Part shown: in pieces, positions 1 through 64,000 of the stretch
Numbering within the stretch: the first letter of the stretch is position 1
Layout: every line of letters starts with the position of its first letter
DNA from: Clostridiales bacterium
GTDB lineage: Bacteria; Bacillota; Clostridia; Lachnospirales; Lachnospiraceae
NCBI GenBank assembly: GCA_012520645.1
Contig: JAAYNV010000028.1
Span: 1 to 64,000 of the forward strand
DNA length: 64,000 nt
Direction of reading: 5' to 3'
Notes under the pieces: model-generated
The model's database searches: none
The model's input: the letters and a program-made list of their open reading frames with translations, nothing else
What the model was told of the DNA's origin: nothing
Position numbers and translations under genes: made by a program

Positions 1-863
1 CTTCCCGACTTCTGAATGGAAGCCCTTACTTTCTGTCCGATTTCGCTCTGCTTCACTTCCAAAATCTGTCCCTCCGGCACGCCGCTAATCAATGCTCTAT
101 CCACCGTCTGATTCCACATGGTACGGTACTGGTTATCGGTTTTTATCTGCTCCGCTTTTGGGTTGTTCTTGCCAATCTTTTTCGTAGGCAGATACACACC
201 GTTTCTGTCAAAAACCTTGAGCTTTTGCTTGTCATCTTTGACATAAATATTAATAAGGTCAGTGTAGGAGCGTTTCACTTCATCAAGAAAGCTGTCGCTC
301 TTAAATCGGCTGTCTTTTATGGTAAAAAGATTACGCTCATATACCTCGCCCTTGTGAATAATTTTACAGCCTTTCCGAAGCAGTCCGGCTTCATCCAGTA
401 TCTCTTTTTTAGTACGTACATGCTTTCCGTTTTCGTCATAAAACATATTTCTTGTAGCAATCTTCTCCACTGGTTCATCAAGCAGTTTTCGCTCTGAAAA
501 GATAAGATGGATATGATAGTTTGTTTTGCGTTTGTTGTGATGCAAAGCTGAGATACATTCCACGCCATAATTTTGCTTAAAATGCTCCGTAAAAAGCTTC
601 AGCAACTTGTCCGGCTCATAATCTACAAAACTTTCCGGCAGCGCAATGATAAGCTCCCTTGCTTCAATGCAGGTTCCTTTCGTTCCACTTTCCCAAAATT
701 CCTCTTGGTTACACTTAGCAAGTTCCGTCCAAAATTTGCGGTCAGTTGTTTCATAAACTGCATACAAATTTTCCTGCCTTGCTTTACTCGATATATAACT
801 AATTCTGCCCTTTAAATTTGACAGCTTTGACATCTGTATAAATGAATTTCTTACAATAGGCAT
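1..863 (-). CDS. MobA/MobL-family relaxase (partial, runs off left edge)
   Basis: Minus-strand frame starting at CAT 861-863 reads MPIVRNSFIQMSKLSNLKGRISYISSKARQENLYAVYET..., open to the window edge (absent from ORF track because it has no stop). Contains ALHHNKRKTNYHIHLIFSER, an HxxxxNxHxH-type relaxase motif. Confidence 0.85.
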   Translation of the reverse strand, partial: MPIVRNSFIQMSKLSNLKGRISYISSKARQENLYAVYETTDRKFWTELAKCNQEEFWESGTKGTCIEARELIIALPESFVDYEPDKLLKLFTEHFKQNYGVECISALHHNKRKTNYHIHLIFSERKLLDEPVEKIATRNMFYDENGKHVRTKKEILDEAGLLRKGCKIIHKGEVYERNLFTIKDSRFKSDSFLDEVKRSYTDLINIYVKDDKQKLKVFDRNGVYLPTKKIGKNNPKAEQIKTDNQYRTMWNQTVDRALISGVPEGQILEVKQSEIGQKVRASIQKSG

Positions 864-884
864 TACCCCCTTTCTTTTAAAAAT

Positions 885-1130
885 GATAGCGACTTTTGCT
901 ATCGTGAGTGGACACTTAGGTGTCCGTTTACGAACCATCTGCCGTATCCGGCACAACAGCCCTGCAAGGGCGCATTCAGAAATTGCAGAGCAATTTCTTC
1001 ATTACGCGGCTCTCGCTAAGTCCGTCTGCAAGCAGCCGCGTTTAGCTCGATGCAATCGCGAAATACACAGAGTACAAATCTCCGATTTGTGCGATGGGTG
1101 TATTTCGCTCTCAAACGCCGAGGGCTTGTG
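885..1130. promoter_or_regulatory. Hairpin-rich intergenic region, candidate oriT/leading region
   Basis: Consecutive perfect inverted repeats just upstream of the relaxase start: GATAGC-7-GCTATC (885-903), GGACAC-4-GTGTCC (910-925), GCCCT-3-AGGGC (959-971), AAATTGC-3-GCAATTT (980-996), CGCGGCT...AGCCGCG (1005-1040), GCGAAATACAC...GTGTATTTCGC (1058-1108) enclosing ACAAATC-3-GATTTGT. Confidence 0.5.
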
Positions 1131-1233
1131 AGTGTAGTCCGTTTTTGTCATTACACCCTAATCCAGCTTTCTCCTTAACTACCATATACAGGAGCGTGGC
1201 ACGCTCCCGTCAAACACATCGAATGAAAAAAAT

Positions 1234-1509
1234 TTACCATCGGAAGCTCCGATGCATTCCCACCTTTTCCAGATACTCCTGCCTTGCCTTTTCTCTTTCT
1301 TCCTCAGTTGGAGCAGTCTTATATTTTGTGTATAAATCCCGCTTTACCATAGCTTCCAATTTTTCTTCCAAACCTTTCTTTATCTCTGGTAAAACATCAT
1401 CTATTTCCACCAAGTGATGTTTAAGGAGTGCAATAAATAATTCCTCTGAAATCTGCACATTTTTCAGTCCTATCAATCCATCCTTTCCATCAAGACCGCA
1501 ACAACGCAA
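1234..1509 (-). CDS. Small conserved mobile-element protein (of the kind often named 'complexin-2' in clostridial elements)
   Basis: ORF with ...YTKYKTAPTEEEREKARQEYLEKVGMHRSFRW; family resemblance recalled from clostridial mobile elements. Confidence 0.55.
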   Translation of the reverse strand: MRCCGLDGKDGLIGLKNVQISEELFIALLKHHLVEIDDVLPEIKKGLEEKLEAMVKRDLYTKYKTAPTEEEREKARQEYLEKVGMHRSFRW

Positions 1510-1583
1510 TGTCTATAAATTTTGCAACCTTGCAAGGTTCATCACCGCAAATTTTATATAATCTGCATTGTTGCGTTCCTCCC

Positions 1584-2564
1584 TTAAATCTGCTTTATCT
1601 TATCCAGTTCCCAATACCATGAGTTATTGATTTTTCTTGCTCTAATGCCCAGCTCCTTTTTGGCATTTTCCAATGTTCTTTTAGAAATTCCCTGTTCCTC
1701 AGCCATATCAAAAATCTCATTACTCTGTACCGCATTAGCAGTCTCTGCCAGTTCCCGAAGCATCTGCTTTGCCTGCTCCAATTTATTTGCTTTTGGGGCA
1801 ATACCGCCAAGCACTTCATCTGCTGTAATCTCATAATCTCCCAGCCACTTAAAACCACTTTCCATCAGTTCAAATGCCTTGGGATGTCCGAACTGTGCCA
1901 AATTATTTTTTATCTGAACAACTGCTCTGATATTGGGTTCTCCTTCCACTCTGCCGACTAGCAACACGCTCCTTGCTACTGCAAAGAAATCAATGGAACC
2001 CATGCCCCTATAAGCCGCCTTATTGCCGGATGCCTTATTCATATGACCGATAAGAATAATGGCACATTTATATTTCTCTGCCAAAGCTCCTAAACGCTTC
2101 GTCATATCCCTTGCTTCATTTGCTCTGTTCATATCCATGCCACCACCCAAGTAAGCCTGTATCGGGTCTAAAATTAACATCCTCGCTCCGGTCTGTATAA
2201 TAGCTTCTTCCAGCCTTTCATCTGCCATAGAAAGAGACTTGTCGCTTTCATCAATTACCACTATCCGCTCACAATCTGCACCTGCCTTTTCAAGCCTTGG
2301 CTTTACAGTATCTGCAAGCCCGTCCTCGGCAGTCTGATAAATAATGTTCATTGGTTCCGTCAGTTTCATATCATTATCCAGCCCCTCTCCTTTGGATAAC
2401 TTGGCTGCAATATTTAATATCAAGGTTGTCTTTCCGTCTCCCGGATCACCTTGTACGATTGTCAGCTTTCCATAAGGGATGAATGGATACCAAAGCCACT
2501 CAATCTCCTGCGACTGTACTTCTGACATGTTAATCATTTTCAGTTCTGTTCTCTTTTCTTCCAT
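1584..2564 (-). CDS. RepA-like AAA family ATPase (AAA_25/RecA-like)
   Basis: Walker A GDPGDGKTT, Walker B-like MLILDPIQAYLGG, position within the element. Confidence 0.85.
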   Translation of the reverse strand: MEEKRTELKMINMSEVQSQEIEWLWYPFIPYGKLTIVQGDPGDGKTTLILNIAAKLSKGEGLDNDMKLTEPMNIIYQTAEDGLADTVKPRLEKAGADCERIVVIDESDKSLSMADERLEEAIIQTGARMLILDPIQAYLGGGMDMNRANEARDMTKRLGALAEKYKCAIILIGHMNKASGNKAAYRGMGSIDFFAVARSVLLVGRVEGEPNIRAVVQIKNNLAQFGHPKAFELMESGFKWLGDYEITADEVLGGIAPKANKLEQAKQMLRELAETANAVQSNEIFDMAEEQGISKRTLENAKKELGIRARKINNSWYWELDKIKQI

Positions 2565-2604
2565 AAAGTCCTCCGTTTCCTAAAATCTCATTGTCACACA
2601 GAAG

Positions 2605-2681
2605 AACCTCTGTTATACTTATGCTGTGATTACATATCTTATTGAACATTAGTAGTTCAATAAGCATGGGTAACAGAGGTT
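2605..2681. repeat. Nested inverted repeats between integrase and ATPase genes
   Basis: Outer AACCTCTGTTA (2605-2615)/TAACAGAGGTT (2671-2681); inner CTTATTGAAC (2638-2647)-ATTAGTA-GTTCAATAAG (2655-2664), both perfect. Confidence 0.8.
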
Positions 2682-2699
2682 TTCCTGTTATCACAAGTC

Positions 2700-3731
2700 C
2701 TAGCAGTTGCCGCTGTTAGGGCTTTTTTCTTTTTCAAAATCCAGCATATCCGCTACTTTTCTTTGTTGATTCGGATATAAGTGTCCGTAAGTATTTAATG
2801 TGATACGGATATCCTTGTGTCCTACCCTCTCCTTTATCAGAATAGGCTCAATTCCTTTATTGATTAAGTACGCCACATGAGAATGTCTCAAATCGTGAAC
2901 TCTGATTTTCTTTACTCCTGCTTTCTCCATTTGGTGTTTCATTTTGTGTTGCACTGCTTCCTGCACAATGGGGAAGAGTCTTTCATTCTCCGGCATCCCA
3001 TAATGACCATCTATAAAATCCTTAATCTCCTGTTTGAGAAACTCCGGTATTTCTATCAGTCTTACAGATTGCTTCGTCTTAGGTTCCGTAATCACATCCT
3101 GCCTTTCTGTCCGGTAGTAAGTCTTGGTAATGCTGATTTGATTTCTCTCAAAATCGATGTCCTTTGGTGTAAGTGCCAACAACTCTCCAATTCTACATCC
3201 CGTCCAAAAGAGTATTTCAAAGATAAGATAGTATCTGCTTCCCGGCTCCATCGTTTGTATGAACTTTTGGTACTCATCCACTGTCCAGAAGTCCAAACTT
3301 CTGTTATCCGAACTTCCCATACGCTTTACTTTTTTACAAGGATTTGTGTGTAAATCGTAAATTCGTGAAGCATGAGTGAAAAGACTGGTTAGCTGATTTT
3401 GTATCATTCTTAAGTAGGCTTCCGAAAATCCTTTCGTCTGCATTTCATTCTGCCACTGGATAATCTGCCCGGCAGTTATCTCACTCATCATCTGATTACC
3501 GAAGTATGGAATGATGTGTTGCTCCATCATATACCGCTTGTTCTTCATGGTACGTTCCTTCAACTCATTCTGCTTATCTTCAAAATAAACTTCCATAAAT
3601 TCACTTAGCTTCATATCCATACTTCTGCTGTTATTCAATTTCTTCTGTCGTTCATACTCAAGAGCTTCACACTTTTTTCTCAAAACCTCTTTTTCTTCGC
3701 TTTTTCTTTTCGCCCTTGGCATTTGTTTCAA
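2700..3731 (-). CDS. Tyrosine recombinase / phage-type integrase
   Basis: Catalytic pattern ...TGCRIGELLAL..., HDLRHSHVAYLI, ...GHKDIRITLNTYGHL; N-terminal SAM-like core-binding domain. Confidence 0.95.
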   Translation of the reverse strand: MKQMPRAKRKSEEKEVLRKKCEALEYERQKKLNNSRSMDMKLSEFMEVYFEDKQNELKERTMKNKRYMMEQHIIPYFGNQMMSEITAGQIIQWQNEMQTKGFSEAYLRMIQNQLTSLFTHASRIYDLHTNPCKKVKRMGSSDNRSLDFWTVDEYQKFIQTMEPGSRYYLIFEILFWTGCRIGELLALTPKDIDFERNQISITKTYYRTERQDVITEPKTKQSVRLIEIPEFLKQEIKDFIDGHYGMPENERLFPIVQEAVQHKMKHQMEKAGVKKIRVHDLRHSHVAYLINKGIEPILIKERVGHKDIRITLNTYGHLYPNQQRKVADMLDFEKEKSPNSGNC

Positions 3732-3793
3732 ACCATTGGGCTGTCCATTTCTTTGTGTCTTTCTCCTTATACGCCATAATGACCTTCCTTTCC

Positions 3794-3988
3794 TTAATTT
3801 GCTACCAATTCATAGCCAAACATCTTAGTTGCCCAGAACACTCTTGGAATTCGCCCAGGCATTGTCACATAGCCCTGACTATCCAATTCCTTGTTCATCG
3901 ACTTAATAAGCTTGTATGCGTGAGATTTGGAACAATTCAGTTCTTTTGCAACATCTTCCGCACTCATCATATATTGATAATTCGCCAT
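3794..3988 (-). CDS. Excisionase-like / HTH DNA-binding protein
   Basis: 64 aa, MSAEDVAKELNCSKSHAYKLIKSMNKEL helix-turn-helix; immediately upstream of integrase. Confidence 0.7.
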   Translation of the reverse strand: MANYQYMMSAEDVAKELNCSKSHAYKLIKSMNKELDSQGYVTMPGRIPRVFWATKMFGYELVAN

Positions 3989-4040
3989 TTATTCGTCCTC
4001 CCTTCTTCATTTCTAATTTCCTTACATCTCTTGTATTTTG

Positions 4041-4205
4041 TTCGTGTACGAATTTCGTAAACTTATATTAGCACCATATCTTCCCTTTGTCAACACTTCG
4101 TAAAATTATTTTTACGGTTTTCGTAAATAGTATTTTTTGTAATTTCCTCTTTTATGTTTTTCGTAAATATGCTATTATGGATATTGTAATTATGTTTTTC
4201 GTATT
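4041..4205. promoter_or_regulatory. Cluster of TTCGTAAA direct repeats, candidate operator array for the XRE regulator
   Basis: TTCGTAAA at 4054-4061, 4097-4104, 4120-4127, 4160-4167, TTCGTATT at 4198-4205, plus perfect palindrome TTCGTGTACGAA at 4041-4052, in the divergent xis/XRE intergenic region. Confidence 0.6.
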
Positions 4206-4235
4206 TTTTCTATGTATGAATATAGGAGGTTGCTC

Positions 4236-4718
4236 ATGGGCGATGGAAAGAAATTAAAAGAACACATTGATAACAAAGGTACCAATGTGCGTAAGATTGC
4301 TAAAGAAACCGGCATCAGTGCCACTACTCTTTATACTATTATTCAAAAGGATACCAACATCAGATTTGACTTTGCTCTCCGTCTGGCAAATGCCTTGGAG
4401 ATTGATGTAAATGAAATATGCTCCGCAAGTCCTTTCTCCGGAGCCATTACAGAAGAAGAAATCTACCCTACCCTTCCGGATGGTTTGAATGGTGCATTGG
4501 ATTCAAGCAGAATAAAAACATACTTAAAATATTCCCTCTATCCTCTCATGCACCTATTTGGTAAAAACAGTATGCCGGATGTGGACAATCTGCTTACATC
4601 CTTTTATCAGTTGGATGATGAAGCCCGGAAAGAGGTTGTGGAAACGATACAATTTAAGCTGCAGTATCATAAGGATGCGGAAAGAGCAGAACAGGTAAAA
4701 CAGATTAAGGGATGGTAA
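4236..4718 (+). CDS. XRE-family transcriptional regulator
   Basis: HTH KKLKEHIDNKGTNVRKIAKETGISATTLYTIIQKDTN; ATG 4236 preceded by AGGAGG (4224-4229). Confidence 0.85.
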   Translation: MGDGKKLKEHIDNKGTNVRKIAKETGISATTLYTIIQKDTNIRFDFALRLANALEIDVNEICSASPFSGAITEEEIYPTLPDGLNGALDSSRIKTYLKYSLYPLMHLFGKNSMPDVDNLLTSFYQLDDEARKEVVETIQFKLQYHKDAERAEQVKQIKGW

Positions 4719-4726
4719 AAAAATAG

Positions 4727-4755
4727 CTCCAGTGAATTTGGGTGATTCACTGGAG
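4727..4755. terminator. Bidirectional rho-independent terminator
   Basis: CTCCAGTGAAT-TTGGGTG-ATTCACTGGAG perfect 11-bp stem between convergent genes, A-run before it. Confidence 0.8.
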
Positions 4756-4782
4756 TTCTTATCTTATATTCAGTTCATACAT

Positions 4783-5454
4783 TTATGTATTAGTTTCTTG
4801 GCTAATATGTTCTAGCTCATTAACTTTAGCCTCAAGTTCTTTTATTTTAGTCTCTAATTCTATTAATTGTTGCTCCTGCTCACTATTTTTAGCTTCTAAT
4901 TGTTCTTTATCCGAAATACTTGTTCGCAATTCGTATAAAAAACTCGGAAAATATTTATTCAAAACCAATTCTTCAATGGCTTTATATTCAGATGAATTAA
5001 TATCAAATCTTCCATCCTTCTGATGATATAATATGCGATTTATACTCACAGTACGAATATCATTAAGCTTCATCACCGAATCATGCTGTATGAACGAATA
5101 ATCTGCTTTCTTTAACAAATATAAATCACTTTTACTTGTATTATTATCAACTGGATGATAAACATCAGGATGTTTTTGCGGATCATACGAAAATATAGGT
5201 AGTACATATAAAAGTTTCTTATTGACGCCAATTACTAACCCTCTATGTTCGTATGACATCTCTGGAACAAAGTTTTTTCCAAACTCAAACTGATATATTT
5301 CACCCTTTTTTATTTTACGCGTCTGAAAACTCTTTCTTTTATTATCTGCCCATCTATAATCTGACTTTGAAAATCTATCAATCTCATCATTTCCTAGTGT
5401 TCCATTTAAAATTAAATCATTCGTTTTGGTGATATTTCTTATGTATTCTCTCAC
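4783..5454 (-). CDS. PemK/MazF-fold endoribonuclease-like toxin with C-terminal coiled coil
   Basis: KKGEIYQFEFGKNFVPEMSYEHRGLVIGVNKKLLYVLPI and HDSVMKLNDIRTVSINRIL resemble the MazF/PemK core (KGDI..., S..DQIRTID..RL); GTG start with GGAGG 7 nt upstream; C-terminal ELETKIKELEAKVNELEH heptads. Confidence 0.55.
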   Translation of the reverse strand: MREYIRNITKTNDLILNGTLGNDEIDRFSKSDYRWADNKRKSFQTRKIKKGEIYQFEFGKNFVPEMSYEHRGLVIGVNKKLLYVLPIFSYDPQKHPDVYHPVDNNTSKSDLYLLKKADYSFIQHDSVMKLNDIRTVSINRILYHQKDGRFDINSSEYKAIEELVLNKYFPSFLYELRTSISDKEQLEAKNSEQEQQLIELETKIKELEAKVNELEHISQETNT

Positions 5455-5481
5455 TAGAACGCCTCCATTTACTTATGTACG

Positions 5482-5627
5482 AAAAAAGGGTATAGACTTA
5501 GCTATACCCTACTCTGAAATTCAGAGCGACCTCGTCGGTCAAATTAATCCTTTCATGTCATGGCTTTGTCAGCCAAAAATTTAAGCAGTATAACTGCGAA
5601 AATTCATTAATATTATTTGTTTCTCTG
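5482..5627 (-). ncRNA. Putative structured ncRNA with own promoter and terminator
   Basis: Minus strand: TTGAAA (5656-5661)-17 nt-TATAAT (5633-5638), then hairpins GCAGT-3-ACTGC, TGGCT-5-AGCCA, GACC-5-GGTC, CTCTG-5-CAGAG and terminator GGGTATAG-6-CTATACCC-TTTTTT (5509-5482); no convincing ORF inside. Confidence 0.7.
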
Positions 5628-5759
5628 CTTAGATTATACCATACTGCACATTGGTTTTCAATATTTTATCTAACAGAATGTGCTTATTGTATCAAAGATA
5701 CTTTCTGATGTCAATCTCTTTAATAAACATTTTATGTTTCAATTCTACAATGGTGCATA

Positions 5760-6422
5760 TCATAGTATTGCCTCTCCGCATATATCAAAAATTGACATCT
5801 GACCATCTGACTTTTTTTCCGACATATACTTCCATATGGTTTTGTCTAACACGCTTTCACCCACTTCTAACACAGAAGCCGTCTTGCGCAATATTTTGCT
5901 CGCCTCCTTATAATCGGCTGTCAAAACACCTGCTATTTCAAGAAATTGGAACATGTGTCTATCAATAGGAATTGCTTGCTGACCAGATAACAGTTTCATA
6001 TAGTCAATAGTTTTTCTACCCACTCCATTAATTTCTAGTAAACTCTCAGCATTCCTGTCATCCAAAATCCACTCTGCCAAATCGTCCTCTGTATTTATAT
6101 TACAATTATATAAATACCATGCCAAATCACAGATTGTATCTTGCTTTCTTTTATTTTTCCATTGTATTATTTCTTCAATTGGTATTGTTTGAAATAGTAT
6201 TATAAAATCGCAGGTTGTTCTATAATCCGAATATCTGCTTAAAATATTATAAACTCTTGGATACACCACACTTTTATAATTCATTCCTGCTTGTAATACT
6301 GAATCCGTCAAAGTTGCTGCCATATTATAATATGGCGTTCTTTGTGTGATTTCAGCATAATTGTGAGGAATTTTTTCTAAAAGGTCTATAACCTTTTGAA
6401 CTGAGTTATCTATATTATCCAT
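5760..6422 (-). CDS. HhH-GPD (OGG/EndoIII-like) DNA glycosylase homolog
   Basis: LLEINGVGRKTIDYMKLLSGQQAIPIDRHMFQFLEIAGV: helix-hairpin-helix with Lys and the catalytic Asp of the PxDxH motif retained. Confidence 0.8.
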   Translation of the reverse strand: MDNIDNSVQKVIDLLEKIPHNYAEITQRTPYYNMAATLTDSVLQAGMNYKSVVYPRVYNILSRYSDYRTTCDFIILFQTIPIEEIIQWKNKRKQDTICDLAWYLYNCNINTEDDLAEWILDDRNAESLLEINGVGRKTIDYMKLLSGQQAIPIDRHMFQFLEIAGVLTADYKEASKILRKTASVLEVGESVLDKTIWKYMSEKKSDGQMSIFDICGEAIL

Positions 6423-7059
6423 TAATCTTTTCCTCTAGTATATTATTTATCGCATTTATGCGGTCAACACAATTAGGACACGCTCCACATGGCATATCTG
6501 CATTTACCTGACACGAATATGTCATCTCAATAGGCGCCATTAATTCTAATCCTAATTTTGCCACCTCTGTTTTTGTCATTTCACGAAAAGGCATATTAAT
6601 CCTAATAGAACCATACTCATATAACAAACTTTCTAGCTTTGTAAAAAACTCCATTGAACAATCTATTTCTTTTGCATGATTACTATTAATAAACGCTGTA
6701 TATACATCTTTAATACCCATAGATTGCGCATACGCCGATGCCAATGATATGAACAAAATATTTCTATACGGCAGATACATATCCGCAGCTTCAACATTGT
6801 CTTCCCACAAATTCGCTTCTATTATCATTCTCGAGTTGGATTCCTTGTAAACATCACCAATTTTAATGATACGTACATTATCTACATATTTTGCAGGAAG
6901 TACTTGCAAAAGTGTTTGATATTCCTTGTCCTTACAATGCTGACCGTAATCAATAAATAAAATTACAACATTCTTATTTTCTTTAGCAAGCTTATATGCC
7001 AATACGGTAGAATCCATTCCACCGGAGGCAAGCAAAAGACAATCAAAATTATTCTCCAT
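6415..7059 (-). CDS. QueC-like PP-loop ATPase (7-cyano-7-deazaguanine synthase family)
   Basis: LLLASGGMDSTVLAYKLAKE PP-loop, YLPYRNILFISLASAYA, C-terminal zinc motif YSCQVNADMPCGACPNCVDR. Confidence 0.88.
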   Translation of the reverse strand: MENNFDCLLLASGGMDSTVLAYKLAKENKNVVILFIDYGQHCKDKEYQTLLQVLPAKYVDNVRIIKIGDVYKESNSRMIIEANLWEDNVEAADMYLPYRNILFISLASAYAQSMGIKDVYTAFINSNHAKEIDCSMEFFTKLESLLYEYGSIRINMPFREMTKTEVAKLGLELMAPIEMTYSCQVNADMPCGACPNCVDRINAINNILEEKING

Positions 7060-8392
7060 TTTTCACCATCCTACTAATCGCAGTAAATACTGCATCAATT
7101 ACTTGACTCTTCGTCTTGCAATAATATGTACATGAGTTTTTTAAAAACATATTATCTAGCTTCAGATACGGATCATAAAGTATTATTGGCTTTCCACTTG
7201 CTTGATAATTTCCAATTTCTACCAACGTTCCTTGGTCATTGTAGAGTAATGTTGCTATCATTATTTTGCATTCCGATAACAAGTCCATATCCTTAGCAAA
7301 TATAGCACGCTCTTCACTCATATCCATATCCTTATTCACTTGTCCATTTTCTTGGATTGGTCTCCGAGGTTTAAAATTATGATACAAAAGAGAAGCCTCT
7401 AAAATATCCAATTTCTCTGTATCTACATAATCAAAATCCGGAGCTGCCATATAAATTGGATAGTTTACTCTTACGTTCCATGGAACTCTTATTCCCTCCA
7501 TTTCAACGAAATCATAAATATTCTGAATAATGAGTTCTACATTTTCTTTGAATTTTTCTTGTTGAATTGTTTGTGCATATAAACTTGACATCCACGCTGC
7601 AAATGCCATATTATCTGAAATATTAGTTCCAACCCTTTCAGACATAAATGCTATATCATATACATCTCCTACTCCCACAGAATGAATAGTTTCTCCGATA
7701 TGAGCAGGTGCCTCATAACTTGTTTTTTCCCTAAAATCATAAAGCCATGAACCACCTCTATTTTCCTTTATTAATAACTGAGCGACACTCTTTTTTCCAA
7801 AATATGTTATTAAATTATCATAACTATTTTCTTTAAAAAACTCTTCAAATGAGGTCGATGACGTCGATAAGAATACTGTCTGAATTTTTATTGTATCTAA
7901 ATCTAAAATATCATCACAGTCATAATTCATATCTATATGAATTTTACCTTCATAGTCCGAAAGGTCACTTAAAATTCTTGCATTCCCATATCTTCCCGGA
8001 AAAATAATTATATCTGTCGGTTTGAAATTATCTAATACCTGCATTAACGGCAACATGCTAACATATTCTGCTTGCCTACCTAATATGTTCTCATATAGCT
8101 GATTACCACTCTCATCCGACTGACCAATTAACATTACGTTTGGTGCCTTATCCACCTTACCTAAGCGAAAGACACTATTTGCTCTTAACACATCAACCCC
8201 AAATTTTTCAACATCTTTTACAAGATAATCTGGTGCATAATATGCCAATGCATATTCTATATTCAGTGCATCACAACTTCTTGCAGCATGAAAAATCCCA
8301 CCAAGTCTTGACGTACTATATCCATTCTCTATAATATCAAGATGCTGGTCTACATATACCTCTCCAATTATCAATATTTTTCTATTATGCAT
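7049..8392 (-). CDS. PfkB-family sugar/nucleoside kinase fused to nucleoside 2-deoxyribosyltransferase-like domain
   Basis: N-term IIGEVYVDQHLDIIENGYSTSRLGGIFHAA... and HSVGVGDVYDIAF (PfkB GxGD); C-term YMAAPDFDYVDTEKLDILEASLL...ERAIFAKDMDLLSECKIMIATLLYNDQGTLVEIGNYQASGKPIILY (NDT-like). Confidence 0.75.
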   Translation of the reverse strand: MHNRKILIIGEVYVDQHLDIIENGYSTSRLGGIFHAARSCDALNIEYALAYYAPDYLVKDVEKFGVDVLRANSVFRLGKVDKAPNVMLIGQSDESGNQLYENILGRQAEYVSMLPLMQVLDNFKPTDIIIFPGRYGNARILSDLSDYEGKIHIDMNYDCDDILDLDTIKIQTVFLSTSSTSFEEFFKENSYDNLITYFGKKSVAQLLIKENRGGSWLYDFREKTSYEAPAHIGETIHSVGVGDVYDIAFMSERVGTNISDNMAFAAWMSSLYAQTIQQEKFKENVELIIQNIYDFVEMEGIRVPWNVRVNYPIYMAAPDFDYVDTEKLDILEASLLYHNFKPRRPIQENGQVNKDMDMSEERAIFAKDMDLLSECKIMIATLLYNDQGTLVEIGNYQASGKPIILYDPYLKLDNMFLKNSCTYYCKTKSQVIDAVFTAISRMVKNGE

Positions 8393-8762
8393 ACAAATTT
8401 ACCACGATAAAAGGAACAGGTGATAGTCCAGACGACTTAATTGCTCCTGAATATCTTTTTCCCTTTTTTATACACAAATTCAAATAGTTATAAGATACTG
8501 GCAGATTTCCAATAACCTCTTGAGTACTGGACAAAACAACAGCCAGTCGCTTGTTAATTAACTGCATTGATAATTCAACTGATTGTCCAGTGGAAGGCAC
8601 ATCTTTATGATTCTGAAAATATTCTGATATAGCCACATCCTCCAATAGAATATTTTCAATAGCTAATGGACATTCATCGCCTCCATTATTTCCTCCATTA
8701 GCAATTGAACCAGCTCCACCACCACGATATGTTCCAAACATTCCATTACCAGAAGACCCCAT
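8385..8762 (-). CDS. Small protein with Gly-rich N-terminal tail (MGSSGNG...) and compact C-terminal domain
   Basis: ATG 8760-8762 with GGAGG RBS; overlaps downstream gene by 8 nt; first gene of the operon. Confidence 0.75.
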   Translation of the reverse strand: MGSSGNGMFGTYRGGGAGSIANGGNNGGDECPLAIENILLEDVAISEYFQNHKDVPSTGQSVELSMQLINKRLAVVLSSTQEVIGNLPVSYNYLNLCIKKGKRYSGAIKSSGLSPVPFIVVNLYA

Positions 8763-8888
8763 AATATACCTCCGTAAAATAATATGATGCTTTCATTTTA
8801 CATCGTTTCAACTATTTTGAATAGTCGGAACATTTGGTCTATTCCTTTACAATCATAGTAATCAGGTTACAAATAGATTTGTAAAATT

Positions 8889-8910
8889 TTTTGGCACCGT
8901 TTTGGCACCG
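8889..8910. repeat. Perfect 11-bp tandem direct repeat TTTTGGCACCG x2, possible attachment/recombinase site
   Basis: 8889-8899 and 8900-8910 identical; located between the operon's upstream region and the tuf terminator. Confidence 0.7.
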
Positions 8911-8953
8911 CCAACCCTATTTTTCGCTATTCTTTTCACCTATTTCAAGACGC

Positions 8954-8985
8954 AAAAAGGGCTTCCCGATTTCTCGGAAAGCCCC
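8954..8985 (-). terminator. tuf terminator
   Basis: Minus: GGGCTTTCCGA-GAAA-TCGGGAAGCCC followed by TTTTT. Confidence 0.85.
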
Positions 8986-9019
8986 ATAAAATCTAGCTTT
9001 TTAGAGACACTATCAAAGA

Positions 9020-10207
9020 TTACTCGATGATAGTAGCAACACGGCCTGAACCTACAGTACGTCCACCTTCACGGATAGCGAATGTAAGACCCTGCTCCAT
9101 AGCGATCGGGTGAATCAGTTCGATTGTCATTTCTACGTTATCACCAGGCATGCACATTTCTGTACCAGCCGGTAACTCACAAACACCTGTTACGTCAGTT
9201 GTTCTGAAGTAGAACTGCGGTCTGTAGTTGTTGAAGAACGGAGTATGACGTCCACCTTCATCTTTTGTTAATACGTAAACCTGAGCTGTAAATTTCTTAT
9301 GGCATGTTACAGAACCCGGTTTAGCAAGAACCTGTCCTCTTTCGATATCTGTTCTGTTGATACCACGAAGCAGAGCACCGATGTTATCACCAGCCTGAGC
9401 CTCATCCAGCATCTTACGGAACATTTCGATACCTGTAACAACAATCTTTCTTGTTTCTTCCTTGATACCAACGATTTCAACTTCATCATTTAAGTGAAGT
9501 GTACCACGCTCTACTCTACCAGTTGCAACTGTACCACGACCTGTAATTGTGAATACATCCTCTACCGGCATTAAGAACGGCTTATCTGTATCACGCTGCG
9601 GATCCGGAATATGGGAATCTACTGCTTCCATAAGCTCCATGATCTTGTCGCCCCACTCGCTGCTCGGATCTTCCAGAGCCTTTAAAGCGGAACCTTTAAC
9701 AATCGGGCAGTCATTGAAATCATACTCAGCTAACTGCTCTGTGATTTCCATTTCTACTAACTCAAGTAATTCCGGATCATCAACCATATCGCACTTGTTC
9801 ATGAATACTACGATATACGGTACACCTACCTGACGGGACAGAAGGATGTGCTCCTTTGTCTGAGCCATAACACCGTCAGTAGCAGCAACAACGAGGATAG
9901 CACCATCCATCTGTGCAGCACCTGTGATCATGTTCTTTACATAGTCAGCATGGCCAGGGCAGTCAACGTGTGCATAATGTCTCTTGTCTGTCTCATACTC
10001 AATGTGAGAAGTAGAGATTGTGATTCCACGCTCTCTTTCTTCCGGAGCCTTGTCAATATTCTCGAAATCTGCAGCTGTGTTACCTGCAACTCTTGCAGAA
10101 AGTACTTTTGTGATAGCAGCTGTTAAAGTTGTTTTACCATGGTCTACGTGTCCGATGGTACCAATGTTACAATGTGGCTTGTTTCTTTCAAATTTAGCTT
10201 TAGCCAT
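9020..10207 (-). CDS. tuf: Elongation factor Tu
   Basis: [33 protein letters not shown]..., full length 395 aa. Confidence 0.99.
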
Positions 10208-10356
10208 TATGATAGTCCTCCTTAAATTTGCGTAAACGCATTGTTTCTGATTTTATAGATTCTGAGCAATTCAATTTTGCTCGGCTATCTCTAATTATAT
10301 TAGAGACAGCCAAGTTTTTCAAGCATTATTTCACTTTTATTTTGTCTTAACAGTAC

Positions 10357-12474
10357 TTACTTCGCTTTTGCTGCTAATACTTTTTCCTGTACGTTCTTCG
10401 GAACCTGCTCATACTTTTCAAAGAACATGGAGTAGTTACCACGTCCCTGTGTCTTGGAACGTAAGTCTGTAGAATAACCAAACATTTCAGCAAGCGGTAC
10501 ATATGCTTTTACCATCTTGCCGCCGCCGATATCGTCCATACCTTCGATACGTCCGCGACGGGAGTTGATATCACCGATGACATCACCCATATATTCTTCC
10601 GGCATAGTAACCTCAACCTTCATAATCGGCTCAAGAAGTACCGGATTTGCCTTTGACATAGCATCCTTAAATGCTAAGGAACCTGCAATATGGAATGCCA
10701 TTTCGGAAGAGTCGACTTCATGGTAAGAACCATCGTATACATTTGCATGTACACCCAGTACCGGGAATCCACCCAGAACACCTGCTTTGGATGCTTCCTC
10801 AATACCTTCACCGACTGCCGGAATATATTCCTTCGGAATAGCACCACCGACAACAGTAGATTCGAATTTGAATGTCTCTTCGCCGTTCGGATCCATCGGC
10901 TCAAATTTAACTTTACAGTGACCGTACTGTCCACGACCACCGGACTGCTTTGCGTACTTGCTGTCAACATCAACAGCCTTGGTAAAGGTCTCCTTGTAAG
11001 CAACCTGCGGTGCACCTACGTTTGCCTCTACCTTGAATTCACGCAGAAGTCTGTCTACGATAATTTCAAGATGAAGCTCACCCATACCGGCGATGATTGT
11101 CTGACCTGTTTCATGATCGGTGTGCGCACGGAAGGTCGGATCTTCCTCTGCAAGCTTTGCAAGTGCCTCGCCCATCTTGCCCTGTCCAGCCTTAGTCTTC
11201 GGCTCGATTGCAAGCTCGATAACCGGCTCCGGGAACTCCATGGACTCAAGGATTACCGGATGCTGGTCATCGCATATGGTATCACCTGTTGCAGTAAACT
11301 TAAATCCAACTGCTGCTGCAATATCTCCGGAATAAACCTTGTCAAGTTCTGCTCTCTTGTTTGCATGCATCTGAAGAATACGTCCAACACGTTCCTTCTT
11401 ATCTTTTGTAGAGTTGTATACATAGGAACCGGAATTCATAGTACCGGAGTATACACGGAAGAATGCCAGCTTACCTACGAACGGGTCTGCCATGATCTTG
11501 AATGCCAGAGCGGAGAACGGTTCATCATCAGAAGAATGTCTCTCAACCTCATTGCCTTCCATATCCGTTCCCTTAATGGCCGGAATATCAAGCGGAGACG
11601 GCATAAACTCAATAATAGCATCCAGCAATTTCTGTACACCTTTATTTCTGTATGCAGTACCACAGCATACCGGAATAGCACGACAATCGCAGGTTGCCTT
11701 TCTAAGTGCAGCCTTCATATCATCTACAGAAGGTTCTTCTCCCTCCAGATACTGCATCATTAAGTCATCATCCAATTCGCAAACCTTTTCTACTAACTCA
11801 GTACGATAAAGCTCTGCATCATCCTGCATATCGCCAAGATCCTTGGTAACTGTAATGTCATCGCCCTTATCGTCATTGTAGATATAAGCCTGCATTTCAA
11901 ATAAATCAATAATTCCCTTGAAATCGTCTTCTTTTCCAATCGGAAGCTGAAGTACGATTGCATTTTTTCCTAATCTTGTACGAATCTGATCAACAGCTCC
12001 GTAAAAGTCTGCACCAAGGATGTCCATCTTGTTGATGAATGCCATTCTCGGTACGTTATAAGTGTCAGCCTGACGCCATACATTTTCTGACTGCGGTTCT
12101 ACACCGCCCTTAGCACAGAAAACACCTACTGCACCGTCAAGTACACGAAGAGAACGCTCAACCTCTACTGTGAAGTCAACGTGACCCGGTGTATCAATGA
12201 TATTGATACGATGCTCTAAAGCACCCGGTTTTGTCTTGCAATTCTCCTGTAATGTCCAGTGGCATGTAGTTGCGGCTGATGTGATTGTGATACCTCTTTC
12301 CTGCTCCTGCTCCATCCAGTCCATGGTAGCAGTACCTTCATGAGTATCACCAATCTTATAATTAACACCGGTATAATATAAGATACGCTCAGTTGTCGTA
12401 GTCTTACCTGCATCGATATGCGCCATAATACCAATGTTTCTGGTTCTCTCTAATGGATATTCTCTTCCAGCCAA
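10357..12474 (-). CDS. fusA: Elongation factor G
   Basis: [36 protein letters not shown]..., 705 aa; TTG start. Confidence 0.99.
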
Positions 12475-12506
12475 GGTATTTCCTCCTTTTTAAACTACAT
12501 CGAAGA

Positions 12507-12542
12507 TTAGAAGCGATAGTGTGCGAACGCCGAGGTGTTCGC
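12507..12542 (-). pseudogene. Vestigial second copy of the rpsG 3' end
   Basis: Minus GCG TTC GCA CAC TAT CGC TTC TAA encodes AFAHYRF*, identical in peptide to the rpsG C-terminus (GCG TTC GCA CAT TAC AGA TTC TAA) with only synonymous differences. Confidence 0.6.
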
Positions 12543-12563
12543 GCACACAACGTATGCTCATTC

Positions 12564-13052
<489 letters not shown>

Positions 13053-13201
13053 TCATTTCGAAAAATAAATCATCGGTACTCACATGTTTCCATAATTTTG
13101 TGTTCGTGCGGTCTATCTGTTTATAAAATCCAGAATTCCAACACTAAATAAAATTAGTTCCGTTTGTGGTCCAAAGTTACGCGGCTGAAAATAATATCAG
13201 A

Positions 13202-13621
13202 TTATTTTGCAGCCTTCGGTCTCTTAGCGCCGTATTTGGAACGGGCCTGTTTTCTGTTAGCAACTCCTGCTGTATCAAGAGTACCTCTGATCACGTGGTA
13301 TCTTGTACCAGGTAAGTCCTTTACTCTTCCGCCTCTGATCAGAACAACGCTGTGTTCCTGTAAGTTGTGTCCTTCACCCGGAATATAGCTTGTTACTTCG
13401 ATTCCGTTAGACAGACGAACTCTGGCGATCTTTCTAAGAGCAGAGTTAGGCTTTTTCGGAGTAGCTGTCTTAACAGCGGTGCAGACACCTCTCTTCTGCG
13501 GTGCAGAAGCATCCGTAGACTTCTTTCTTAAGGAGTTCCATCCTTTCTGAAGTGCCGGAGCTGTTGATTCCTTTACAGATGTCTGACGTCCTTTTCTAAC
13601 TAACTGGTTAAATGTTGGCAT
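13202..13621 (-). CDS. rpsL: 30S ribosomal protein S12
   Basis: [13 protein letters not shown]...[55 protein letters not shown]. Confidence 0.99.
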
Positions 13622-13761
13622 TCTGTTTCACCTCTTTCTTGAATTAAAATGTTATTGCATCAAAAATGGTGCGATTGTCACGCACACTAGATTAGTATAC
13701 TTGCCATTTTTCCCCTTGTCAATACGTTTTTCAAGAACTTTACAGATTTCAATGGAACAAT

Positions 13762-14727
13762 TTATATTTCATTTTGTTCTGTTTCTTCATATAATATACT
13801 CTCTATAATATAACGGGGTCTCTTTTTGGTTTCACTGTATATTTTCCCGATATATTCCCCAATGATTCCCAGACACAAAAGCTGTATGCCCCCCACCATC
13901 CAGATGGATACCATTAAAGAGGTCCAGCCTACGATTGTCTCTCCCATAAACTTACGGACAAGGGAATAGATTAACATTGCCATACTGATCAGAAACATCA
14001 GCGCTCCCGCATGAATAATCATACGCATCGGTTTCACACTGAAGGAAGAAATTCCGTCAAAGGCAAATGACAGCATCTTTTTTAACGGATACTTACTCTC
14101 TCCTGCAAACCTCTCATGTCGCTCATACTCCACAATCGCCGTATGATAACCGATCTGTGGTACAATACCGCGCAGAAAAAGATTGACCTCTTCAAACTCT
14201 TCCAGACCGTCCATGGCACGTTTACTCATCAGCCTGTAGTCTGCATGGTTAAATACAAGATCTACCCCCAGCGTCTTCATCACATGATAAAAACCTTCTG
14301 CCGTAAAACGCTTAAAAAATGTATCCGTTTTCCGCGAAGAACGGACACCGTACACGATATCATTTCCTTTTTCAAACTCGTCAATAAATTTTTCGATTAC
14401 GCCCACATCATCCTGCAAATCCGCATCCAGGGAAATTGCCGCATCCGCATACTTTTTAGCAGTCATAAGTCCCGCCAAAAGAGCATTTTGATGTCCTCTG
14501 TTTCTGGAGAGGTTGATTCCTGTATAAATACCGTCCTGCTCATGCAGCTTTTGTATGATTTCCCATGTATGATCTTTGGAACCGTCATTGACCATGGCAA
14601 TCTTACTGTCCTTTGCAATTTTTTCCCGCTGCATCAGATCTATCATGATTTCCCTAAGCTGCCTCGCTGTCTCCGGCAATACCTGCTCCTCATTATAACA
14701 GGGCAGCACCAACCAAATTGTCTTCAT
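13762..14727 (-). CDS. GT2 family glycosyltransferase (GtrB/DPM1-like, two C-terminal TM helices)
   Basis: LVLPCYNEEQVLPETARQL..., AAISLDADLQDDVGVI, C-terminal TM pair and GEYIGKIYSETKKRPRYII. Confidence 0.9.
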   Translation of the reverse strand: MKTIWLVLPCYNEEQVLPETARQLREIMIDLMQREKIAKDSKIAMVNDGSKDHTWEIIQKLHEQDGIYTGINLSRNRGHQNALLAGLMTAKKYADAAISLDADLQDDVGVIEKFIDEFEKGNDIVYGVRSSRKTDTFFKRFTAEGFYHVMKTLGVDLVFNHADYRLMSKRAMDGLEEFEEVNLFLRGIVPQIGYHTAIVEYERHERFAGESKYPLKKMLSFAFDGISSFSVKPMRMIIHAGALMFLISMAMLIYSLVRKFMGETIVGWTSLMVSIWMVGGIQLLCLGIIGEYIGKIYSETKKRPRYIIESILYEETEQNEI

Positions 14728-14835
14728 AATTACATTCCATACCTTTCTTCAGACAGCAGACCGTCTCCTATCCGTAAACGCTGCTCTTTCAGAAAAGGAC
14801 AGAAACAAACGCTTCTGCCCTTTTTCATAATCTGC

Positions 14836-17800
14836 TTATTCTTCTGTCAGTACAGCTTCCTCTGCCTCTTCGGACATTTCTACTGCTTCTTCCATCTCTT
14901 CATCAGACATCTCGGTCAGTCCTTCTGTCAGATCATTTTCTTCCTCAGAAGGTTCCACATCCTCAAAAGAAATTTCATCCTCCATGGATAAGTTCAACAG
15001 ATTGTCATCGGTATCCAGTTTTACACTTCTGTAACGCTTCATACCGGTACCTGCCGGAATCAGCTTACCAATGATAACGTTCTCCTTCAGACCAATGAGC
15101 GGATCAACCTTACCTTTGATTGCAGCTTCTGTCAGAACCTTCGTAGTCTCCTGGAAGGAAGCTGCGGATAAGAAGGAATTCGTTGCAAGGGCTGCCTTGG
15201 TAATACCAAGCATAACCTGCTTGCCTTCTGCCGGCTCTTTACCTTCTGCAATGAGCTTCTCATTCATTTCCTCATAATCCAGTACATCCACCAGAGTGCC
15301 CGGTAAGTAATCGGCATCTCCATTGTTCTCAATACGGATCTTCTTTAACATCTGGCGAACGATCACCTCGATATGCTTATCGCTGATATCAACACCCTGC
15401 AGACGATATACGCGCTGTACCTCGCGAAGCATGTAATCCTGTACAGCACGCACACCCTTGATCTTTAACAGATCATGCGGGTTCACGCTACCTTCTGTCA
15501 GTTCATCTCCGGCATCCAGTACGGCACCGTCCATAACCTTAATACGGGAACCATACGGAATCAGATAAGTCTTTGCTTCTCCGGTTTCATTGTTTGTAAT
15601 GACAATCTCACGTTTCTTCTTGGTATCCTTGATGCTTGCCACACCACCGAACTCTGCAATGATTGCAAGTCCTTTCGGCTTTCTTGCCTCGAAAAGCTCC
15701 TCAACACGCGGAAGACCCTGTGTGATATCGTCACCGGCTACACCACCGGTATGGAAAGTACGCATCGTCAGCTGTGTACCCGGTTCACCGATCGACTGTG
15801 CCGCGATGATTCCGACTGCCTCTCCGACCTGTACGGCTTCACCAGTTGCCATGTTGGCACCGTAGCACTTTGCACAGATACCATTGTGGCAGCGGCAGCT
15901 TAAGATCGTACGGATTTTAACTGCCTCGATCGGCTCACCATTCTTGTCTACACCGGTCTTTAATACTCTGTCTACGCGGCTCGGTGTGATCATATGATTC
16001 TTCTTTACAATCACGTTGCCGTCTCTGTCCAGAATATCTTCACAGGCATATCTGCCCTGAATTCTGTCATGCAGGCTTTCAATGGTCTCTTTTCCGTCCA
16101 TGAATGCCTTAACTACCATACCCGGAATTTCATCTCTTCCTTCGGAACAGTCCACTTCACGGATAATCAATTCCTGCGATACGTCAACCATACGTCTGGT
16201 CAGGTAACCGGAGTCCGCTGTACGCAGAGCCGTGTCGGACAGACCTTTACGTGCACCATGTGCAGACATGAAGTATTCCAGTACGTCCAGACCTTCACGG
16301 AAGTTGGACTTGATCGGCAGCTCGATGGTACGTCCGGTTGTGTCCGCCATCAGACCACGCATACCGGCTAACTGCTTAATCTGCTGGTTACTACCACGGG
16401 CACCGGAATCCGCCATCATGAAGATGTTGTTGTATTTATCCAGACCTGCAAGCAGCACATCTGTCAGTTCCTTATCAGTCTCATTCCATGTCTCTACAAC
16501 TGCACGGTAACGTTCTTCCTCCGTAATCAGACCACGTCTGAAGTTCTGGGAAATCTTATCTACCGTAGCCTGTGCCTCGTCAAGCATCTGCTGCTTCTGT
16601 TCCGGCACGGTCATATCGGAAATGGATACGGTCATGGCTGCTCTTGTAGAGTACTTGTATCCGGTCGCTTTGATCAGGTCAAGTACCTCCGCTGTTGTGG
16701 AAGCACCGTGTGTATTGATGACCTTTTCCAGAATCTGCTTTAACTGCTTCTTTCCGACATGGAAGTCTACTTCCAGCTTTAAGAAGTTTTCTGGATTGCT
16801 GCGGTCTACAAAGCCAAGATCCTGCGGCAGAATCTCATTGAACAGGAAACGTCCCAGTGTGGATTCCACATTGCCTGTGATCTCCTCACCGTCTGCATTC
16901 TTCTTCGTCATTCTGACGGTGATTCTGGAATGCAGGGTAATCACCTTATTTTCATAAGCAAGAATGGCTTCATTCACACTCTTAAAGAACTTTCCTTCGC
17001 CCTTTGCTCCCGGTCTTTCCTGTGTCAGATAGTAAATACCAAGTACCATATCCTGTGAAGGAACGGCAACCGGTCCACCGTCGGACGGCTTTAAGAGATT
17101 GTTCGGAGAGAGCAGTAAGAAACGGCACTCTGCCTGCGCCTCTACAGAAAGCGGAAGGTGTACAGCCATCTGGTCACCATCGAAATCGGCATTAAACGCA
17201 GTACATACAAGCGGATGAAGCTTGATTGCCTTACCCTCTACCAGAATCGGCTCGAATGCCTGAATACCAAGTCTGTGCAGTGTGGGGGCACGGTTTAACA
17301 TAACCGGATGCTCCTTAATAACTTCCTCAAGCACATCCCATACCTGAGTATCCAGTCTCTCCACTAATTTCTTTGCATTTTTAATATTCTGGGAAATGCC
17401 GCGGCTGACTAATTCCTTCATCACAAAAGGCTTAAACAGCTCGATCGCCATTTCCTTCGGAAGACCACACTGGTAAATCTTCAGTTCCGGTCCCACGACG
17501 ATAACGGAACGTCCGGAGTAGTCAACACGCTTACCAAGTAAGTTCTGACGGAAACGTCCGGATTTACCCTTTAACATATCAGACAGGGATTTCAGTGCCC
17601 GGTTGCCCGGTCCTGTAACCGGTCTTCCTCTTCTTCCGTTGTCAATCAGGGCATCCACTGCTTCCTGCAGCATTCTCTTTTCATTTCTGACAATAATGTC
17701 AGGTGCACCCAGCTCCAACAGTCTCTTCAGACGGTTGTTGCGGTTGATGATTCTTCTATATAAGTCATTCAGGTCAGACGTAGCAAAGCGTCCACCGTCT

Positions 17801-18552
17801 AACTGTACCATCGGTCTTAAATCCGGCGGAATGACCGGAACCACATCCATGATCATCCATTCCGGTTTGTTTCCGGACTCACGAAAGGCTTCTACAACCT
17901 CCAGTCTCTTGATGATTCTGGCACGCTTCTGTCCGGAGGAATCCTTTAATCCGGTCTTTAACTCAACTGCTTCCGCCTCCAGATCGATTGCCTGAAGCAG
18001 TTCCTTGATCGCCTCGGCACCCATACCGACACGGAACTTGCTTCCCCAGTTCTCTCTTGCATCCTGATATTCCTTCTCAGACAGTACCTGCTTATACTGA
18101 AGATCTGTCTCTCCGGCATCCAGTACGATGTAGGAAGCAAAATAAAGTACCTTTTCCAATACCCTTGGGGAGAGATCCAGGATCAGACCCATACGGGACG
18201 GAATACCTTTAAAATACCAGATATGGGATACCGGAGCCGCCAGCTCGATATGACCCATACGCTCACGGCGCACGCTTGCCTTTGTAACCTCGACACCGCA
18301 CCGGTCACAGACAACACCCTTATATCTGATTTTTTTGTATTTACCGCAATGACATTCCCAGTCCTTGCTTGGTCCGAAGATCTTCTCACAGAACAGACCG
18401 TCCTTTTCCGGCTTTAAGGTTCTGTAGTTGATCGTCTCCGGCTTTAACACCTCGCCTCTGGACCATTCCCGGATCTTCTCCGGGGATGCCAATCCAATCT
18501 TGATGGCATCAAATGTCATCGGCTGATAGGTTTCGTTTTTATTTTCTGACAT
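14836..18552 (-). CDS. rpoC: DNA-directed RNA polymerase subunit beta'
   Basis: [12 protein letters not shown] catalytic motif; 1238 aa. Confidence 0.99.
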
Positions 18553-18582
18553 TTATGGCACTCCTTCCAAATTACGTTTCTG

Positions 18583-21500
18583 TTACACTTCATCAAAGGA
18601 CTCTTCGAAGTCTGCATCTGCCATATCATCGGCAAAATCCTCTTCCACTTCGTCTTCACTGCTTACCAGCTCACCGCTGTTTTCGTCAAACTCCTGCTTC
18701 TGATAGCCAAAAGAGCCGAGTGATTCGTTCTCGTAATTATTGTAATCACGGGAATCGCCTTCGATTTCGTAACGGTAATCTGCCTCTCCATAATCAATGG
18801 TTTCCATGATTTCCACTTCGGTATTGTCCTCACGAAGCACTCTGACATCGAGTCCAAGGGACTGTAATTCCTTCAGGAGTACCTTGAAGGATTCCGGAAT
18901 ACCCGGCTCCGGTATATTGTCGCCCTTGATAATTGCTTCGTAGGTCTTGACACGTCCTACCACGTCATCGGACTTCACAGTCAGGATTTCCTGTAAGGTA
19001 TAGGATGCACCGTATGCTTCCAGTGCCCAAACCTCCATTTCTCCGAAACGCTGTCCACCGAACTGTGCCTTACCGCCTAACGGCTGCTGTGTTACAAGAG
19101 AGTAAGGACCAGTGGAACGTGCATGGATCTTATCATCTACCAGATGATGCAGCTTTAAGTAATGCATGTGTCCGATTGTTACCGGGCTGTCAAAATACTC
19201 ACCGGTACGTCCATCGCGCAGTCTTACCTTACCGTCTCTGGAAATCGGAACACCCTTCCAGAGCTTTCTGTGATCTCTGTTCTTATATAAATATTCCATA
19301 ACCTCCGGGAGCAGTTCTTCCTTATGCTTCTTCTCAAACTCTTCCCATTCAAGGTTAACATAATCATTCGCCAGATCGAGGGTATCCATAATGTCCACCT
19401 CGTTTGCACCATCAAATACCGGTGTGGCTACATTGAAGCCAAGTGCCTTGGCTGCCAGGGAAAGGTGGATCTCAAGTACCTGTCCGATGTTCATACGGGA
19501 CGGCACACCAAGCGGATTCAACACGATGTCAAGCGGACGTCCGTTTGGCAGATACGGCATATCCTCTACCGGAAGCACACAGGAAACGACACCCTTGTTA
19601 CCGTGACGACCGGCCATCTTATCACCAATGGAAATCTTTCTCTTCTGTGCAATATAAATACGCACTGCCTGATTGACTCCCGGCGGCAGCTCGTCGCCGT
19701 TTTCTCTTGTGAACACCTTGGCATCCACAACAATACCATACTCACCGTGCGGTACCTTTAAGGAAGTATCACGCACCTCTCTTGCTTTCTCACCAAAGAT
19801 AGCACGAAGCAGTCTTTCTTCTGCGGTAAGCTCGGTCTCTCCCTTCGGCGTTACCTTTCCGACCAGAATATCACCGGCACGTACTTCGGCACCGATGCGG
19901 ATGATTCCTCTGTCATCCAGATCCTTTAACGCATCGTCACCGACACCCGGTACATCTCTTGTGATTTCTTCCGGTCCCAGCTTCGTATCACGGGACTCTG
20001 CTTCATATTCTTCAATGTGTACGGATGTGTAAACGTCATCCTGTACCAGTCTTTCACTTAATAGTACGGCATCTTCGTAATTGTAGCCTTCCCAGGTCAT
20101 GAATCCGATTAACGGGTTCTTACCCAGTGCCAGCTCGCCGTTCTGTGTGGACGGTCCGTCTGCGATTACCTGTCCTGCTTCCACATGATCGCTCTTGAAT
20201 ACGATTGGCTTCTGGTTGTAGCAGTTGGACTGGTTGCTTCGGGAGAACTTCGTCAAATGGTATTCTTCCCTTTCTCCGTCATCATAAGTCATACGGATTG
20301 TATTGGAAGATACATGATCAATCGTACCAGACTTCTTTGCCACCACGCAGACACCGGAGTCAACGGCTGCCTTCGGCTCCATACCGGTTCCGACTGCTGG
20401 AGCCTCTGTGATTAAAAGCGGTACCGCCTGACGCTGCATGTTGGATCCCATCAGCGCACGGTTTGCATCGTCATTTTCCAGGAACGGAATCAATGCTGTT
20501 GCTACGGAGAATACCATCTTCGGAGACACGTCCATGTAATCGAACATAGACTTCGGATACTCCTGCGTCTCCTCACGGTAACGACCGGAAACGGAACTCT
20601 TTACAAAGTGACCTTCCGCATCCAGCGCTTCATTCGCCTGTGCTACATGATAATTATCTTCTTCATCCGCCGTCATGTATACAACCTCATCGGTTACACG
20701 CGGGTTCTGCGGATCGGATTTATCAATTTTACGGTACGGCGCCTCAACAAAACCGTACTCATTGATTCTTGCATAGGATGCCAGAGAGTTGATCAGACCG
20801 GTGTTCGGACCTTCCGGGGTCTCAATCGGACACATTCTTCCATAGTGGGAATAATGTACGTCACGGACCTCAAATCCCGCACGGTCTCTGGACAGACCAC
20901 CCGGTCCAAGTGCGGATAAACGTCTCTTGTGGGTCAGCTCGCCAAGCGGGTTATTCTGATCCATAAACTGGGACAGCTGGGAGGAACCGAAAAATTCCTT
21001 CACGGCAGCCTGTACCGGTTTAATATTAATCAGTACCTGCGGGGAGATTTCCTCTGCATCATGTGTGGTCATTCTTTCACGGACAACTCTTTCCAGTCTG
21101 GACAGACCGATACGGTACTGGTTCTGTAACAGCTCTCCTACTGCACGGATACGTCTGTTGCCAAGGCGATCGATATCGTCATCATTTCCAAGACCATACT
21201 CCAGATGAATGTTATAGTTAATGGAAGCTAAAATATCTTCTTTTGTAATATGTTTCGGAATCAGTTCATGGATGTTCTTCTTGATCGCATCCGCAAGTTC
21301 CTCCGGATCTCCTGCATGTTCTTCCAGAATCTGCGCAAGCACCGGATAATAAACGGCTTCTGTTACCCCCAGTTCCTTCGGGTCACAGTCCACAAAGTTT
21401 GTAATATCCACCATCAGGTTGGAAAGAACCTTGACATTTCTCTCCTCTGTCTGGATATATACGAACGGAACGGCTGCATTCTGAATTGCATCTGCAAGCT

Positions 21501-22470
21501 CCAGTGTTACCTTAGTTCCTGCTGTAGCAAGAATTTCTCCTGTCATGGTATCTACAACATCTTCTGCAAGGATCTGATGTCTGATACGGTTCCTTAAGGC
21601 TAATTTCTTGTTAAACTTATATCTTCCGACTTTAGCCAGGTCATATCTTCTGGGGTCAAAGAACATTGCCGTAATAAGACTCTCTGCACTTTCCACGCTG
21701 AGCGGCTCACCCGGACGGATTTTTTTATACAACTCTAAAAGACCTTCCTGATAATTCTCAGCAACGTCTTTTGCAAAGCTGGCTTCAATCTTCGGCTCAT
21801 CACCGAACAGCTCTCTGATTTCATCATTTGTACCAACGCCCAGTGCACGGATCAGCACAGTGATCGGTACCTTTCTCGTTCTATCTACACGTACATAGAA
21901 AACATCATTGGAATCTGTTTCGTATTCCAGCCATGCGCCACGGTTCGGAATAACGGTACAGGAAAACAGTCTTTTTCCTATTTTATCATGGTCAATCGCA
22001 TAATAAATACCCGGAGAACGTACCAGCTGGCTGACGATTACACGTTCCGCACCATTGATTACGAATGTTCCGGTCTCAGTCATTAACGGAAGATCTCCCA
22101 TAAAAATCTCATGTTCGCTGATTTCTTCCTTTTCTTTATTATACAGACGTACCCTGACCTTTAAAGGAGCCGCATAGGTGGCATCTCTTTCCTTACACTT
22201 TTCAATCGTGTTCTTGTTGACAGGCATCTCGTCTTCGCATAATTCGAAGTCCACGAACTCAAGACTCAGGTGTCCGCTATAGTCTGCGATTGGAGAGATA
22301 TCATCAAAGACTTCTTTTAAGCCTTCTTCCAGAAACCACTTATAGGAATCCTTCTGAACCTCGATCAGGTTCGGCATCTCCAAAACCTCTTTTTGTCGTG
22401 AATAACTCATACGCATGCTCTTGCCATGATTGTTGACAACAGGACGTATTCTGTTCTTTTCCATTGACAT
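18583..22470 (-). CDS. rpoB: DNA-directed RNA polymerase subunit beta
   Basis: [44 protein letters not shown] etc.; 1295 aa. Confidence 0.99.
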
Positions 22471-22628
22471 TTCACCCCGTTCTTTATGATTTTAAGCCTT
22501 AATCAGCACTATTTACCTTGCAAAATGTATACCACACCACAATAGTGCACTATCCATTCTACTACAAGACCCAAAGATATGTCAAGCAGTTATTTCCAGT
22601 TTTTCAAAGGCCTTTTTATCACAAAAAA

Positions 22629-22655
22629 GGATGCAGCCAGTATAAAGCTGCATCC
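22629..22655 (-). terminator. Terminator/attenuator downstream of rplL
   Basis: GGATGCAGC-9-GCTGCATCC perfect stem with T-run on the minus strand. Confidence 0.8.
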
Positions 22656-22677
22656 TCTCAATCTCAGTCTTCTTAAA

Positions 22678-23055
22678 TTATTTAAGAGTAACCTTAGCGC
22701 CTTCTGCCTCAAGTTTTGCCTTGATGTCTTCAGCTTCTTCCTTAGAAGCGCCTTCTTTTACTACCTTCGGAGCGCCGTCTACAACGTCCTTAGCTTCCTT
22801 TAAGCCAAGTCCTGTAGCTTCACGAACAACCTTGATAACCTTAACCTTGTTCGGTCCTACTTCTGTAAGTTCTACGTCGAACTCTGTCTTCTCGTCAGCT
22901 GCTGCTGCGCCGTCTCCGCCTGCTGCTGCAACTACAACACCTGCTGCTGCGGATACACCAAATTCTTCTTCACATGCTTTTACTAAGTCATTTAACTCTA
23001 ATACTGTAAGCTCTTTGATAGCGTCGATAATTTCCTGAGTGGATAATTTTGCCAT
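22678..23055 (-). CDS. rplL: 50S ribosomal protein L7/L12
   Basis: [38 protein letters not shown]... Confidence 0.99.
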
Positions 23056-23125
23056 TATAATTTACCTCCATTTTTAATTTTCAAATTGTCTTGTTTCTAT
23101 ATTACTTGTTTCCGGTCTGACAGAA

Positions 23126-23686
23126 TTACTCTGCTGCCGGTGCTTCTTCTGCCGGAGCCTCGCCTGCTGCTTCCTCTGCCGCCGGTGCTTCGCATGCAGA
23201 TGCTCCGCCTTTTTCTGCCAGCTGATTCATCACACGTGCAAAGTTTGCAATCGGAGACTGAATGCTTCCCAGTAACTTGGAAAGTAATTCTTCTCTGGAA
23301 GGAATCTTAGCGATCTCAGCCATTCCTGCTGCATCATATACAGTTCCTTCTACCACACCTGCTTTGATTTCAAGCTTGTCTGCGTCCTTCGCAAACTTAG
23401 CAAGTACTCTGGCCGGAGCAGTTGCGTCTGTAGTGGAAATAGCGATTGCGCTAGGTCCTTCCAGATACGGAGCAAGCGCTTCGAAATCAGTTCCCTTGAA
23501 TGCGAAGTTCATCATTGTGTTCTTGTAAACCTTGTAAGTGATTCCTGCTTCACGAAGCTGCTTACGAAGATCTGTATCCTGTGCTACGGTAAGTCCACGG
23601 TAGTCAACCAGTACAACAGACTGTGCATCCTTGATGCTTGCGGAAATCTCTTCCACGATAGGCTGTTTCAATTCAACTTTTGCCAT
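23126..23686 (-). CDS. rplJ: 50S ribosomal protein L10
   Basis: MAKVELKQPIVEEISASIKDAQSVVLVDYRGLTVAQDTDLRKQLREAGITYKVYKNTM... Confidence 0.99.
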   Translation of the reverse strand: MAKVELKQPIVEEISASIKDAQSVVLVDYRGLTVAQDTDLRKQLREAGITYKVYKNTMMNFAFKGTDFEALAPYLEGPSAIAISTTDATAPARVLAKFAKDADKLEIKAGVVEGTVYDAAGMAEIAKIPSREELLSKLLGSIQSPIANFARVMNQLAEKGGASACEAPAAEEAAGEAPAEEAPAAE

Positions 23687-23767
23687 TTTTTTACCTCCTT
23701 ATAGATTTTGTCCGGCATACGCCGGTATTGCCGATCAGGAGTTTTATGAATTCTTCAAAATAAGAAC

Positions 23768-23920
23768 CAAAAACCTCCCCGTCTTCAGGCATTGCCAAAA
23801 GACAGGGAGGTAAAAATCATTGCAAAAACTCTTTTCTCCTCGGCAGGCGTTTTCTTCTTACGCATCAGTTCCCAATAGGAAAACCTCTGCACCTGCTGTC
23901 TTCGGCATGGTTCTAAAACC
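23768..23920 (-). ncRNA. L10 leader (ribosomal protein leader) with attenuator hairpin
   Basis: Minus: CCATGCCGAAGACAGCAGGTGC...CGCCTGCCGAGGAGAAAAGAG followed by terminator ACCTCCCTGTCTT...AAGACGGGGAGGTTTTTGG upstream of rplJ. Confidence 0.9.
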
Positions 23921-23958
23921 TTGAATAGAATAGCATAGCTCTATTAATCTGTCAAGCG

Positions 23959-25158
23959 CTATTTTTCAACTTCTGTCAGTTCCTTTACGATTTCCGGATA
24001 GATCCATCTGTTCTTTTCCCGGTCCATTAATCCATATTTCCCCGGTTCTTCTGGTTTCCCACCGTTATCCCACCATATACACATAATACCGCTCTCTTTT
24101 GCTTTCCGGACATAATATCTGGTCCATTCCACCCGTTCTGCAGTATTTCCACGATTTCTGCATCCAAACTCACCAATAATGACCGGAATCCGCCTGTCCA
24201 GGAAATACGTTTCCAGTTGTTCCATCAATTCATCAATTTCAGCCGTATCCTCCTTTTGTTCCAAAGACCATTTCGCTGTTCCATCCTCTTTTTGTGCAAA
24301 TGAATAAGGAATATATCTGTGTACTGTTACAATTAAATGGCCATCCTGCGGTAATTCCATCTCCCGAAGCACTTCTTCCTGTGCCGCATCCGCATAGGTA
24401 GGCAGCAGAAGATACCTCTTTGCATTATTTCCACCGCAGCTTCTGACCGTATTCACAAAAGCGGCATTTAAACGGTTCACATTTGCCCTTGCCTCGCGTG
24501 TTCCGCCGTTCCATTCATATTCACTATCCGTCAGCCGCGGTTCATTCATTCCCTCAAACAGCAGCTCTTCTTCATAATCCGCAAAATATTCTGCAATCTG
24601 CCTCCATGCCCCGCACAGTCTTACTTCTGTCTCATCCACCTTCTCATCTGTCAGCTCGATCCACTCCTCATGGTGCATATTGATAATAACATACAGATCC
24701 GCGGCTCTCGCATCATCCACCACCTGCCGGACCCGGTTCAGCCATGCCGGATCAATCTGTCCTGCCGCGTCCATATGCTCATACCATGTAACCGGAATCC
24801 TGACCGTATCAAAACCAGCCCCCTTTACTGTCTGAAACAATTCAGGTTCTATCACAGGATTCCCCCATCTGGTCTCGTAATCCGTCACGGTTCCAATCTT
24901 TTCCTGGCTTCCATAGCAGTCCAGCGCATTGCCCAGGTTCCACCCATTACCCATTTTCTTTACAAAGCGTAATGCCTCTCCCTGCTCATACCACCGTAAC
25001 AATGCCACCCCTGCCACAACCGCCAGGATAATCCCGACGGCAAGCTTACAGCCATTGCATTTCCGAAAATTCTTTTGCCTTGTCATTTGGTTTCTTTTCA
25101 TCACTCTGCCCGCTTCCCAGACGATTACTTCCATCTGTCTTTTCCCTGTTCTGCTCAA
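23959..25158 (-). CDS. GH5-family endoglucanase (cellulase), membrane anchored
   Basis: GNGWNLGNALD..., LLFEGMNEPRL, IPVIIGEFG; N-terminal TM; true start may be 25101 or 25086. Confidence 0.9.
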   Translation of the reverse strand: MSRTGKRQMEVIVWEAGRVMKRNQMTRQKNFRKCNGCKLAVGIILAVVAGVALLRWYEQGEALRFVKKMGNGWNLGNALDCYGSQEKIGTVTDYETRWGNPVIEPELFQTVKGAGFDTVRIPVTWYEHMDAAGQIDPAWLNRVRQVVDDARAADLYVIINMHHEEWIELTDEKVDETEVRLCGAWRQIAEYFADYEEELLFEGMNEPRLTDSEYEWNGGTREARANVNRLNAAFVNTVRSCGGNNAKRYLLLPTYADAAQEEVLREMELPQDGHLIVTVHRYIPYSFAQKEDGTAKWSLEQKEDTAEIDELMEQLETYFLDRRIPVIIGEFGCRNRGNTAERVEWTRYYVRKAKESGIMCIWWDNGGKPEEPGKYGLMDREKNRWIYPEIVKELTEVEK

Positions 25159-27376
25159 TCCACTTCTGCAGCTGGATACGTTTCACTCTGTTTTCATTGT
25201 TTTCCTTATAGTTTACAACCGAATACAATTTTAAACCATTCGGAAGCACACGTTCCTTTCTGCATACCAGTTTGAGTCCCTCAGCCAGACGCAAAACCAT
25301 CTGTTCCGGTGCCTTTTCCATACGTATCGCTACGAATTTATAATTAAAGTTTGCGATCTGTGTCTTTCCGCCGCCTTCTACCTGAACAGAGGCCTCCATC
25401 GGAATACGGGCCATCTTACGCTTTTCATAAAAAGTCTTGGCCGCTCTTCTCTCAATGTTTGTCTTAAGATCGTCAAAAAATCCGCTGGACTCATCCAGAT
25501 TGGTTGGCAGTGTTGGTTCTCTGTCATACAAAATTCCCAAATAATCATCATGGCCTTCTGCCATATCCTGAATCACAAACGCATATTTCCACTGGTTTTT
25601 TCCGCCCGATACATTGGTAACTGCCCCTTTTACAGTCGCTTCATAACGGTCTGTTTTCAACTGTATATCAACCGTATCCTGATCATCCAGATCCATCGGC
25701 GCTTCAAATATGACCGAAACTCCTCCCTCTGACAGATCTTTCGTCATCCCATGGTACACATCGCCCCGGTAGCGTATCGTACAATCCACTGACGCGAACA
25801 CTCTTTCCGTCTTACGGTACAGGGTACGACCGGAAACAAAGAAGATAGCCATTACCAGTCCGAACAGGTTATTCAAAAGCCAGAACAATACAACGATCGG
25901 ATCCAGGGAACCGGATTGGAACATCATCCTTACACAATTACAGATTCCGATAACAGACAAAACAATCAGCAAAAGAAACGGTATCATATAGATGCCATTC
26001 TTTCCTCTTTCATCTTCCGGTCCGTCTTTCTGCGTCACTTTGAACTTCTTCAGGCTGATTCCAAAGGTCTCTGCAATGATCGGAATGAGCATAAACGGGA
26101 ACAATACCACCTCATAAACAGAAGTCCATTTCGTAGTACGGATATTGTTACTTAACATCCGCAATGCAATATTACTCGTCACATACATTGGCAGCCAGAA
26201 AATCAACACCTGCAAAAGCGTACATTTGATGACCATATACCCAAAGACAGCAAACATAATCGGCGACATGATGTACACAAAACGCTTAATTGGAGCATAC
26301 CAGTACCAGACTGAGGACCAGTAATTCATCTTCTGTCCCCAGCTTAATCCTTTGGTCATAAAAATATGCAGCTTTTTACCAGTGGAGATAACCCCGCGCC
26401 CCCATCTGACACGCTGCTGTATCAGACTCTTTAGATCTGTCGGGGAAAGACCTGAGGCAAGCACCTCATTGATACCATAGCAAACATACCCTTTCTTCTG
26501 CAGACAAAGACCGGTCGCAAAATCCTCTGTGATGGCATCCGTATAAAAGCCACCGATATCCTCCAAGGCTGCACGGGAGAGCATCGTGTTAGAGCCTCCA
26601 TAGATTACACTGTTGGATTTGTTTCTCGATACCTGAATGTCCTTATAGAAATAGTCCTGCTCATTCGGTATTCTACTTTCCGAAAACAAGTTGAACTGGT
26701 AAAGATCCGTATTGTAAAAACTCTGCGGGGACTGCACAAATCCCATGCGGATCTTATCCTTCTCGTCCCTGCCTTCATTTTTTATCTCAGCATCTACAAA
26801 ATACGGTACCATCCTCATTAGGAAATTATGATTCGGTATCATATCCGCGTCAAAAGTCACCACCAATGGGGATGAGGTCACACTCAGTGCGTGGTTCAAA
26901 TTGCCTGCCTTGGCATGCTCATTATTTTCCCGGTCCAGATAATTGATACCCATTTTTTCTGCCAGTTTACGCATAGAAGGACGCCTGTTATCGTCACACA
27001 AATAAATATGCACCTTACTCTTATCCGGATAATCCATGTGCAGACATCCATTAATCGTCTTATAAAGCAGCTCCTCCGGTTCGCTGTAAGTGGCGATGAA
27101 CACATCCACATCCGGGAACCGGTCAAGCGGTACATCCGGTAACTTAGGCACTCTGACATCGTGCATATCATAATAGTGAACCCACGCCTCAAACATACCA
27201 AATACTTCCACCACAATCAGTGCGATACCCGACACAAGAGAAACCCATCCGTATTCTACCGGAATCGTAAAGAAAATTCTCCAAATAATGTAAACCAATG
27301 TACAAATGGCATTGATGATATACCACCATCTTCGCCATACCCGTTTCAGCCAATTCTCCTTTTCTTTTTCCTTCAT
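25046..27376 (-). CDS. Cellulose synthase catalytic subunit (BcsA-like, PilZ domain)
   Basis: GT2 motifs DDNRRPS, DADMIPN, TEDFATG, QQRVRWGRG; C-terminal PilZ-like RYRGDVYHGMTKDLSEGGVSV. Confidence 0.93.
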   Translation of the reverse strand: MKEKEKENWLKRVWRRWWYIINAICTLVYIIWRIFFTIPVEYGWVSLVSGIALIVVEVFGMFEAWVHYYDMHDVRVPKLPDVPLDRFPDVDVFIATYSEPEELLYKTINGCLHMDYPDKSKVHIYLCDDNRRPSMRKLAEKMGINYLDRENNEHAKAGNLNHALSVTSSPLVVTFDADMIPNHNFLMRMVPYFVDAEIKNEGRDEKDKIRMGFVQSPQSFYNTDLYQFNLFSESRIPNEQDYFYKDIQVSRNKSNSVIYGGSNTMLSRAALEDIGGFYTDAITEDFATGLCLQKKGYVCYGINEVLASGLSPTDLKSLIQQRVRWGRGVISTGKKLHIFMTKGLSWGQKMNYWSSVWYWYAPIKRFVYIMSPIMFAVFGYMVIKCTLLQVLIFWLPMYVTSNIALRMLSNNIRTTKWTSVYEVVLFPFMLIPIIAETFGISLKKFKVTQKDGPEDERGKNGIYMIPFLLLIVLSVIGICNCVRMMFQSGSLDPIVVLFWLLNNLFGLVMAIFFVSGRTLYRKTERVFASVDCTIRYRGDVYHGMTKDLSEGGVSVIFEAPMDLDDQDTVDIQLKTDRYEATVKGAVTNVSGGKNQWKYAFVIQDMAEGHDDYLGILYDREPTLPTNLDESSGFFDDLKTNIERRAAKTFYEKRKMARIPMEASVQVEGGGKTQIANFNYKFVAIRMEKAPEQMVLRLAEGLKLVCRKERVLPNGLKLYSVVNYKENNENRVKRIQLQKWIEQNREKTDGSNRLGSGQSDEKKPNDKAKEFSEMQWL

Positions 27377-27383
27377 CTTTCCC

Positions 27384-28220
27384 TTATTCCCTTTCTTTTA
27401 CAATCTTTTTGCCATCACTTAAAAAAATCTGATCTTCTTCTCCGGTAAAAAATAACTCCGTTTCCATACTGCTGCAGGTGTCGCAGATAATCGAATCCCC
27501 TTTTTTTGCCGTTACGACCGCAAACTCCGGTTTCAGTCTGAGCAACAATTTACCTGTGAGTGCATTGGCTCTTCCATGATCTGCCACTTTATACAGATTT
27601 GCCTCCGGCCATTTTACCATAAGCAGTTCTTCCGTACGTTTTTCTGCTGCATCCCCCACAAAGACCATCTTTACATCCTTATGCTCCAACAGCACTGCCA
27701 ACGAGTAATTATTAATATTTTCATAATTTTTTTCAAGCGGTGGATAAACCAGTAAATTCATGCCACCCAGTATCATCTTCTTTGTCTTTGTGGGATAAAT
27801 AACCGGAATATCCTTCTGCTGGCAAATTCGGTTGATTCGCCCCATTTCTTCATTCTGCTTCGCATAATATGGCGCAATGATATTTCCTACCATATCCATT
27901 TCCAACAGCCGTACTGCATTCCCAATATGCTCCTCCTTCGGAGTAGTCAGAATCATACTGTCTATACGTTCTATTTTCCTTGTCTGCAAATATTCCAGAA
28001 TTTTATCTTCATCCTGTGCGCTCCCCGTATCGATCATCACGGCTCTGCTGCCATTCTGTATCACAATGCAGTCTGCATCCTGCCCTGTTCTAAGAACTGC
28101 CACCACAATGGTTCCGTTGTCCGCTCTTTTCTCCCCAGCTCCAAGCAGCCAGCACAATGCCGCAAGAACACCCAGAAATACAATCCATCCGGCAGCCATA
28201 CCTATTTTATTTATTTTCAT
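27384..28220 (-). CDS. ComEC C-terminal-like metallo-beta-lactamase-fold hydrolase
   Basis: VLRTGQDADCIVIQNGSRAVMIDTGS...VVFVGDAAEKRTEELL...VADHGRANAL; N-terminal TM anchor. Confidence 0.75.
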   Translation of the reverse strand: MKINKIGMAAGWIVFLGVLAALCWLLGAGEKRADNGTIVVAVLRTGQDADCIVIQNGSRAVMIDTGSAQDEDKILEYLQTRKIERIDSMILTTPKEEHIGNAVRLLEMDMVGNIIAPYYAKQNEEMGRINRICQQKDIPVIYPTKTKKMILGGMNLLVYPPLEKNYENINNYSLAVLLEHKDVKMVFVGDAAEKRTEELLMVKWPEANLYKVADHGRANALTGKLLLRLKPEFAVVTAKKGDSIICDTCSSMETELFFTGEEDQIFLSDGKKIVKERE

Positions 28221-28229
28221 TCTTCCTCC

Positions 28230-29453
28230 TTACTCCGCTTTGAAATATGGAATCGAGGCGTCTTCTATATTATATGGATATACTTCCACCAGAATATAAT
28301 CATATCTGTTTTCTCTAATGTGCTGTTCTATATCCACTTTATCCTCCGTATCTTTTGTCCAGAAGGCTTCAATCTCACCACACATAGGTGACAGAAAAGC
28401 AATGACCGGCGAAAAGTAAGAGTCCTTCAATATCAGCACCTTCGGTCCGTCTGGATTTTGTTGATTGATCACATGATCGTATACATTGATACCAGACAAA
28501 TAAATGCTGTATCTGGAATCATCATATGGGTCTGTATTGGTCAGATTGCTTTCATAAAAGAAACTCTCTTCAAAGCTGCCGCTCTGTTCAATATCTCTCC
28601 CGCTATCCTTTTGGGCCGTAAACTCATACTCTCCGTTTTCCTTAGGCCAGATCAGTTCAAAATCATCCAGCCCTGAAAATGTAATTCCGGTATTTCTCCC
28701 CATTGACCCCAGCATACACTGTTTATACTCTTTTATATTATAATTTCCGATATCCCGATAATAACCATCCGGATCCCAATTTTCTCCATATCGCCTGTCA
28801 ATCTCATCTACAATTTGAAAAGTAGCAAGCAGTGCTGCTCTTGTGGTCCAGTGATGGTCTGTTTTATAGAACATCTCTTCATAGGTAATGTCATCCGTAT
28901 TATCAAAATAAGTCCTCAGATCCAAAACATCCACCTGATTTTTTTTCAGTTCATATAAAAATTCATCCTGAATCTTATTGGCATCGTTAATCGGCATTCC
29001 TGCGTACATGTTACTTTCTCCCGGTATATATTTTCCCGGTGGTGCAACAAACAACACCTTTGTACCGTACGGTTCCACATATTCCTTCAAACGCCGTATC
29101 CGCTTTGCATATTCCGGCACCAGCGGATCTTCCTCTCTATAAAAAGAAGCATGCTGCAGCATATCCTGTTTGTCTTGAATATAGGAAAAATTATTGCTCT
29201 CCCGTTTTCCCAACAGACGCTGCAGATAGCCATAGCCCTCGATAAAACACATTCTTCCAGCCATCTCGTCCGCAATCGTATCCTCCACCTCTGCAATCAG
29301 CCCGCTTACATCCGAAATGCTTTCAATCTCCGTCTCCTGAAAAACCTCCACAATACTTCCAAGCTGCTGTTTCCAGTTCACAATGCAGAATAATGATAAA
29401 AGCACACAGAACAGAACCGCATAACAGCACTTTTTTCTATAAAAACGTTCCAT
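28230..29453 (-). CDS. AlgX/AlgJ-like (DHHW) SGNH-type acetylation protein
   Basis: KTDHHWTTRAALLATFQIVDE, adjacent to MBOAT gene. Confidence 0.8.
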   Translation of the reverse strand: MERFYRKKCCYAVLFCVLLSLFCIVNWKQQLGSIVEVFQETEIESISDVSGLIAEVEDTIADEMAGRMCFIEGYGYLQRLLGKRESNNFSYIQDKQDMLQHASFYREEDPLVPEYAKRIRRLKEYVEPYGTKVLFVAPPGKYIPGESNMYAGMPINDANKIQDEFLYELKKNQVDVLDLRTYFDNTDDITYEEMFYKTDHHWTTRAALLATFQIVDEIDRRYGENWDPDGYYRDIGNYNIKEYKQCMLGSMGRNTGITFSGLDDFELIWPKENGEYEFTAQKDSGRDIEQSGSFEESFFYESNLTNTDPYDDSRYSIYLSGINVYDHVINQQNPDGPKVLILKDSYFSPVIAFLSPMCGEIEAFWTKDTEDKVDIEQHIRENRYDYILVEVYPYNIEDASIPYFKAE

Positions 29454-29466
29454 TTTTCCACCCTGC

Positions 29467-30909
29467 CTAAAAGTTGAAATAAATAAAAGGATTGTATGCT
29501 CCCATAGATAAGTAACAGATTCCCAGAATAACCAGTGCTATGACAGCAAACGGATAGCATGCGTTATATACGTGCTCCGCCTTCCCCATCTTATGCTCCG
29601 CCAACATTCGATTGATATTTCTGGCAATCGGTGTCGAGAAAAGAATACCCAAAAGCAGCCAGAGCCAGTATTCCTTTACCAGCATAAGCGCCGTTGCACT
29701 AAACACCCCATTCCGATTCATCGCAAACATATTTTTCAGGAAAATTCCCGCCTGATACAGATCATCCGCCCGGAAAATCACCCAGCCGATTGTCACAATA
29801 AACATCGTATAGAAATGCTTTATCACACGATGCCCTTTCATCTTTCCAATATCCAGAAAACGTTCGGCAAGCTGCGCGGTAAAATGAAGCATTCCCCAGA
29901 TTGGAAAGGTCCACTGTGCTCCATGCCAGATTCCGGTTAAGAGCCAGACGATGAACATATTTTTGACCATCGTATCCTTATTTTTAACCCTGGAGCCGCC
30001 CAACGGGAAATAAACATATTCCCGGAACCAGTCCGTCAGGGAAATATGCCAGCGTTTCCAAAAATCGTTAATGGAATCCGCAATATACGGATAATTGAAG
30101 TTCTCTCTGAATTTAAAACCGAATATGAGACCAAGCCCAATTGCCATATCCGAATATGCCGAGAAATCGAAATAAATCTGCAGCGTATAGGCAATTGCTC
30201 CAAGCCACGCAAGCAGTGCCGGTACATTGTATGCTTCCTGCCCAATTTTGGACCAGTTAAAAATATAATCTGCCAGAATTGCCAGATTGTTAGCTAACAG
30301 AATCTTCTTTCCAAAGCCTACTGAAAATCTGGCAATACCGGCTGAAAACTTATGAACAGTCTCCTTTCGGCTGCGTATCTGTTCCGCAATATCCGAATAC
30401 TGAATAATCGGACCCGCGATCAGCTGTGGGAAGAAAGCAATATACACACCGACATACAGAATATTTCTCTCAACCTCCGTTTTTCCTTTATAGACATCCA
30501 CAACATAAGACAATGCCTGAAAGGTAAAAAACGAGATACCAATCGGAAGTGCAATATCCACTGCCGGTACCATGCTTCTGCCTGTCATGCCATTTAACGT
30601 TTCTACCACAAAGGTAAGATATTTGAAAACAAACAGAATTCCAAGATTACAGATGCAGTCAACGATCATCACTTTCTTTTTAAAAGAAGAACCCGCTCCC
30701 TTTCGTCCAATCAGCATCCCAGCTCCCCAGTTCAGCACAATGGAAAAAAGCATCAGCAAAACATTCTTTGGCTCTCCCCAGGCATAAAAGAAAATACTGG
30801 TAAACAGCAGCCAGATATTCTGAAGTTTCCTGTTCCATTTCAGACAGTAATAGCCCACAACCGTTACCGGAAAAAAATAAAGTAAAAACACAAGACTAGA
30901 AAAAAGCAT
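29467..30909 (-). CDS. MBOAT-family O-acyltransferase (AlgI-like)
   Basis: MLFSSLVFLLYFFPVTVVGYY...FPQLIAGPII...SAYSDMAIGLGLIFGF...FWKRWHISLTDWFREYVYFPLGG...GIWHG; start chosen at internal Met 30909 (ORF extends to 31011). Confidence 0.93.
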   Translation of the reverse strand: MLFSSLVFLLYFFPVTVVGYYCLKWNRKLQNIWLLFTSIFFYAWGEPKNVLLMLFSIVLNWGAGMLIGRKGAGSSFKKKVMIVDCICNLGILFVFKYLTFVVETLNGMTGRSMVPAVDIALPIGISFFTFQALSYVVDVYKGKTEVERNILYVGVYIAFFPQLIAGPIIQYSDIAEQIRSRKETVHKFSAGIARFSVGFGKKILLANNLAILADYIFNWSKIGQEAYNVPALLAWLGAIAYTLQIYFDFSAYSDMAIGLGLIFGFKFRENFNYPYIADSINDFWKRWHISLTDWFREYVYFPLGGSRVKNKDTMVKNMFIVWLLTGIWHGAQWTFPIWGMLHFTAQLAERFLDIGKMKGHRVIKHFYTMFIVTIGWVIFRADDLYQAGIFLKNMFAMNRNGVFSATALMLVKEYWLWLLLGILFSTPIARNINRMLAEHKMGKAEHVYNACYPFAVIALVILGICYLSMGAYNPFIYFNF

Positions 30910-30912
30910 ACC

Positions 30913-31074
30913 TATTTTTCCCCTTTCTTCTCTTTCCTTGCATAATACCAATAGCTGCCAAGTATCAACAGGAACGAGACTGCGAAAGCCACCCGGAAGA
31001 CAAAATGCCATCCCGGGGTACTGACTGATTTTAAAAAGTAATCAAATTCCGGTATGAAATCTGGTATTGTCATA
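30913..31074 (-). CDS. 53-aa single-TM membrane protein immediately upstream of the MBOAT gene
   Basis: Minus: MTIPDFIPEFDYFLKSVSTPGWHFVFRVAFAVSFLLILGSYWYYARKEKKGEK*; not in ORF track (short). Confidence 0.7.
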
Positions 31075-31077
31075 TTA

Positions 31078-32673
31078 TCATTTCTCCCTGCTTACATAGA
31101 TTGCCGGCACAAAGAACACCGCCAGACAGATTATAAAAAAGATCCCGTTTCTGCCCCTTCTCCCTGTATCCAACTCGGTTCCTTCACGCATATCCTTCAA
31201 ATCACGCATAATCGAATCGCCATGTTTTCGTAACACTGTCTTAATCCGGTAAAGTTCCTGCTCATAGCTGTCACTTTGCCGCACGATCAGATCTCCGTCT
31301 TCATCCAGATAATCCACCAATGCAAAGCTGTTTTTCTCCTGATACATCTTTGACCACCTTGCCCACTCACGCGGCTGGGCATACGTCAGATACTCGTGTA
31401 TTTCATCCACAAGCCCTATGATGTTCTCTTCAGACAAAAGACCTCTGCGCAGCCTGGCATAACGCTTCTGTACCTTTTCCATAAACGCCTGATCCTGTAC
31501 CAGTCTGTCAAAAAAAGGCGCCGTGTAAAAAGCCAGGTCTTCCTCACTCATTTCTGCCAGCTTATAATTATCTATCGCTCCGTCATAATCCCATACCGGA
31601 CCAATCTTCAGCTTACCCCCCAGTTCCTTATACATGTAAGTGGAATTGTTTCCCGCGTCATAATTTCCAAAAAACTCATTGATAATAAAATAATCGACAA
31701 AAGAATCGACATCAATGTAATCGGGATATCTGGAAAATGTCATATAATCATCCGCATACAGAATCTGCTCCACTTTTGAAATATCCTGTTCGATATACTG
31801 AACCGTCTCTTCTGAAATCTTATACCTGCTCGGATAAATCACCCCGAGATAGCCATAAGTCAGACCTTCCCTCGTAGCATAGGTATCCAGCATCAGCCCT
31901 TCTTTATCATAGCGGTCACGTCGTACGATATAAGGCGTATACACATCTGACTTCTTATAATCCGAAATATTGACACGATACTCGCCCTGACCTACTTTTT
32001 CTCCAAGGAGATACACACCCTGATAGGTATATTTTCCATCCTTTCTGATAAACACCTCGCAGTATTTTGTATCCGGAGCATAATCCGTCATCTGGGATGC
32101 CACCCGGTAGCACAAATAATTACGCATCATGCTCGGATCCGACATACTGCCATTCAGTACCCATTCATCATCTGCTCCCATAGACAACAGTGAAATTTTA
32201 TTATCCTGCCCGCTCTCGGTCCGAAGCTTTACCAGATACTGCGGTTTATCATACATCATAGATGTATTTCCACGTCGCTTAATTAATATTTTGCTCTCCT
32301 GAACCGGTTTATCTGTAATATGGTTGAGACCGCCGCTGTCAATCACCTGTATCCTTCCCTCTATGTATGGTTCCACATCCTCCAGCGTCTCGTATATCTT
32401 TGTTTCCTGGTTATAAGCCAGCGTTATCGGTGGTTCTTTCCCATTCATATCAAGCACAATGATCGGAAGTCCGGTCTCAAATCCCTCATCTGCCACAAAC
32501 TCATCATCCAGATGCGCCAACGGTTCTCCAGTCTCTTCCACCAGTTCCAGATGTTCTCCATATATATTCTGTTCTATCTTCACGTGGCATTTCTGGTACC
32601 ATACATTCATTCCAAGTAACACAGCCACACAGACCACAATACCTGCCACGCCTTTCCCCCGTTTTATACGCAT
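31078..32673 (-). CDS. CotH kinase family protein
   Basis: RRGNTSMMYDKPQYLVKL, GADDEWVLNGSMSDPSMMRNYLCYRVA, VWDYDGAIDNY. Confidence 0.9.
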   Translation of the reverse strand: MRIKRGKGVAGIVVCVAVLLGMNVWYQKCHVKIEQNIYGEHLELVEETGEPLAHLDDEFVADEGFETGLPIIVLDMNGKEPPITLAYNQETKIYETLEDVEPYIEGRIQVIDSGGLNHITDKPVQESKILIKRRGNTSMMYDKPQYLVKLRTESGQDNKISLLSMGADDEWVLNGSMSDPSMMRNYLCYRVASQMTDYAPDTKYCEVFIRKDGKYTYQGVYLLGEKVGQGEYRVNISDYKKSDVYTPYIVRRDRYDKEGLMLDTYATREGLTYGYLGVIYPSRYKISEETVQYIEQDISKVEQILYADDYMTFSRYPDYIDVDSFVDYFIINEFFGNYDAGNNSTYMYKELGGKLKIGPVWDYDGAIDNYKLAEMSEEDLAFYTAPFFDRLVQDQAFMEKVQKRYARLRRGLLSEENIIGLVDEIHEYLTYAQPREWARWSKMYQEKNSFALVDYLDEDGDLIVRQSDSYEQELYRIKTVLRKHGDSIMRDLKDMREGTELDTGRRGRNGIFFIICLAVFFVPAIYVSREK

Positions 32674-32683
32674 ATGCCACTCC

Positions 32684-33367
32684 CTATCTGCTCAATTCAT
32701 CATTCTGGCACACGATATTCACATTGCTGACACCCTGCGCACTGTACAGAATATCTGCCAGTTCCCTGCCGCTGTGCTTTGACACTCCCTCCAGCATTCT
32801 GGAAGATACCTCGTAGATCAGCTCGATTGTTTCTTTTGTTGAATTCTGTACACGCAGTGACTGCTTACCCGCAAACTGTTCATCCATCATTCTTCTGACT
32901 TCATCTGCGCATTTACGCTCTCCACGGATCACTACCATATAGCGGTCGTTCGTCTTCACAAAGCCAAACAGGAACATAAATAAAAAGATAATTGCGGATC
33001 CGATGCCTGCAATCATAAATTCGGATACACCGCAACAGATACCTGCTGCAATACACCAGAAAATAAATGCCGTATCTCTGGGATCCTTGATCGCTGTACG
33101 AAAACGGACAATGGAAAGCGCACCGACCATACCAAGCGACAGCGCAATATTATTTCCAATTACATTCATGACCAGTGTCGTGACCAGTGTCAGCATTACA
33201 AGAGAAACGTTGAAACGAACGCTGTACACTGTCCCCGAATGTGACATTTTATAGGTAATATAGATTACCAGTGCAATCACCGCTGAACCAAGAAAATTCA
33301 ACAGAATATCTTCTACCCCAAGTGCCCCTGAATTGCTTACCAAATACTGAAATAATTGTTCTCTCAT
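32684..33367 (-). CDS. DUF4956 membrane protein
   Basis: MVGALSIVRFRTAIKDPRDTAFIFWCIAAGICCG typical of DUF4956. Confidence 0.85.
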   Translation of the reverse strand: MREQLFQYLVSNSGALGVEDILLNFLGSAVIALVIYITYKMSHSGTVYSVRFNVSLVMLTLVTTLVMNVIGNNIALSLGMVGALSIVRFRTAIKDPRDTAFIFWCIAAGICCGVSEFMIAGIGSAIIFLFMFLFGFVKTNDRYMVVIRGERKCADEVRRMMDEQFAGKQSLRVQNSTKETIELIYEVSSRMLEGVSKHSGRELADILYSAQGVSNVNIVCQNDELSR

Positions 33368-33384
33368 CTTTTTTGTCTCCTTCG

Positions 33385-34083
33385 TTATATCAATCCCTTA
33401 AAAATTCTTCTCGCCATACAGTATTTACTGTAGGAAAGCTGCATCTTGTCACAGGAAGATACCACATCCTTAATATAGCTGAATAAAAAACGGTTATACT
33501 TCACTTCCAACGTGACATGATCATAATCATCCACCGGATATAATTGTAGTTCCGGATTGAATATGTCAAAACATGCTTCACTTGCCATGATTCTGCTATC
33601 CAGTGTAATCCTGGTGCTATTTTCCGGAATACTGAACGCATTCCTGTTGTATTCCACCACACATTTCGGGCGATACATTCTCTCCTGCATCATGCAATAC
33701 ATTTCCATGGCTAAACCGTTTTCATATTTCAGCAGGCTCCCATAGTCGCCCCGGATCAGGGCCATAGCATCCTCTCTCTCTAAAACCAAAGACCGCTTCC
33801 TCTGGAACTCTCCCTGCTTCTCTTTCATCTCCAGCTTGGCAGTCTGATCCTCAGGCGAGTAAACGCGCAGACGAATCTTCTTGCGATACTCGTACCCATC
33901 CTCTTTTTCAAAGAAATCCCCATCATCCATCGTGTCAAAATAGAGACTTCTCACCTGATATCCCATATCGCCTCCGTAGCTGTCCCGCGGCAGAATCTGT
34001 TCCAGTTTTCTTTCTAACAATGCCGCTTCGATGCCCGTGAGCTGATATTTCTTTTCTACTCTCAGTACATCTATTGTATTCAT
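33385..34083 (-). CDS. VTC domain protein (polyphosphate polymerase-like)
   Basis: RVEKKYQLTG..., RSLYFDT, YRKKIRLRVY, LEMKEKQG, LEVKYNRFL. Confidence 0.88.
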   Translation of the reverse strand: MNTIDVLRVEKKYQLTGIEAALLERKLEQILPRDSYGGDMGYQVRSLYFDTMDDGDFFEKEDGYEYRKKIRLRVYSPEDQTAKLEMKEKQGEFQRKRSLVLEREDAMALIRGDYGSLLKYENGLAMEMYCMMQERMYRPKCVVEYNRNAFSIPENSTRITLDSRIMASEACFDIFNPELQLYPVDDYDHVTLEVKYNRFLFSYIKDVVSSCDKMQLSYSKYCMARRIFKGLI

Positions 34084-34149
34084 AATCTCATCGTTCCCAT
34101 TCCTTCCCCTTTCTTTTCCCTGCTTGCAGATATATCAGCATAATATGCT

Positions 34150-34282
34150 AAAAAACAGACTCCGCTCCCCTAAAAAAGGATTCGAAGTCTGTCTGATCTA
34201 CTAGTCACTATAGTCTATACCTGCTCTACGTACCATATTTCCGGTACTGCATCCACTTTTACATAAATTTTACATTTCAGCA
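34150..34282 (-). ncRNA. 5' leader with promoter and internal terminator upstream of VTC/exopolysaccharide operon
   Basis: Minus: TTGCAT (34311-34316)-17-TATAGT (34288-34293); ~100 nt structured leader incl. GTACC-8-GGTAC; terminator ACAGACTTCG...CGGAGTCTGT-TTTTTT (34192-34150). Confidence 0.5.
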
Positions 34283-34392
34283 TCTTTACTATAACATTTT
34301 ACCTTTTGCTATGCAAGTTTTTTTTAAGTTTCCGTGCTTTTTTCATCGCCCATTCTTGACACCATATCATTTTTCATGACTGCTTTAGAGAA

Positions 34393-35793
34393 TTATGGTT
34401 TTGGTGCTACCAGACCTGTTTCATCCAGAACCGCCGTATCCGACAGCGTATTCATATACCCGATCACCCTTGCAGCTTCCGTCCCCGTCAAAAGCTTTGT
34501 ATAGCAGTTTTCCTGTCTTGCCGGTACAAATCTGAGGCTTTCCAAACCCTGGGGTGTCACAACTGCCTTCACCAGACAGGTATCTAACGCTCTGGAATTA
34601 AACCAGTAATTTCCCAGACTATAAATAACCGGAACCCCATCCACATATCCGATTTCCTGCAGGCAATGCGGATGGTTTCCAATGATCAGGTCCGCTCCCG
34701 CCTCCACGATTCCTGCCGCCTGTTCCCTCTGTGCCCAGTCCAAATCCGTTGTATTTTCCGTCCCCCAGTGAATGTATACGATCACAAAATCGCTTTCCTG
34801 CTTTGCCTGCGCAATGGTCTCATATAACTTTTCCGGATTCCAGCAGCGAAATACCCCAGGAGTATTCCCGGTCGCCCCCTTTGTATTGGGATTATCCTGA
34901 CGCTCAATCTGGGTTGCACTGATCAGCGCAATTTTTAAGTCCTTTGTCATCAGATAAAGTGGCTTGGATGCCTCCTCCAGATTGCGCCCCGCTCCCACAT
35001 AGGGAATACCTGCTTCCGTAAGCGTATCCAGCGTATCCGTCAGGGAAACCTCTCCATAATCATAGGCATGATTGTTGGCGAGGGAAACCACATCCACTGA
35101 CAGGTCTTTCAAATATGACACATGTGACGGTTTTGCCCGGAAGGTATACTGTTTTTCCGGTGTCGGAGTCCCTCTGTCTGTATAGGTAAACTCATTATTT
35201 AACATAAACACATCCGTCTTCCGCATTTCCTCCATCAGATCTGCCGAAAAGCAGGAGGTGATATCTCCACCACGCTGTTTCAACCGCACCATTGGGCTAT
35301 AGCTGTCGTCAAAAAGAATGTCACCTGCAAAGGTAACCGTTACGCTTCCATCAGCGCCACTCTCCACTTCCACCGCATTCATTGCCTGCATACCTGCCGC
35401 ATCAGCCAGCACTGCCCCGTATCTGGAGTTATCCTCTTCTTTGTTATTCTCCTCATAAGCTCCTCCGGTCTCACTTTCAATCCGGGAAAGTACATCTCCT
35501 TCTACAGTCTCGTTTGTCGTCCGGTCATTTTCTTCCCGTCCACTCTCTTCCCGCACCAGTCCCGTTCCTGCCCCGGACGCCGTTTCCGGCAGTACTCCAC
35601 TGCCGCTCTCCGCATAAGCCACATTTTGCCGCATCATCCACGACACCGTACCAAGCGTCAGAAGTCCAAGTGTTACTACACTTATGAAAACCGTAAAAAA
35701 CACCTTCCAGGCTCCCCGTTTCCCGGTACGTCTTTGTTTCCTTCCTTTGTCATCTGCTGTTTTCCTCTGATATGCTGCATTGCTTTTTCTCAA
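34393..35793 (-). CDS. CapA-family (PGA_cap) metallophosphatase-like protein
   Basis: VTVTFAGDILFDDSYSP..., SLANNHAYDYG, IVYIHWGTENT, IGNHPHCLQ. Confidence 0.9.
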   Translation of the reverse strand: MRKSNAAYQRKTADDKGRKQRRTGKRGAWKVFFTVFISVVTLGLLTLGTVSWMMRQNVAYAESGSGVLPETASGAGTGLVREESGREENDRTTNETVEGDVLSRIESETGGAYEENNKEEDNSRYGAVLADAAGMQAMNAVEVESGADGSVTVTFAGDILFDDSYSPMVRLKQRGGDITSCFSADLMEEMRKTDVFMLNNEFTYTDRGTPTPEKQYTFRAKPSHVSYLKDLSVDVVSLANNHAYDYGEVSLTDTLDTLTEAGIPYVGAGRNLEEASKPLYLMTKDLKIALISATQIERQDNPNTKGATGNTPGVFRCWNPEKLYETIAQAKQESDFVIVYIHWGTENTTDLDWAQREQAAGIVEAGADLIIGNHPHCLQEIGYVDGVPVIYSLGNYWFNSRALDTCLVKAVVTPQGLESLRFVPARQENCYTKLLTGTEAARVIGYMNTLSDTAVLDETGLVAPKP

Positions 35794-35869
35794 ATCAATT
35801 CTCCTGTTTTTAACATTCTACACTTCTTTTAATGACAGTATAGCATACTTCCTTCTTATGCGCAAAAAA

Positions 35870-35896
35870 GGACCGCCGCGTCTGCGGCAGTCCTTA
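35870..35896 (-). terminator. Terminator downstream of rplA
   Basis: GGACCGCCGC-GTCT-GCGGCAGTCC with T-run on minus strand. Confidence 0.75.
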
Positions 35897-35910
35897 TTGG
35901 AATGCGTGAA

Positions 35911-36603
35911 TTATGCGAATTTTGCTACGCTTACCTTTACACCAGGTCCCATAGTAGATGTCAGAGTTACGCTCTTTAAATACTGACCTTTTAATGTGGA
36001 AGGTTTTGCTTTTACGATAGCATCCATCAATGCGTTGAAGTTCTCCTGTAACTGTTCCTCAGTAAAAGAAGCCTTTCCAACCGGAACGTGGATAATATTG
36101 CTCTTATCCAGTCTGTACTCAATCTTACCGGCTTTGATATCATTGACTGCCTTTGTAACATCCATAGTTACAGTACCAGCCTTCGGGTTCGGCATTAAGC
36201 CTTTCGGTCCAAGTACCTTACCGAGACGTCCTACAACGCCCATCATATCCGGTGTTGCTACTACTACATCAAAATCAAGCCATCCGTCGTTCTGAATCTT
36301 CGGGATCAGCTCCTCGCCGCCTACAAAATCAGCTCCGGCAGCCTCTGCCTCATTTACCTTGTCTCCCTTTGCAAAAACAAGAACCTTAACAGTCTTACCA
36401 GTTCCGTTCGGAAGTACAACAGCTCCACGGATCTGCTGATCTGCGTGACGTCCGTCACAGCCTGTTCTGATATGAACTTCGATTGTTTCATCAAACTTTG
36501 CGGTTGCGGTCTTCTTTGCGAGTGCAATCGCATCATTTGACTCATAGAATACTGCACGATCTACTAATTTAGCAGCTTCGTTATATTTTTTACCATGTTT
36601 CAT
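35911..36603 (-). CDS. rplA: 50S ribosomal protein L1
   Basis: [17 protein letters not shown]...[19 protein letters not shown]. Confidence 0.99.
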
Positions 36604-36685
36604 TGTTAATCCTCCTATGGTGCATACGGCAGCCGTCCGTCATCCGGACTGTGGCTGTCTCCCACTCTCTGATAGAAATTGTTTA

Positions 36686-37120
36686 TTAGTCTTCTACTTT
36701 GATGCCCATGCTTCTTGCAGTACCTGCGATCATGCTCATAGCTGCCTCGAGGTTTGCTGCATTTAAGTCCGGCATCTTCATCTCAGCGATTTCCTGAATC
36801 TTAGCCTTGGAAATGGTTGCAACCTTTGTCTTGTTCGGTACTGCAGAACCGGACTTGATGTTGCAGGCTTTCTTCAAAAGAACTGCTGCTGGCGGAGTCT
36901 TAGTAACAAAGCTGAAACTTCTGTCTGCATATACAGTAATCACAACCGGGATGATCAGATCTCCCTTATCTGCTGTTCTTGCGTTGAACTGCTTTGTAAA
37001 TTCAACGATGTTCACACCATGCTGTCCAAGTGCAGGACCAACTGGCGGAGCCGGTGTTGCTTTGCCGGCAGGAATCTGTAACTTAATGTATCCTTCTACT
37101 TTCTTTGCCATTTTCGGCAC
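36686..37120 (-). CDS. rplK: 50S ribosomal protein L11
   Basis: [40 protein letters not shown]. Confidence 0.99.
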
Positions 37121-37265
37121 CTCCTAAATATATTGTGGTATAACGGGGTAGGTACCCCTTCCACAGTTCGAACGGATTGCTCCGCGAACATCAACTGTAA
37201 CTTCACGAATGCCCTCAGGCTTCCATGATTTGAAAAAACACGAAGTGTTTTTTCCGCCCGATGCC

Positions 37266-37781
37266 CTACATCGAGCGTACCTCTGCAAAGCTGATCTCTA
37301 CAGGGGTCTCCCTGCCAAACAGCTCCACATTGATCGTGGCAGTCTGCTTGCCAAAATCCATTTTCTGAACAACGCCAACGGTATCCTTCCAGACACCAGC
37401 CACAACCGCAACGGTATCACCCTCACCAAAATCCACGGAGACATTTTCCATCTTGATGCCAAGTGGCTTCATCTCTGCTTCGGTAAGCGGCACCGGCTTG
37501 CTTCCAGGACCTACGAATCCAGTAACACCTCTCGTATTTCTTACGACATACCAGGTATCATCATTCATAACCATATTCACTAAAACATATCCCGGGAACA
37601 TCTTTTTCTGTACCGTCTTTTTAGCACCGTTCTTCATTTCCACTACATCCTGAAGCGGAACCCTTACTTCCAAAATTTCCTCTTCCAGATGTCTGTTCTC
37701 GATTGTTTTCTCAATGTTGGCCTTTACCTTGTTCTCATATCCCGAGTAGGTATGCACTACATACCAGTTTGCTTCTGCCAT
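37266..37781 (-). CDS. nusG: Transcription termination/antitermination protein NusG
   Basis: MAEANWYVVHTYSGYENKVKANIEK...FPGYVLVNMVMNDDTWYVVRNTRGVTGFVG; start at internal Met. Confidence 0.97.
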   Translation of the reverse strand: MAEANWYVVHTYSGYENKVKANIEKTIENRHLEEEILEVRVPLQDVVEMKNGAKKTVQKKMFPGYVLVNMVMNDDTWYVVRNTRGVTGFVGPGSKPVPLTEAEMKPLGIKMENVSVDFGEGDTVAVVAGVWKDTVGVVQKMDFGKQTATINVELFGRETPVEISFAEVRSM

Positions 37782-37797
37782 ACAATCACCCTCACTC

Positions 37798-38007
37798 TTA
37801 CATTGATAAGAAGTTGATACCATATTGCAGGATTGTATCAATCAAAGTAATAACCAATCCTAACACAACGGTAATCCAAACAACTGCAACAGATTGTTTC
37901 AAAAGGGACTGCTTGTCAGGCCAAACCACTTTCTTGAACTCGGCTTTCACACCGTTAAAAAACCCTTCTAATTTGCCGGTCTTTGGTGTATCTTTTGATT
38001 CTCCCAT
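37798..38007 (-). CDS. secE: Preprotein translocase subunit SecE
   Basis: FFNGVKAEFKKVVWPDKQSLLKQSVAVVWITVVLGLVITLIDTILQYGI. Confidence 0.95.
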   Translation of the reverse strand: MGESKDTPKTGKLEGFFNGVKAEFKKVVWPDKQSLLKQSVAVVWITVVLGLVITLIDTILQYGINFLSM

Positions 38008-38066
38008 CGTCCGCTCCTTCCCGACTTCACGTCAGTCTTACACTGACTCTCCGTCTGAAAATACAA

Positions 38067-38216
38067 TTATTTGGTTTCTTTGTGTAATGTGTGAGTCTTG
38101 CAGAATCTACAATATTTCTTGGTTTCCATTCTGTCCGGATGTGTCTTCTTGTCTTTTGTCATATTGTAGTTACGCTGCTTGCATTCTGTACATGCTAAAG
38201 TAATTTTTGTACGCAT
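38067..38216 (-). CDS. rpmG: 50S ribosomal protein L33
   Basis: Minus: [49 protein letters not shown]; not in ORF track. Confidence 0.97.
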
Positions 38217-38571
38217 TATTCTACCTCCACGCTTTTGTTCGATTCCTAAAATTGAGCATAAAAAAAAGACCTAAATCTCATCTCGCCTGTCTACTATACC
38301 ATTCAGCAGACGGACTGTCAAGTATTTCTGCTATATTCCTGCTGTTTCTGTAAAAAATATATTGAATTTTCATAAAAAATATTTAGAAACTCCTTACTTT
38401 TCTACTTTTTTACACTTTCTATTTATAATAGGAAATGATATAATAAATACATAAAATTATTTCGCTGTTTCAGTTATCATCACTCAATAGTGTACCGATA
38501 CATAGTTTATAAGATTGTCTACGGATGGACAAGGGGTGCACACGATTTCACGGAAGAAAGGAGGAGCTGAT

Positions 38572-39879
38572 ATGGCTGGTTATTCTATGGCACTGAATAA
38601 TGTCTATAATCATTATCTGACTACCTACGCCTCAAAAAGCGTATCACGCTATGACACGCATAAAAAGAGCGAGCTCAGAAGCATTTATAATTCCATTGTC
38701 AAACTGAATAAAGAAGCTCCCCTTTGTATCGTTGACACGAGCAAGCAGTCCCAGCAGTTTGCAGTCGGCATCAAAGAAAATGCCCGTCTTCTGCACAATA
38801 CCATCGCGTCTTTAGGTGGTCTTGACGAGGAGACCCTGCTGAATAAGAAAATCGCCTGCTCCAGCAATGAGGAGCTTGTCACTGCCAAATATATCGGTGC
38901 AGAAAGCAATCCTTCCGTTATCCTTTCCTTTGATATCGTCGTTCAGTCACTGGCACAGCCGCAGACCAACATGGGGCATGTTCTCCCTTCGTCTGCAAAA
39001 GTGGCACTGGAGCCCGATTCCTATTCGTTTGATGTCAATATCAATGACCTGAATTATGAATTCCAGTTCCAGATCAATGCCGGCGATACTAATCTGGATA
39101 TACAAAACCGCCTTTCCCGTCTGATCAACAATGCAGGAATCGGTCTGAATTCCGAAGTATTAGAAGATGGTTCCGGCAACAGTACACTCGTTGTACGCTC
39201 CAATGCGACCGGACTTGTGGAAGACCGTGACTTCATTTTTCAGATTTCAGATGACCATACAAGCCGCCGTTCCGGCACAGTGGAATATCTTGGCATTCAG
39301 GATATTACCTCTCCTGCTGAAAATGCTTCCTTTTTATTAAATGGAAGAGAACGTACGGCTGCTTCCAACACCTTTTCGGTCGAGAAAACCTATGAGATTA
39401 CCTTAAACGGAGTCAGTACGGACGAAACCGTTTCCGCATCCATCGGTCTGAAAACAGATGTGGATTCCCTTTCCGAAAATATCAGTCATCTGATCGTCGG
39501 CTATAATGACTTTCTGCAGTCTACGGCAGCCCAACAGGTGCAGCCGGGAAGCCGCAATTTGTTTACAGACATGACCAGTGTATCTTCTTTATACCGAAGC
39601 GACCTGGAAGCCATCGGAATGAAATTTTCAGAAGACGGTCTGATATCACTGGATAAAGCTATTTTAAGCAATACTATCCACGATGAAAATACAGAAAATG
39701 TCTTTGAACCGGTACGGCATTTTGCCCACTCCATTCTGCAAAAGACAAATCAGATTTCCCTGGATCCGATGAAATACGTCAATAAAACCGTCGTTGCTTA
39801 TAAGAATCCGAGACGAAGTCTGGCTTCCCCATATATCACAAGTGCCTATAGCGGTATGCTGTTTAACAGCTATTGTTAA
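38572..39879 (+). CDS. FliD-like (flagellar hook-associated protein 2 C-terminal-like) protein
   Basis: ASNTFSVEKTYEITLNGVSTDETVSASIGLKTDVDSLSENISHLIVGYNDFL...LEAIGMKFSEDGLISLDKAIL resembles FliD_C; ATG 38572 with AGGAGG RBS. Confidence 0.6.
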   Translation: MAGYSMALNNVYNHYLTTYASKSVSRYDTHKKSELRSIYNSIVKLNKEAPLCIVDTSKQSQQFAVGIKENARLLHNTIASLGGLDEETLLNKKIACSSNEELVTAKYIGAESNPSVILSFDIVVQSLAQPQTNMGHVLPSSAKVALEPDSYSFDVNINDLNYEFQFQINAGDTNLDIQNRLSRLINNAGIGLNSEVLEDGSGNSTLVVRSNATGLVEDRDFIFQISDDHTSRRSGTVEYLGIQDITSPAENASFLLNGRERTAASNTFSVEKTYEITLNGVSTDETVSASIGLKTDVDSLSENISHLIVGYNDFLQSTAAQQVQPGSRNLFTDMTSVSSLYRSDLEAIGMKFSEDGLISLDKAILSNTIHDENTENVFEPVRHFAHSILQKTNQISLDPMKYVNKTVVAYKNPRRSLASPYITSAYSGMLFNSYC

Positions 39880-39912
39880 GGCAGTATCGCACACCGTTTC
39901 ATACAGTGTTAT

Positions 39913-39952
39913 TAAAAGAGGGTCATCCTATTTACAGGATACCCTCTTTTTT
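39913..39952. terminator. Bidirectional terminator between convergent genes
   Basis: AAAGAGGGT..ATCCT-ATTTAC-AGGAT-ACCCTCTTT. Confidence 0.85.
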
Positions 39953-39999
39953 ATCAGTTTCATTCCATATGATTCTCGTTTCAAGAACATACCTTCCTG

Positions 40000-41622
40000 T
40001 TACAACGGAATATTTCCATGCTTTTTCGGAATGCTTTCCACCTTCTTGGTTTTTAAGCCACGGAGTCCTTTTAAAATCGCCGCTCTGGTCTCCTCCGGCT
40101 TGATCACTTCATTGACAAATCCGCGGCCGGCTGCCACATACGGATTCAGGAAACGATCCTCATACTCTTTCTTGCACTGCTCACGCATAGCCGCAGGGTC
40201 TGGCGCTTCTTTAATCTTGCGCTTAAAGGCAATGTTGACTGCTCCGTCTGCACCCATAACAGCAATTTCAGCAATCGGCCACGCATAGACCAGATCCGCT
40301 CCCATTTCCTTGGAATTCATCGCAATATAAGCTCCACCGTACGCCTTTCGCATAATCAGGGAAATCTTTGGAACAGTCGCCTCTGAATAAGCATAAAGCA
40401 CCTTCGCTCCATGCCGGATGATTCCGGCATGCTCCTGCGCAGTTCCCGGAAGGAAAGCCGGTACATCCACCAGTGTTACAAGAGGAATATTAAAGCAGTC
40501 GCAGAAACGGATAAATCTTGCCACCTTGTCAGACGCATGATAATCCAGGGAACCACCATAAGCGTTGGCCTGATTTGCCACAAAACCAACTACCTCTCCT
40601 GCCATTCTTCCCCAGCCGATGACAGCATTGGTCGCAAATTCCTTCTGTACCTCAAAGAAACTGTCTTTATCCACAATGCAGTTGATCACTTCCTTTACAT
40701 CATACGGATGTCTGGAATTATCCGGAACAATATCTTTCAGCTTCTCACACGGATTCTCATCCCCTGCAAATTTCTTACCGAAGTTTCCAACCTTATTTAA
40801 CATGCGGTTTACAGCAAAAAGCAATGACTGTTTTTCCGAAATGGTCTTTACAACAGGTGCCTTCTCTTCAAAGTTGCTCGGCAGATAGGACAGCAGCTTG
40901 CGCACACCCATCAGACACTCGCCCTCTGAATCATAAGTAAAATGAGAAACACCGCTCTTTTTGGCGTGTACTTCAGCGCCACCCAGCTCCTCAACCGAAA
41001 CCTCTTCGTTGATAACCGTCTTTACCACATTCGGTCCGGTGATAAACATCTTGGAGGTATCCTTGACCATAAAAATAAAGTCACAGATGGCAGGCGCATA
41101 GCAGGCTCCGCCCGAACACGGTCCCAAGATCACTGCGATCTGCGGAATAACACCGGATGCCTTTGTATGACGCAGAAACATTCCGCTGTAGCCGCTCAGG
41201 GAAGAAATTCCTTCCTCAATTCTGGCTCCACCACTGTCATTGATACAGATTAACGGTGCCTTCATATCCATTGCCATATCCTGAATCCGGCAGATCTTAA
41301 AGGAATGGTATTCTCCCAGGGTGCCGCCGATGACCGTAAAATCTTCACTGGCAACAAACACAAGCCTGCCGTCGATTTCACCGTATCCGGTCACAACACC
41401 GTCACCCGGAACTCTTCTTTTATCCAGATCAAAATCATCAATTCTGGATTCTACAAATCCGTCTACTTCTACAAAAGTACCTTTATCTAACAGCATCTCG
41501 ATTCGTTCTCTCGCTGTCATTTTTCCCTGTTTGTGCTGCTTATCAATTTTCGCCTGACCACCGCCAAGCAGAGCGCGCTCTCTTCGAGCATCCAAATCCT
41601 TGATTGCTTCATCCCAGTTCAT
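40000..41622 (-). CDS. Acyl-CoA carboxylase carboxyltransferase subunit (propionyl-/methylmalonyl-CoA type)
   Basis: GSARIEEGISSLSGYSGMF..., GPCSGGACYAPAICDF, KAYGGAYIAMNSKEMGAD; ORF extends upstream to 41712. Confidence 0.93.
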   Translation of the reverse strand: MNWDEAIKDLDARRERALLGGGQAKIDKQHKQGKMTARERIEMLLDKGTFVEVDGFVESRIDDFDLDKRRVPGDGVVTGYGEIDGRLVFVASEDFTVIGGTLGEYHSFKICRIQDMAMDMKAPLICINDSGGARIEEGISSLSGYSGMFLRHTKASGVIPQIAVILGPCSGGACYAPAICDFIFMVKDTSKMFITGPNVVKTVINEEVSVEELGGAEVHAKKSGVSHFTYDSEGECLMGVRKLLSYLPSNFEEKAPVVKTISEKQSLLFAVNRMLNKVGNFGKKFAGDENPCEKLKDIVPDNSRHPYDVKEVINCIVDKDSFFEVQKEFATNAVIGWGRMAGEVVGFVANQANAYGGSLDYHASDKVARFIRFCDCFNIPLVTLVDVPAFLPGTAQEHAGIIRHGAKVLYAYSEATVPKISLIMRKAYGGAYIAMNSKEMGADLVYAWPIAEIAVMGADGAVNIAFKRKIKEAPDPAAMREQCKKEYEDRFLNPYVAAGRGFVNEVIKPEETRAAILKGLRGLKTKKVESIPKKHGNIPL

Positions 41623-41800
41623 ATGCGACTTCCTCTCTTCTGCTTTTCCATGCTTTGCACAGATTTTGATGCCATTGGGCAACTGTAACGTGTCAATAAT
41701 ATTTGATTGCATAAATATTTGAACTTCTTCTATTTTGAATATCCATTATTTTGATATTCAAACTATCATGGAATATTATAGCATGGAATTTGAATTTTAC

Positions 41801-41844
41801 AAGAGGGAAAACAAAAATTGAATTCAATTTTTGTTTTCCCTCTT
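41801..41844. repeat. 44-bp perfect palindrome, candidate terminator
   Basis: AAGAGGGAAAACAAAAATTGAATTCAATTTTTGTTTTCCCTCTT, self-complementary over all 44 nt. Confidence 0.9.
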
Positions 41845-41857
41845 CTGTACATCCATT

Positions 41858-42967
41858 TTACAGTTCAACCTGTTTCGCCGCCATTTCCAATGCAGCAGCA
41901 ATAACCTTGTCCATATCATAATATTGATACTGTCCCAGTCTGCCACCAAACAAAACATTCGGCTCTACCTCTGCCAGTCTGCTGTAATGGGCGAATAAAG
42001 CATTATTCTTTTCATCGTTGACCGGATAATAAGGCTCATCTCCCTTTTTCCATTCCGCAGGGTATTCCTTCGTAATAATCGTATCCGGCTGCTTACCAAA
42101 TTCAAAATGCTTATGCTCAATAATTCTGGTATAAGGCACCTCTCTTTCGGTGTAGTTCACCACCGCATTTCCCTGGAAATTATCCACCCCGGTCAGTACC
42201 TCCTCCTCAAACCGCAAAGAACGGTATTCAAGGGCTCCAAGACGATAAGTAAAATACTCATCTATCATTCCGGTATACACAATTTTTTTAAAGGACGGGC
42301 GATTCTCTGATGCCATATATGCAGAATATTCCGTATTCAAAAGCACGGGAATCCCCTCCAACATTTTTTCCACAATCTGTGTGTAGCCGCCCTTGGGAAT
42401 TCCCTGATACGGATCATTAAAATAATTATTATCATAGGTAAAACGAAGCGGCAGCCTCTTTATGATAAACGCCGGAAGCTCCTTACAGTCTCGTCCCCAC
42501 TGCTTTTCCGTGTAACCCTTTACCAGCTTCTCATACACATCCCTTCCCGCCAGAGAAAGTGCCTGTTCCTCCAGATTGCGCGGCTCTGCGATGCCAAGCT
42601 CTTTAATCTGTTCGGCAATCTTATCCTTTGCCTCCTTCGGTGTGCGAATCCCCCACATTTTACTGAACGTATTCATATTAAAAGGAAGGTTGTAAAGTTC
42701 ATCTCCATACACAGCAAGCGGTGAGTTGACATAATGGTTAAACTCCACAAACTGATTCACATAATCCCATATCCTTTTATCTGAGGTATGAAAAATATGG
42801 GCACCGTATTTATGAACCTGAATACCGCATTTTTCTTCGGTATAGATATTTCCTGCCAGATGCGGACGTTTTTCAATGACCAGACTGGTTTTGCCCTTTT
42901 TCTTCATCTCATAAGCAAACACCGCACCAAACAGTCCTGCTCCTACAATTAAATAATCATATTTCAT
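41858..42967 (-). CDS. glf: UDP-galactopyranose mutase
   Basis: MKYDYLIVGAGLFGAVFAYEMKKKGKTSLVIEKRPHLAGNIYTEEKCGIQVHKYGAHIFHTSD... Confidence 0.97.
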   Translation of the reverse strand: MKYDYLIVGAGLFGAVFAYEMKKKGKTSLVIEKRPHLAGNIYTEEKCGIQVHKYGAHIFHTSDKRIWDYVNQFVEFNHYVNSPLAVYGDELYNLPFNMNTFSKMWGIRTPKEAKDKIAEQIKELGIAEPRNLEEQALSLAGRDVYEKLVKGYTEKQWGRDCKELPAFIIKRLPLRFTYDNNYFNDPYQGIPKGGYTQIVEKMLEGIPVLLNTEYSAYMASENRPSFKKIVYTGMIDEYFTYRLGALEYRSLRFEEEVLTGVDNFQGNAVVNYTEREVPYTRIIEHKHFEFGKQPDTIITKEYPAEWKKGDEPYYPVNDEKNNALFAHYSRLAEVEPNVLFGGRLGQYQYYDMDKVIAAALEMAAKQVEL

Positions 42968-43020
42968 GCCCGACTTTTCCCGTTGCTTTCCTTCTTACTT
43001 TTCATACTTACTTTTCATAC

Positions 43021-43353
43021 TTACTTTTTATACTTCTTCAGCTGAACAAAATCTTCCATCAGACCAAGTACCTTTTCACGACCTTCCTCATTCAGCTTTA
43101 CATGATACTGCATGACACGATTCTCCAGAAGCTGTTCACCGATGGTCACGTCCCGATCCAGCGATGAAAAATCAATGGGATTCAATTTCAGCTTATCACA
43201 CATACGGATCACCGTACCATATGCCATTCCCTCGATCCCCCGATCCAGTGCCGTTACCAGCGTACTATATGGAATATCCATCTCCATAGCAAACTGCCTT
43301 ACACTTCTGTACTGTGATAAGATTTCTTTTTTCAGAATCTTTGATTTCGTCAT
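43021..43353 (-). CDS. XRE-family HTH regulator
   Basis: SVRQFAMEMDIPYSTLVTALDRGIEGMAYGTVIRMCDKLKL. Confidence 0.8.
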   Translation of the reverse strand: MTKSKILKKEILSQYRSVRQFAMEMDIPYSTLVTALDRGIEGMAYGTVIRMCDKLKLNPIDFSSLDRDVTIGEQLLENRVMQYHVKLNEEGREKVLGLMEDFVQLKKYKK

Positions 43354-43496
43354 ATGCTATACCTCGCTCATGAGTTTTTGTTTCCTTCTTAGGTATTATA
43401 ACATATTATCACTATTTCGTACATATGGAAATCCGGATTATTGAAAGGTTTTGCATGGAAAATGCAAGCAGTCAGGTTTCACTCCAACTGCTTGCA

Positions 43497-43661
43497 TTAA
43501 TGTCTTGTCTTACTTATTTCTTCTAAGATTTCGAATGCTTTTTCTTCCAGATCGTCTTCAAAAGCTCCGATTCTTGAAATTGCTGTTGCTGTAGTGCTTC
43601 CCACATCATAGACAGCCTGACATACCACTTCCAAGGTTTTGTCCATCAATTTCTTTAACAT
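43497..43661 (-). CDS. Possible 54-aa small protein
   Basis: Minus: MLKKLMDKTLEVVCQAVYDVGSTTATAISRIGAFEDDLEEKAFEILEEISKTRH*, stop overlaps a perfect hairpin AATGCAAGCAGT...ACTGCTTGCATT. Confidence 0.4.
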   Translation of the reverse strand: MLKKLMDKTLEVVCQAVYDVGSTTATAISRIGAFEDDLEEKAFEILEEISKTRH

Positions 43662-43734
43662 TTTTCTTTCCTAAGTTTACAAAATATTATTAAAACAGCG
43701 ACCGCTGTTTCAATCAGTATCGTTTCTATATCAA

Positions 43735-44240
43735 AAACAAATCCTTTGCCGCAACACTGGATACCTGCTCAACTCCTCCGGCATCTGCATATATTCTGTT
43801 GTATGAAATGAGAAATTCGTTGCTCCAAATATGTCCTCAATCACCAAACCACATTCTGAAAACAATTTACAGATACTATTCAATGTAAAAAACTAACATG
43901 CATTCGATCTAATATTCCTGCTTCCTCATAATCAAAGCTGCCCTTTAACAAAGTCATAAAAACCGACATATGCATCAAGTTCGGAATACTACGCATAAAC
44001 TCCCATCTTCTTTTAAATAGGGCAAAACCGTATGGCTAATTTCTACAGATCGTATAAATATTCCAATACATCCCCTAAAATAATATAATCAAAACTATTC
44101 TCTCAACAAGAAATTTCTATGCCTTCCACGTTACCCTGAATAACATCCAAATATCTAACACCAATTCGCGTAATCTTCTCTGCTAGTTCAATTTCTTTTA
44201 CTTCCACCTTCGGTCAGCGATTAATCTGGATGCCATTGAC
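43735..44240 (-). pseudogene. Decayed SAM-dependent methyltransferase remnant
   Basis: Minus translation with multiple stops: KEIELAEKITRIGVRYLDVIQGNVEGIEISC*ENSFDYIILGDVLEYLYDL*...NSICKLFSECGLVIEDIFGATNFSFHTTEYMQMPEELSRYPVL. Confidence 0.7.
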
Positions 44241-44335
44241 TTATCCGAAGATATCATCGTCTATACACTACTTATTAAAAAACCCAATTAGTAGCAGGAT
44301 AAAATAATAGTAACTCTCTGTTTTCTCACCAGGAT

Positions 44336-45853
44336 TTATGATTTTATTTCATGTAAATATTGCTTTCCATCTTTGATAAAACTTATAATAATTAATATCA
44401 TTACTATCCCTATCGGAAAAGCTGCAATAATGCTTACAGATTGTAAATTGTTCATGCTACTTTCAGAGAAAACAAGAGCAATAGGAAGAATAATAAGCAT
44501 GATACACCATAGAAACTGAATTATTTTATGTGGCTTTTCGTTTTCTTCCAACTTATAATAGCTATAACAAGATGCTGTATATGCTATAGAGTCAAAGGAT
44601 GTTGCATAAAAAGCAATCATAGTAAATAATACAACTACCAGAACAAACGGAGCACACGGTAACGTTTTGATGATATTAATAATCATCGAACACAAATCCC
44701 CGTTTGCCTCATACTGCGCGATAAAATCCAAAACGCCGGATGTCTGTAATCCAAGAGAGTAATTACCCAAAACGATAAAGCTCACTATGGTAGAACCTAC
44801 ACTAAATACATATCCTCCGAGGATAGTCTGTCTTATTGTTCTACCTCTTGAGATATTACCAATAAAGAACGGAGCAGCAACGCACCATACCATCCAGTAT
44901 GCCCAATAGTAAATTGTCCACTCTTGCGGAAAATTAGTCTTACGTATCGGATCAGTATATGTAGCAAGACCGATAAAGTTCTGGATGGTTCTCCCCAAAG
45001 ACTCAAATCCAGTATCAATAATATATCTTGTTTTACCACTAAAGATTAAAACAAACAAAATCAATCCAAAAAACATATAAATACAGACTTTGGCCAAAAC
45101 ACTGATGCCCTTAATTCCATGAAGCAGCGCATATGTATAAACAGCACAGGTAATCAGAAGAATGGTAATAGTAATAACTGTTCTGTTGATTGTAATATGG
45201 AATAGCTCGCCAATGATACTCGCCATAAGAGGGGTAGCTACACTAAAAGTTGTGGCAGTTCCAGCGAGAAGTGCGAACACTGCCAATAGGTCAATTACTC
45301 TTCCACCAAATCCGTCTGCATATTTTCCAATAATAGGACGGCAGGCTTCTGAATATTTCTGTCTATTTCTCTTTCTCACATGAAGCATAAAGCCAAAAGC
45401 AACAGCCAGAACCAGATAAAATCCCCAAGGAATAAAGCTCCAATGGAAAATCGGGAACACACCTGACCATTCCTGAATACTGCCCAATTCTGCAATGTGC
45501 GGATTCGTGGCATACATAACCCATTCTGAGAAAGAATAGAACAGAATGTCAGCAGCAAGTCCACATGTAAACATCATACTTCCCCAGGTAAAGAAAGAAT
45601 ATCTGGATTTCTCATTCGGCTCACCAAGCACAATATCACCATACTTAGAAATCGCCAAGAACATTGAAACTAAAAACATTCCAAGACCAATAATTAAATA
45701 ATATGTTCCAAAAGTATCCCCGAAAAAAAATCGAATCTTGCAAAGCACTTCGTTAGACTGATTCGGAAACTCAAAAAACAGCAGACTCAATCCAACAACA
45801 ATCACCAACGGTACCAATGTTATCATCCAATCAATTTTATTCTGGCTTTTCAT
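44336..45853 (-). CDS. BCCT-family betaine/choline/carnitine transporter
   Basis: WTIYYWAYWMVWCVAAPFFIGNISRGRTIRQTILGGY; 12-TM-like. Confidence 0.93.
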   Translation of the reverse strand: MKSQNKIDWMITLVPLVIVVGLSLLFFEFPNQSNEVLCKIRFFFGDTFGTYYLIIGLGMFLVSMFLAISKYGDIVLGEPNEKSRYSFFTWGSMMFTCGLAADILFYSFSEWVMYATNPHIAELGSIQEWSGVFPIFHWSFIPWGFYLVLAVAFGFMLHVRKRNRQKYSEACRPIIGKYADGFGGRVIDLLAVFALLAGTATTFSVATPLMASIIGELFHITINRTVITITILLITCAVYTYALLHGIKGISVLAKVCIYMFFGLILFVLIFSGKTRYIIDTGFESLGRTIQNFIGLATYTDPIRKTNFPQEWTIYYWAYWMVWCVAAPFFIGNISRGRTIRQTILGGYVFSVGSTIVSFIVLGNYSLGLQTSGVLDFIAQYEANGDLCSMIINIIKTLPCAPFVLVVVLFTMIAFYATSFDSIAYTASCYSYYKLEENEKPHKIIQFLWCIMLIILPIALVFSESSMNNLQSVSIIAAFPIGIVMILIIISFIKDGKQYLHEIKS

Positions 45854-45854
45854 C

Positions 45855-46571
45855 TCACTTTTCCTCCACATATTTTTTATAGTTGCTATCGAGAGCTGCC
45901 AACTCCCTTAGACTATCCACCTCAATAATATCTGATTTAATCATAGGTCTGATACCTAGATCATACTCATCAAAATGGCAGAACATCACTACATCATCCC
46001 AGTAGATTTGTCTGTTCTGTTTCTCATCAAACTCATATTCCAAGTGCGCCTTTAGCTTTCGCCCATCTTCTGCGGACCACCGTGAAATACTATATAGCTG
46101 CCAACCACCTACTCCACCTGCTTTAGAACAAGCAACCACCCTTCCTTCATCAACCTGCATAAGCCATTCATCCGTTTCTCCATCTATCCATACAGCATTA
46201 TATCCGGATTTTTCAAACTCGGGAGAAAGAATTGAATCATTGTATATAATCTGGTCTCCATCCAGGATGATTGAATCCTCGATGTATTCTCTTGCCACAT
46301 ACAATGATGAAATATTATTACATGAATCATAAAAAGGATTCTCCAAAATCTTTACCCCATATTCTTTCTCCAGAACGCAAAACTGATCTTTTAAAAATCC
46401 AACTACCACATAAATCTCAAAAATTCCATTCTTTCGAAGTCCACGAATAACCGTATCAATCATTCTTACCCCATTTACCATTACAAGCGGCTTTGGTGTA
46501 GTCAGTGTCACAGGCTCCATTCGTTTTCCAATCCCTGCCGCCATAATGATTGCTCGTTTTACCTTATTCAC
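45855..46571 (-). CDS. Nucleotidyltransferase (LicC-like, phosphocholine cytidylyltransferase candidate)
   Basis: RAIIMAAGIGKRMEPVTLTTPKPLVMVNGVRMIDTVIRGL. Confidence 0.85.
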   Translation of the reverse strand: MNKVKRAIIMAAGIGKRMEPVTLTTPKPLVMVNGVRMIDTVIRGLRKNGIFEIYVVVGFLKDQFCVLEKEYGVKILENPFYDSCNNISSLYVAREYIEDSIILDGDQIIYNDSILSPEFEKSGYNAVWIDGETDEWLMQVDEGRVVACSKAGGVGGWQLYSISRWSAEDGRKLKAHLEYEFDEKQNRQIYWDDVVMFCHFDEYDLGIRPMIKSDIIEVDSLRELAALDSNYKKYVEEK

Positions 46572-48366
46572 TTTTCATCAACTCCTCCTTTACAATTTTG
46601 TAATAATCCTTCGCATAACGGTACTGACGAAGGGAATATTCTCCGAACTCAATACCCAGATTTCTCTTATACTCGCACCAATTGCTCCAAAGCAGACCAC
46701 ATGCTGCAATATAGCAATAAATTTTTATCCTTATCTGATCTAGGCAATTTCCATCAAAATAGATATTGATTAGCTGGTCTGTTTGTTCCTTGCTATAGAG
46801 TGAATAAATACAGAACATTGCAATGTCAACATGAGGGTCCTGCATACCAGAATACTCCCAATCAATCAATCGGATATCTCCATCTGCAGTAAAAAGGAAG
46901 TTGTCTGGCACCGCATCAATATGAGTCAAACATTTGTGTTCTATGTGTGCATCGATATATGGTTTTAAAGAGAATACATTCTCCTTTGTTTTCTGATAAT
47001 CCTTGTAAATCGACGTTGCTCCACTCCAGAGGCTTTCATAGAAATCAATCTGACCAAAGATATCGAATTCATGCTCAACTATCAAATTAAGAGAATGGAA
47101 TTCCTTCAGCTTTTTCATACTTTTTTTCAAATCTTCAACATTATTAGAATCACAAACTCTTGCACCTTCCAATAATTTTGTTATCTTATATCCATTTTCT
47201 AAATCAATATATACTATATCATCGCATATACCTTTATCAGCAATGGTTCTATATACCTCAGCCTCTTGCTTTCTGTTTATTATCAGCCCGGTACCTTTCC
47301 CTGGAGTACGCATAATATACTTCTGTCCTTTACAGTTGAAAAGGAAGGAGCGATTTGTCATACCTTTCTTAAGCACTTGAATGCCTGTTATATCTGAAGC
47401 AGATACTTTAAAGGTATTAGCAATTACAGAAATTGCTTCAGATTTTAGATGATTAGTTTCCTCATCCAGTTCTCGCAATTGCTCATATGTATTTATCTCA
47501 ACTGCATCTGCAGCATGAACTACTCTTGCCTGCACAACCATACGATCATTCTCATAAAGTGTCTCTTCCCAGAAAGCGTTACAATATTTTTCAGCTTTAT
47601 CAAACTCAAGCAGTCTCTCTTTCACAATTCTACTCGTTTCCCCTACAAGATATGAAATGCCAATCATAGCATTTCCTCCCTGTTTTTCCTGAACATTAAC
47701 AAGCTCCATTTTCCTATTTACTCTTACAGCGCTTTCATTATCCACAAGCTCACTCACCATATACCATGAATATAGTTCATATCTGTGGAATGGATTTCTA
47801 TCACACCAAATATCACACGGAACAATGTAGGTGTTTGAAATGTAAGATGAGGCTAACGCCAACGAATGAAGATTATTGGCGGATAAATATTCTTCATTAA
47901 CAATTAGCTCAACTCCGAATTCATCCATAAGATACTCAAACTGCTCTTTCATGAATCCAACCACTACATAAATTTCAGTAATCCCGATTTCATGAAGTTG
48001 TTGGATGATACGCTCTATAAGCGGTTCGCCATTTACCTCTAGCAAAGCCTTAGGTATCTGGGTATTAATAGGAACCATGCGCATTCCCAATCCTGCGGCA
48101 AGTATAATAGCATTTTTCGGAGACTTTGACTTGAATTCTTGATCTGCCTTTGCTGTCGGTCGTATTTGTTCATCAATAAATCCCTCTTTGATGAGATTTC
48201 TCAGAGAACGATTGACCACACCAAGGGAATGCCCAGAGGCTTCTGATAAGATACGCTGATTTACAAAAGGTTCCAATAATAGCGTGCTTAATATGTCTGC
48301 TTCTTGTTTTTTCAAATTGAAATTCCTCCTTTTCACGAACATTTTCTTTTTCATTTTCATGAACAA
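46564..48366 (-). CDS. Trifunctional fusion: winged HTH - nucleotidyltransferase (LicC-like) - choline kinase (LicA-like)
   Basis: N-term wHTH (SEASGHSLGVVNRSLRNLIKEG), NAIILAAGLGMRMVPINTQIPKALLEVNGEPLIERII, C-term CLTHIDAVPDNFLFTADGDIRLIDWEYSGMQDPHVD. Confidence 0.88.
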   Translation of the reverse strand: MFMKMKKKMFVKRRNFNLKKQEADILSTLLLEPFVNQRILSEASGHSLGVVNRSLRNLIKEGFIDEQIRPTAKADQEFKSKSPKNAIILAAGLGMRMVPINTQIPKALLEVNGEPLIERIIQQLHEIGITEIYVVVGFMKEQFEYLMDEFGVELIVNEEYLSANNLHSLALASSYISNTYIVPCDIWCDRNPFHRYELYSWYMVSELVDNESAVRVNRKMELVNVQEKQGGNAMIGISYLVGETSRIVKERLLEFDKAEKYCNAFWEETLYENDRMVVQARVVHAADAVEINTYEQLRELDEETNHLKSEAISVIANTFKVSASDITGIQVLKKGMTNRSFLFNCKGQKYIMRTPGKGTGLIINRKQEAEVYRTIADKGICDDIVYIDLENGYKITKLLEGARVCDSNNVEDLKKSMKKLKEFHSLNLIVEHEFDIFGQIDFYESLWSGATSIYKDYQKTKENVFSLKPYIDAHIEHKCLTHIDAVPDNFLFTADGDIRLIDWEYSGMQDPHVDIAMFCIYSLYSKEQTDQLINIYFDGNCLDQIRIKIYCYIAACGLLWSNWCEYKRNLGIEFGEYSLRQYRYAKDYYKIVKEELMKSE

Positions 48367-48503
48367 TACACTCAGATAAAACCTATCTCCACTTTGTGTT
48401 ACTCTAAGAAAGCAAAGGTAGATAGGTTATTTCTTTGATGTCTTAACTTATAATACCATTATGGTGTAATATTCTGAACACTCACATATACAACACGATA
48501 ACA

Positions 48504-48837
48504 TCATTTTTTATACATACGTTCCAAAACTTCCAGTGCATATTTTTCATCCACAAAATAGGAAAAGACACTATTGGATAAAATTGCATCATACTTTGTT
48601 TCTGTTTCCAGATTGATCGCTTCATCACAAACTAAATCACCGGATGTTAAAACTGTTTTGGCACATTCTATCATCGACTGTGAATAATCCACTGTTTCTT
48701 TTTAACTCCAAAAAGACTTTTTCCTTATCTCCGGTATTTAATATCTGCCTATCTACCGAACGATTTTCCCATATGCTTTTCCAATAATTCACCTGATCTT
48801 CTCCTTTGTCCTTCTCTTCTGATATATTGCTTTCCAT
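48504..48837 (-). pseudogene. Frameshifted/truncated SAM methyltransferase fragment
   Basis: Two short ORFs in different frames: QVNYWKSIWENRSVDRQILNTGDKEKVFLELKRNSG... and MDYSQSMIECAKTVL...YDAILSNSVFSYFVDEKYALEVLERM. Confidence 0.65.
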
Positions 48838-49770
48838 TTTTGATTTTTGCTGTCAGATCTTTCATAAAAATATTATTCTGAAGCAGATAGCATAGCAGTT
48901 CCCTGCTACTAATTTCTTGTCCCAACTCACACATAATATAATTTGCCTGGGATGGAAAGACCGTTAAATAGGGAATCGCTTTCAATTCTTCAATTAGCTG
49001 ACTCCTGCTTTCCTTCACTTTTTGTAATGCCGACATATAATCTTTTTTATACTTGTCTGCAATCTGCATATAAAATTCCCCAAAGGAATTAATATTTCAA
49101 ATAGACAAGTTATTCTTTATTTGCCGGATAACCTCCTGATTGCCGCTTGCCAGTACCCCTAACCTCGCTCCGGGAATTCCATGTGATTTTGAAATACTTT
49201 TCACTACAAAAAGTCCCTCACTATATTGGTCCAGCCATTTTGGCGAAATTTGAGTTAATTCTTCCTTCATTTTGTCTGACGGGTAATATGGATTGACTAA
49301 ATAGCAATAATCCAATATTTTGGGATAACGCCAGTATCCTCCATAGCGCCTTGCTATTGCATCATACTCTGCCTCTATACTCTCAGCGAATAAACTTTCT
49401 GCTATATCAAGATCCTGTATATCATCAATTTCCTCTTCAAAGATCAGATCCGACTCTAACAACAGGCTGTCTTCCGATATTAAATACTCCTTTGCCAGCG
49501 CCAGCGAGTAGATATTATTGGTCTTATGATAAATTGGATTGTTGATATGACATATAGGCGTCTTTACATTTAAAGTTCCAACATAATCAATTAGTTTTTT
49601 CCTTCATATCCTACTACGATAACAATTCTTGACAGCCCCTTTTTGTCTAAAATACCTAATGCCCGTTCTATCAAAGTAACGCCATTCACCTTTACCATAC
49701 ATTTGGTATTTCCGGCCGTTAATTCTTTTAATCGCTTTCCCATTCCCGCAGCCAAAATAATTGCCTGCAT
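48820..49770 (-). pseudogene. Degraded NTP-transferase/PLP aminotransferase fusion gene
   Basis: MQAIILAAGMGKRLKELTAGNTKCMVKVNGVTLIERALG (49770) ... DSLLLESDLIFEEEIDDI ... ISKSHGIPGARLGVLAS ... QANYIMCELGQEISSRELLCYLLQNNIFMKDL split over several frames with loss of the middle. Confidence 0.75.
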
Positions 49771-49851
49771 ATGTTTCCTCCTGCAATAATAAGTTATCAT
49801 TTTCCTCCAAGTCTGATATAATAAATTTATCTTGATTGGAGGAATACATTT

Positions 49852-51006
49852 ATGAAAATGTTATTTTATAGTTGGTCCGGAATCACTGAAAAAGATGCGA
49901 TGCAGACCCTTCAAAAAATGGGGGTTCACATCACAGTTCTTTCACATTCTCCCAAAAACTATAACGAGGATCCAGATCTTCTTTTAAGACTGGAGCAGCT
50001 TTACCGTCAACAGCCTTTTGACTGTGTCTTTTCGTTTAACTACTTTCCGGTAATCTCTACCTTCTGCAATCAAATGAAAATAAAATATTTATCCTGGGTA
50101 TATGATTCTCCACATTTGACCCTTTTTTCTAAAACAGTTTTTAATAACTGTAATAATATCTTTCTGTTTGACCGTTGTATGTATCAGGAAATGATTGAAA
50201 TGGGAGCAAAACATATTCATTATCTTCCCCTCGCAGTCAACACTGATCGTCTGCATTTTTTACAGTCATCTTTCCCATCCGGTTATATACATGACATTTC
50301 CTTTGTCGGAACACTATATAACGACCAGTATAATTTTTATGATCAGATCCAGTATCTGCCTCCCCATATAAAAGGGACTCTGGATGGATTAATTCAATCT
50401 CAACTACAGATATGCGGATATGACTTTTTACAGGATATGATTACTCCTGAAATGTGCAATGAAATTTTTAAATATATTCATTTAAGTCTGGGAGAAGAGT
50501 ATTTAAAATGTGAAAAAAATATTTTTTTGAATATTCTTTACCGCAAAATATCTACATTAGAACGGCAAAACTTTATCAATACTATCAGCCAGCTATTTCC
50601 CACTGCGCTTTACTGCAAAACTCCTACTCCCGAATTTCCTTCCGTTATAAATATGGGATATTCCGATCCCTATACTCAGACACCTATGGTTTTCAAGCGC
50701 AGCCGCATTAACTTAAATATCACGCTCCGCTCTATTCAATCTGGAATCCCACTAAGAATTCTCGATATCATGGGAGCTGGAGGTTTTGTACTTTCCAATT
50801 ACCAGAGTGAACTTTCCGAATATTTTGATATCGGTACAGAAATTGTAATTTATGAAAATCTGGATGACTGTCTGGAGAAAATTGATTATTACCTTAAACA
50901 CGACGAACTGCGGGAGAAAATCGCCCAAAAAGGTCATGAAAAAGTTGTCCAATTATTTACTTACGAACGCCAGTTAGGAAAACTGTTAGATATTGCTTTG
51001 CTCTAA
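49852..51006 (+). CDS. CgeB-like / DUF3880 glycosyltransferase
   Basis: CVFSFNYFPVISTFCNQMKIKYLSWVYDSPHLTLFS..., C-term RSIQSGIPLRILDIMGAGGFVLSNYQSELSEYF. Confidence 0.85.
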   Translation: MKMLFYSWSGITEKDAMQTLQKMGVHITVLSHSPKNYNEDPDLLLRLEQLYRQQPFDCVFSFNYFPVISTFCNQMKIKYLSWVYDSPHLTLFSKTVFNNCNNIFLFDRCMYQEMIEMGAKHIHYLPLAVNTDRLHFLQSSFPSGYIHDISFVGTLYNDQYNFYDQIQYLPPHIKGTLDGLIQSQLQICGYDFLQDMITPEMCNEIFKYIHLSLGEEYLKCEKNIFLNILYRKISTLERQNFINTISQLFPTALYCKTPTPEFPSVINMGYSDPYTQTPMVFKRSRINLNITLRSIQSGIPLRILDIMGAGGFVLSNYQSELSEYFDIGTEIVIYENLDDCLEKIDYYLKHDELREKIAQKGHEKVVQLFTYERQLGKLLDIALL

Positions 51007-52530
51007 TATTCCATCCAAATTTTCTTTAATGATTTTCTCCTCCGGATACAACTCATTGGCAATCGCAAGCCACCTTACTGCTGTTTTCGTTTTTCCTTGT
51101 GCATAAGAACAACAGGCCTTTGCAAACAGAATATCACAATCCAATTGCATCGAATCATCGAAAGATTGCAACATTTTTTCTACAAGACTATAATCCTCTC
51201 CGCTAATTGCATTGTTCAGCTGCACTTTCTTGTCATACTCATAATCTTCGGTTCCAAGAAATGCAGAAATATACTCTCGCGCTTCTTCAAGACTTCCGCA
51301 TTCTTTTCCCGTCATGCACTTAACACAGAGATTCAACAGATCATTTCCATTGCGAAATGTATTAGCATGACTGATATGACTTACTACACATAATACAATA
51401 TCCTGTTCATCACTGCATTTATCAACGATATGTCGCTTTGTTATAAACCGCCTGGCATAATTATACTGATAAAAAAACTGTATATCTTCACCATTCTTCT
51501 GGGCATCCCGGTATATTTTATCCAATACACTATCGACCATATTCTCCCAATTTTTCCTATCCTCATCCACCAGTATCGTTATATATTCAAGATAAACTTT
51601 ATCTGAGAGTAAATTCTCAATAAATCTTAAGCGTTCTGATAATGATATTCCCTGAATATTTCCTATCATATTGAGTTCTATCTGCAATCCACCCAAATGT
51701 ATTGCACATAAACACTTCAAATTCTTCTCATTATCCTTTTTCCACATTTTTAATAACAATAAGGTTTGAAAAAAAATTTCATCATAACACAAATATCGTT
51801 CTTTATAATAATATGACATTGATACAGAATTAGCTCTGACCCTATAATAATAAAGCGGTTCTTCTATACACACACAACTTTTCGCTATCTGCAAAAGTCT
51901 TAAACAAGTATACGTATCTCCACCTTGAGAAATATAAGCAGGTCTCTCATAAATATATTTCATATTTTCTATATATAATTCTCTTTTGATCAGCTTTCCC
52001 CATACCGGTCTAAAAGCATTATAAAAATCTCTAATATCATCTCCTAACTCAGAAATATCTTCAGACTCAAATTGCTTTGGCACAACTATACGACCTATTC
52101 TCTTTATATCATCATTCAAAAATTGAACCGAACCCGCTGCAATTATATCAACTTCTCCATCCTTAGACTTCCCATATAATTTCTTTAGAAATTCAACATG
52201 TAAAATATCATCGCTATCTAAGTCCGCTATATACTTGCCCCTTGCAAAAGCAAGCAAATCTAAATAAGTATAATAGCCTTCTTCATTCTGTACAATAGAA
52301 TTATAATTTTTCTTATTGAAATATAAGCGTATTCTATTATCTCTTTCCGCATATTCTTTTAATATATCCCCGGTTCTATCAGTTGATCCATTTTCTAAAA
52401 CAATCCACTCAAAATCAGCAAATTTTTGATTTATCACGCTTTTAATGCAGTCTTCAATATATTTTTCAACATTATATGCACGTGTTATAATAGTCACCTT
52501 TATTTTATGCTCTACTGTATTCTCTTTCAT
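50986..52530 (-). CDS. GT2 family glycosyltransferase
   Basis: KVTIITRAYNVEKYIEDCIKSVINQKFADFEWIVLENGSTDRTGDIL...YIADLDSDD. Confidence 0.9.
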   Translation of the reverse strand: MKENTVEHKIKVTIITRAYNVEKYIEDCIKSVINQKFADFEWIVLENGSTDRTGDILKEYAERDNRIRLYFNKKNYNSIVQNEEGYYTYLDLLAFARGKYIADLDSDDILHVEFLKKLYGKSKDGEVDIIAAGSVQFLNDDIKRIGRIVVPKQFESEDISELGDDIRDFYNAFRPVWGKLIKRELYIENMKYIYERPAYISQGGDTYTCLRLLQIAKSCVCIEEPLYYYRVRANSVSMSYYYKERYLCYDEIFFQTLLLLKMWKKDNEKNLKCLCAIHLGGLQIELNMIGNIQGISLSERLRFIENLLSDKVYLEYITILVDEDRKNWENMVDSVLDKIYRDAQKNGEDIQFFYQYNYARRFITKRHIVDKCSDEQDIVLCVVSHISHANTFRNGNDLLNLCVKCMTGKECGSLEEAREYISAFLGTEDYEYDKKVQLNNAISGEDYSLVEKMLQSFDDSMQLDCDILFAKACCSYAQGKTKTAVRWLAIANELYPEEKIIKENLDGILEQSNI

Positions 52531-52549
52531 ACTGTTTCACTTGCCTTTA

Positions 52550-52792
52550 CTATTTATTATCAACTTTATCCTTCACAAAATTGACAATATTCATAACATT
52601 TTCAAAGTTCTCCTTTGCTATTTCATCCAAGTCTATAACAATGTTATAAGTTTCCTCAATTTCCTGCACCAGAAGAAACAAAGCCACGGAATCTAAAATG
52701 CCACCTTCCAAAAGATTTGTTTCCTTATCAAATTCTTCATACGGTTGAATTTCCTCAATTAATTCTATAATTTTCTTTTCTATTTCTTCCAT
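52550..52792 (-). CDS. Acyl/peptidyl carrier protein
   Basis: MEEIEKKIIELIEEIQPYEEFDKETNLLEGGILDSVALFLLVQEIEETYNI with GGxLDS phosphopantetheine site. Confidence 0.85.
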   Translation of the reverse strand: MEEIEKKIIELIEEIQPYEEFDKETNLLEGGILDSVALFLLVQEIEETYNIVIDLDEIAKENFENVMNIVNFVKDKVDNK

Positions 52793-52799
52793 AGTTCCA

Positions 52800-54335
52800 T
52801 TAACTCCTTGCTTTCTCTTCTCTACTCTTTTTATTAAGCCAAACTCTATCCAACTTTCCATTTACATTCAGGGGAATATCCTCCAATATTCTTATAACTT
52901 TAGGCATCATATACTTGGGAATTTTTTCCTTTAATTCATTATAAATCTCTTTTTCCAAAATTGCTTTTGAAGTTGAACAGTATAAAATAATTTTCTCCCC
53001 ATCATAAATAGCACACGCTTGCCTTATCCCATTTACAGAATATGCTGCACTATCAATTTCTCCAAGTTCAATTCTGTGACCCTGATACTTGATTTGTGAA
53101 TCCTTTCTACACAAATATATAATTTCTCCCAATTCATTATATTTTACTATATCACCTGTTCGATAAATCAAATCACGATATCTTGTGTTTAAAGGATTTT
53201 GTATAAAGACTTCGTTTGTTTTTTCAAATTGTCCATAATAGCCTAACGATAGGCAAATCCCTCTGACACACAATTCCCCTGCCTCTCCAGGCTGCACCAA
53301 TTCATTTTTTTCATTTAAGACAATAATCTCTGTATTTCTACACGCTTTTCCTATTGGCAGCGATTCTTCCTCTTTGAATTCTCTGTCAACAATATAATAG
53401 CTACAGACATCCGTAATCTCCGTTGGCCCATACAGATTAGCATAAAGCAAATCAGGATAATACTTTCTCCATTCATTCAATGGTTTTACCGGCATTACCT
53501 CTCCACAAAACAACACTTTTTGCAATGTGCAAAACCTTGTTTCCTTCAATACTCCAGAGTTTGCAACTGCAATTAATGCCGATGGGACCCAGAAGAATGT
53601 ATTTATTCTATTCTCATTAACGAAGTCAACTAACTGCGAATGAAACATAAAGTATTTTTCCGGGATAATAACCATTGTTGCTGCATTTTTAATTGTCTGA
53701 TAAATGTCTAAAATAGAATTATCAAAATAAAAGGGCGCTTGATTTCCAAATATTGTATTGTTATCAAAATGAAAAGTATCTGAAAGCCATTCCATATAAT
53801 CAATGACTGCCCTATGACTAATTACAACTCCCTTGGGTACTCCGGTAGAACCAGATGTGAACAATGTATATAGTGGATCAACATCTAACTGATCCGATAA
53901 AGTTTTTTCTAATTCATATTCTATTTCTTCTGAATCAGCATCCTCTATCTTCATTACTGCTTTAAAATCTATCTCCAACTGCCTCGTATGTATATTTTTT
54001 TCTGAAGAGTAATTCGTCAAAATCAGTACCGGCTTCAATGTGTTCAATACTATATTAATACGTTCAATAGGTGAATGAATATCTATCGGTGAATAGAAAT
54101 TCCCACTATATACAATCCCCATGAAGGCAACGATACAATCTATCCCTTTCTCCATGTATACAGCTATCGGCTCATTCTTTTGGCTGCCCAGTTTTTTTCT
54201 GATTCCGCTCGCAATACACCTTGCCTTTCTATCCAGTTCAGCAAAAGTAATCTCTTTCTTTTCATCTTTAAATGCAATTTTATTTGGATATTTTTCTCTG
54301 CTTTCCAACAAATATTCAATCACACTTTTCTTCAT
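52800..54335 (-). CDS. Amino acid adenylation / AMP-binding ligase (DltA-like)
   Basis: LYTLFTSGSTGVPKGVVISHRAVIDYMEW, YRTGDIVKYNELGEIIYLCRKDSQIKYQGHRIELGEID. Confidence 0.92.
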   Translation of the reverse strand: MKKSVIEYLLESREKYPNKIAFKDEKKEITFAELDRKARCIASGIRKKLGSQKNEPIAVYMEKGIDCIVAFMGIVYSGNFYSPIDIHSPIERINIVLNTLKPVLILTNYSSEKNIHTRQLEIDFKAVMKIEDADSEEIEYELEKTLSDQLDVDPLYTLFTSGSTGVPKGVVISHRAVIDYMEWLSDTFHFDNNTIFGNQAPFYFDNSILDIYQTIKNAATMVIIPEKYFMFHSQLVDFVNENRINTFFWVPSALIAVANSGVLKETRFCTLQKVLFCGEVMPVKPLNEWRKYYPDLLYANLYGPTEITDVCSYYIVDREFKEEESLPIGKACRNTEIIVLNEKNELVQPGEAGELCVRGICLSLGYYGQFEKTNEVFIQNPLNTRYRDLIYRTGDIVKYNELGEIIYLCRKDSQIKYQGHRIELGEIDSAAYSVNGIRQACAIYDGEKIILYCSTSKAILEKEIYNELKEKIPKYMMPKVIRILEDIPLNVNGKLDRVWLNKKSREEKARS

Positions 54336-54380
54336 TGGTCTTCCATCTCCCTATCCCTTTTAAAAACTATTCCGTTTAAA

Positions 54381-55460
54381 TCATCTCTTCAAACTGCTTC
54401 TATAAAATTTATCTATCTGCTTATCCATACAGGCTCTTATATCACCACTTTTTGCCCAACATTTATACCATTCTACAGTCATTGCAACGGCTGTTTCAAT
54501 ATCCCAATTGGGAGACCAACCAAACACTTTTTTTAACTTTGAACAATCTAGCTTTAAAAAACTTGCTTCATGTGGACTATCATCAGAATGGCTTACCCAC
54601 TTTATATGATTCCCCCAATATTTTACAAATAACTCAACTAATTCTCCTGTTTGCAAACAATCACTATCATTTGGTCCCACATTATACCAGTCTGAATAGT
54701 TAGTACTATTATACTGATTCGCAGCAATCATCAGATACACATATAAAGGTTCTAAAACATGTTGATATGGTCTTATAGAAAAAGGATTCCTTACCACAAT
54801 ATCCTTCTGTTCCATTGCTGCACGAACACAGTCTGGAATAATTCTATAATTTGCAAAATCTCCTCCCCCAATTACATTTCCTGCCCGAACAGTAGAAACA
54901 GCTACCCTATTCATCTCCGTTTCATTTGAAAAAAAACACCGTTTATAAGTATGCGTAATAAGTTCTGAGCACGATTTCGAATTTGAATATGGATCATATC
55001 CATTCAGTACATCATTTTCTCGATATCCCCATTCCCATTCACGATTCAAATAAACCTTGTCTGTAGTTACATTTACAAAAGATTTTACGTTGCAATTATG
55101 TCGTATACATTCTAAAATATTGACAGTTCCCATTATATTGGTTTCATATGTATAAGCTGGATTATTATATCCCTCCCGTACAATTGACTGTGCAGCTAAA
55201 TGAAAAACTATCTCTGGTTGGGCCTTATCAAATGCTTCTTTCAACGCTGAATAATCCCTGATATCTCCATAAATAGAATGAACATCCTCTTCCAAATGTG
55301 CAATCTTAAACAATGATATTCGTTCTTCTGGTTCCAAAGAATATCCAGTAACCACCGCTCCAGCATCAGCCAATATTTTGCATAACCATGACCCTTTAAA
55401 ACCGGTATGCCCTGTAATGAAAACTCTTTTTCCTTTATAAAATGTAATATCAAACATCAT
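54381..55460 (-). CDS. rfbG: CDP-glucose 4,6-dehydratase
   Basis: YKGKRVFITGHTGFKGSWLCKILADAGAVVTGYSLEPEE...AQPEIVFHLAAQSIVREGYNNP. Confidence 0.93.
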   Translation of the reverse strand: MMFDITFYKGKRVFITGHTGFKGSWLCKILADAGAVVTGYSLEPEERISLFKIAHLEEDVHSIYGDIRDYSALKEAFDKAQPEIVFHLAAQSIVREGYNNPAYTYETNIMGTVNILECIRHNCNVKSFVNVTTDKVYLNREWEWGYRENDVLNGYDPYSNSKSCSELITHTYKRCFFSNETEMNRVAVSTVRAGNVIGGGDFANYRIIPDCVRAAMEQKDIVVRNPFSIRPYQHVLEPLYVYLMIAANQYNSTNYSDWYNVGPNDSDCLQTGELVELFVKYWGNHIKWVSHSDDSPHEASFLKLDCSKLKKVFGWSPNWDIETAVAMTVEWYKCWAKSGDIRACMDKQIDKFYRSSLKR

Positions 55461-56008
55461 TGCACCTTTTCCTCCAGCGCCCTAATATACTGATCAGCAT
55501 TTTCTTTTTCTTTCTCATCCGTGCTCAATTCCTTTACTCTATGGAAAATCACAATTGCCTTTTCCAACATTTCTTCTTTAACATATAACTTACCCAACAA
55601 CAATAAGTACTCTGTACTATTATTAAACTCCTCATAAAAATCAGCATAGACGGAAGATACATTTTGATAACTCTGACTGAAAAAAAGTGCATAACCATAC
55701 ATTATTATCATTTGCTTCATCCATTTTTCTTTCAAATTAAACAAATCCGACCGTACAACATCATCAATCGTTATTACCACATTTTCCCAGTCTTTTTTCT
55801 CAATCTGTTTTGCAATTAAATCTCTCTTTTGTTTTAATATGTCTTTACTTACAGATTTCTCATATGACCAGATTTTTTCAAGCTCTGTATACTCACTATT
55901 AGTTTCATACAATTTTGAGTTTAAAATGGTTCGAAATGGTTCTTTAATCCAATTTGCCTCTGGTCTATCAAATACTTCTAAATTAGTACATTCATCATGT
56001 TCAGGCAT
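55457..56008 (-). CDS. Hypothetical TPR-like protein
   Basis: Helical repeat-like sequence; start MPEHDECTNLEV at 56008 overlaps end of radical SAM gene. Confidence 0.6.
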   Translation of the reverse strand: MPEHDECTNLEVFDRPEANWIKEPFRTILNSKLYETNSEYTELEKIWSYEKSVSKDILKQKRDLIAKQIEKKDWENVVITIDDVVRSDLFNLKEKWMKQMIIMYGYALFFSQSYQNVSSVYADFYEEFNNSTEYLLLLGKLYVKEEMLEKAIVIFHRVKELSTDEKEKENADQYIRALEEKVQ

Positions 56009-56889
56009 TACCCCCCCCATGCTTGAAAATTTGTACAAGAACAATAATTTCTATTACATCTTTTCCCAACAGCTTCCAATGGTAATTCATATATATTTTC
56101 ATAAAAATTAAAAGAATTTGATGCATTGGATAAACATTCCCAACAGCTTCCTGTTGTTAAATTTAGCATAAAACACCATTTCCCAGCATAGCAAAATTCG
56201 TCTCGTTTCTTGTTAAATTCCTTCTTATCCAATTCAAACATCTGTGATTCAAATTTATCTCCCATCCGAAAATATTCATCTATACCCATCTCTGTGCATA
56301 TAGAAAATGTTCCATCCGGATTATCTTGACGAGCAATTCCAACTTGCGGATAAGCTCCAATTTCCTCTTTACATATTGTTCTCAATTCCTTCGCCAATTC
56401 TTCGTTAAACTCACGCCCCAAAACAGTTTTAATATGAAAGGATATTCCTTGACTTTGTACATATTTAACATTTTCAAAAAATTTCTTTAACAGCTTCTTT
56501 CGTTTTAACTCTACATAATGCAATGACAAATGAAAACAGATATGGTCTGCTTTTCCTATCCCTTGTAAACGCTCAACCAGTTCACGCATCCTATCAGAAA
56601 TAGTTCCATTTGTTAATACATTAACATAGTGCCCTTCCTGCACCAAAACCTCTATCAAATCCACTATTTCTTTTGGCAATAGTGTTTCTCCATCACCAAC
56701 AAGATTAAAAAGACATGAACCTCCTAATCTCCTTATACTGCATGCCTGTTGTATTACCTCAAGCGTATAGTTTAAACAACTATCTGTTCTGGTTTGATTA
56801 TACTTTGCCTGTCTTAGATAACAATAACTACATTGCAAATTACATCCGCATCCATTTATATTAGCTTCAATATAGTGTTTTATTCTTAC
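56008..56889 (-). CDS. Radical SAM protein (start codon uncertain)
   Basis: NGCGCNLQCSYCYLRQ (CX3CX2C) encoded upstream of the ORF-track TTG start; frame extends to GTA at 56889 with upstream GGAGG but no canonical ATG/GTG/TTG before a TAG. Confidence 0.8.
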   Translation of the reverse strand, partial: VRIKHYIEANINGCGCNLQCSYCYLRQAKYNQTRTDSCLNYTLEVIQQACSIRRLGGSCLFNLVGDGETLLPKEIVDLIEVLVQEGHYVNVLTNGTISDRMRELVERLQGIGKADHICFHLSLHYVELKRKKLLKKFFENVKYVQSQGISFHIKTVLGREFNEELAKELRTICKEEIGAYPQVGIARQDNPDGTFSICTEMGIDEYFRMGDKFESQMFELDKKEFNKKRDEFCYAGKWCFMLNLTTGSCWECLSNASNSFNFYENIYELPLEAVGKRCNRNYCSCTNFQAWGG

Positions 56890-56966
56890 CGATTTTTCTC
56901 CTCCCGTATTAGTCTATTGCTTTTCTGTTGTTAACTCCTTGTTATACACCACTCTCTTCTCCAAAA

Positions 56967-58088
56967 TTAGATATCATTCTTTGGAATTAAATAACAAACT
57001 GTTTCCGTCTGATTATCACTATAATGTCTCAGATAGATTTTACAGGTAATTCCCAGACTTTCTATATATTTAGGTATTTCTAATATATCCTCTTCTTTAT
57101 GATAAACACATATTGCCATAACCGGTCTATTTTCCTTTATTGTATTCTGAGCCCCTCGCAACGAAGACATCTCCGCTCCCTCAACATCCATTTTAATCAT
57201 ATCTATCTTCTGTGTTTTTCCCGCAAAGCAACTATCTATTCTACACACTTTAAAAGAATTGAGTTTCTCTTGGTCTTCTGTAAAAATTCCTTTTTCAATA
57301 GTCTGCATAACTCCAAGAGCGCATTCTACTTGTACGCTTCCATCATATTCTGATGTAGCCATAGGAATCAACGTAATATTATCATGAGTTTTTAAATTAT
57401 TTTGAGCTTGTTTAAAGATTTTTTCATCTGGCTCAAAACCAAATATTTCTTTATAATTTCCCTCTACCACCTCAATAAAACTTGAAATTGTATCTCCTGT
57501 ATACATTCCTGCATCCAGATAATATTTTACTTTATGGAATTCAACGATCTCCTTATCAAAATATTGATCCATCCTTCTAATGGCTGTCGCATATTTTCTG
57601 TTTCTTGTCCGCAAAAATAAAAGTCTATTTTTTAATACTTTTTTTGATTCTTCATCTTCTAATCGTTCATATAACACCTGTATATCACTTTCATGCCTTT
57701 TATAATACTCTATACAACTACTTTCCCACTGAAACTGAAATACTATATCATAGTTGGAAATATTTTCTTCACGAATACCTCCTTCCAGTAATTGTTGCTT
57801 AATCTGACTATAATATAATTGTGTCGTAATATAATAATACGCATTAGGAAAAAGTTCCTTTGAACGTTCAAACAAAACAATTTCTATATCATCTACTTTC
57901 TTTCCACTCTTCTCCTTGGAATTGTCACAAAATGCAACAGGAAATATTTCCTTATCTCTAAAATATTGTAAGTTTATTTCACTTGTGCTGCCTGCACCAA
58001 AAAGAATAATAGGCTGATCCATGGACTTCATTTTTTCAATCTCTTCTAAATATTCTTCCGTATACATACACACTTCATCAATCAACAT
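56967..58088 (-). CDS. FkbM-family methyltransferase with N-terminal Rossmann-like module
   Basis: YYLDAGMYTGDTISSFIEVV...IFGFEPDEKIF...IDMIKMDVEGAEMSSLRGAQNTIKENRPVMAICVYH. Confidence 0.9.
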   Translation of the reverse strand: MLIDEVCMYTEEYLEEIEKMKSMDQPIILFGAGSTSEINLQYFRDKEIFPVAFCDNSKEKSGKKVDDIEIVLFERSKELFPNAYYYITTQLYYSQIKQQLLEGGIREENISNYDIVFQFQWESSCIEYYKRHESDIQVLYERLEDEESKKVLKNRLLFLRTRNRKYATAIRRMDQYFDKEIVEFHKVKYYLDAGMYTGDTISSFIEVVEGNYKEIFGFEPDEKIFKQAQNNLKTHDNITLIPMATSEYDGSVQVECALGVMQTIEKGIFTEDQEKLNSFKVCRIDSCFAGKTQKIDMIKMDVEGAEMSSLRGAQNTIKENRPVMAICVYHKEEDILEIPKYIESLGITCKIYLRHYSDNQTETVCYLIPKNDI

Positions 58089-58135
58089 ATTTCATTTCTC
58101 CTACTACAATATATTTATGGTTAATGTCTCTCCAA

Positions 58136-59353
58136 TTATTTCAATGCTTCTTCAATTTTTGTTGCAAACAACTCTGCCAACCGCTCTCTTCCTCTCTCAT
58201 TGATTGTCTCATCCGGAGAATCCTTATCTGAGAAAAAATCTTTTGACAGCAAATAGCTCATATCAAATAATTCTACATTTTCATCTTCTGTAATCATTCT
58301 TATTTTACTTACATTTTTTTGATATCGAGTTGTGAACTGTTCTCCCAACAATTCTTCACCCAACATGTAATTAATTGCCGGAATGTATGGCACAACCTTC
58401 ACGCCTTCCTTTTTCGCAAGTCTTAATATCTTTACAAGATATTGAACACCTTCCAGCTCTGTATTTAAAGAATATAGATAATTCATCTTAAGATATATCT
58501 TGTTTCGATTCAAGATAGCAATCTCTTCATTGCAGTTAGATGCAATTGAAAATTCTGTCTGAAGATTTTTTATTCTTTCCCATACTATACTTCTATATTC
58601 TTCCAGTTCTTCATCTTTTACCGGTGTTTCTTCATAAACCATCTGTATCAATTCCGCATGCTGTGACCGCGGTAACAGATATTGTTTTGGTGTCAACGTA
58701 TCAAAATTAACCATGACTACCAAGAGTTTCGGCTTCATTCCAAGTGTAATCTGTGATTTGAAAATATTATAATAAGCTCGTAAACCCATACCATGCATTG
58801 CCAGAATTTTTAAATCATTCTTATTAACCCTATCCTTTAACATTTCAGCCAAATTTCTTGTATTCGAATCTTTCAATGCAATTTTAGAAAATTCACAATC
58901 TGCCAATAGTAATACGTTGCCAGAATAATTTCTTCTAAATTCATTCATATACTTTTCGTACAAATCTGATTTTACAGTATAAAAATCTTTTTCAGCAACA
59001 AAACCCATTTCACTTAATTGTTTTTCTATTTCACTACTATGTTCTGTAGAAATAATAATTTTTATTTCCGTCCTCCTCTTGCAAAGCTCATCCGGTGACA
59101 TAATCGGAAATTCATGTATCCTGCCGCCCCATTTTTGAGGATTATTATCTACAAAATAAATATCCTTATATCCACACTTTTTTAAAATAACTGAAAATTC
59201 CGTTCCTCTGATTCCTGCTCCAAAAATAACTATTGTACTCAATTCTGCTCTGTGATTGTTTACACACTGCATCAGCGCGTCATAATCTTCCCGATTTACC
59301 GAAGTGACAGGCCATGCAAAATTTTTTACCTGTGACATTTTTACCTTCTCCAT
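58136..59353 (-). CDS. Hypothetical protein, N-terminal Rossmann-like module, C-terminal possible SGNH-like region
   Basis: STIVIFGAGIRGTEFSVILKKCGYKDIYFVDNNPQKWGGRI... Confidence 0.55.
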   Translation of the reverse strand: MEKVKMSQVKNFAWPVTSVNREDYDALMQCVNNHRAELSTIVIFGAGIRGTEFSVILKKCGYKDIYFVDNNPQKWGGRIHEFPIMSPDELCKRRTEIKIIISTEHSSEIEKQLSEMGFVAEKDFYTVKSDLYEKYMNEFRRNYSGNVLLLADCEFSKIALKDSNTRNLAEMLKDRVNKNDLKILAMHGMGLRAYYNIFKSQITLGMKPKLLVVMVNFDTLTPKQYLLPRSQHAELIQMVYEETPVKDEELEEYRSIVWERIKNLQTEFSIASNCNEEIAILNRNKIYLKMNYLYSLNTELEGVQYLVKILRLAKKEGVKVVPYIPAINYMLGEELLGEQFTTRYQKNVSKIRMITEDENVELFDMSYLLSKDFFSDKDSPDETINERGRERLAELFATKIEEALK

Positions 59354-59358
59354 TTGTA

Positions 59359-60294
59359 TTATCTAATATATTTCTCCATATATTCTCGTTCAAATTCTTC
59401 TATATATGGCGAGTTATAAAACTCATCATAGTGCTCTTTTAACTCGTTCTTCACATATACCAAATGTTCCTTACAATCCGTCAGATGATTTATCGAAATC
59501 TTATTGCACATTGATATCATATAAGACCATTCACTATATTGAACATATTCTGCAATTCCAGGAAGCTTGTTTGAAAGATACTCTGTTCTCTCTCTAAAAG
59601 CTATAAAATACTCCTTCATTCTTTCCGCAGTCCAAAGTTTACTATTGGTTGTAAATGCAGAAATATTCCCTGAATGCCTCGAAAAACAATATTTCGGTAT
59701 TCCATGTGCCACTACACGGTTTGCCATTGCAAAATATTTATACATAACACTTATATCATCGATTGTTCTGTCTGTTCGAAAACGTTCCTGACAAAGCAAT
59801 GCTCTTCTCATTAATTTTGTCGGCTCTGCTGCATTATATTTTTTCCTTTTCAACATTTCAACAACGCCTTCCTCGGCAGTCAATACCAGCTTTTCCTCAA
59901 ATACATAATTAGGCAGGATTTCTCCGTTAACCTCCTTTGTTGAACCACAAATAGAAATATCTGCATCCTCTTCTTTGGCTAAATGATATAAAAATTCTAG
60001 CATATCCTTTTCAGCTATGTCATCGTCATCTATAAATGTGACATATTCCCCTGTTGCCGCATCAACCCCGGCATTTCTTCCTGTTCCGATATTAATATTC
60101 TTTGGAATATGAATAACTCGAATTCTCTTATCCTTTTTCGAATATTCATCTGCAATGGTTCCACTTCTATCTTTGGAACCATTGTCCACAATAATAAACT
60201 CAAAATTTTTCATTGTTTGATTCAAAATTGATTCTATTGCCCTGCCTACCAATTCTTCTCTATTATAGGTCAACATGATAACCGAAACATCCAT
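59359..60294 (-). CDS. GT2 family glycosyltransferase
   Basis: VSVIMLTYNREELVGRAIESILNQTMKNFEFIIVDNGSKDRSG...VTFIDDDD. Confidence 0.93.
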   Translation of the reverse strand: MDVSVIMLTYNREELVGRAIESILNQTMKNFEFIIVDNGSKDRSGTIADEYSKKDKRIRVIHIPKNINIGTGRNAGVDAATGEYVTFIDDDDIAEKDMLEFLYHLAKEEDADISICGSTKEVNGEILPNYVFEEKLVLTAEEGVVEMLKRKKYNAAEPTKLMRRALLCQERFRTDRTIDDISVMYKYFAMANRVVAHGIPKYCFSRHSGNISAFTTNSKLWTAERMKEYFIAFRERTEYLSNKLPGIAEYVQYSEWSYMISMCNKISINHLTDCKEHLVYVKNELKEHYDEFYNSPYIEEFEREYMEKYIR

Positions 60295-61476
60295 CTACCT
60301 GATCCTCCCACTGTCAATCGCTGTAAATACAGTTTTACAGTCTCCAAAAATCATTTTTTGTCTTAGAAAAACACGATAATTATCATTGAGTTCTTTCATA
60401 TACAAAAGCATTTCTGTCAAGTTCTCTTTCCTTGTCCCAAATTCTCCAACAATAACTGGTTTATACTGTTGAATTGTTTTTTTACATCCTCGTAGTGTTT
60501 GAAAGTCAGCTGCTAATGCGTTAATTTTTAAGATGCCGCATGGCTCTCCTTGCAACAAATTGTCAACTGTATTTACCTCTATCTTTTCTTCCATAAAATC
60601 TTCTTCTTCAATTCCACAGCTGCTTGGAATTGTTTCACTCATATTTTTAAAAAAATTGGGAGAATCAAAATTCCTTTTGTTTTTATTTTGTGCTGTAAAA
60701 AAAGTCAAAGTATCCTTACATTCCCATGCTCCGCACTGAAAAGTTTCCACATTCTTCAATCTTCCCAACTTAACAAGCATTTGCAAGCCTTCATAATTTT
60801 CCTCATCCGGTTCAATTGCATATATTTTCTTGTACTTTCCTCCACAAAAAGCATAATAACGCAACAATGTATCCCCTGTATATGCCCCTACATCAACATA
60901 ATTGTCTTCCTCAAATGAATGAAATAACTTACTGTCAAAAAAGGATTCTCCATCAACATATTTTAATAATGGAAATTTATTTCCGCATAACCTGAAATTG
61001 ACATTTTCAACAAAAAGCTCTTTTGAGAAATTATCTTCCAGAAATTCATATACAGTCTCAAACTGTTCAATATTGGCCCTAATATAGTCATAGTCCAGAA
61101 ATTCATTATCCACCTTAAAGGGTTTTTCCATGTGAATTATCTTATTTTTTTCTCCCGCTTCCTTCAACTGCTTTTCAATTTCAACAGCTCCTCCAACCGC
61201 TGCTGTAATAAGCATATCGTATTGCGAGTATTTCTGTTTGATTTGTGCATATGACAAAACTTCTGTTTCCTCAAACTTCTTTCCCCATAACTTTGAATTA
61301 TTGTCACAAAAAGCATCCGGATAAATTCCCTTGCATTCTAATATTTTCTTTACAATATGTGCATTATTTCCACATCCCCAGAATATGACAGGTTTCCCTG
61401 TTTTTCTCTGATTCCAAAACAACTCTTCTTCTTTCATGATGCTATTTCTAAAAGTATTCTTCATAGGTTTCCTCAA
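60295..61476 (-). CDS. FkbM-family methyltransferase-like protein with N-terminal Rossmann-like module
   Basis: KPVIFWGCGNNAHIVKKILECKGIYPDAFCDNNSKLWGKKF; NYVDVGAYTGDTLLRYYAF...IYAIEPDEENYE. Confidence 0.85.
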   Translation of the reverse strand: MRKPMKNTFRNSIMKEEELFWNQRKTGKPVIFWGCGNNAHIVKKILECKGIYPDAFCDNNSKLWGKKFEETEVLSYAQIKQKYSQYDMLITAAVGGAVEIEKQLKEAGEKNKIIHMEKPFKVDNEFLDYDYIRANIEQFETVYEFLEDNFSKELFVENVNFRLCGNKFPLLKYVDGESFFDSKLFHSFEEDNYVDVGAYTGDTLLRYYAFCGGKYKKIYAIEPDEENYEGLQMLVKLGRLKNVETFQCGAWECKDTLTFFTAQNKNKRNFDSPNFFKNMSETIPSSCGIEEEDFMEEKIEVNTVDNLLQGEPCGILKINALAADFQTLRGCKKTIQQYKPVIVGEFGTRKENLTEMLLYMKELNDNYRVFLRQKMIFGDCKTVFTAIDSGRIR

Positions 61477-61486
61477 CTAATATCCA

Positions 61487-62290
61487 CTACCACTTTTTCC
61501 ACGGTGCAGATCCTTCATTCCATATTTTTTCTAACATCCCTTTATCCCGCATCGTATCCATACACTGCCAGAATCCAGTATGCTTATAAGCTGCTAATTG
61601 TAAATCAGCTGCCAATTTATTTAATACTTCTTTCTCAAAAACCAGTTCATCATCATCTCGTAAATATTCGAATATTTCTGGCTGAGCAACCATAAAGCCA
61701 CCATTGATCCATGCTCCATCTTCCTGTGGCTTCTCATCAAACTTATCAATTCCCGCTCCATCTTCTTGAAAACTAAGTACCCCAAAACGGCTACCTGGTT
61801 GAATAGCTGTCATAGTAACTGTTTTCTGGTGTTTCCTGTGAAACTCTAGAAGCGCACCCAAATCAACATCGCTTACCCCATCCCCATAGGTAAGCATGAA
61901 CGGCTCATCCCCTACATACTTATGTATTCTGAAAATACGCGCACCAGTCTGAGCTTTTTCTCCCGTATCTACTAAAGTTACTTTCCATGGTTCAGCTACA
62001 TTGTTATGTACAATCATCTTATTGCTATCTGTAAAATCAAATGTAATATCAGAACGATGAAGGTAATAATCAGCAAAATACTCTTTAATCACATATCCCT
62101 TATATCCACAACATATTATGAATTCATCAAATCCATATGCCGAATAATACTTCATGATATGCCATAAAATCGGCGCATCCCCTATTGCTACCATGGGTTT
62201 AGGTTTGACTGTACTTTCCTCACTGATTCTTGTTCCCAGACCGCCCGCTAAGATTACTACTTTCATATTTTTTGTTTTCCTCCCAGTCAC
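61487..62290 (-). CDS. rfbF: Glucose-1-phosphate cytidylyltransferase
   Basis: MKVVILAGGLGTRISEESTVKPKPMVAIGDAPILWHIMKYYSAYGFDEFIICCGYKGYVIKEYF. Confidence 0.95.
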   Translation of the reverse strand: MTGRKTKNMKVVILAGGLGTRISEESTVKPKPMVAIGDAPILWHIMKYYSAYGFDEFIICCGYKGYVIKEYFADYYLHRSDITFDFTDSNKMIVHNNVAEPWKVTLVDTGEKAQTGARIFRIHKYVGDEPFMLTYGDGVSDVDLGALLEFHRKHQKTVTMTAIQPGSRFGVLSFQEDGAGIDKFDEKPQEDGAWINGGFMVAQPEIFEYLRDDDELVFEKEVLNKLAADLQLAAYKHTGFWQCMDTMRDKGMLEKIWNEGSAPWKKW

Positions 62291-62301
62291 TGTGTATACC
62301 T

Positions 62302-63411
62302 CTAAGCAAAAATTTCAATAATCTGCGCTTCATAATCTGCATCCTGTATATCCGCTACCAGCTCTCCACCCAGAAATTCATTATTATACTTATACGGAAC
62401 AGCTACACGTTCTCCCTGTCCCGCCAGAAACCATTCATACTCTAAATCAGCATGCCCGATATCTACTGCCTGAATCCCTTTCTTACAAAGATCATATGCA
62501 AGTACACCCGCACAAGGTCCCATGGCAATCAAAACCAGATCCTTCTCCTTTGCATTTTTAAGTACAGCTTCCAAAATCTCTCCATACCGGTCAAAGGAAT
62601 TCTCCGCTGGTCCCAATATTCTCCTGACAGACTCTACATTACTTAGGAAATCATTCTTCACACCGAATCTTGTCTTTGCGCCTTCTACCATAATAATATT
62701 GCGTTTTTCCCATATACTTTGCAGCTTTTTGAAACGCTTCGCCGGAGCATCCGTAAAACGGTCTTCATATAAAATATACGGTCTTGTAACATACGCATCA
62801 TAATAGATCCGATCCGTTTCCAACAGTTGTTCATGCAGTTTTCTTGTTTCCGGTGTCATATAACTGCGAATCCCCTGTGCCGCACCGTAACAATATCTAT
62901 CAAGCGATCCATAATTATCTGCAATTCCTATGAGCAAATCCTCCTGTCTGGAATGCAGCACCTCTTTCAGCCGGTCTGCGAGCTTCTCATCCACTTTTTG
63001 AAACTTTGCTCTCTCAATCCCCGCTATTATGGAAATTTCTCCATCTCCGAACCTCGCCAGAGACTTCCCCTTCTCTACAATTTCTCTGATCGCAACATCT
63101 CCGCTTACAATATTCGGATACCAGTATTTCTGTTCGCCCTTCCGTGGATCCTTCCACTCATACTCAAGGTTTTCTCTTTGTAAACGCGTTATTTTATATA
63201 AGGAAACCAGATCCTTCTGCAGGGAACTGATCGCATTCTGCTGATTTACGATCATATCCTGCATTCCTGTAAGCAGTCTGTGAATATCCGCCCTCCATTT
63301 TTCAAATGCCTCATCCTTTTGATTCCATGCATCCGCCTGTTGAAGAAGATATTCACACACTTCCGTAAGTTCGGTATCTTTCATGTTTTTCCTCCACATA
63401 AAAAAGGACAT
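62302..63411 (-). CDS. GT-D fold (DUF1792-like) glycosyltransferase
   Basis: KGKSLARFGDGEISIIAGIERAKFQKVDEKLADRLKEVL... typical DGE motif. Confidence 0.85.
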   Translation of the reverse strand: MSFFMWRKNMKDTELTEVCEYLLQQADAWNQKDEAFEKWRADIHRLLTGMQDMIVNQQNAISSLQKDLVSLYKITRLQRENLEYEWKDPRKGEQKYWYPNIVSGDVAIREIVEKGKSLARFGDGEISIIAGIERAKFQKVDEKLADRLKEVLHSRQEDLLIGIADNYGSLDRYCYGAAQGIRSYMTPETRKLHEQLLETDRIYYDAYVTRPYILYEDRFTDAPAKRFKKLQSIWEKRNIIMVEGAKTRFGVKNDFLSNVESVRRILGPAENSFDRYGEILEAVLKNAKEKDLVLIAMGPCAGVLAYDLCKKGIQAVDIGHADLEYEWFLAGQGERVAVPYKYNNEFLGGELVADIQDADYEAQIIEIFA

Positions 63412-63613
63412 TATGGCATGCCCTTAATGGTCGTCATAATGTCTTAGTTATAATTCTATGACTGTGCATCCATGCAGCTTTTTTGTTCATCCTAAACATT
63501 TATATATATATCGGCATTTCCTCTTAAAATCTTACTATATCCTGTAGCTTGTAATTGTTTTATTTTCAATTTTATCCTATAATAATCATAAAATTACTGA
63601 CCGGAGGTTGCTG

Positions 63614-64000
63614 ATGTATCCTTTATCCGCATGTATCATTGCAAAAAATGAAGAAAAAAATCTTGATAGCTGTCTGCGAAGTCTCAAAAATATTGTCTCT
63701 GAGATTGTTTTAGTAGATACCGGTTCTACCGATCATACGCAGGAGATTGCTGCCAAATACACTGATAAAATTTTTTCTTTTTGCTGGTGCAATGATTTTA
63801 GTGCCGCCCGCAATTATGCTGTCTCAAAAGCTTCCAATGACTGGATCATCAGCCTCGACTGCGACGAATACATGAAAGATTGTGATACCTCTGTGCTGGC
63901 TGATTTTTTATGTCCTGCCAATCAACAGACCATTGGTCAGTTTTCTTTACAGAATCTTCTTCCGAATGGTTCCCCGCAATCTGTGCAAACCGATATTGTT
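63614..64000 (+). CDS. GT2 family glycosyltransferase (partial, runs off right edge)
   Basis: ATG 63614 with GGAGG RBS: MYPLSACIIAKNEEKNLDSCLRSLKNIVSEIVLVDTGSTDHTQEIAAKYTDKIFSFCWCNDFSAARNYAVSKASNDWIISLDCDEYMKD. Confidence 0.92.
   Translation, partial: MYPLSACIIAKNEEKNLDSCLRSLKNIVSEIVLVDTGSTDHTQEIAAKYTDKIFSFCWCNDFSAARNYAVSKASNDWIISLDCDEYMKDCDTSVLADFLCPANQQTIGQFSLQNLLPNGSPQSVQTDIV

Follow-up and report, generated by a model that had tools for sequence, protein, structure and literature searches.

Organization of the locus

The window, that is, the whole stretch of 64,000 nucleotides analysed here from a Clostridiales bacterium of the Lachnospiraceae, carries on its minus strand a promoter, a predicted RNA with a row of five hairpins and a gene for a MazF-like protein, which starts 27 nt past the T run of the RNA. 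The individual features are as follows.

5633-5661, minus strand: promoter of the RNA, with TTGAAA (5661-5656), 17 nt and TATAAT (5638-5633)
5482-5626, minus strand: predicted RNA of about 145 nt, its 5' end deduced from the -10 box, its 3' end being the T run
5550-5602, minus strand: closing helix P1, UUUUC (5602-5598) with GAAAG (5554-5550), enclosing hairpins A and B
5585-5597, minus strand: hairpin A, GCAG UUAUA CUGC
5561-5575, minus strand: hairpin B, UGGCU GACAA AGCCA, with a boxB-like GANRA pentaloop, first repeat
5528-5540, minus strand: hairpin C, GACC GACGA GGUC, second repeat
5512-5526, minus strand: hairpin D, CUCUGA AUU UCAGAG
5482-5510, minus strand: hairpin E, the intrinsic terminator (stem-loop 5510-5487), AGGGUAUAG CUAAGU CUAUACCCU, then a U run
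4783-5454, minus strand: MazF-like toxin gene, 223 aa, GTG start with GGAGG in front

The succession of promoter, five hairpins and terminator that had been predicted from the sequence is present in full between 5661 and 5482, and the RNA folds with -44.4 kcal/mol, compared with -27.1 ± 3.3 kcal/mol in 200 shuffles (z = -5.3). The terminator is also borne out by counts, as terminator-like sites exceed chance in this stretch (2 found, 0.1 expected). The promoter sequence is there as claimed, but in such AT-rich DNA its consensus alone does not exceed chance (4 sites found against 2.9 expected); in 48 of 58 related loci the best promoter-like match 5' of the RNA contains a perfect TATAAT. A second promoter-like site, TTGACA-17-TACAAT, is found at 5714-5686. 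Across the loci, the gap from the end of the RNA to the start codon of the toxin mostly measures 11-62 nt, and therefore a separate toxin promoter lacks room in most of them.

Structure and covariation of the RNA

The consensus structure begins with the closing helix around the variable hairpin A and hairpin B, followed by hairpin C, hairpin D and the terminator. This fold is supported by covariation, which had been named as the check for a structured RNA. In an alignment made by MAFFT from sequence alone, without structure, double changes occur in 28 of 39 pairs, as compared with 14.3 ± 2.2 in shuffles, and 106 cells are double-changed, as compared with 27.8 ± 4.8; neither value was reached in any of 500 shuffles. 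In the same alignment 89.2% of the cells pair, against 83.3% in shuffles and at most 49% in slid structures, a percentage that leans toward one member (L026) because the reference structure was taken from it. Hairpins B to E are paired in 94-100% of the cells (B 97.8%, C 100%, D 94.5% and the terminator hairpin E 99.3%), with double changes in 4 of 5 pairs of B, 3 of 4 of C and 5 of 6 of D. The closing helix and hairpin A reach 72-84%: hairpin A, which is variable in sequence, is paired in 72% of the cells, and P1 is weaker and absent from some homologs (74-84%). A further alignment (A4), which was fitted to the covariance model and is not independent of it, contains more covariation still.

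An alternative fold or pseudoknot was rejected, since a covariation scan gave no further helix, with the reservation that a tertiary fold devoid of covariation would escape such a scan. No Rfam family scored above its gathering score (the best in the stretch was MIR2617, E 2.1), so that a known Rfam family, which would have spoken against a new RNA, was discarded as well. A small peptide encoded in the RNA was likewise rejected, as stop-free stretches do not exceed 19-42 aa and the spacing between loci shows indels of 1-2 nt. The covariance model built for the RNA (R1) matches the window at 5482-5606 with 93.4 bits.

The core of the RNA consists of the two GANRA pentaloop hairpins B and C, which lie 28-37 nt, mostly 32 nt, apart and share the loop GA(C/U/A)(G/A)A. 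Among the 39 loci with an intact toxin this loop is found in hairpin C in all cases and in hairpin B in 38; the remaining locus, L033, has no hairpin B. Compared across the homologs, both hairpins clearly appear to be copies of one unit. The original prediction had seen no tandem repeats, which is correct for the plain sequence of the window copy, but in structural terms nearly all loci have the hairpin twice, at a spacing of about 32 nt (once in L033), although the repeated part comprises a core of only about 15 nt.

The loop of P22 boxB is GACAA, GANRA pentaloops can adopt a GNRA-like form with one base out, and boxB-like loops are the binding sites of phage N peptides (PMC12550061, PMC11480772). 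Like phage boxB, the hairpins described here have a GANRA pentaloop on a short stem, and hairpin B of the window combines the P22 loop with the U-A pair that closes it in P22. Unlike boxB, they occur as two copies beside a toxin gene and no N protein is seen; the likeness is one of loop sequence. A boxA-like element, TGCTCTTTAACA, beside these hairpins matches at 11 of 12 positions in L019 and L078, but was rejected as a common feature, since 6-8 positions mismatch in the clade of the window (L006) and across most of the divergent clade.

Association of the RNA with the toxin gene

A protein scan of 85,462 species genomes yielded 52 toxin loci with 43-95% identity over the matched stretch, mostly in Lachnospiraceae and a few in other Clostridia; Oribacterium sp. 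KHPX15 and Kineothrix sp. MSJ-39 are examples of carriers in culture. According to the covariance model R1, the RNA lies upstream of the toxin gene in 50 of the 51 loci that possess upstream sequence, so that the predicted link between RNA and MazF-like gene is strongly supported by comparison. The sole exception, L008, has unrelated DNA upstream and a stop at toxin codon 2, and is possibly an assembly fault because it lies on a short contig. Genome sets of the family, class and order, which overlap partly with the 52 loci, agree with this picture. Among 397 family genomes a strong toxin match was obtained in 10 and a strong RNA match in 16, and the RNA adjoins the toxin in all 10; 392 class genomes gave one further strong toxin match, again with the RNA adjacent, and in the order-level genomes one other family has the RNA, next to what may be the remnant of a toxin. 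An intact toxin of this branch without the RNA was found neither in the 52 loci nor in the family and class genomes. The distances between the RNAs correlate with those between the toxins (Mantel r 0.83). A phage, plasmid or viral-contig origin was rejected, as the protein had no match in viral contigs, phages or plasmids.

The toxin-like protein

The protein of 223 aa is predicted to consist of N-terminal helices, a MazF core and a C-terminal coiled coil. Of 38 relatives, 23 show a weak match to PemK_toxin, at best with E 0.0014; the window protein itself scores 16.7 bits, below the cut-off of 23.1; profile-profile alignment to MazF is also weak and covers a short motif only, which is why the assignment of the MazF fold rests on a predicted model. 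This AlphaFold model has a mean pLDDT of 82, and the top 50 Foldseek hits are all MazF (probability 1.00, best E 7.5e-5, TM 0.72 by target). The fold is thus predicted to be MazF/ToxN-like, as in type III toxins. Among the relatives R71 is invariant and S89 nearly so; from the motif alignment we take these residues to stand at the positions of the catalytic Arg and Thr of MazF. The window protein gave no match to families of the ToxN, CptN or TenpN type in Pfam and NCBIfam scans, and no type III toxin was among its PDB sequence matches.

Three divergent MazF-like proteins of the same build (L067, L068, L069) occur without this RNA, two of them, L068 and L069, set among phage-like genes. PHROG 1412, annotated as "antitoxin mazE-like", matches the toxin family and likewise lacks this RNA. 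The link to the RNA is therefore characteristic of a single branch within a wider family.

Loss of the toxin and retention of the RNA

In about a third of the loci that bear the RNA the toxin is broken or deleted while the RNA is retained. Of the RNA-bearing loci in alignment A4, the toxin is intact in 39 and broken or missing in 17; two loci cut by contig ends were excluded from these counts, in which a few genomes possibly appear twice. L039 carries a nonsense codon; in L072, 12 N-terminal residues are fused to a coiled-coil stretch and the whole MazF core is deleted. Several orphan RNAs are intact after toxin loss (L072 with 131 bits, L095 with 122 and L078 with 112), and others are decaying (L084, L097). 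Point mutations in the RNA loops are confined to loci with a broken toxin (3 of 17, compared with 0 of 39 with an intact toxin; Fisher test, p 0.025). Toxins lost with the RNA kept, and no intact toxin found without the RNA, make up the pattern expected of a toxin and its antitoxin, though the orphans also decay. That the RNA outlasts the toxin could reflect slow decay, and faulty assembly of metagenome bins may account for some of the toxin frameshifts. The frameshifts of L041, L047 and L053 lie together at the A/G homopolymer of the KKGE codons (toxin codons 48-51), an indel hot spot that may reflect phase variation or assembly error.

Proposed function and alternatives

The RNA and the toxin gene are probably a toxin-antitoxin pair of a new kind, controlled by RNA, and we regard it as fairly likely that they constitute a two-part module that works like a type III system. 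One promoter would give rise to an abundant RNA of about 145 nt ending at the terminator, and a minor fraction of read-through past the terminator would allow synthesis of the toxin. The latter is predicted to be an endoribonuclease of MazF fold that carries a coiled coil in addition. The row of hairpins would hold the toxin inactive via the two boxB-like GANRA hairpins, which are likely its contact points, and the toxin would be freed when the RNA is lost, through phage infection or together with the locus. The comparisons show that the RNA is conserved with a covarying fold, sits beside this gene ahead of a terminator and is often kept where the toxin is lost, and that the protein has a MazF-like predicted fold. 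That the protein is toxic and cleaves RNA, that the RNA binds it directly and inhibits it, that transcription reads through into its gene, and that the pair acts against phage or as an addiction module are the parts of this proposal that we infer. The original prediction had drawn the comparison with type III loci from the architecture, which the homologous loci strongly support, and it erred at the level of structure in taking repeats to be absent.

The main rival to direct inhibition is that the RNA acts in cis, as a leader at the 5' end of the toxin gene: a protein, which might be the toxin, would bind the boxB-like hairpins and thereby set how often polymerase passes the terminator, and the free RNA would have no role. 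The RNA is always found in cis, on the same strand and ended by a terminator before the gene, a layout that ribosomal protein leaders have too, and conserved hairpins beside a terminator would suit attenuation. Against this stand the orphan RNAs that are intact after toxin loss (L072, L095, L078), the intact RNA of L036, where the toxin lies 325 nt away, and a covariation scan that gave no alternative anti-terminator helix, so that we consider a leader unlikely.

The pairing of a predicted nuclease with a structured RNA is so tight that the RNA, instead of inhibiting the nuclease, might also be a cofactor that it needs or, given that phage N peptides bind boxB-like loops, a decoy sensing a phage factor. 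A toxin dependent on the RNA would be harmless alone, so that intact toxins without RNA should be tolerated, but none is seen, and we think that such an activator or sensor is quite improbable. A still more doubtful idea is that the boxB-like hairpins 5' of the terminator serve to trap phage antitermination proteins and so trigger abortive infection: once bound to the hairpins, an N-like phage protein would either carry polymerase past the terminator and on into the toxin gene, or detach the RNA from the toxin.

An antisense RNA that blocks translation of the toxin, as in type I systems, is suggested by the likeness, in some loci, of the RNA arm UUCUUUC to the complement of UUGAAAGAA at the start of the toxin. 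This arm covaries within the RNA, and pairing with the own translation start region, to which this comparison is confined, is no better (-16.3 kcal/mol) than with those of other loci (-16.5) or shuffles (-16.2); antisense control was therefore rejected as very improbable.

Relation to known systems

The type III systems ToxIN, CptIN and TenpIN consist of a promoter, a structured repeat RNA, an intrinsic terminator and a gene for a MazF-fold nuclease, with RNA and toxin evolving together (PMC5086642). The module described here has the same order, including the intrinsic (Rho-independent) terminator between RNA and toxin gene, and its RNA and toxin, too, evolve together. It differs in its toxin, which falls outside the ToxN, CptN and TenpN families, is nearer to true MazF and carries a coiled coil, and in its RNA, which has two GANRA-loop hairpin repeats instead of pseudoknot repeats and no Rfam match. 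In toxin family and RNA form the module thus lies outside these systems, and its short hairpin repeats correspond only in part to their tandem arrays.

AbiF-AbiFr also combines a toxin with a structured ncRNA upstream and has Clostridia among its hosts (PMC12373285, PMC12737573), but AbiF is a HEPN protein, and the window RNA matches no Rfam family, abiF included if it is in Rfam. With the type II systems MazEF and PemIK the toxin shares the MazF fold and motif (HDSVLKLNDIRT against RDSVILLEQLRT); here, however, there is no MazE-like or other conserved protein partner, and N-terminal helices and a coiled coil are added. The candidates of Fremin and Bhatt are structured RNAs 5' of toxin genes in Clostridiales as well, but were reported beside ToxN, in a main text that does not mention PemK or MazF (PMC8040213). 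A literature search, whose coverage excluded most subscription journals and supplementary tables, found no published description of this RNA-toxin module.

If the proposed toxin-antitoxin module is real, it would bring one more MazF-fold family, with members scattered across gut Lachnospiraceae, to the toxin-antitoxin systems under RNA control, and its MazF-type nuclease would be held by an RNA of new fold rather than by a protein antitoxin. A covariance model for the RNA now exists, and the module raises the question whether the GANRA hairpins are the sites of toxin binding.

Genomic neighbourhood

When the neighbouring proteins of 46 loci were all compared with one another, none proved to be conserved beside the RNA-toxin pair; the only groupings were an antisense artefact and a loose group of two-component proteins whose positions vary. 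A protein antitoxin or conserved third gene was rejected because no protein gene is common to the loci, and a defence-island or mobile-element context because such surroundings are scattered and have no common partner.

In the window the pair is adjoined by the following operon, which is also carried by L007 and appears to be related to defence systems built on QueC (type IV CBASS, Qat).

5760-8762, minus strand: four genes, for a protein of 125 aa with MGSSGNG at its start, a protein of 447 aa that combines a nucleoside deoxyribosyltransferase domain with a PfkB-like N-terminal part, a QueC-like protein of 214 aa and an HhH/OGG-like protein of 220 aa

This adjacency had prompted the suggestion that the RNA serves the QueC operon, which is not supported and has next to no probability, as the operon genes occur at L007 alone among 52 homologous loci. 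L005 has the integrase and XRE gene in common with the window and lacks QueC, and the RNA-toxin pair therefore behaves as a unit of its own.

The pair is also adjoined at 1584-4718 by genes for an integrase, an AAA_25 protein and an XRE regulator, common to L007 and partly to L005, which suggests an integrative element near tuf/fusA. In L048 a drum RNA (RF02958, 68 bits; 629-739) lies immediately 5' of the RNA-toxin unit, and elsewhere in the window, at 23759-23923 on the minus strand, there is an ordinary ribosomal protein L10 leader (RF00557).
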